Below are positions 1-24,775 of a stretch of 24,775 nt of DNA, piece by piece. The stretch is from a virus, in IMG/VR virus record IMGVR_UViG_3300009506_000180, positions 1-24,775 of that record; one strand, 5' to 3'. A model generated the notes under the pieces. It saw only the letters and a list, made by a program, of their open reading frames with translations. It had not been told where the DNA came from and did no database searches. The translations under genes were made by a program, and so were the position numbers. Every line of letters starts with the position of its first letter. The first letter of the stretch is position 1.

Positions 1-276
1 AACCTTGCTAAGAAGACAAATCAAAAAAAAGATAGGCAAACATCAGAGTATGCATCCAATGAAGATTGGATTTTATCTATGATTTTGATGGCGGTTATGT
101 ATGTAAACCCTGAATTGTCTCCACAGGATGCCCTGGAAAAGGGTAGGGAAATAGCACGACGCATGGCATTGCCTGAAAGCAATAGATTGTGGAAGATTCA
201 AATGGAACGTATAGAACGACGAGGAGTACGTGCTGAAGCAAGCAGAATTCGACGGGAATTATATACGCTTCTTTAA
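1..276 (+). CDS. Unknown protein, 3' end only (partial)
   Basis: The frame is already open at base 1, reading Asn-Leu-Ala-Lys-Lys, and runs to TAA at 274-276, so the gene begins upstream of the window. An ATG at 79 exists, but the 26 codons before it look equally coding (Lys/Gln-rich, then a Trp-containing segment), so 79 is probably not the start. The visible 91 residues have a short hydrophobic stretch (Ile-Leu-Ser-Met-Ile-Leu-Met-Ala-Val-Met) and then a strongly Arg/Glu-rich helical C-terminus. I do not recognise the family. It sits immediately upstream of neck-region genes, so a head or head-completion role is possible, but that is inference from position only. Confidence 0.6.
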   Translation, partial: NLAKKTNQKKDRQTSEYASNEDWILSMILMAVMYVNPELSPQDALEKGREIARRMALPESNRLWKIQMERIERRGVRAEASRIRRELYTLL

Positions 277-294
277 TACGAAAGGGTTTATGCA

Positions 295-663
295 ATGAAA
301 TGGCGAAAGAATAAGAATATGCTTGAAATGTATTTCCAGGTGGATGGTGGAAATGCAAAAATCGTTATCATCCCTGGAAAATCAACTGATGATGCAAAAC
401 TTTTTCTCAAAATAGAATATGATAACGAGTCCACAAAATGGTTCAAATACAAAGGCATGACCGGTGTTGATGGGGCAAAGGAAATCGGATCGAAATGGGG
501 AAGGATAATTCAGAAAAAAGGGATGGATTCCTTTAAGTATATAGGCAGGGATTTCGCGAAGCTGAAAACATCTCCAATTCGCGAATCGGAGAAAATGATT
601 GATAGCATTGCTGATGCGTGTGATCTTATACGCGAGGCATTGGATATTGTCTCTAAATCGTAA
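295..663 (+). CDS. Unknown protein, 122 aa
   Basis: The start ATG at 295 has a GAAAGGG-like ribosome site about 8 bases upstream; another ATG at 290 is in a frame that stops at once. The N-terminal two thirds alternate hydrophobic and polar residues, as in a small beta-rich domain, and contain Lys/Trp-rich segments (for example Lys-Trp-Phe-Lys-Tyr-Lys). The last 30 residues look like an amphipathic helix. No catalytic motif, signal peptide or membrane segment is visible. The gene is 18 bases after its upstream neighbour and 16 before the next start, which suggests one operon. Family not recognised; no function assigned. Confidence 0.7.
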   Translation: MKWRKNKNMLEMYFQVDGGNAKIVIIPGKSTDDAKLFLKIEYDNESTKWFKYKGMTGVDGAKEIGSKWGRIIQKKGMDSFKYIGRDFAKLKTSPIRESEKMIDSIADACDLIREALDIVSKS

Positions 664-679
664 AAGTAATGAGGTTCAG

Positions 680-1084
680 ATGATTCCTATTCCGAGGATA
701 GAAAAATCATTGCGCTCAAAAGTTTGTTTCGTATGTAGTATGTGCAAAAAGTTATACGTTGGTGAAGATATGGGATTCAAAAAGATTGATGGAAACACAA
801 TGTGTACTGCGAAACGTGGATGCAGTGGACCAATATTCGGAGGATGTTTTGAAGAATATGAGGGAGATCTTTCTCGTGACGCACTGGCATTTAGATGCTA
901 TGTTTGCGGAACTCCATCTCGTTATGTATTGAAGCCAAAGGGAAATATTTCAAGTCCCATTGGTATATGTGAAACACACTTGCCTTTTGTAAAAAAACGA
1001 TGTGATGCCGGAGAACGAAATGGGGAGATAGTTCTTATGATTGCAGAGGCAAATACGATACAGAAATATGAGGTTATAGAATGA
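680..1084 (+). CDS. Cys-rich putative zinc-binding protein, 134 aa
   Basis: I chose ATG 680 because GAGG at 671-674 is 5 bases upstream. An in-frame ATG at 599 would overlap the previous gene by 65 bases and has no ribosome site. With this start, likely metal ligands fall in two groups: Cys16/19/22 with Cys42, 48 and 56, and a clear C-x2-C (73, 76) followed by C-x2-H (97, 100), the pattern of a small treble-clef-like zinc finger. The protein is otherwise basic, and no enzyme motif is visible. It overlaps the next gene by 4 bases (ATGA), so the two are probably translationally coupled. Small zinc proteins occur near head-tail genes in many large phages, but no specific family is recognised. 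Structural, chaperone or nucleic-acid-binding roles are all open. Confidence 0.75.
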   Translation: MIPIPRIEKSLRSKVCFVCSMCKKLYVGEDMGFKKIDGNTMCTAKRGCSGPIFGGCFEEYEGDLSRDALAFRCYVCGTPSRYVLKPKGNISSPIGICETHLPFVKKRCDAGERNGEIVLMIAEANTIQKYEVIE

Positions 1085-1488
1085 CCGTTGTAAAACGTCG
1101 GATAGTACTTGACGTAATTGACGAAGATGAATCTGGAGACGGTGTTCTTGTAAAACGAGGAGGGGCAATAGAAACACTTGATTCTCTCACGGGATTTGAA
1201 GAGGCAAAAGCTGAAAAGCAAGTGCTTGCCTTCGACGAATCTGATAGGGACCTCATGTCAGGAACATCGATTACGACGGGAAGGGTGTTACTCCTGGAAT
1301 CATTTGCAACGATACGTGTGAAACTTGATGATACGACGGATACCGGCATTGTCGTGAAACCTCCTGATTCTGACGATGATACAATTCCAGGGAAATTGTA
1401 TCTTGAGGGAGAATTTACACATATTTATGTAACGCCCATAGGGGCGTCTGACGACGTCATCGTTGTTGTATCGGTCGTAGGAGCCTAA
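1081..1488 (+). CDS. Acidic beta-rich protein, possible virion/neck component
   Basis: ATG 1081 overlaps the upstream TGA by 4 bases and has GAGG 7 bases upstream. The 135-residue product is very acidic (runs such as Asp-Ser-Asp-Asp-Asp) and is dominated by Val/Ile/Thr/Gly in alternating patterns. It ends in a strand-like segment, Ile-Val-Val-Val-Ser-Val-Val-Gly-Ala. This composition resembles small head-decoration or fibre-type beta-sandwich proteins of phages, and the position between head and tail genes fits, but I cannot name a family. No cysteine cluster, signal peptide or transmembrane helix is seen. Confidence 0.7.
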   Translation: MTVVKRRIVLDVIDEDESGDGVLVKRGGAIETLDSLTGFEEAKAEKQVLAFDESDRDLMSGTSITTGRVLLLESFATIRVKLDDTTDTGIVVKPPDSDDDTIPGKLYLEGEFTHIYVTPIGASDDVIVVVSVVGA

Positions 1489-1500
1489 AAGGACTGCAGT

Positions 1501-2322
1501 GTGTTCAAAGTAGAATTAACAGGAGATTGGACGAAATTTCGGAGATTGTTGAAAAACTATGATTTGCGCATTGCACACGCTTTACGATTATTTACAAAAG
1601 ATGTTGCTGAATTTTTCATGGAAGAAGTACGAAAAGGAATTCCCGCAGGTTCTGATTTCGACATGTACAGAGAATCGCTTTCTGTGGTAAGGGTAGGAAA
1701 AGAAGGGACCGCTTATGCAGTCGTCTCTATGCGGAGTAGAGAGAAATTAGGTGGGATCAAAGAGGATGACCCACGATTCGGTATTGTTGTTTCTATGTAT
1801 CCAACAGGGGATGGACCACCGAAGCAAGTTGAGTTAGCGAAAGCCTTGTCCGATAATCCTTTTTGGACAATATCTCAAGTTCCAAACGGTATATCAAAAA
1901 CAGCTGTAAGACTGGTGCATCGTCGTGTTCTAAAGCAAGAAGAAGAACATGCTCGGAATGAGACAACAGTATTTCTGGGAGAAAATAGAACGTACTTGCA
2001 GAGTCTTGGGGCTCGATTTGGAAAAGCAGAAAATGGCATAACCGATGCGTTGAGTATGCTATCGCTTCCTGATTTTATGACATTGGCATTACGTACAGAA
2101 TTTGGAATAAATGCGCCGTCTCAAGCACATTGGCGGCCCGCGTTATCAACATTGCGCCGGAGTCTGCAGGCAATTATTGATGACAACGATGAATTACAAC
2201 AGACATTAGGGGATCCCAATTATAACGGACATATGAAAGCGATTCCTTCTGATTCTGAATTTTGGGCCACGCAAAGATATCAAAAAGAAGCTCGGGAATT
2301 TGAAAAGGCTTTAGGAGGATAG
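1501..2322 (+). CDS. Putative tail-completion / head-tail joining protein (HK97 gp10-like N-terminus)
   Basis: The start is GTG 1501 with AAGGA at 1489-1493, 7 bases upstream. The 273-residue product opens with a segment (about residues 1-100) resembling the HK97-gp10-like / virion-morphogenesis family: a short strand, a helical stretch around Leu-Phe-Thr-Lys-Asp-Val-Ala-Glu-Phe-Phe, then Lys-Gly-Ile-Pro-Ala-Gly and Tyr-Arg-Glu-Ser-Leu before a beta hairpin. Members of that family cap or complete the tail at the neck. The C-terminal part is longer than in the small gp10-like proteins and contains Trp/Arg-rich segments. The gene order (just before a second neck-type protein and the sheath) supports this role. 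The alternative is an unrelated myovirus neck protein. It is followed 3 bases later by the next gene. Confidence 0.6.
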   Translation: MFKVELTGDWTKFRRLLKNYDLRIAHALRLFTKDVAEFFMEEVRKGIPAGSDFDMYRESLSVVRVGKEGTAYAVVSMRSREKLGGIKEDDPRFGIVVSMYPTGDGPPKQVELAKALSDNPFWTISQVPNGISKTAVRLVHRRVLKQEEEHARNETTVFLGENRTYLQSLGARFGKAENGITDALSMLSLPDFMTLALRTEFGINAPSQAHWRPALSTLRRSLQAIIDDNDELQQTLGDPNYNGHMKAIPSDSEFWATQRYQKEAREFEKALGG

Positions 2323-2325
2323 AGA

Positions 2326-3111
2326 ATGCCTACAGTAGGAACTGAAATACTAGGCAATGTTTTCCTTAGGAGTTTCAATGAGGGGATTATCAATGTATTT
2401 CTGCCAGAACTCCATGGCGGGCAATATTTTATTCCCATTGACGTTATTACCAATCAGGTGTCCATTATGTTTGGTAATATTCTTGATGTATCATATTTGG
2501 AACCTCCTCTATACCCTGATGATCATGGAATAGCATCAGAAATAGGCACTCGAATGCCAGGAATTCCACTTCTATTTACAGAGCCTGATGACAGAATTTC
2601 TCGATATGTTTTGCCGTGTATTAGAATAACACCAGAAGATCCCTCTCCCGCGAACGAACGATGGAATGGCGTACACTTGAAGTATATGGCTCCTGCAAAA
2701 AATGCTGAATTGCTTGAAGCAGACATCGGATTTGGGAATGTGGTTCAGGGTTGGTCAAAAAGGCAATGGCAGCAAGGTGCGAAACCTTTTGATATGCCAT
2801 ACACCATTACTGCAGGAACGGCTGGGAATGCTGCACGGTTGAATTGCGAAATTCTTCTTGCATATCTTCTGCAAATATTTACTCCAGAGGGGAGCCTTCC
2901 TGTGATTGATACTATAGGTAATACACGATATTATAACTTTTTCACGGAAGGTCCAAGTAGCCTGAGTATGATTGCAGATATTAGTGACAGAGGTATTATG
3001 CAATCGTTGTCCGTCCGCGTCTTGGGAGAGCTTGATGTGTATAATCCCGAACAAACGCCTGGCGGGATCGTTACACAGAAAGTTGTGTCCTTTCATCAAA
3101 ATGGAGGATAA
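2326..3111 (+). CDS. Putative neck or tail-terminator protein
   Basis: The product has 261 residues. GGAGG lies just before the ATG and overlaps the end of the previous gene. The protein is mixed alpha/beta with many Pro, Gly and aromatic residues, and no signal peptide, membrane helix or catalytic motif. Its size and place, two genes before the sheath, match the tail-terminator/neck proteins of T4-like viruses (T4 gp15 and gp14 are of similar length). I see no diagnostic motif, so this is a positional inference. The gene ends with Gly-Gly because its last codons double as the ribosome site of the next gene, as in the gene before it. Confidence 0.45.
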   Translation: MPTVGTEILGNVFLRSFNEGIINVFLPELHGGQYFIPIDVITNQVSIMFGNILDVSYLEPPLYPDDHGIASEIGTRMPGIPLLFTEPDDRISRYVLPCIRITPEDPSPANERWNGVHLKYMAPAKNAELLEADIGFGNVVQGWSKRQWQQGAKPFDMPYTITAGTAGNAARLNCEILLAYLLQIFTPEGSLPVIDTIGNTRYYNFFTEGPSSLSMIADISDRGIMQSLSVRVLGELDVYNPEQTPGGIVTQKVVSFHQNGG

Positions 3112-3114
3112 ATC

Positions 3115-3570
3115 ATGCGAAAGTTTTTCAATACATGTCGCCAATCCGTGCTCGCTGATTTCGGTACGGGCGGTGTTTCTATTCCCGGAAAAGGGTATGT
3201 CGAGTTGGATGATAATGATGTCAGGGATTCAAAGCTGCGGTTGTTGAAAAATATAAAAGAAATCACTACGGTTGCAGTATTTCACAAGGAAGAGAAGGAG
3301 GATCTGTCTGTTGAAAATGACGACTCATTTGACCCTATCACGAAAGACGATATTCCTGTCGAAGGTGAAAAAATAGTTAATGAGTACGACATTTTGACAA
3401 AAGTCGTACAATTTGGTGAAGTAGTAGGGGATACAGAAGAAGATGAAGATGCGAAGGATTCTGTTGTTGTGGAGAAGCCTGTGCGAAAGAAAAGACGGAA
3501 AAGTAAAAATAAACAAAAAAGCAGTGGGGACACATTGCCCCGCGCGCTGGAGGTAAATGACAATGACTGA
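3115..3570 (+). CDS. Unknown small protein with acidic middle and polybasic C-terminus
   Basis: ATG 3115 has GGAGG about 8 bases upstream. The 151-residue product has three zones. The first is a short N-terminal domain (1-50) with Gly-Lys-Gly-Tyr-Val-Glu-Leu-Asp-Asp. The second is a long acidic, probably disordered middle (60-120). The third is a polybasic segment (about 124-137, with Lys-Lys-Arg-Arg-Lys-Ser-Lys). It overlaps the sheath start by 8 bases. Small proteins of this sort often sit directly before the sheath gene, but I cannot assign a function. The charged tail could bind nucleic acid or an acidic partner, which is inference. Confidence 0.65.
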   Translation: MRKFFNTCRQSVLADFGTGGVSIPGKGYVELDDNDVRDSKLRLLKNIKEITTVAVFHKEEKEDLSVENDDSFDPITKDDIPVEGEKIVNEYDILTKVVQFGEVVGDTEEDEDAKDSVVVEKPVRKKRRKSKNKQKSSGDTLPRALEVNDND

Positions 3571-5764
3571 GTATCTGTCCCCTAATGTATTTATTCAGGA
3601 GCGCAAAGCGACTGCTGGAGCGGTTGCTGGTGTTTCGACATCGACATTTGCCTCTGTTGGTTGGCTGCAAAAAGGGCCTGTGAATTCTGCGCAATTGGTT
3701 ACGAGTTTTCAATCATTTGTGAATACCTTTGGCGGATATTGGCGCAAGTCGATTTTGCCGTTCCAGATGGCACTGTTTTACCAAAATACAAATGGAAATG
3801 CATACATAGTCCGCGTCGTACCAACAGATGCCACGAAATCTGCACTTTCAAGTTCAGACAGCATTAACGGAGTGGAAACGTCAGCAACTTTTTATAGTCG
3901 ACCACTTGCGGCAACATTAGATTTGAGTACCAATTCAAATATCAACCTCAAAGTTGACGCAGGATCGGCCGCTGATGTTGATTGTGTAGGCAGTACGCCT
4001 GCAGCGACGACTAGGGAAGAAATCCGAGCTGCTATTGATGCAGTTTCCGGTGTAACATGCACATTAACAAGCGACTACCGTTTGAAGATTGTGAGTGGCA
4101 CAACGGGATCTACATCGCAGCTGGTATTCGGTGCTCCTGCTTCAGGAGATGCATCAAAAACCATTCTCGGTCTTGATCCAAGTGCTGATGGTATTGCAAC
4201 AACGTACACTTATACAGGCTCTGACGTGGCAGGTGACTGGACATTTGAGGCTGCGTGGCAGGGTGCATGGTACGATCAGGTTCGCATGGTCATTACGGGT
4301 AACAGGGATTCGATTGATGCCAACGAAAATTACACAAAATTCGATGTGGAGATTCAAGAAGAGTCGTCTCCTGGTGCTGGAGATTGGGCGACTCTTGAGA
4401 GTTACCAGGAATTGGTCTTCGATGATGATACTGACGAGGATTTCGTGTCTGACATCATCACTGACCGGACGGATTACATGAAAATTCTGGCAGGTTCTAT
4501 TAACGGAAATCCTGCAGATTTGACCAATACTGATTATAACGATGAGTTTGCAATTGATGTGAGTGGAGAGTCAAACAAGAATTCTCTTTCAGGAACCGTG
4601 ATGAACACGGAAGTCGTCGAGGGGAGCGTCACGTTCAAATTGGTATTTGATACTGAGGGTGCAATGACAGTTACAGACGATGGCGATGGAAATTTGGAAT
4701 CTGACCACGCCACGGTTTCTGTAACAGGAACGTTCGATTACGATACGGGTGCATGGACGATGGAACTGACGCCGAGTACAGATCCGAATGCGAACGACAT
4801 TGTCCTCGTTGATTATTCTGTTGTTCCTGCTGCGACATCTGTAATAGCACAATTGACGGGTGGTACAGATGGTACATCGGTGAGTCGGAACGATGTCTCA
4901 GAATCTGCACTGGCTGCGACTCGTGGCGGCATCTATGCGTTTGACGAAGTCGATGATATCCTTAACCTGGCAATCCCTGATTTCAGCAGTGACATTGACG
5001 TTGTAGGCGACATGGTATCATATGCCGAGAACAGGGATGACAGAGATATTTTTGTTATTACGTCATCTCCTGAGGGATATAGTGCAACGGATGTCTCAAA
5101 GTGGATGCGTAAGAAGGCACTGTTTAACTCGAAATATCTTGCCGTATATTGGCCGCGTGTCAAGATCACGGATCCGATGGCAACTGATGGACGCATGATC
5201 GTGCAGCCGTCAGACGGAATTATTGCAGGAATCTTTGCGAAAAATGACAATTTGGCAAATGTAGGGACATCTCCTGGCGGTATTGTTCGAGGCTCCATAA
5301 ACGGCATACAAGCATTGGAACTCACCGTCGTACAGGGCGAGAGAGATATCGTATCACCGTCACGGATTAATGTTCTTCGTGCTGACACATGGGCTGGAAA
5401 ATCTGTATGGGGTGTTCGCACTACATCTATGGATGCTGAGTGGCGGTATATCAATCATACTCGATTGTTCATGTATCTTGAGAAATCGCTGAAAAATGCC
5501 TCTCCTTGGGTATTCTTTGAGAACAATGGTCCTGCTCTCTGGGGAAGGGTCAAAGCACAATTTGATGGATTTTTAAAGAATCGTTTTGATGACGGATATT
5601 TTGCTGGGGAAACTCCAGCAGAAGCATTTTTGGTCAAAGTTGACGAAGACAACAATCCGCAAAGTTCTATCGACGCGGGTATTTTGACAATTGATATTTT
5701 TGTGGCACCAAACAAGCCCGCAGAGTTTGTTCGGCTTCGTTTTACGCAGAAAACACGGTCATAG
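3563..5764 (+). CDS. Contractile tail sheath protein
   Basis: This is the phage tail sheath, which polymerises around the tube and contracts to drive it through the host envelope. The N-terminus (Met-Thr-Glu-Tyr-Leu-Ser-Pro-Asn-Val-Phe-Ile-Gln-Glu) is typical of the family. So is the C-terminal half: Trp-Ala-Gly-Lys-Ser-Val-Trp-Gly-Val-Arg-Thr, then Tyr-Ile-Asn-His-Thr-Arg-Leu, then the closing Phe-Val-Ala-Pro-Asn-Lys-Pro-Ala-Glu-Phe-Val. I prefer ATG 3563 over in-frame ATG 3557 because GGAGG at 3549-3553 is 9 bases away, not 3. At 733 residues it is longer than T4 gp18 (659). The middle holds a surface-type beta insertion (about residues 340-420) resembling domains in the wedge and fibre genes downstream. 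A 120-base gap follows. Confidence 0.97.
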   Translation: MTEYLSPNVFIQERKATAGAVAGVSTSTFASVGWLQKGPVNSAQLVTSFQSFVNTFGGYWRKSILPFQMALFYQNTNGNAYIVRVVPTDATKSALSSSDSINGVETSATFYSRPLAATLDLSTNSNINLKVDAGSAADVDCVGSTPAATTREEIRAAIDAVSGVTCTLTSDYRLKIVSGTTGSTSQLVFGAPASGDASKTILGLDPSADGIATTYTYTGSDVAGDWTFEAAWQGAWYDQVRMVITGNRDSIDANENYTKFDVEIQEESSPGAGDWATLESYQELVFDDDTDEDFVSDIITDRTDYMKILAGSINGNPADLTNTDYNDEFAIDVSGESNKNSLSGTVMNTEVVEGSVTFKLVFDTEGAMTVTDDGDGNLESDHATVSVTGTFDYDTGAWTMELTPSTDPNANDIVLVDYSVVPAATSVIAQLTGGTDGTSVSRNDVSESALAATRGGIYAFDEVDDILNLAIPDFSSDIDVVGDMVSYAENRDDRDIFVITSSPEGYSATDVSKWMRKKALFNSKYLAVYWPRVKITDPMATDGRMIVQPSDGIIAGIFAKNDNLANVGTSPGGIVRGSINGIQALELTVVQGERDIVSPSRINVLRADTWAGKSVWGVRTTSMDAEWRYINHTRLFMYLEKSLKNASPWVFFENNGPALWGRVKAQFDGFLKNRFDDGYFAGETPAEAFLVKVDEDNNPQSSIDAGILTIDIFVAPNKPAEFVRLRFTQKTRS

Positions 5765-5796
5765 TATGGCTTCTTTTTGTCCAACTTTACGCTGTA

Positions 5797-5819
5797 AATT
5801 TCATTTTTTTATTGAAATT
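5797..5819 (+). other. A/T-rich inverted repeat after the sheath gene
   Basis: AATTTCA (5797-5803) and TGAAATT (5813-5819) form a perfect 7-base inverted repeat around a T-rich 9-base loop. It lies 30-55 bases after the sheath stop. With no G/C core and no clean T-tract after the stem, it is a poor intrinsic terminator. It may act as a pause or processing site, or be chance in A/T-rich DNA. Confidence 0.25.
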
Positions 5820-5847
5820 GATCTGTACGATGGAATGCGTATACGAT
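5818..5847 (+). promoter_or_regulatory. Candidate sigma70-like promoter before the tail-tube gene
   Basis: TTGATC (5818-5823) and TACGAT (5842-5847) are separated by 18 bases and match the -35 and -10 consensus at 4/6 positions each. Transcription would start near 5854, leaving about 30 bases of leader that contain the ribosome site AAAGGAG and two small alternative hairpins (GAGG 5854-5857 with CCTC 5865-5868; CTTTA 5858-5862 with TAAAG 5869-5873). The second hairpin would cover part of the ribosome site. A separate promoter would make sense for the most abundant tail protein, but the match is weak. Confidence 0.3.
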
Positions 5848-5884
5848 TAGATTGAGGCTTTAATCCTCTAAAGGAGAAAATAAC

Positions 5885-6403
5885 ATGGCAAGTAGACCGC
5901 AAGCAGATGACGCCCTCCAAAGTTTTCGATATCAGGTCATGGAGACTGATGACACCTCATATCTGGAAACAACGGCAGGGTTCAACTCTGTAACAACTCC
6001 GGAAATCAGCAATGAAGTTGCAGAGTATCGAGAAGGAAATCGCATTTACACAATGAAATTTTCTGGCGTTCCAAGCGTTGAAAATGTGACATTGTCAAAA
6101 GGACTTACGCGGGGACAATCCAATTTTTGGGATTGGGCATTAGCTGCACTCAATGGGAAAAGTTATCGAGCAGAGTTGCTTATCAATGTATATGCACAAG
6201 AGCAGTTGCCCGTAGGTCCTGACACAAAACCTGCCAATCAGATTTTGTGCAAGAATGCATTCCCTACTCGGGTGAAACCTATCGGCGATTTGGAGGCAAC
6301 ATCAAGCGATGTCAATCTTCAAGAATTGGAGTGCGCGTGCGAAGAGTTGGCCCTCAAGGTCGTCAACATTGATGGTACATCTGCAAACCTGAGCAACGTA
6401 TAA
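5885..6403 (+). CDS. Major tail tube protein (T4 gp19-like)
   Basis: ATG 5885 has AAAGGAG 8 bases upstream. The 172-residue protein has the size and pattern of contractile-tail tube proteins of the T4 gp19 group. There is an N-terminal Phe-x-Tyr strand, Gly-Phe-Asn-Ser-Val-Thr-Thr-Pro-Glu-Ile, a Glu-Tyr-Arg-Glu-Gly-Asn-Arg loop, Val-Thr-Leu-Ser-Lys-Gly-Leu-Thr, Phe-Trp-Asp-Trp, and a C-terminal Phe-Pro-Thr-Arg-Val-Lys...Leu-Glu-Ala-Thr-Ser-Ser-Asp-Val strand pair. Subunits stack as rings to form the inner tube through which DNA passes. It follows the sheath gene, as is usual, after an unusually long gap that may carry its own promoter. A paralogue lies 7 bases downstream. Confidence 0.9.
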   Translation: MASRPQADDALQSFRYQVMETDDTSYLETTAGFNSVTTPEISNEVAEYREGNRIYTMKFSGVPSVENVTLSKGLTRGQSNFWDWALAALNGKSYRAELLINVYAQEQLPVGPDTKPANQILCKNAFPTRVKPIGDLEATSSDVNLQELECACEELALKVVNIDGTSANLSNV

Positions 6404-6410
6404 TTGAATT

Positions 6411-7085
6411 ATGCCACGACAGCGCATAAATGATAGGCTGCTGGCATGCAACTTTCATCTTCTTGACGTTGATTTTTCCTTGAACGTTCCGCCGTGGGTT
6501 TTTACGCCAAGTGCAGGATTTTCTTCTATTACTGCGCCGGAGATGACAATTGAGTTTGAGGAGATTGACGAAGGAAACGGTCTCTTCCCTTATAAGGTTT
6601 TGACAAAAGGAACGGTAAACACGATTACGCTACAGCGTGGGGTATCTGCCTTCAATTCTGATTTTTGGCGTTGGATTGTCAGTTGCCAACAGGGGAACAA
6701 AAATACTGCTGCGACAGCTCTTGAATTTATAAAGGGCGCTTTTTATCCCAGTGCGAAACGTCGGAATATTATGATTTTACATTTGAGCGGAATGTCTTTT
6801 GATGCCGTGAAAGATGCTTTGCGTTCAGGGGGGACTGATGCTATACGGGGAGGACTGTATTCTCCTGCAGGAGCTATTACGAGAGCCCTAGAAGAGGTTT
6901 CGTCTACAGCTGGCATGGCAGATATCGGATTGAAAAGCATTCCGGCAAAAGCGTATATATTACGAGGATGTCTTCCTGTACGATACAAAGTGGGCAGCGA
7001 TTTTGATGCAACAGCAAGCGATGTGAGTTTAGAGGAATTAGAAATAACTTATCATCACTTTGAAGAATTCGCGTTTAAAGCCTAA
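6411..7085 (+). CDS. Second tail-tube paralogue, extended (possible tube-initiator or tube-cap protein)
   Basis: This 224-residue protein aligns by eye with the tube protein before it. Shared features are Gly-Phe-Ser-Ser-Ile-Thr-Ala-Pro-Glu, an acidic Glu-Glu-Ile-Asp-Glu-Gly-Asn loop, Ile-Thr-Leu-Gln-Arg-Gly, Phe-Trp-Arg-Trp and a C-terminal Leu-Pro-Val-Arg-Tyr-Lys...Asp-Ala-Thr-Ala-Ser-Asp-Val. The extra length is an insertion at about residues 110-180, between the Phe-Trp-x-Trp helix and the last strands. In T4-like tails, tube-fold paralogues with insertions sit at the baseplate and start the tube, and that is the likeliest role here. No ribosome site is visible before ATG 6411, so translation probably depends on the upstream gene 7 bases away. 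The last 17 codons are duplicated at 7823-7876. Confidence 0.75.
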   Translation: MPRQRINDRLLACNFHLLDVDFSLNVPPWVFTPSAGFSSITAPEMTIEFEEIDEGNGLFPYKVLTKGTVNTITLQRGVSAFNSDFWRWIVSCQQGNKNTAATALEFIKGAFYPSAKRRNIMILHLSGMSFDAVKDALRSGGTDAIRGGLYSPAGAITRALEEVSSTAGMADIGLKSIPAKAYILRGCLPVRYKVGSDFDATASDVSLEELEITYHHFEEFAFKA

Positions 7086-7155
7086 GGAGTTTATTGTGAA
7101 GTTAGATCATGTAATAGAAAATTTGAAGAGTATGCTTTCTGTGTTTTCCGAATCT
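7031..7155 (+). repeat. Cassette 5' flank, copy 1
   Basis: These 125 bases recur at 7822-7946 with 4 differences and no gaps (offset 791). The copy spans the last 18 codons of the second tube gene, the ribosome site AAGGAG and the first 20 codons of the following gene. Immediately after 7155 the two copies lose all similarity apart from about 10 bases encoding Gly-Lys. Confidence 0.95.
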
Positions 7156-7683
7156 TCTGGTAAAATGCCTCTAAAAATTGCGGTAAAAGATTTGCCTGAC
7201 GGTATCCAACATGGTCTTCGAAAGTTGAAATTTGGGTACAAGAATATTGATCTTAGTTATTCTGATAGTATTAAACATCTTGGGCTCAAGAGAGGTAATG
7301 CCTATCCTGTGATTGGGGCTATTAGCATGGAGGGGTATGTTGATAGGATGCATGTTGAAAAACCAGAGAAAATAGACATTCCAAGAAACGCAGTTCTTTT
7401 TTGGGGGATCGAGGCTAAAAGCCATAATTTCGGGAAACTTGTTATCCCAAAATCTATGGTTGATAAAGTTATTGGGAAGAGTGTAAAACTTGATGATCGG
7501 CAACATCTTATATTAGGCCATCTCGTTGACGGGCGAACACCTAAAATCAGGATGCGACTTTTGGCAATGGACAAAGTAAAGCGTTCCGAATTGGATGTCC
7601 TTGAGAAAATGGGACTCATTACCATTGACATGAAAAAAAGAACTGTTTCTGCTACAGCCAAAGGGAAATCCGTGTATTACTGA
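7096..7683 (+). CDS. Cassette gene 1: shared-leader protein with unknown body, 195 aa
   Basis: I start this gene at GTG 7096, which has AAGGAG at 7084-7089 (6 bases away) and matches the ATG of its sister copy at 7887. An in-frame ATG at 7060 lies inside the tube gene and has no ribosome site. Residues 1-20, MKLDHVIENLKSMLSVFSES, are identical to those of the protein at 7887-8225. They form an amphipathic helix with hydrophobic positions 3, 6, 7, 10, 13, 14 and 17. The body (from about 24) is unrelated to that sister. Its final 35 residues (Leu-Glu-Lys-Met-Gly-Leu-Ile...Arg-Thr-Val-Ser-Ala-Thr-Ala-Lys-Gly) look like the last helix and wing of a winged-helix domain, which is tentative. No enzyme family is recognised. 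Basic, no membrane segment. A remnant of the next cassette gene follows after 14 bases. Confidence 0.75.
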   Translation: MKLDHVIENLKSMLSVFSESSGKMPLKIAVKDLPDGIQHGLRKLKFGYKNIDLSYSDSIKHLGLKRGNAYPVIGAISMEGYVDRMHVEKPEKIDIPRNAVLFWGIEAKSHNFGKLVIPKSMVDKVIGKSVKLDDRQHLILGHLVDGRTPKIRMRLLAMDKVKRSELDVLEKMGLITIDMKKRTVSATAKGKSVYY

Positions 7684-7697
7684 ACCAGAGGAATAGC

Positions 7698-7823
7698 ATG
7701 ACTATATTATCAACAATCATGCCACCTGTGCTTGTCCCGGCAACATTTAGAAAACAGAATCGGAAGACACTCCGTGATGCGATACGGATATTGCAAAGGT
7801 CTAACAGGAAAGTACAGCGTGAG
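7698..7823 (+). repeat. Cassette 3' flank, copy 1
   Basis: These 126 bases recur at 8225-8350 with 8 differences and no gaps (offset 527). They encode the basic N-terminus of the gene found intact at 8225-8632. The copy ends at GAG, where it runs straight into the second copy of the 5' flank (7822 onward). The two share a couple of bases at the joint, as expected for a microhomology junction. Confidence 0.95.
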
Positions 7824-7832
7824 AGGAATTAG
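7698..7832 (+). pseudogene. Truncated copy of the downstream basic-protein gene
   Basis: The ATG at 7698 has AGAGGA 5 bases upstream and opens a 44-codon frame. The first 42 codons match the gene at 8225-8632 apart from 5 amino-acid changes, three of which replace an Arg (positions 20, 31 and 33). The match stops at the junction with the duplicated tube fragment, and the frame ends at a chance TAG (7830-7832). It has lost about two thirds of the protein. Its ribosome site is intact, so a 44-residue basic peptide may still be made. The three silent and five replacement changes suggest it is drifting, but the numbers are too small to prove this. Confidence 0.85.
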
Positions 7833-7946
7833 AAACAACTTATCATCACTTTGAAGGATTCGCGTTTAAAGCCTAAGGAGTTTATTATGAAGTTAGATCA
7901 TGTCATAGAAAATTTGAAGAGTATGCTTTCTGTGTTTTCCGAATCT
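7822..7946 (+). repeat. Cassette 5' flank, copy 2
   Basis: Second copy of the segment at 7031-7155. It still encodes the last 17 residues of the tube paralogue in frame, ending in TAA at 7874-7876, followed by the same ribosome site and leader. Differences from copy 1 include the start codon (ATG in place of GTG), one silent change in the leader and two changes in the tube fragment. Confidence 0.95.
7823..7876 (+). pseudogene. Duplicated 3' fragment of the tail-tube paralogue gene
   Basis: The last 17 codons and stop of the tube gene (7032-7085 in the original) are repeated here, detached from any start codon. The reading frame is intact, with Ile-to-Thr and Glu-to-Gly changes. It is a passenger of the cassette duplication and shows that the duplicated unit begins inside the tube gene. 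Confidence 0.9.
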
Positions 7947-8225
7947 ATTGGGAAAAGATATGTTATACGATGGGCCAAAACGAATGATTTCATTAAAGAC
8001 AAATATCTAGAAAAAGGCTCAACCAAGGATCCACGCAGGGCTGCAATTTTCACAAAGCTTCCTGATAGTATTGGAAATAGTGAAACTGGATTTGACGATT
8101 ATGAATTAGATCCGAAATACAAAAAATATTTGGATATTGGAGACTCCGTTGTTCTTAGCGCAGCGAATTATGATTTTGAATTAGAAAGATATAAAAAAGT
8201 TTTGGCAAAAAAAGGTCGGCATTGA
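7887..8225 (+). CDS. Cassette gene 2: shared-leader protein with a different body, 112 aa
   Basis: ATG 7887 has AAGGAG at 7875-7880. An in-frame ATG at 7851 lies in the tube remnant and lacks a ribosome site. Residues 1-20 are identical to the leader of the protein at 7096-7683, and both have Gly-Lys at 22-23. From residue 24 on the sequence is unrelated: a Lys/Tyr/Asp-rich body with Asp-Pro-Arg-Arg-Ala-Ala and a closing Lys-rich helix. The DNA of the body appears more A/T-rich than the flanking tail genes, which suggests acquisition from elsewhere. I recognise no domain. The stop overlaps the next ATG by one base (TGATG), so the two products are probably translationally coupled. Confidence 0.75.
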   Translation: MKLDHVIENLKSMLSVFSESIGKRYVIRWAKTNDFIKDKYLEKGSTKDPRRAAIFTKLPDSIGNSETGFDDYELDPKYKKYLDIGDSVVLSAANYDFELERYKKVLAKKGRH

Positions 8226-8350
8226 TGACTATATTATCAACAATCATGCCGCCTGTGCTTGTCCCGGCAACATTTCGAAAACGGAATCGGAAGACACTCC
8301 GTGATGCGACACGGAGATTGCGAAGGTCTAACAGGAAAATACAGCGGGAG
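8225..8350 (+). repeat. Cassette 3' flank, copy 2
   Basis: Intact counterpart of 7698-7823, forming the 5' third of the basic-protein gene. After 8350 the sequence continues into the rest of that gene, whereas copy 1 breaks off. Confidence 0.95.
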
Positions 8351-8632
8351 TTGCAAGGGGGATGTGTTTTCGAGGATTTATCACGAGGGAAACCGCTTGG
8401 TGTATTGATTACGGACTGGGAGCATAAAAAAGATCTATGGAGCATGAAGGTTCTCAGAGCAGGGGACATTATCGGATCGGCTATTGTGAAGCGGGTAGAT
8501 GGGGACTTCGCTTATGCTATTGCTGCAAAAGGTCAATCATTGCAAGAATACTCTATTCGCAAATTGAAGGATGCACAAAAAGAAGCATATAATGAATTGA
8601 TGAAAATGTTAGGATATGCAAGAAGAATTTAA
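8225..8632 (+). CDS. Cassette partner protein with strongly basic N-terminal half, 135 aa
   Basis: I use ATG 8225, one base overlapping the previous stop and equivalent to the ATG of the truncated copy at 7698; a TTG at 8222 is not needed. Residues 1-17 are hydrophobic with Pro-Pro. Residues 18-45 carry a dense Arg/Lys run (Arg-Lys-Arg-Asn-Arg-Lys-Thr and Arg-Arg-Leu-Arg-Arg), which could bind nucleic acid or an acidic partner. The C-terminal two thirds look alpha/beta with a closing Lys-rich helix. No known motif is visible. It is translationally coupled to the leader protein upstream, so a joint function such as partner, chaperone or antidote is conceivable but unproven. Confidence 0.7.
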   Translation: MTILSTIMPPVLVPATFRKRNRKTLRDATRRLRRSNRKIQRELQGGCVFEDLSRGKPLGVLITDWEHKKDLWSMKVLRAGDIIGSAIVKRVDGDFAYAIAAKGQSLQEYSIRKLKDAQKEAYNELMKMLGYARRI

Positions 8633-8644
8633 AGGAGTTTAGAC

Positions 8645-9403
8645 ATGAGTCTCTCAAAATCAAAGTTTGCTTTGGAGCAATATCATGCGTCGTTGCTCGG
8701 AGAATCTGCAGCGTCTCTTGACGATCCCCAACTTGCTGCTGAAATTGTCAAGAATACGGTCCCTGCTCGTGCAAAATCAAAATCATTTGCTGTATCGGGG
8801 AAAACGTTTCCTTTCGCAATTCAGATGTCAGGGAGTGATATCAAGAAAAAAAGTGCACGATTCAGCATTGCTTTTACAGGATCTCCAGGAAAATATGTGG
8901 CACTAGTATCAAAAGATGATGGAGATCCCACAAAAACACCTGCAGCACGACATCTTGTACAGGCTGCAAGGATGGCTGCACGACAGCTTGAGAAAATCTA
9001 TATGGGAGAATCTTTTTGTCGGCACGGTGTTATTCTTTCGGAGTCTGATGCTGGAGAAATAAAATGGAAAATGGACGACAATCGTGCCTTTGCTGATGTC
9101 GCAATTGGAGACGAAAAGTTTACTGCAAAAATAATGTGGTTTCCCGATAATTATGGGACAGGATCAAAACGACGAACGTACAGAATAAATATTGATTTGT
9201 TTCCAAAGGGGAATAAGGGGATGGGCAATCCAGAATTCTCAGTTCATGGCACAAAGTTTCAATTGAGAAGGAGACCAGGCTGGCCACTCAGGAAAGCCCC
9301 AAGTGGTATCGCAAAGAAAAACTTAAAGAAAGTTGCAATTTCTGAGTTCGATGGCATGGTTTCAGACTTCAAAAAAGCGGGACTTGATATCAAAGTTTCT
9401 TAA
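8645..9403 (+). CDS. Unknown basic protein, 252 aa
   Basis: ATG 8645 has AAGGAG about 8 bases upstream. The product has an N-terminal helical stretch of about 25 residues (Ser-Leu-Leu-Gly-Glu-Ser). Next come an Ala-rich segment, a central region with Pro-Ala-Ala-Arg-His-Leu-Val-Gln-Ala-Ala-Arg helix and alternating strands, and a very basic C-terminus (Arg-Arg-Arg-Pro-Gly-Trp-Pro-Leu-Arg-Lys). No signal peptide, membrane helix or catalytic motif is seen. It closes the accessory island between the tube genes and the assembly-chaperone gene, where simpler myoviruses usually have nothing. A virion cargo or DNA-associated role would fit its charge, but this is inference. Confidence 0.7.
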   Translation: MSLSKSKFALEQYHASLLGESAASLDDPQLAAEIVKNTVPARAKSKSFAVSGKTFPFAIQMSGSDIKKKSARFSIAFTGSPGKYVALVSKDDGDPTKTPAARHLVQAARMAARQLEKIYMGESFCRHGVILSESDAGEIKWKMDDNRAFADVAIGDEKFTAKIMWFPDNYGTGSKRRTYRINIDLFPKGNKGMGNPEFSVHGTKFQLRRRPGWPLRKAPSGIAKKNLKKVAISEFDGMVSDFKKAGLDIKVS

Positions 9404-9425
9404 ATAAAGCATAATATCTCGAAAT

Positions 9426-9455
9426 TTGATACGTCCATGATGATTCCGTTATACT
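9426..9455 (+). promoter_or_regulatory. Strong sigma70-like promoter giving a leaderless transcript
   Basis: TTGATA (9426-9431) and TATACT (9450-9455) each match the consensus at 5/6 positions with an 18-base spacer. The ATG of the next gene begins at 9462, 7 bases after the -10 box, where transcription would start. No Shine-Dalgarno sequence precedes that ATG. CGTCC (9432-9436) and GGACG (9466-9470) form a short inverted repeat around the -10 box and start codon and could be an operator. Confidence 0.55.
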
Positions 9456-9461
9456 TCCAGT

Positions 9462-9644
9462 ATGAGGACGGATTCTAATACACAAAAATCAGATAGCGGA
9501 AAGGTTCGATTCAATATGTGGTTGGCCCCACAGGTCTATGCATTTTTCAAACGTACTGTGGAAAAACAAGGCCGCACAATGTCTGACGTGATTCGTCAGA
9601 TGATAAATGATTTTTTATCAAAACAGGAGCAGAGAGATGATTGA
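9462..9644 (+). CDS. Ribbon-helix-helix (Arc/MetJ-type) DNA-binding protein, 60 aa
   Basis: The 60-residue product has a short polar lead (1-13) and then a strand, Lys-Val-Arg-Phe-Asn-Met-Trp-Leu. Two helices follow, Pro-Gln-Val-Tyr-Ala-Phe-Phe-Lys and Met-Ser-Asp-Val-Ile-Arg-Gln-Met-Ile-Asn-Asp-Phe-Leu, separated by Gly-Arg-Thr. This is the ribbon-helix-helix fold, whose dimers bind operator DNA with the strand. ATG 9462 has no ribosome site. The next in-frame ATG (9516) would cut the DNA-binding strand, so I keep 9462 and infer leaderless translation. It overlaps the next gene by 8 bases. It may repress its own promoter or regulate late genes; targets are unknown. Confidence 0.85.
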   Translation: MRTDSNTQKSDSGKVRFNMWLAPQVYAFFKRTVEKQGRTMSDVIRQMINDFLSKQEQRDD

Positions 9645-10494
9645 GGAACATTTGAAGAGCAAAGTCGTCACGGATACCTATAGATTGCCATGTGGGTATA
9701 TTTATGAAACTGAAGAAGGAGATTTTCTTCTGCGAAATGTAAAATTGCGAGAGATCAGCGGATGGGAAGAAGATCTTCTTGACAGAGACGAAGGATCACG
9801 TGAGTCTGCTCTCGTCCAAGAATTACTCGCAAATTGTTTATTAGAATTGTCTGACGACGAAGGTCACATTGTTTCCTCGGATACGCCTGAAGGAAAACAA
9901 CTGCTTCGCGCTGTTCCCGGAAAACTTATTCTGTCTGACTTGACAACGTTGTTTATTCGTCTTCGGCAACTTACGGTAGGGGATAAAGTGACATTCTCTG
10001 TAAAATGTACTGACCCAACGTGTGGAACACTATTTACGAAAATTGCAGATTTATCACAGGTTGGCGTCATTGATGTAGAAGGTGATCCTCTGGAGAGAGT
10101 GCGTACTCTTACGACGGATAGGGGTAATGTCATCAAGTGGCGCATGATGACAGGACAAATGCAGCAAAAGGCTGAAGCAGATGCCCTTGACATAGAAGCG
10201 GAGTTGCAGCGACGTGGAGGACGAAAGACGACACGCGCAAATATGCTCAAAACAAAAAAAGAAAGCAAGGCGACAGCTTTTTTGCTCAACCGAATTGTGT
10301 CTATTAACGATCAAGAGCCCACGTATCAGATGGTCAAGGATTTGGCATGGTCAGAACGACAAGATATACGGGATGCATTTGATCAAGAGGGCGGAATGGA
10401 TACAGAGATTCTTGTTCGGTGTGCATGTGGGAATTCTTTTTTGACGAACATTTCTTTGACGGCACGAAATTTTTTCTCCCGTTCGGTCGAATAG
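9637..10494 (+). CDS. T4 gp26-like baseplate hub / tail-assembly chaperone protein
   Basis: I start at ATG 9637, with AGGAG at 9625-9629 (7 bases away); an in-frame ATG at 9607 has none. The 285-residue product resembles the gp26-type baseplate-assembly proteins found just before the tape measure in many myoviruses. It has an N-terminal Leu-Pro-Cys-Gly and Leu-Arg-Asn-Val-Lys-Leu-Arg-Glu-Ile-Ser-Gly, a helical middle, and two Cys pairs (124/129 and 262/264) that could bind zinc. A basic region lies at about 185-210. Its 3' end overlaps an ORF in the -1 frame at slippery sequences, so a longer fusion product is likely. Exact family membership is judged by eye. Confidence 0.72.
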   Translation: MIEEHLKSKVVTDTYRLPCGYIYETEEGDFLLRNVKLREISGWEEDLLDRDEGSRESALVQELLANCLLELSDDEGHIVSSDTPEGKQLLRAVPGKLILSDLTTLFIRLRQLTVGDKVTFSVKCTDPTCGTLFTKIADLSQVGVIDVEGDPLERVRTLTTDRGNVIKWRMMTGQMQQKAEADALDIEAELQRRGGRKTTRANMLKTKKESKATAFLLNRIVSINDQEPTYQMVKDLAWSERQDIRDAFDQEGGMDTEILVRCACGNSFLTNISLTARNFFSRSVE

Positions 10495-10676
10495 ACATTT
10501 TGGAAGAAGAATTGTTTTATTTGGCCACAGAATTTGGAATGCCCACGCGAGGATCTCGCAGCATGCCATCGTCAGAACGAAAACGACTTATTCAATGGTA
10601 TGCGGAAAGATTGGAGCGGAGAGACGGGAAAGCAGGTATTCCGATTGAACAAGCTGTGAAAAAAGGTCATATGTGA
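10419..10676 (+). CDS. -1 frame extension of the gp26-like gene (probable frameshift product C-terminus)
   Basis: This frame is open from 10383 to TGA at 10674-10676 and sits -1 relative to the gp26-like gene. The listed start is the GTG at 10419 (ATG 10425 is next), but neither has a Shine-Dalgarno site, and later starts would lose much of the conserved-looking part. Residues include Leu-Pro-Phe-Gly-Arg-Ile-Asp-Ile-Leu-Glu-Glu-Glu-Leu-Phe-Tyr-Leu-Ala and a Pro-Ser-Ser-Glu-Arg-Lys-Arg-Leu helix, a pattern common in tail-assembly chaperone C-termini. A -1 shift at 10437-10443 or 10467-10473 would make a 346-residue fusion either way. This parallels the lambda G/GT and P2 E/E+E' arrangement before the tape measure. 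Independent translation is not excluded. Confidence 0.65.
   Translation: MCMWEFFFDEHFFDGTKFFLPFGRIDILEEELFYLATEFGMPTRGSRSMPSSERKRLIQWYAERLERRDGKAGIPIEQAVKKGHM
10437..10443 (+). promoter_or_regulatory. Slippery heptamer T-TTT-TTG (candidate -1 frameshift site)
   Basis: In the frame of the gp26-like gene this reads T TTT TTG, the X-XXY-YYZ pattern for tandem slippage. After slipping, reading continues at GAC (10443) in the open -1 frame. Shifts at T-runs of this kind are known from P2-type tail genes. I did not find an obvious strong pseudoknot by eye. Confidence 0.5.
10467..10476 (+). promoter_or_regulatory. Second slippery run A-AAT-TTT-TTC
   Basis: In frame this reads A AAT TTT (10467-10473) overlapping T TTT TTC (10470-10476), so two canonical -1 heptamers are fused. 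It lies 18 bases before the TAG of the gp26-like gene, the last useful position for a shift. Either this site or 10437-10443 could be the real one. Confidence 0.45.
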
Positions 10677-10688
10677 TATAAGGCAAAA

Positions 10689-10718
10689 CTGATTCTCGCA
10701 TGCGAAATATGCTATTCT
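10689..10718 (+). promoter_or_regulatory. Candidate extended -10 promoter with internal palindrome before the tape measure gene
   Basis: TG-C-TATTCT (10710-10718) is an extended -10 element, and CTGATT (10689-10694), 18 bases upstream, is a weak -35 (3/6). A perfect 10-base palindrome, TCGCATGCGA (10696-10705), sits between them, the right place for a repressor site. The 78-base gap around it is the second longest non-coding stretch in the tail cluster proper. Confidence 0.35.
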
Positions 10719-10754
10719 AGACGTGTCATGATTCTTTATTTATAAGGAGGAGCA

Positions 10755-13700
10755 ATGGCACTCAATTTTGGCGGACTCGGGTTTTCATTCAGTGCCACAG
10801 ATAAAGATGGGACGAAAAATACTGAGGATTTCCGGAGTTCCGTCAATGGGCTCTGGGAAGACTTAACCAGAGTTGCCACGGGATCCGTAGCTGTAGGAAA
10901 AAAAATAACCACTGGATTCGGTGCGATAGCTTCGAAAGGGAAAGGGGCCTTTTCTTCTGTTTCATCTATGATTGGTGACATTGTTTCAAGTGCAATGGAT
11001 CCGAAGTTGGATTCTGCTCTCAGTTCTCAATTTGCACAGTTTGATAAATCGTTCTCCCAATTGACTGCTGGTATGAAATTGACGGAGCAAGAAAGTAGGC
11101 GACTTAAAAAGGTAGGCAGTATTGCCCTTGGGCTCAATGAAGACATGGAGGCGGCCGCAAAGAGTGTGCTGACCTTTGAAAAGCAAGGCATAGACCTTGT
11201 AAAGGTGCTAGGCTCCAACGGGCTGGAGGGGGCCATGAAGGACCTCACGAAGGCGACAGCAGTATATGGTGTTGAGGGAGAACAGCTGGCAATTATTATG
11301 GCAGGTCTTGTCAAAGGACATGGCATGTCTGAGGAGCGAGTAGGGAGTCTTGCTGATAAAATTGTATCAATTGGAAAACATTTCAATATTGGTACAGAAG
11401 CTATTCAATCGTGGCCCTCTATTTTTGAAGCAGTTGATAAAGCAGGCGCCGATTTCGGCAAAAAAATCACAACTGATGAAGTAGAAAATCTAACGCTTTC
11501 CATTGTGAAGATGGGTGCAGGCTTAAAAGAAAGCCTAGGCATGACAGGACAGCAAGGCATGGAGATAGCTCGGAACATGTTTGATACCATGTCGAAAGAG
11601 CGCATGAATATTATCGATCTGTTTCGAGGGACAGGCGGGGAATTGGGAGATCTTGCGCAACGATTAATGGAATCGGGTGATGATGTCCAGGGCGTTTTTG
11701 ACACGATGTTCTCGGGTGATCCCATTAAGATGCTTGAAATGTTCTCGAATATGGCAACGGAGGCAGAAAAGCGTGGCGGAGACATGGGAGTCGCTTATCA
11801 GCGACTTATAGCTGGGCTTAGCGCTGCGGGGCTAGATCCGTCTGTATTATATGCTGCACAAGGAGCATGGGGGTCTGTTCAGAAGCAAATGGAACAATTG
11901 CCTGGCGTCATAGCAAAATCAGAAGGCGCATTTGTTCGTATTGCAAATCAGGCACATAAAACAGGCAGATCTGCACAGGAATCATGGGATTTCATGATTG
12001 CCAATATGCAAGCTAAAATGTATCAATTGTCCAATAAAGACATTCGTCAGTGGACAAAGACCATGAGTACAGGTTTCAGTACAACATATGGAAAAGTGAA
12101 AGCATTATCAGAAGATGCTGGTCCCATTGGCGAATTAACGCGAAAAATGCTTTTGGCAAGCCGTGTGGGCGTTTCAGCATTTTTGCCTTCACTCGGTCCC
12201 ATTGCTCCTATGTTGAGCAATATAGCAAGTAGTGCTTTACCCGTCATGACTGCAATGGGATCTATGGGATTGCGTTTTGGTACGTTAGGGAAAATGCTTT
12301 TGCCAGGAGCAGCAATTTTTGCAGGATTTAAGCTTTTACGCGAAGGTCCAGCGAAGGCAATGGAGACATTGCGTGGGTATGGAGATGGGATCCAAAAGCA
12401 TTTCGGTGGAACAATAAATACTATTGTCAACATGATAAAAGACATCGATTTCAAGATGTTGTTCACAAATGCGATAGAATTGATTCAACAAATACCATTT
12501 GGGAGAATTTTCGACATAGGAACAAAGGCAGCAGGAGCGCTATTTGAAAGTTTGCAAGAAGCGTTGTCTAAAATACCTTTTGATAAAATATTTGATACGG
12601 CATCTGGTGCGTTTAGCGGCCTAGTGAATACATTATTCGGAAGTCTTTCAAAAATAGATTTTGGAGGCATAGGTGGGACGATAGGTCGTATTTTGCATTC
12701 GCTTGGAAGTGCCATAGGAAGTGCCTTACAAAAGATAGATTGGAGCACAGTATTAAGAGGAACCTTCGATTTCATTGGAAATATTTTTTCTGGTGTTGGA
12801 GAAATGTTTATTTCAATATTTGCAGGAGGTTCAGAAAAGAAAATCATCAAAGGAGCAAAAGGATTTGTGCAAGGTCCGCTAAAAGCTGGAATTGGCGATG
12901 CTTTCATTGTGGTTTTGAAAGGACTTAAAACTATTGCACTCTCCTTTATGAAATCTGTTTGGAGCGGGCTGTTTTCTGCAGACAGCATTTCTGATGCAGT
13001 TGGGAAAGTCGTAAAAGTTATTATTGGTGGGTTTGCCGTAATGACGATTGCCTCAAAGAAATTTCGAGGATCTATGTTTTCAGCCTTTCGAGATAAAGGT
13101 ATGATTGGAGGAATGAAGGCATTTGGAAAAAGTTTCAAAGGCGTAATGAAGAGCATGAAGGCAGCACTTGGCCCTATGGCATTGATCATGGGTGCAATGG
13201 AGGCTCTTGAACAAGCAAAAGTGCGTGCTCAAAACGCTGCAAAAATTATGGCGGATTCTACAATTACAGAGATAAACAAGACGACTCTTGCAGCTGAACA
13301 GGGATTTACGGGAATTTTGAAAACGGTCGATGCTATGCTCATGGGAATACCTAGTATGATTGGCGAAAGCATGGGGTTGTCCGAGGATCATGTAAGCGGA
13401 TTTTACCATTCCATGGTGGCATCAGCTGAAAAGGGTATCGCGTATATCGCGAATGGATTTATGCTTATACCTGATATTGCTTCTGCAGCGGCTGGACTTG
13501 CAGTTCTAAAAGTAACTGACGCATGGAATTCTATTTTATATAAAGCTGAGGTGATGTGGGACGGACTCAAGGCAGGATGGCATACTGTAGTCGGAGGAAT
13601 CACGCTTGCTATTTCTTTGATTGTTAGTAGTGTAAAGGATACGTTCGCGACGATGGCAGATCACGTCCTCTATCCATTTGAGCGAATTGGTCATGAACTA

Positions 13701-14477
13701 AAGAAGTGGGCATCTGAGTTTCTTGAGATGATGTTTGGGAAAAAAGGTCAAGAGACGGCAATCGCTCGAATATTGAAAATGACCGAAACAGGCGCTGACA
13801 TTGTAAAGTTCGGCCAAGAAGCTGGTGCTGAAATGCAAAAGGCGTACAGCAAAGCAGGTGGAGAAGACTTTTATACAGATTATTGGAAACAAGCCGAAAA
13901 ACGTCAAGCCGATAGAGATAAAGCATACACTGCCACAATGGACGCAATAAGAAGAGGTGCGAAATCAGATGTCGGAGAAGCTTATGGCGGAATAGTAGAA
14001 GCAGGAAAACGGAAAAAAGCTGTAGGTAGTTCCGTGGAACAAGAACGAATGAATATTCTCACAGGGTTGGGAAATAAAATTCGAGACACTGGGTACTTGC
14101 TTGATCAACAATCAAAACAAATGGATGAACAAGCACGAAGAGCTACAGAAGAATCCAGAAGATTTCGGCAAAAAGAAAATGCAGCATCTACAGTAGTATC
14201 TCCGGAAGAGACTGGTGATAACAATACGGGAACACGACGGAACAAGAAAAATAGAAATGCAGCAGTAACAACCCCTGTCCCTACAGAAAGCAGATATGAT
14301 CAATCTGCAGATCAATCCAGTTATCATTCTGCAATGGATCACAGGATTGCGGCATTATCGAATGCAATGGCTGACTTCGTGAAAGATCCCTTGCAGGTCA
14401 AGGTTGTTTTTACTGACAGAAAATTATCTAAGATGCTTGGGAATGTTGAAACTGCATATGATAGGGCTGTGGGCTAA
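10755..14477 (+). CDS. Tape measure protein
   Basis: At 1240 residues this is the longest gene, directly after the assembly-chaperone pair and before the baseplate genes, as is typical of tape measure proteins. Very good ribosome site (AAGGAGGAG). The protein is almost all helical and Ala/Gly/Lys-rich. It has a hydrophobic block at about 471-528 (Pro-Leu-Gly-Pro-Ile-Ala-Pro and Leu-Pro-Gly-Ala-Ala-Ile-Phe-Ala-Gly), another at about 944-962, and a polar Gln/Arg/Glu-rich coiled C-terminus. Residues 579-686 are four 27-residue tandem repeats starting Ile-Pro-Phe, Ile-Pro-Phe, Ile-Asp-Phe and Ile-Asp-Trp, with a 16-residue partial copy at 563. The protein spans the tube lumen, sets tail length and usually takes part in DNA entry. 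No lysozyme or peptidase motif was recognised. Confidence 0.95.
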   Translation: MALNFGGLGFSFSATDKDGTKNTEDFRSSVNGLWEDLTRVATGSVAVGKKITTGFGAIASKGKGAFSSVSSMIGDIVSSAMDPKLDSALSSQFAQFDKSFSQLTAGMKLTEQESRRLKKVGSIALGLNEDMEAAAKSVLTFEKQGIDLVKVLGSNGLEGAMKDLTKATAVYGVEGEQLAIIMAGLVKGHGMSEERVGSLADKIVSIGKHFNIGTEAIQSWPSIFEAVDKAGADFGKKITTDEVENLTLSIVKMGAGLKESLGMTGQQGMEIARNMFDTMSKERMNIIDLFRGTGGELGDLAQRLMESGDDVQGVFDTMFSGDPIKMLEMFSNMATEAEKRGGDMGVAYQRLIAGLSAAGLDPSVLYAAQGAWGSVQKQMEQLPGVIAKSEGAFVRIANQAHKTGRSAQESWDFMIANMQAKMYQLSNKDIRQWTKTMSTGFSTTYGKVKALSEDAGPIGELTRKMLLASRVGVSAFLPSLGPIAPMLSNIASSALPVMTAMGSMGLRFGTLGKMLLPGAAIFAGFKLLREGPAKAMETLRGYGDGIQKHFGGTINTIVNMIKDIDFKMLFTNAIELIQQIPFGRIFDIGTKAAGALFESLQEALSKIPFDKIFDTASGAFSGLVNTLFGSLSKIDFGGIGGTIGRILHSLGSAIGSALQKIDWSTVLRGTFDFIGNIFSGVGEMFISIFAGGSEKKIIKGAKGFVQGPLKAGIGDAFIVVLKGLKTIALSFMKSVWSGLFSADSISDAVGKVVKVIIGGFAVMTIASKKFRGSMFSAFRDKGMIGGMKAFGKSFKGVMKSMKAALGPMALIMGAMEALEQAKVRAQNAAKIMADSTITEINKTTLAAEQGFTGILKTVDAMLMGIPSMIGESMGLSEDHVSGFYHSMVASAEKGIAYIANGFMLIPDIASAAAGLAVLKVTDAWNSILYKAEVMWDGLKAGWHTVVGGITLAISLIVSSVKDTFATMADHVLYPFERIGHELKKWASEFLEMMFGKKGQETAIARILKMTETGADIVKFGQEAGAEMQKAYSKAGGEDFYTDYWKQAEKRQADRDKAYTATMDAIRRGAKSDVGEAYGGIVEAGKRKKAVGSSVEQERMNILTGLGNKIRDTGYLLDQQSKQMDEQARRATEESRRFRQKENAASTVVSPEETGDNNTGTRRNKKNRNAAVTTPVPTESRYDQSADQSSYHSAMDHRIAALSNAMADFVKDPLQVKVVFTDRKLSKMLGNVETAYDRAVG

Positions 14478-14479
14478 AA

Positions 14480-14785
14480 ATGGCGGTGAAAATCAAAAAA
14501 AATCAATCTCGGTTACGTCATGCTGATTGGGTATCCGCAGATGATATTGAATTTTGGGATAGACCTCATATCCCTGATATTGAGAAAAGTACTGACGACA
14601 TTATTCATGTTGTAAGCGATGGAGAACGCATCGATGCAATTTCTACGAAATATTACAGAGATCCTGCCTTGTGGTGGGTAATTGCGCATGCGAATGATTT
14701 GCGTATTTTACCGATAAGTCTTATTCCTGGCATGAAAATTACGATTCCCGATGTTCGCAAACTTCGGAAAGGAATTCTCATCTGA
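14480..14785 (+). CDS. Baseplate wedge protein, gp53/LysM-like
   Basis: The 101-residue product starts 2 bases after the tape measure stop. Its C-terminal part reads Asp-Gly-Glu-Arg-Ile-Asp-Ala-Ile-Ser-Thr-Lys-Tyr-Tyr-Arg-Asp-Pro-Ala-Leu-Trp-Trp-Val-Ile-Ala, then Asn-Asp-Leu and Ile-Pro-Gly-Met-Lys-Ile-Thr-Ile-Pro. This is the pattern of the LysM-like domain in T4 gp53-type wedge proteins and in the small LysM proteins next to phage spike/hub genes. In baseplates it joins wedges to the hub; it need not bind peptidoglycan. The stop overlaps the next ATG by one base (TGATG). Confidence 0.87.
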   Translation: MAVKIKKNQSRLRHADWVSADDIEFWDRPHIPDIEKSTDDIIHVVSDGERIDAISTKYYRDPALWWVIAHANDLRILPISLIPGMKITIPDVRKLRKGILI

Positions 14786-16128
14786 TGCCCTATGGATTTC
14801 GTAGTCCTGTTGCTGATGGGAAAATTTGGTCTCCGACTGAAGGAACGGCAGACCTTTCTATTGCGGGAGACAACAAACTTCCGTATGCGGAAAGTGTTGA
14901 AATCGATGAAGGGATTGGAGGGAATTACACTATAAAAGTTACACTTGCAACTCCATATGAGAAAGCAATTGAACTCATTGATGATACGGGATGGTTTCGT
15001 CTAGGGAATACACTTGCGGTTCGATGGGGATACAATGATGGAGATCCCACACATATTAGTGATTGGTATTATGGGTTCATGCTTCCACCAGAACCGGACT
15101 TTAATAGCGAGGAAGTAATCATTACACTTCAAGCCAGGGGATATGAATGGATCATGAATCGGACAGAGAGTGTTCGTGTCTGGGGAACACATGATGCACC
15201 AATGACTTTTGAAGACGTTGCGACAAAAATATCCACCAAGTATGGATTAAGGGCACCAGAATTTCTTTTGTCGACAGACACGCAAAGAAAATATATGCAA
15301 GAAAAACGTGTTGATATGATCCAAGGTGGGCTAACGGATTTCATGTATCTTGCAAATGAAGCATATCTTGCTGGTGTCGAAATGGTCTTTAGGCAAGATC
15401 ACCTTTTGTTTTTAGGTCGCCAAACAGATGCAGAACAGGGGAAGGTCGCATGCGAGTTTCGATTTCGTGGAAAGCCTGATCTTGCAAATAACATATACCC
15501 AATGATGGCATTTCGGCCGAAAAGCTTCGGTCCACTTTTTCTTGCAAAGGCGGGAAGTTATATGGGAGCAAGCTTTGGGTTTCGATCTGATCCTTCAAAA
15601 GAGCCCGAAATGATAGTTGCGAACAATGCAACAGATCAGGCGAACAATCCCGGAGGATCTGACGTACTTACTATAAATGGAGCTGATGGCCCTGCGAACG
15701 AAATAGGCATAAAACAAAGCGTTCTTCATGAAGATGGTGTTGAGGCTGTGAAATTTATGCCTGTCACCATGACTGATAAGGATTTTGACGAACAAGCGAC
15801 ACAACAACTAGATGGAATGCGCGTGGGTGATGCATCTGACCATGGAATAGAAGTTGAAATTGATACTGTTGCCATCCCTACGATCTTCCCGGGACAACAT
15901 GTTCGATTGAGTGGTGTATCACGGTACTTTTCAACGGAATACAAGATAATGCAAAAGACTGTTACTATATCTGGAAACGGTGCGGACATGTCACTTACAT
16001 TGGGATCCAAGGGCCTTCCTGAAGGATTGGAGCAATTAGTGCAGAGAGCGAATGTTTCGAATCAGGGTGAAGTTGAAAACTCAGAAGGAAATGCCCAGGT
16101 AGAACCCAAAGTTGGAGCAACAACCTAA
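14785..16128 (+). CDS. Baseplate hub protein (T4 gp27 / P2 gpD-like)
   Basis: The 447-residue protein lies between the LysM-like and spike genes, with one-base overlaps on both sides. Visible hub features are an N-terminal strand-rich tube-like domain with Val-Glu-Ile-Asp-Glu-Gly-Ile-Gly-Gly-Asn-Tyr (30-50) and Trp-Gly-Tyr, a middle with Arg-Gly-Tyr-Glu-Trp and Met-Tyr-Leu-Ala-Asn-Glu-Ala (190-205), and a C-terminal domain with Pro-Gly-Gln-His-Val-Arg-Leu-Ser-Gly-Val and Tyr-Lys-Ile-Met-Gln-Lys-Thr-Val-Thr-Ile. Proteins of this type trimerise at the tube tip and hold the spike. The last 35 residues are polar and probably disordered. Family call by pattern and context. Confidence 0.78.
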   Translation: MPYGFRSPVADGKIWSPTEGTADLSIAGDNKLPYAESVEIDEGIGGNYTIKVTLATPYEKAIELIDDTGWFRLGNTLAVRWGYNDGDPTHISDWYYGFMLPPEPDFNSEEVIITLQARGYEWIMNRTESVRVWGTHDAPMTFEDVATKISTKYGLRAPEFLLSTDTQRKYMQEKRVDMIQGGLTDFMYLANEAYLAGVEMVFRQDHLLFLGRQTDAEQGKVACEFRFRGKPDLANNIYPMMAFRPKSFGPLFLAKAGSYMGASFGFRSDPSKEPEMIVANNATDQANNPGGSDVLTINGADGPANEIGIKQSVLHEDGVEAVKFMPVTMTDKDFDEQATQQLDGMRVGDASDHGIEVEIDTVAIPTIFPGQHVRLSGVSRYFSTEYKIMQKTVTISGNGADMSLTLGSKGLPEGLEQLVQRANVSNQGEVENSEGNAQVEPKVGATT

Positions 16129-17054
16129 TGGTTACGGCAACTACATTTGTGCTCAATTTGATGAATAAGGGGTTGGAGTATTTCAAGCGATATTATGGTG
16201 TGTACTACGGAATTTGTGAAGATAACGAGGATCCTGAGGAGTCGGGACGCATCCTTGTCAGGGTGCCAGCAGTTACGGGGACATTCGTGCACAGCGTATG
16301 GGCACCACCTATTGCACCATGGGGTGGAGATGGATGTGGTTTTTTTTGTGTCCCAGATAAGAAAGATCCCGTATGGGTAACATTTGAGAACGGAAATAAA
16401 AATTGTCCCCAATGGATGGGCGGATGGTGGCCGAAGACGAAGGAAAAAGCGTTTGCAGATGGATTGTCTCCGTATACCGATGGGAAACCGTCGAAACGTA
16501 TTTTCAAAACAAAAGCAGGACATGAACTTAGTTTTGAAGATAATGCAGATGCACAATCAGTAAAATTGCTTTGGCACGATGCTGCACAAGACACAACGTC
16601 GTCGTTGATATTTGATAACGAAGGAACTATTTCTCTTGAGACACATAAGGGATCTGTCCTTGAAATGCGCTCCACAGATGATGACGAGCAAAATATCCTT
16701 ACTGATCCTCATGGAAATACAATCATTCAGGACGCAGACGGTGTGCGCATCATGGATGTCAATGATAATATCGTAGAACTCAAATCAGATCTTCTCCAAC
16801 TTCTTGGTGCAAAAAATATTGTTTTGGATTCTGATTTCATTGGTTTAACTGCAGATAGTATTGAGGCAGGGAATAACCCTACTGATATGGTCATAAAGGG
16901 AGATACATTTTTGGATTGGATTACACAGTCTTTGAAAGTATTTTTGACAACACATACGCACCCCACACCTGTAGGACCCAGTGGACCGAGTGCAAACCCA
17001 TTTACGGAACCTATTGCTAATCTTGTGTTGTCAGGGGTGGTAAAGGTGGAATAG
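16128..17054 (+). CDS. Baseplate central spike protein (gp5 / gpV-like)
   Basis: ATG 16128 overlaps the hub stop by one base (TAATG), with GGAG 9 bases upstream. Residues about 22-110 form an OB-fold-like domain (Tyr-Gly-Val-Tyr-Tyr-Gly-Ile-Cys, Gly-Arg-Ile-Leu-Val-Arg-Val-Pro, Val-Trp-Val-Thr-Phe-Glu-Asn-Gly), as in T4 gp5, P2 gpV and VgrG. Residues 130-260 show the short alternating strands and Asp/Gly turns of a triple-stranded beta-helix (Gly-His-Glu-Leu-Ser-Phe-Glu-Asp, Gly-Asn-Thr-Ile-Ile-Gln-Asp). Near the end is Thr-His-Thr-His-Pro-Thr-Pro-Val-Gly-Pro-Ser-Gly-Pro. I see no lysozyme domain of the kind T4 gp5 carries. The trimer is the membrane-piercing needle. Confidence 0.87.
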   Translation: MVTATTFVLNLMNKGLEYFKRYYGVYYGICEDNEDPEESGRILVRVPAVTGTFVHSVWAPPIAPWGGDGCGFFCVPDKKDPVWVTFENGNKNCPQWMGGWWPKTKEKAFADGLSPYTDGKPSKRIFKTKAGHELSFEDNADAQSVKLLWHDAAQDTTSSLIFDNEGTISLETHKGSVLEMRSTDDDEQNILTDPHGNTIIQDADGVRIMDVNDNIVELKSDLLQLLGAKNIVLDSDFIGLTADSIEAGNNPTDMVIKGDTFLDWITQSLKVFLTTHTHPTPVGPSGPSANPFTEPIANLVLSGVVKVE

Positions 17055-17058
17055 CACA

Positions 17059-17550
17059 ATGGCATTGGTTGCAGCATCGCTTACAGCAGAATTAACCACT
17101 GTTTTTTCGGGGAGCAATGACAGTGGAGCAATAGCAGCTGACAAAATAGCAACGGCATATGACAATTATTGTAAAACAGCAATGGCTGGGATTGCTGTTC
17201 CTATTTTTACAGGAATGGAAAAAACAGTATTTGCGAATACGCTTGCAGCATCGCTTTCAAGCCCACAAGGAAATGCCAATATCGTAGGGATGGCCTTTCA
17301 AAATGCTGCTATGTCATATTGGATGGTCCCACCAGTGAATTTTTCAGGTGGAGCAGCAATAGGTATGGTATCTGCAATGGCAGGTGTTGCGTCAATTGGT
17401 CCTTCAATAACGACAGCATTGTCAGCTCCAAACGAAGCACCTGTTATTGCTCAATTAATTGCGACCATATTAGACACTGCGACACGAACAGTGCTTGTCG
17501 CATTTACAGCCCCCTTGCCGGTTCCTCCTCCTCCGGCACCGTTGGCCTAG
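17059..17550 (+). CDS. Unknown Ala-rich baseplate-region protein with Pro-rich tail, 163 aa
   Basis: The product is rich in Ala, Val, Ile and Gly, with several moderately hydrophobic helices and a repeated Ala-Ala-Ser-Leu motif (6-8 and 63-66). It ends in a compact Pro run (Ala-Pro-Leu-Pro-Val-Pro-Pro-Pro-Pro-Ala-Pro). It lies between the spike and gp25 genes, 4 bases after the first and 10 before the second, so it is probably a baseplate component or assembly factor; no family is recognised. The hydrophobic stretches are rich in Gly/Ala rather than Leu, so they are not clearly membrane spans. It is not a PAAR tip protein by sequence. Confidence 0.65.
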   Translation: MALVAASLTAELTTVFSGSNDSGAIAADKIATAYDNYCKTAMAGIAVPIFTGMEKTVFANTLAASLSSPQGNANIVGMAFQNAAMSYWMVPPVNFSGGAAIGMVSAMAGVASIGPSITTALSAPNEAPVIAQLIATILDTATRTVLVAFTAPLPVPPPPAPLA

Positions 17551-17560
17551 GAGATTGGGT

Positions 17561-17917
17561 ATGCTTACTGGAATAAATGGAACAGGTTGGCCGTGGGGGC
17601 CGGTCCCCGTGGCATCAAAAGACGCAGATGTCGTATCTCACTATATAGTGAGAGTCATCGGTACAATACGGGGCGAGCGAACCATGGACCCAAATTTTGG
17701 GAGTCGCATTAATGAACTTGTTTTCGAAAACAAAGGACCTGCGTTTACAGCACTTATACATCGTGAAATTATGTTACGACTACAAGAACAATTACCTATG
17801 GTAACAGTGTTGAAAATTGACATAAAATACAGTGAAGAGGACAATAAACCAGAAGAGGTTGATGTTTTGTACGAATATAATGGTGATATAGGAAACGCAA
17901 AAGAGGTGCTCCAGTGA
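17561..17917 (+). CDS. Baseplate wedge protein gp25-like (GPW/gp25 family)
   Basis: I start at ATG 17561 with AGGAG at 17549-17553, 7 bases upstream. An in-frame ATG at 17495 would add a poor Arg-rich leader overlapping the previous gene. The 118-residue protein has the family core Arg-Gly-Glu-Arg-Thr-Met-Asp-Pro-Asn-Phe-Gly-Ser-Arg-Ile-Asn-Glu-Leu-Val-Phe-Glu (about 39-58), then a helix with Ile-His-Arg-Glu-Ile and C-terminal strands. The family has a lysozyme-like name but acts structurally, at the base of the sheath and wedge in T4, P2 (gpW), R-pyocins and T6SS. It overlaps the next gene by 4 bases (GTGA). Confidence 0.93.
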   Translation: MLTGINGTGWPWGPVPVASKDADVVSHYIVRVIGTIRGERTMDPNFGSRINELVFENKGPAFTALIHREIMLRLQEQLPMVTVLKIDIKYSEEDNKPEEVDVLYEYNGDIGNAKEVLQ

Positions 17918-20640
17918 TCTTTGAACTTGATGAATTGACATCGCACCCTGAGGACAAAGATCAGTGGTACATGTACTACAATCTCACTGATGACGCATTA
18001 TATATACAAGTGCTTGCGACGACGGATCCTTCTTACCCGCAATGGGAAGAATTCGAAAAAGGAGAGCAGGTTCGAGACTCCATGAGAATAAGCGGGACGC
18101 TGACAAGATCTCAGTATTCCGCAAAGGATTTTCAGACATATAAAGATGAGATTACGGCGAGGATTAAGGAAAAATGGGGCGATTTTTTCAACGCATTTAT
18201 ATCCGCAGATACCACAATTATGCTTGTGGATTATGTGTCTGCGGCTCTTGATCAGTTATCTTGGTATGTTGATAGAGAATCAGATGAATGGTATCTTGGA
18301 CTGGCTCGCATCAAATCAAATATTTCCATTATTGCAGAATCGTTAGGGTACAAATCAAATCCTGCACAGCCCTCGCTGGCTACGCTGAGCGTTGTTCTTC
18401 CAGATGGGCCCTATGCATTTGATGTTCCTTTGAGGAAAGGTCATATCTTCCAGTCTACAAGCGGCATTCCGTTTGAATTGGACAGTGACCAGGTGATTCC
18501 AGCAGGATCTGGAACGGAAGACAATCCATTTTCAATAAATGTGTACCAAGGGCAGACATTTACGGAAGTATTTGCTGCTGATGGGTCACTTAATCCTGTA
18601 TTCAATCTGGGCCTTGTTCCATTGAATTCATTTTTGACTGATAGTCACATGGTTTGTTCTGTAAAGAATGTTGAATGGACGCTAGATGACTTTCTTCCGT
18701 TTGATGATTCTGAAGTTTACGAAGTAAATTTCCTTAGTGATCCTCCGACACTCAAATTTGGGAATAATATTGTAGGAAAAAAGCCAAACCAGGGCGACGA
18801 AATTCGAATTTCGTATGTGACGACTTTGGGTAAAGCGGGGGGGCTTGTTGGCAATGACCAAATAACCTCAAGCGTTACGCCCGTTGTCGTAAATTTTCAA
18901 AGTATTTCCATTGATGTGACAAACGACTTGCCATCATCATCAGGATCAGATCCGGAGTCAAGCGATAGTATCAAAGCGAATGCACCAAAAGCATGGATGG
19001 CTGCAGACAGATTTGTGACAGGAGAAGACATCTCTGCACTTCTTATGAATTATCCCGGTGTGGAAAAAAGTAATGCTATCTCGATTAGAGATATAGAACA
19101 GGATCTCGAATTACAAGGCAAACTTACAGATGTTTCAGATCATGCTACTTCTATAACACAGGCATTGTCTTCTATAGATGATACTCTTGATGTTGCATTA
19201 GGCTATACAGGGCCATCTACTGAAAGCGGAACGATTCTTAATCTTGTCACACAAATTCATGCATCATATCTAACTGCATTGGAAAAAACAGCTGATATTC
19301 TAACGCATACCGCATCTGTGGAGACGGCCAAGACAGATACGTTAGGATATGTTGAGTCTGCACGCAGTCGCATGGGATTTTTGCCTTATAGTGAAATTGT
19401 AGGCAAGGGCGATGGTTCTACAACAAATTTTCAGAAGTATCTGACAATGAAACCCGTCGTTCCAGGTTCATTTTTTATAACAGTTGCGATAGGAGACCCA
19501 TATTTTACAAACGAATCATCTCCAAATGGAGATTGCGATACATATCCCGGGTTCGTCGATGTTTCGACACACACGTTTACAAGTAACGAAATAGGTCGAC
19601 TCATTAGAATCGGATCTGATATGCGGCAAATCGTGAGTTATACGGGAACACGTGCGCGTTATTCTGGGCCACGGATTTACGGGACAAGTCTAATTGTGGA
19701 AATATACAGCGGTGAAATAGCCGGATACGATCAAGGAAATGGAACCGTATCCGGAGTAGGCATTTCATCTGGTACTATTACGTATGGATCTGCAACAACA
19801 TCGCCTACGATAAATATTACTTTTTCTCCGGCCCCATCTGGTGTTTCTGGTTCGTATGGAGCAATCATATTCTGTGCATATCAGTATGAAGATAATAGTA
19901 TGTTGTCTATAATGGATGATCTTGAAACATCTTTGGACACTTTTTCTGATATTGCATCGGATATTGAAGATACAAAGGATGAAATCGATATAAGCATCGA
20001 AGAGATGCATGATGCATCTCTTGCTATAGATACTGCGACAGATTCTGTTGAAACAACAATTGGCACTGCACAGGGACAGATTACAACGGCATTATTGATT
20101 CCTTCTCAATTGTCTGATGATGTTGACACTCTGACTGATTATTTATCTGAAGTTATTAGTAGCGAAGGAAAGGCAAACATTGTTCGTCTCTCCATTCTTC
20201 AGAAAGATTCGAATGGGTTCTACTCCGCACCAACGCAAGCTCTTATGAATGCTGTAAAAGAATATGCTGATGATCGAAGGATTGAAACTGTAAATTACAG
20301 CATCATAAGCGGTGCATATTATATGCTTGCTGTAAGTCTCTCTGTCGAAATAAGTGTATACAAGCAATACTTGTTTGATGATGTCAAAACGGATGTTGAG
20401 ACGGCACTCAATGAACTTTTTAAAGATAGAGATTACGAGGAAGGCTTAATGCGTTCAGACTACTACGGTGTCGTAAAAGGGGTTGACGGCGTCAAGCATG
20501 CAAATATAGAAATTGCAAGTGTTGAATATTATGACGAGGACAATGGAGATACGCCGCCTCAAGTTGATGCTGATGGAAATCTTTTTATAGATTCACAACA
20601 TGTTATTACCAAGGGTGAGTTTTCCATTGTAGAGATATAG
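17914..20640 (+). CDS. Baseplate wedge protein gp6/gpJ-like with inserted coiled-coil stalk and beta tip
   Basis: The start is GTG 17914 with AGAGG about 8 bases upstream. The 908-residue protein has the gp6/baseplate-J N-terminus (Phe-Asn-Ala-Phe, Met-Leu-Val-Asp-Tyr-Val-Ser-Ala-Ala-Leu-Asp, Tyr-Val-Asp-Arg-Glu, then Ile-Ile-Ala-Glu-Ser-Leu-Gly-Tyr). It also has the central Ala-Pro-Lys-Ala-Trp-Met-Ala-Ala-Asp-Arg-Phe-Val-Thr-Gly-Glu-Asp (about 361-376) that typifies the J domain. After Val-Glu-Lys-Ser-Asn-Ala, a long helix (about 403-485), a beta-rich block (about 496-658, with Gly-Asp-Gly-Ser-Thr-Thr-Asn-Phe and Val-Val-Pro-Gly-Ser) and a second helix (about 662-749) are inserted before the usual C-terminal domain resumes. 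These wedges dimerise to form the baseplate iris around the hub. Confidence 0.93.
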   Translation: MIFELDELTSHPEDKDQWYMYYNLTDDALYIQVLATTDPSYPQWEEFEKGEQVRDSMRISGTLTRSQYSAKDFQTYKDEITARIKEKWGDFFNAFISADTTIMLVDYVSAALDQLSWYVDRESDEWYLGLARIKSNISIIAESLGYKSNPAQPSLATLSVVLPDGPYAFDVPLRKGHIFQSTSGIPFELDSDQVIPAGSGTEDNPFSINVYQGQTFTEVFAADGSLNPVFNLGLVPLNSFLTDSHMVCSVKNVEWTLDDFLPFDDSEVYEVNFLSDPPTLKFGNNIVGKKPNQGDEIRISYVTTLGKAGGLVGNDQITSSVTPVVVNFQSISIDVTNDLPSSSGSDPESSDSIKANAPKAWMAADRFVTGEDISALLMNYPGVEKSNAISIRDIEQDLELQGKLTDVSDHATSITQALSSIDDTLDVALGYTGPSTESGTILNLVTQIHASYLTALEKTADILTHTASVETAKTDTLGYVESARSRMGFLPYSEIVGKGDGSTTNFQKYLTMKPVVPGSFFITVAIGDPYFTNESSPNGDCDTYPGFVDVSTHTFTSNEIGRLIRIGSDMRQIVSYTGTRARYSGPRIYGTSLIVEIYSGEIAGYDQGNGTVSGVGISSGTITYGSATTSPTINITFSPAPSGVSGSYGAIIFCAYQYEDNSMLSIMDDLETSLDTFSDIASDIEDTKDEIDISIEEMHDASLAIDTATDSVETTIGTAQGQITTALLIPSQLSDDVDTLTDYLSEVISSEGKANIVRLSILQKDSNGFYSAPTQALMNAVKEYADDRRIETVNYSIISGAYYMLAVSLSVEISVYKQYLFDDVKTDVETALNELFKDRDYEEGLMRSDYYGVVKGVDGVKHANIEIASVEYYDEDNGDTPPQVDADGNLFIDSQHVITKGEFSIVEI

Positions 20641-20656
20641 TAGAGGAGCATTTTTT

Positions 20657-21433
20657 ATGAGTACAACATCATTAGGCATGAAAATTCCAGCAGAATGGGA
20701 TGAATCATGGTATGGGTCGTTTGTTACTGCAATGGGACAGATAGACTCTTTTCTGTTTGCTTCTCTTGAGAATCAAATGGTATGGCTTTCTGGTGGTGGA
20801 GATATTACGCTTGATAGCGACACATTGGAATGGACAGAAGATTTAGTACTCGTTGGCCTCAGCAATGGAGGGACAATAACAGTTGCAGCGGGGACCTTGT
20901 CTAATTTCACATCTGGTTCTATTGCATATGTTACAATTTCACGACCGGGTGGTGGAAGCAGCACTGTTTCTATGCAATCGGCACAAGCACTTTCAGGTAT
21001 CAACGATATCAATAAAATTCCGTTAATTGTGCGCGTTGGAAGTGAATTAGTCGTTCGGAATCGCCAGAATTCTTCTGGCATTGTCACACAAAAAGAAATA
21101 ATTGTTGAAACGGCATCATTGACGACGAGTTCAACAGAAGACAACACAGTTTCAATAGGCGAAGAATCAGGGCTTTTGTGCGGTATAAAAATTGAAGCAT
21201 TGTCGAATTCTACTGATGTTTCCGTTGCGTTATATGCCGATGCTGCGAAAACTGATGCTATCGCGACATATTCGAATGTTGACGGGTATACTTCTGCATA
21301 TGTGAGCAGGGAAACACATGGCCTTATAGAGTTGGAAACAAATGGGGATGTTGTCGTTTCTGTTACGAACAATGATAGTGAGTCTATATTCAAGGTTAGG
21401 CTGAACGTCATGAGTACTCCATCGGTATTATAA
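20657..21433 (+). CDS. Putative baseplate/fibre structural protein, 258 aa
   Basis: AGAGGAG precedes ATG 20657 by 9 bases. The N-terminus (about 1-45) has Lys-Ile-Pro-Ala-Glu-Trp-Asp-Glu and an Ile-Asp-Ser-Phe-Leu-Phe helix. The rest is Ser/Thr/Val/Gly-rich beta sequence: Ile-Thr-Leu-Asp-Ser-Asp-Thr-Leu-Glu-Trp, a Thr-Ile-Thr-Val-Ala-Ala-Gly-Thr-Leu run, then a second beta domain. This is typical of fibre or baseplate appendage proteins placed between the J-like and I-like wedge genes or next to them. The DNA at 21063-21079 forms a 7-base stem hairpin inside the gene, with no T-tract. No specific family is recognised. Confidence 0.7.
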   Translation: MSTTSLGMKIPAEWDESWYGSFVTAMGQIDSFLFASLENQMVWLSGGGDITLDSDTLEWTEDLVLVGLSNGGTITVAAGTLSNFTSGSIAYVTISRPGGGSSTVSMQSAQALSGINDINKIPLIVRVGSELVVRNRQNSSGIVTQKEIIVETASLTTSSTEDNTVSIGEESGLLCGIKIEALSNSTDVSVALYADAAKTDAIATYSNVDGYTSAYVSRETHGLIELETNGDVVVSVTNNDSESIFKVRLNVMSTPSVL

Positions 21434-21916
21434 ATGAGTGGATTTGGAAGAGAAGCATGTGGCCATGGACCTTTCGGCCATGCATATTGGGCAAAGGCAG
21501 TGCTATGGGATCAGTTGCCAGAAAAAGATAAGCTGGAAGACATTGAAAGCGGCGGATGGTTCTATAAATTTGTCACATGTCTTATGCCATCATTTGAACA
21601 GTTGAAAACATTGATTGATCGGACATATGATGGAAAGATTTCTCCGCGAACAGTTCGGCCCGATTTGATTCGCTTTTTGGCACAACGATTTGGTATTGAC
21701 ACGGATCTCGCTGAAGCCGATATATATCAACGTATGAACATAGAGATTGCTGCACGATGGAGGCTGATAAAGGGGAAAAAAGAATCATATGAGATTTTGT
21801 GTAAAATACACGGATTTGATGTTACTGTAAGTGAGATTTGGTGGAATGGAACAGGTTATACTATTGTTGGTCCATCTGTCAGTGGAGAAATAATAGGAAC
21901 ATTAGAGGAAGCATGA
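21434..21916 (+). CDS. Tail protein I-like baseplate wedge component
   Basis: ATG 21434 follows the previous TAA with no gap and without an evident ribosome site, so translational coupling is likely. The 160-residue protein has the features of P2 gpI-like tail proteins: Leu-Pro-Glu-Lys-Asp-Lys, a helix with Leu-Lys-Thr-Leu-Ile-Asp-Arg-Thr-Tyr-Asp, Arg-Pro-Asp-Leu-Ile-Arg-Phe-Leu-Ala-Gln-Arg-Phe-Gly-Ile and Arg-Trp-Arg-Leu-Ile-Lys-Gly-Lys-Lys-Glu-Ser-Tyr-Glu-Ile-Leu. The last part is the 'lyse-like' helix before the closing beta segment. In P2-type baseplates gpI partners gpJ in the wedge and anchors the fibres, which fits the neighbours on both sides. Confidence 0.8.
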   Translation: MSGFGREACGHGPFGHAYWAKAVLWDQLPEKDKLEDIESGGWFYKFVTCLMPSFEQLKTLIDRTYDGKISPRTVRPDLIRFLAQRFGIDTDLAEADIYQRMNIEIAARWRLIKGKKESYEILCKIHGFDVTVSEIWWNGTGYTIVGPSVSGEIIGTLEEA

Positions 21917-21919
21917 ATC

Positions 21920-21991
21920 ATGGCAATTAAACTCATTGTTGATGTTGCAGGGCAGCCAGAATGGGCCACCTACGCAATGGACCCATTTTGA
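21920..21991 (+). CDS. 23-codon ORF in frame with the next gene, ended by TGA
   Basis: ATG 21920 has AGAGGAAG about 9 bases upstream. It reads Met-Ala-Ile-Lys-Leu-Ile-Val-Asp-Val-Ala, a normal-looking start for a tail protein. After 23 codons it meets TGA (21989-21991). The same frame then continues through Asp-Cys-Val into ATG 22001 of the next gene without further interruption. It may be a short coupling peptide, the true N-terminus of the next protein cut by a nonsense change, or the first part of a readthrough product. Confidence 0.45.
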   Translation: MAIKLIVDVAGQPEWATYAMDPF

Positions 21992-22000
21992 GATTGCGTT

Positions 22001-23278
22001 ATGCCTGGAAAATTACTTTTTGGACATGACGCCGCATCTGATACCGGAGTATCAAACGGATATCACCAATTGATGAAATATCAGTCCACATATAGTGGAG
22101 TTGTAAATAAAATATTTATTTATGGTCGTATCGCAGGAGATGCGTTCCTGTCATTATATGCATCTGATGGTGACGGTGAACGTTTATGGTATAACGATAC
22201 AACGTATTCGCTGTCCGTTGGATGGAATGAAATAGAGGTATCGCCTTCGGTCGAGGTATCATCTGGGGGATATTACGAACTAGGAGTACTCGGAGTTTTG
22301 AGCGGTACAGTTGGATACGATAGTTCGGCCCCATATAATGATCGATCATTCGCAGCTGTTGCAAGTCCTCCATATTTTACCCATCCTGAAGATCTGTCCT
22401 CGTACAACAGATCGACTACCGAGAAAAAATTCGGATTGTACGCATGGGGCTGGGAGCCGCCTGTAATCACATCAATAGATGGTGACGATAGTATATTGGA
22501 CAATCAAACTGGTGTATCTGTTGTTGGCACTGATTTCATGGACGCAGGCGACACTCTCCAAATCTATTTGTGCTCGACGTCTGATTACGCAACAGCGCCA
22601 ATAAAGGTTGCTCAAACAGTAACCGTACACGATGATACATCGGCAGTCTTCGATGTTGTTCCTGGCACTCTATCGCCAGGGACAGTGTACGCATTTGCAG
22701 TTACTGCGCTGAATCAGGTATCTGCTACGCATGCAATCACTTTAACTGATTCTGTTATTGAGTATGAATCTGATGTTTTGACTGGACGTCTTGTAGAAGT
22801 TCCTGTGCAACCAGGTACGATATCATTCATTGTTGACGACGGAACATATAGAAAAGTCGTAACTGATGACGGCAATGGTAATCTTGAAGGAGAAGGGTAT
22901 GGTACGATTCGATATGACATTGGGAAATATTCTTTCCGATTTCAAGGTAATTCGATTTTCCCTCTTCCCGCTGTAGGCACAAACGTTACGGCTGATTACG
23001 TTCCTGTTGAAGGAAAGGATGGCTGGGTTCTCACGCACAAAATCAAACTTGATATTGTGCCTGGAAGTATTTCTGGGCAAAGTGAATTGGCTGTAAATGA
23101 TGCGTGGATTCGATTATTGGATAAGATTCGAGATTCCGTTCTTCCATGTCATGTTGAAATAATTTCTGAACAATATTCCGAGCAATACCTCAGCCAAATT
23201 GGAAACAGGTTCGATATATCTGATGGTGACATTATTCCTCTTGACTCTGAAGGAGTCAGGACATTAGTAGATGAGTAG
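22001..23278 (+). CDS. Putative tail appendage/fibre protein with TIG-like domain, 425 aa
   Basis: ATG 22001 has only a weak TGAG upstream, contributed by the preceding in-frame stop, so translation is probably coupled to the 23-codon ORF before it. The protein looks all-beta. The first ~145 residues are a jelly-roll-like domain (Asn-Lys-Ile-Phe-Ile-Tyr-Gly-Arg...Leu-Ser-Leu-Tyr-Ala-Ser). A TIG/immunoglobulin-like domain follows (about 152-250: Pro-Pro-Val-Ile-Thr-Ser-Ile, Val-Ser-Val-Val-Gly-Thr-Asp-Phe, Leu-Ser-Pro-Gly-Thr-Val-Tyr-Ala-Phe). Next is a repeated tail beta module (about 260-333: Gln-Pro-Gly-Thr-Ile-Ser-Phe, Val-Thr-Asp-Asp-Gly-Asn-Gly-Asn-Leu), then a mixed C-terminus (about 365-400). 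Such domains decorate phage surfaces and bind glycans. Host-contact function is inferred. Confidence 0.75.
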   Translation: MPGKLLFGHDAASDTGVSNGYHQLMKYQSTYSGVVNKIFIYGRIAGDAFLSLYASDGDGERLWYNDTTYSLSVGWNEIEVSPSVEVSSGGYYELGVLGVLSGTVGYDSSAPYNDRSFAAVASPPYFTHPEDLSSYNRSTTEKKFGLYAWGWEPPVITSIDGDDSILDNQTGVSVVGTDFMDAGDTLQIYLCSTSDYATAPIKVAQTVTVHDDTSAVFDVVPGTLSPGTVYAFAVTALNQVSATHAITLTDSVIEYESDVLTGRLVEVPVQPGTISFIVDDGTYRKVVTDDGNGNLEGEGYGTIRYDIGKYSFRFQGNSIFPLPAVGTNVTADYVPVEGKDGWVLTHKIKLDIVPGSISGQSELAVNDAWIRLLDKIRDSVLPCHVEIISEQYSEQYLSQIGNRFDISDGDIIPLDSEGVRTLVDE

Positions 23279-23283
23279 AAAAA

Positions 23284-24240
23284 ATGGCGAGTAGCATTAT
23301 AACAGATAGCGGCAGAGACCGAATTGTGCAGACACTTGCAGGTTTGGTATCTGGACAAATAACAAAATTCAAACTGGGAGAAGGTGGTTATGTTCGTTCA
23401 ATAGAAATTTCAGAAGTTTTTGTTGCGTCAGCAAGTGGAACGGAGAACAGCTACACATTTGCAATTGCCGGAGGAAGTTTTGTTATTACCGGTGTGGATT
23501 TGCCCACGAAAACATTTTTTGTAGACGATGACCAAACAACATATTTTAATGTTGGAGCAAAAATTGTTGTTGAAGAGTCGTCTGGAAATGATGGGGTTTA
23601 TACAGTTTCATCGATATCATATAGTGCTCCCTATACCGAAATAGTTGTTTTAGAAACAATACCATATGATTCGATTAGTGGTGTTCTCAGAGTAGATCGA
23701 TTGCCGATTTGCAAAGGACCTAGTGATGATGCGTATCATTACCCTATGCGTATTATTGAAATGAATGGTGCGACGCCAATACAAATACTTACTGACACAA
23801 CAGGAGAAGGTGATCTTACTGGAGATGGAACGGGGACTGTAAACTACAAGGCAGGGGCGATTGCTGTAACTTTCACATCCAATGTCGCAGCTGGGAATAC
23901 GGTTGTTGGATATTGGAAATATGCAAACGAACCTATAGATCCAGTACCGACAAAAACACAACTTGATGCCGAAGGAGACGATACGCTTTTTTTCTTTGAA
24001 AAAGTGTTGACTTCTGACAAATTTGAATTTCAAGGTTCAGGAAGTGCAAAAGTCAAGGTTACAGTTAACCTTGACTTGGCTGAATCCATATCAGATGGGA
24101 CGACATGGGGTGGGACACCTTATTTTTTTGAAGGTGGATTATATGACGAAGATGATACACTTTTATGTTATTTTACATTTGATAAAGAGCGGAAAAGCGG
24201 TTCTTCGACATTGGAGCATGTAATTAGTATACTTTTTTAG
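23284..24240 (+). CDS. Tail-collar-type fibre protein, 318 aa
   Basis: The N-terminus reads Ser-Ile-Ile-Thr-Asp-Ser-Gly-Arg-Asp-Arg-Ile-Val-Gln-Thr-Leu, then Ile-Thr-Lys-Phe-Lys-Leu-Gly-Glu-Gly-Gly. This is the opening of phage tail-collar fibre proteins, which attach the fibre to the baseplate. A beta module at about 75-135 has Phe-Asn-Val-Gly-Ala-Lys-Ile-Val-Val and Asn-Asp-Gly-Val-Tyr-Thr-Val. Another at about 155-215 (Gly-Asp-Leu-Thr-Gly-Asp-Gly-Thr-Gly-Thr-Val-Asn-Tyr) resembles domains in the sheath and the gene before. The C-terminus is a jelly-roll-like region. At 318 residues it is short for a full fibre, so it may be an adaptor for a separate receptor-binding protein. A 12-base-stem hairpin lies within the gene at 24050-24077. 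Confidence 0.8.
   Translation: MASSIITDSGRDRIVQTLAGLVSGQITKFKLGEGGYVRSIEISEVFVASASGTENSYTFAIAGGSFVITGVDLPTKTFFVDDDQTTYFNVGAKIVVEESSGNDGVYTVSSISYSAPYTEIVVLETIPYDSISGVLRVDRLPICKGPSDDAYHYPMRIIEMNGATPIQILTDTTGEGDLTGDGTGTVNYKAGAIAVTFTSNVAAGNTVVGYWKYANEPIDPVPTKTQLDAEGDDTLFFFEKVLTSDKFEFQGSGSAKVKVTVNLDLAESISDGTTWGGTPYFFEGGLYDEDDTLLCYFTFDKERKSGSSTLEHVISILF
24050..24077 (+). other. Perfect 12-bp stem, 4-base loop hairpin inside the fibre gene
   Basis: AAGTCAAGGTTA (24050-24061) and TAACCTTGACTT (24066-24077) are perfect reverse complements around CAGT. The stem lies in codons for Lys-Val-Lys-Val-Thr-Val-Asn-Leu-Asp-Leu. No T-tract follows, so it is not a standard terminator. Confidence 0.85.
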
Positions 24241-24255
24241 CAGAGGTGTATAGTC

Positions 24256-24775
24256 ATGGAATTAACACAAAGTGTTTCAAATAGCAAGGTGAGCATTCGT
24301 TGGGAAGAACCCTATTCCAGTCAAGGACTGAATCGTCAATCAGGTATTCTACCTCCAGGATTGTATTCCGGAGGAGGTGTTGATTATTCAGATACAACAA
24401 CACTCAGGATTGCTGCTGGACAATATGTACTACAAGATGTCATTAATGGGTACGGATTGGTTTTAAGGGATCCCGACAATGCAGAAATAGATTGTAGCTC
24501 ACTCTTCCCAAATGCTTCAGAAGTTGACCTTTATGTTGGTGTGAGAATTTCGTATGCAACAGGTGTTTCTACGACATGTGAATTTTTTCTTACAGATGTT
24601 GTGCCATCTGAAAGCGCATTGGTTGGGAAAGATGATCTTGTGTTTTGCAAGATCACACTCCATGCTTCTGATACTGGACTTGACCAGGCCACATTTGGTC
24701 CACTTAGTAGTGCATACCCAACTCCATACCCAGAAAGAGTTACGATTGATTTGGTGCAGTCGACTGATAGAAACT
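24256..24775 (+). CDS. Tail/fibre-region protein, 5' part (runs off the window)
   Basis: ATG 24256 has AGAGG about 9 bases upstream and starts 15 bases after the fibre gene. The frame is open for 173 codons to the end of the window. Early residues are polar (Ser-Lys-Val-Ser-Ile-Arg-Trp-Glu-Glu-Pro-Tyr), with Leu-Pro-Pro-Gly-Leu-Tyr-Ser-Gly-Gly-Gly (32-41), then a beta-rich Thr/Val/Ser domain. The Gly-Leu-Tyr-Ser-Gly-Gly type of opening is common in phage baseplate-appendage proteins that follow collar fibre genes, and a receptor-binding or fibre-associated role is likely. The full length and C-terminal domains are not visible. Confidence 0.7.
   Translation, partial: MELTQSVSNSKVSIRWEEPYSSQGLNRQSGILPPGLYSGGGVDYSDTTTLRIAAGQYVLQDVINGYGLVLRDPDNAEIDCSSLFPNASEVDLYVGVRISYATGVSTTCEFFLTDVVPSESALVGKDDLVFCKITLHASDTGLDQATFGPLSSAYPTPYPERVTIDLVQSTDRN

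What the first reader, a model, noticed from the sequence alone, without database searches (positions are those of the whole stretch)
7031..8632. Tandem cassette locus: identical flanks, unrelated centres
A unit running from the end of the tube gene to the start of a basic-protein gene occurs twice. The 5' flanks (7031-7155 and 7822-7946) differ at 4 of 125 positions, and the 3' flanks (7698-7823 and 8225-8350) at 8 of 126. The DNA between them is unrelated: about 540 bases in copy 1 and 278 in copy 2. Simple duplication would give similar centres. This pattern is better explained by illegitimate recombination between two related phages that carried different alleles at one swap site, leaving both alleles in tandem. 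It suggests a modular locus where a fixed leader and a fixed downstream gene bracket exchangeable cargo. I know of no named system of this form in tail gene clusters.
Basis: partly seen in the sequence, partly recalled or inferred. Interest (0 to 1): 0.78.

Follow-up and report, generated by a model that had tools for sequence, protein, structure and literature searches.

The report
Phage leader-and-cargo cassettes, duplicated with swap
Two neighbouring genes in an uncultured tailed phage share a 20-residue start but have unrelated remainders, and relatives suggest that the shared start is a packaging tag like the one phage T4 uses to load, and later inject, exchangeable anti-defence proteins; the locus looks like a frozen intermediate of such an exchange.

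Summary
The 5' flanks differ at 4/125 bases, the 3' flanks at 8/126, and the 542- and 278-base centres are unrelated. The shared 5' DNA encodes the end of a T4-gp19-like tube gene plus a 20-codon N-terminal leader (MKLDHVIENLKSMLSVFSES). The shared 3' DNA starts at the ATG of a small conserved protein (B).

No close relative exists in the searched collections, but distant relatives explain the design. They encode T4-gp21-type prohead proteases. Within single genomes, several otherwise unrelated proteins carry one phage-specific leader ending in [LI]xE, the gp21 cleavage motif. Copy 1's body probably recurs behind three other, unrelated leaders. This is the logic of T4 internal proteins (capsid-targeting sequence plus injected cargo), transferred here to a tube/hub site. 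Bodies were exchanged between the leader's presumed cleavage point and the next start codon. The tandem is best read as one illegitimate crossover (2-bp overlap) between two cargo alleles.

Inferred, not shown: that this phage's leader is cleaved and directs packaging (its P3 residue is F, not L/I), and what either cargo does. An assembly chimera cannot be excluded without reads. Verdict: new variant of a known kind.

The parts
6411..7085 (+). Second tail tube protein gene (T4 gp19 family), 224 aa; its last 55 bases are the start of the 5' repeat
   Evidence: Pfam Phage_T4_gp19 E 4e-15; relatives 35-47% identical with the same neighbours
7031..7155 (+). 5' flank, copy 1: tube-gene end, ribosome-binding site and leader codons 1-20
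7096..7155 (+). Leader 1 (GTG start; MKLDHVIENLKSMLSVFSES), presumed capsid-targeting sequence, possible cleavage after E19
   Evidence: translation; like the type-2 leader of the nearest relatives (score reached by 0.07% of background starts); cleavage inferred
7156..7683 (+). Cargo body 1 (175 aa); probable member of a family found behind three other, unrelated leaders
   Evidence: BLASTP E 4e-5, phmmer 3e-4, profile without the window E 0.039 and the only outside hit; leaders at random level
7698..7832 (+). B copy 1: N-terminal 44 aa of the small conserved protein, ended by a chance TAG in the joined tube fragment
7698..7823 (+). 3' flank, copy 1
7822..7823 (+). Junction of B copy 1 to tube-gene fragment, 2-bp overlap (AG)
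   Evidence: sequence comparison
7822..7876 (+). Dead tube-gene fragment (last 17 codons and stop); both changes against the live copy are non-synonymous (I-T, E-G)
7822..7946 (+). 5' flank, copy 2
7887..7946 (+). Leader 2 (ATG start; same 20 residues as leader 1)
   Evidence: codon comparison
7947..8225 (+). Cargo body 2 (92 aa), unrelated to body 1; G+C 34% against 42% for the window; no relative found
8225..8350 (+). 3' flank, copy 2
8225..8632 (+). B copy 2, 135 aa: conserved core of about 44 aa plus a 91-aa C-terminal extension not seen in relatives
8645..9403 (+). Further accessory gene (252 aa) between B and the RHH gene, no relative; N-terminus MSLSKSKFALEQYHASLLGE is only weakly leader-like
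9462..9644 (+). Small ribbon-helix-helix protein, conserved position between B and hub
9607..10494 (+). Baseplate hub (T4 gp26 type)
   Evidence: Pfam T4_baseplate E 1e-7, phrog_150 baseplate hub

Best explanation
The 20-residue leader is a phage-specific targeting propeptide of the T4 capsid-targeting (CTS) kind. It brings the protein into the prohead, is removed by the prohead protease after a glutamate near residue 19, and leaves the cargo body inside the virion to be injected with the DNA. Because only the leader has to match the phage's own scaffold and protease, any body joined in frame behind it can be packaged, so bodies are exchanged by recombination while leader and downstream gene stay fixed. 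In this phage the exchange unit runs from the leader's end to the start codon of B. The tandem arose when two genomes carrying different cargo at this site were joined illegitimately, B of the first to the tube-gene end of the second. The result kept both cargos and left two scars, a truncated B and a dead tube-gene fragment. Shown: repeat anatomy, unrelated bodies, leader families with [LI]xE ends and prohead proteases in relatives, one body family behind different leaders. Inferred: cleavage, packaging and injection in this phage, the history of the junction, and that the cargo acts against host defences.
For: (1) Boundaries: DNA identity ends at codon 20, one codon after E19, and resumes exactly at the ATG of B. 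(2) Relatives carry T4 gp21-type prohead protease (PF03420), 12 of 20 records over the cut-off; in G001 a head maturation protease (phrog_207, 1e-36) precedes the major head protein (phrog_138, 4e-60), and most leader genes follow them, before the neck genes. (3) Within one genome unrelated proteins share one leader: G001 LRxRxYLxE (8 genes), G006 the same (9) plus MxLxxVNxLL (6), G016 MRxLLxRLEE, LR745208 LRSKLIRLAHxNPxLRPxLLPLLKEA (8 genes; 11 places by tblastn). (4) [LI]xE at the leader end in 8/8, 8/9, 6/6, 6/7 and 4/5 leader genes against 7-23% of other genes, Fisher p 3e-8 to 3e-4. (5) Body 1 family behind different leaders: among G001, G015 and LR745208 bodies have z 50-69, leaders about 0; window body supported. 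(6) In 11 of 12 distinct B proteins of relatives a Glu stands two residues before the TTS core (L009), so B too looks like leader plus body; the window's B starts at that point. (7) The window leader resembles the type-2 leader of G006/G001 (0.07% of background starts score as high). (8) T4 CTS is 10-19 residues, cleaved at L/I-x-E, and carries diverse cargo (PMC9026906, PMC3012670); T4 makes tandem amplifications through 2-10-bp homologies (PMC9391042).
Against: The window is a fragment with no protease and no rest of genome, so the leader is seen only twice here. Its presumed site is F-S-E, not L/I-x-E (in relatives B has FDE, QQE and QHE at the same place). Homology of body 1 to the family is remote (E 0.039 with the window left out). 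LR745208 has the leaders but no recognisable protease of this family. No single-cassette sister phage was found. Several relatives (G003, G005, G010, G012-G014) have the protease but no evident leader family.
Confidence: 0.68

Rival explanations
1. Two-step history: a plain tandem duplication of tube-end/leader/cargo/B-start, followed by replacement of one body by homologous recombination with a phage that carried another cargo. Same function, different order of events.
For: One junction with a 2-bp overlap is what a tandem duplication gives; T4 amplifies loci this way (PMC9391042). The dead tube fragment has only non-synonymous changes (2 of 2) and B copy 1 has five non-synonymous of eight differences, as expected if the scars drifted after duplication.
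Against: Needs two events where one is enough; the numbers of changes are small.
Confidence: 0.3
2. The tandem is an assembly chimera: two strains in one metagenome carried different cargo between near-identical flanks and the assembler joined them.
For: Metagenome contig; near-identical flanks around alternative bodies are a classic bubble; no second contig shows the junction.
Against: A bubble alone does not create a path from B back to the tube end; it needs reads across a novel junction. Both differences in the dead tube fragment change the residue, in a C-terminal stretch that is fairly conserved among relatives, which fits a non-functional copy better than a second living strain; but two changes are few.
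Confidence: 0.15
3. The leader is not a head signal but a tail-tube-lumen signal, as in extracellular contractile injection systems, since the genes lie between tube and hub.
For: Position between tube and hub; in the L032-L036 group a cargo array also follows the tube gene.
Against: In the nearest relatives most leader genes lie between major head protein and neck genes; leaders end in the prohead-protease motif; these records carry capsid, protease and a long tape-measure-like gene, so they are phages.
Confidence: 0.1
4. The leader has no function of its own; the shared start is only left-over DNA homology from a recombination hot spot.
For: The flanking DNA is shared outside the coding part too (tube end, B start).
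Against: Relatives keep leader protein sequence across otherwise unrelated genes spread over the genome, with the [LI]xE end.
Confidence: 0.07

Closest known systems
T4 internal proteins (IPI, IPII, IPIII) with capsid-targeting sequence and gp21 prohead protease
   Same: Short N-terminal leader shared by unrelated small proteins of one phage; [LI]xE at its end in relatives; gp21-family protease in relatives; bodies diverse and without known domains
   Different: Leader sequences are specific to each phage group; genes here sit between tube and hub; one body family occurs behind four leaders; exchange caught as a tandem; cleavage and injection not shown here
phiKZ / SPN3US head proteins with cleaved propeptides
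   Same: Glu-specific cleavage with few other determinants; identical N-termini on diverged paralogues (SPN3US gp53/gp54, PMC5694885)
   Different: Propeptides there are often longer than 100 residues; I saw no exchange of bodies described in the passages read
Mobile regulatory cassettes (PeSLs) in hyperplastic regions of T4-type phages
   Same: Modular shuffling of accessory genes through short shared sequences (from memory; primary paper not read)
   Different: There the shared element is a promoter and stem-loop; here it is a coding leader and the start of the next gene
N-terminal cargo-loading signals of extracellular contractile injection systems
   Same: Leader plus exchangeable cargo next to tube genes (from memory)
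   Different: Loaded into the tube lumen; no prohead protease motif (from memory)

Membership tests
T4-type internal protein with capsid-targeting sequence | Short (10-20 residue) N-terminal leader shared by otherwise unrelated proteins of the same phage | tested here: met
   Two in the window; about 8 to 15 leader genes per genome in G001, G006 and LR745208
T4-type internal protein with capsid-targeting sequence | Leader ends in L/I-x-E | tested here: inconclusive
   Met in relatives; the window leader has F-S-E at the aligned place
T4-type internal protein with capsid-targeting sequence | gp21-family prohead protease in the same phage | tested here: inconclusive
   12 of 20 relative records over the cut-off; the window is a fragment without head genes
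T4-type internal protein with capsid-targeting sequence | Leader cleaved during head maturation, protein inside the head | not testable with these tools
   needs virion proteomics
T4-type internal protein with capsid-targeting sequence | Protein injected with DNA and acting on the host | not testable with these tools
   no phage isolate; families searched gave no function
T4-type internal protein with capsid-targeting sequence | Sequence similarity to the T4 leader | not tested
   no T4 sequence was compared here
Extracellular contractile injection system effector | No head genes; cargo loaded in tube lumen | tested here: not met
   Relatives encode major head protein and protease; the window encodes a 1240-aa tape-measure-sized protein

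The most novel reading that the evidence does not exclude
In this phage lineage cargo is inserted exactly at the protease cleavage point of an existing leader-bearing protein (B). The leader is split off to serve successive new cargos, B is left to start at its mature N-terminus, and recombination within the leader code and at the B start codon forms a reusable cargo-exchange port in the tail operon. The leader is the phage-specific address label that lets one cargo family move between phages with entirely different labels.
Probability: 0.3. Interest if true: 0.7.

Novelty: new variant of a known kind. Interest (0 to 1): 0.54.

Why it matters
If right, phage-specific leaders ending in [LI]xE give a simple way to list, from sequence alone, the proteins an uncultured phage may inject, most of which match no known family. 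The cargo family found behind several unrelated leaders shows that the address label and the cargo evolve separately. The tandem gives a nucleotide-level picture of how a cargo is swapped without breaking the neighbouring structural genes. In T4 such injected proteins are anti-restriction factors (PMC12373910), so the bodies are candidates for new anti-defence proteins.

Tried and rejected
Leader searched as a degenerate DNA pattern in IMG/VR and in the genome collection: no hit. P0001, P0002, P0003 and the 252-aa protein against IMG/VR as single queries: no relatives. P0001-P0003 and tube 2 against GenBank phages: none. P0001 and P0002 against PDB sequences: nothing. Pfam, PHROGs and PADLOC: no function for the cargo; leader proteins of G001 and G006: no domains over cut-off. 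Structure of body 2: uninterpretable. Structure of cargo 1: pLDDT 69; no PDB match with E below 0.04; weak winged-helix resemblance at the C-terminus (MarR/HrcA-like) and one unnamed viral match (E 2.5e-5, TM 0.39); not used as evidence. First N-terminal clustering missed most of the short leader of G016 because 11 residues score too low; found by motif and profile. PF03420 and phrog_207 not found in LR745208, so its protease is unknown. Considered and dropped: homing gene or intein at this locus (no such gene inside the unit), diversity-generating retroelement (bodies unrelated, not mutated copies).
Full report
OBSERVATION. The window is one IMG/VR virus record of 24,775 bases carrying a contractile-tail gene cluster: sheath (phrog_23), two T4-gp19-type tube proteins, a gp26-type hub, a 1240-aa tape-measure-sized protein and baseplate wedge genes. 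The 5' pair (7031-7155 / 7822-7946) differs at 4 of 125 positions, the 3' pair (7698-7823 / 8225-8350) at 8 of 126. The bodies between them are unrelated in sequence: phmmer connects the two proteins only over the leader, and a profile comparison of the copy-1 family with the copy-2 body gives probability 0.5%.

ANATOMY. The 5' flank consists of the last 55 bases of the second tube gene, a ribosome-binding site and the first 20 codons of the next gene (MKLDHVIENLKSMLSVFSES in both copies; GTG start in copy 1, ATG in copy 2). Identity stops at codon 20, one codon after E19. The 3' flank starts exactly at the ATG of the next gene, B. So what differs is the cargo from the end of the leader to the next start codon. 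Copy 1 ends in a truncated B (44 aa) joined to a dead tube-gene fragment (17 codons and stop) with a 2-bp overlap; copy 2 continues into a full B with a 91-aa extension. Both changes in the dead tube fragment are non-synonymous; B copies differ by 5 non-synonymous and 3 synonymous changes. These numbers are small but fit scars that drift.

RELATIVES OF THE LOCUS. Tube-protein searches gave 30 IMG/VR loci and one genome contig, none close (about 29-49% identity). Where the order could be read it is tube 1, tube 2, B, ribbon-helix-helix protein (often with a zinc or HNH-like part), hub. The window has two extra genes between tube 2 and B and one more between B and the RHH gene. Other relatives also have insertions here: a 750-aa ribonucleotide reductase between tube 2 and B in L018, extra genes between B and RHH in L023, L028 and L029, and in the L032-L036 group an array of small genes downstream of tube 2. 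The stretch is thus a general insertion site.

LEADERS. The L032-L036 arrays led to the key result. Their proteins share a short start (MRALLERLEE...) and one of them matches copy 1's protein over the whole body (BLASTP E 4e-5; phmmer E 3e-4 for the L034 member among 10,663 ORFs; a profile built without the window finds the window at E 0.039 as its only outside hit among 15,059). Fetching whole relative records showed that in single genomes many unrelated proteins share one leader: LRxRxYLxE in G001 and G006, a second type MxLxxVNxLL in G006, MRxLLxRLEE in G016, and a leader of about 27 residues at 11 places in the 485-kb phage LR745208. In four records and five leader sets [LI]xE occurs at the leader end in 8/8, 8/9, 6/6, 6/7 and 4/5 genes, against 7-23% of other genes (Fisher p 3e-8 to 3e-4). 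Twelve of 20 relative records hold a PF03420 (T4 gp21) protease over the cut-off; in G001 it stands next to the major head protein, with most leader genes following before the neck genes. The window leader scores with the type-2 leader family of G006/G001 better than 99.93% of background starts.

ONE BODY, SEVERAL LEADERS. The copy-1 body family occurs behind four leaders that show no resemblance (window, G001, G015/G016, LR745208). Among G001, G015 and LR745208 body alignments are 50-69 standard deviations above shuffles and leader alignments at zero; the window's body is the remote member (z 9.4 to G015, 2.6 to G001, 0.6 to LR745208). A second family, G001 46409 / G016 49606, also changes leader. 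Leader and body therefore have separate histories.

B AS A LEADER PROTEIN. In 11 of 12 distinct B proteins of relatives a glutamate stands two residues before the conserved TTS core (L009), and in G006 B begins with that phage's own leader (MGLRKRAYLAE-ITTS). The window's B begins exactly at this point without a leader, as if cargo had been inserted between B's leader and its body. This is inference from comparison.

MECHANISM. T4 internal proteins carry 10-19-residue capsid-targeting sequences, removed by gp21 after L/I-x-E, and this may be how T4-like phages incorporate various proteins in their capsids (PMC9026906). T-even internal proteins are described as highly diverse with only the targeting sequence conserved (PMC3012670), and T4 Ip1-3 inhibit different Type IV restriction enzymes (PMC12373910). 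The leader/body organisation here matches that logic. The tandem is best explained by an illegitimate join of B from one cargo allele to the tube end of another. T4 makes tandem amplifications by recombination between 2-10-bp homologies (PMC9391042). A two-step history (duplication, then replacement of one body) is the main rival. Not shown: cleavage, packaging and injection in this phage, and what the cargo does. The F-S-E site, the absence of head genes in the fragment, the lack of close relatives and a possible assembly chimera are the main weaknesses.

STRUCTURE. AlphaFold for body 2 failed (pLDDT 45). Cargo 1 reached 69, with an N-terminal helix for the leader, a beta-rich middle and a helical C-terminus that resembles winged-helix regulators only weakly. 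No function is claimed from this.

VERDICT. A real and informative locus: new variant of a known kind (T4-type CTS plus internal-protein cargo), not a new category.

Noticed in passing
L018:4078-6330: A 750-aa ribonucleotide reductase (ATP-cone and RNR barrel) sits between tube 2 and B, the same site as the window's cargo.
   Followed up: partly
L014:5995-6642, L016:6360-6965, L018:6707-7285 and others: A protein with an HNH-like CxxC...CxxC part plus ribbon-helix-helix motifs is conserved just before the hub gene in many relatives; in the window and G001/G006 only a short RHH protein is present. A DNA-binding protein kept in a tail operon is unexplained.
   Followed up: partly
G001:26498-30247 (L056:6998-10747): A 1249-aa ORF upstream of the head genes (terminase position) contains an intein splicing domain and LAGLIDADG part (E 3e-25 and 4e-11), plus a second HINT-like match near its end.
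   Followed up: partly
G006:29165-31927, G018:24437-27202, G019:31697-34462: The prohead protease frame is about 920 aa and its PF03420 match is broken in two by about 400 residues without a stop; intein-like, but Pfam found no intein domain in the G006 copy.
   Followed up: partly
window 8357-8632: B copy 2 has a 91-aa C-terminal extension absent from B of relatives; perhaps another fused cargo.
   Followed up: no
G001:48492-51674: A 1060-aa protein in the cargo cluster starts MRLMQSTELSQMRDVILGKDMQALTE, which also fits a leader with LxE; possibly a large injected protein.
   Followed up: no
LR745208.1: Huge phage with at least 8 leader genes scattered over 485 kb but no protease of the gp21 family found; its protease may be of another kind.
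   Followed up: partly
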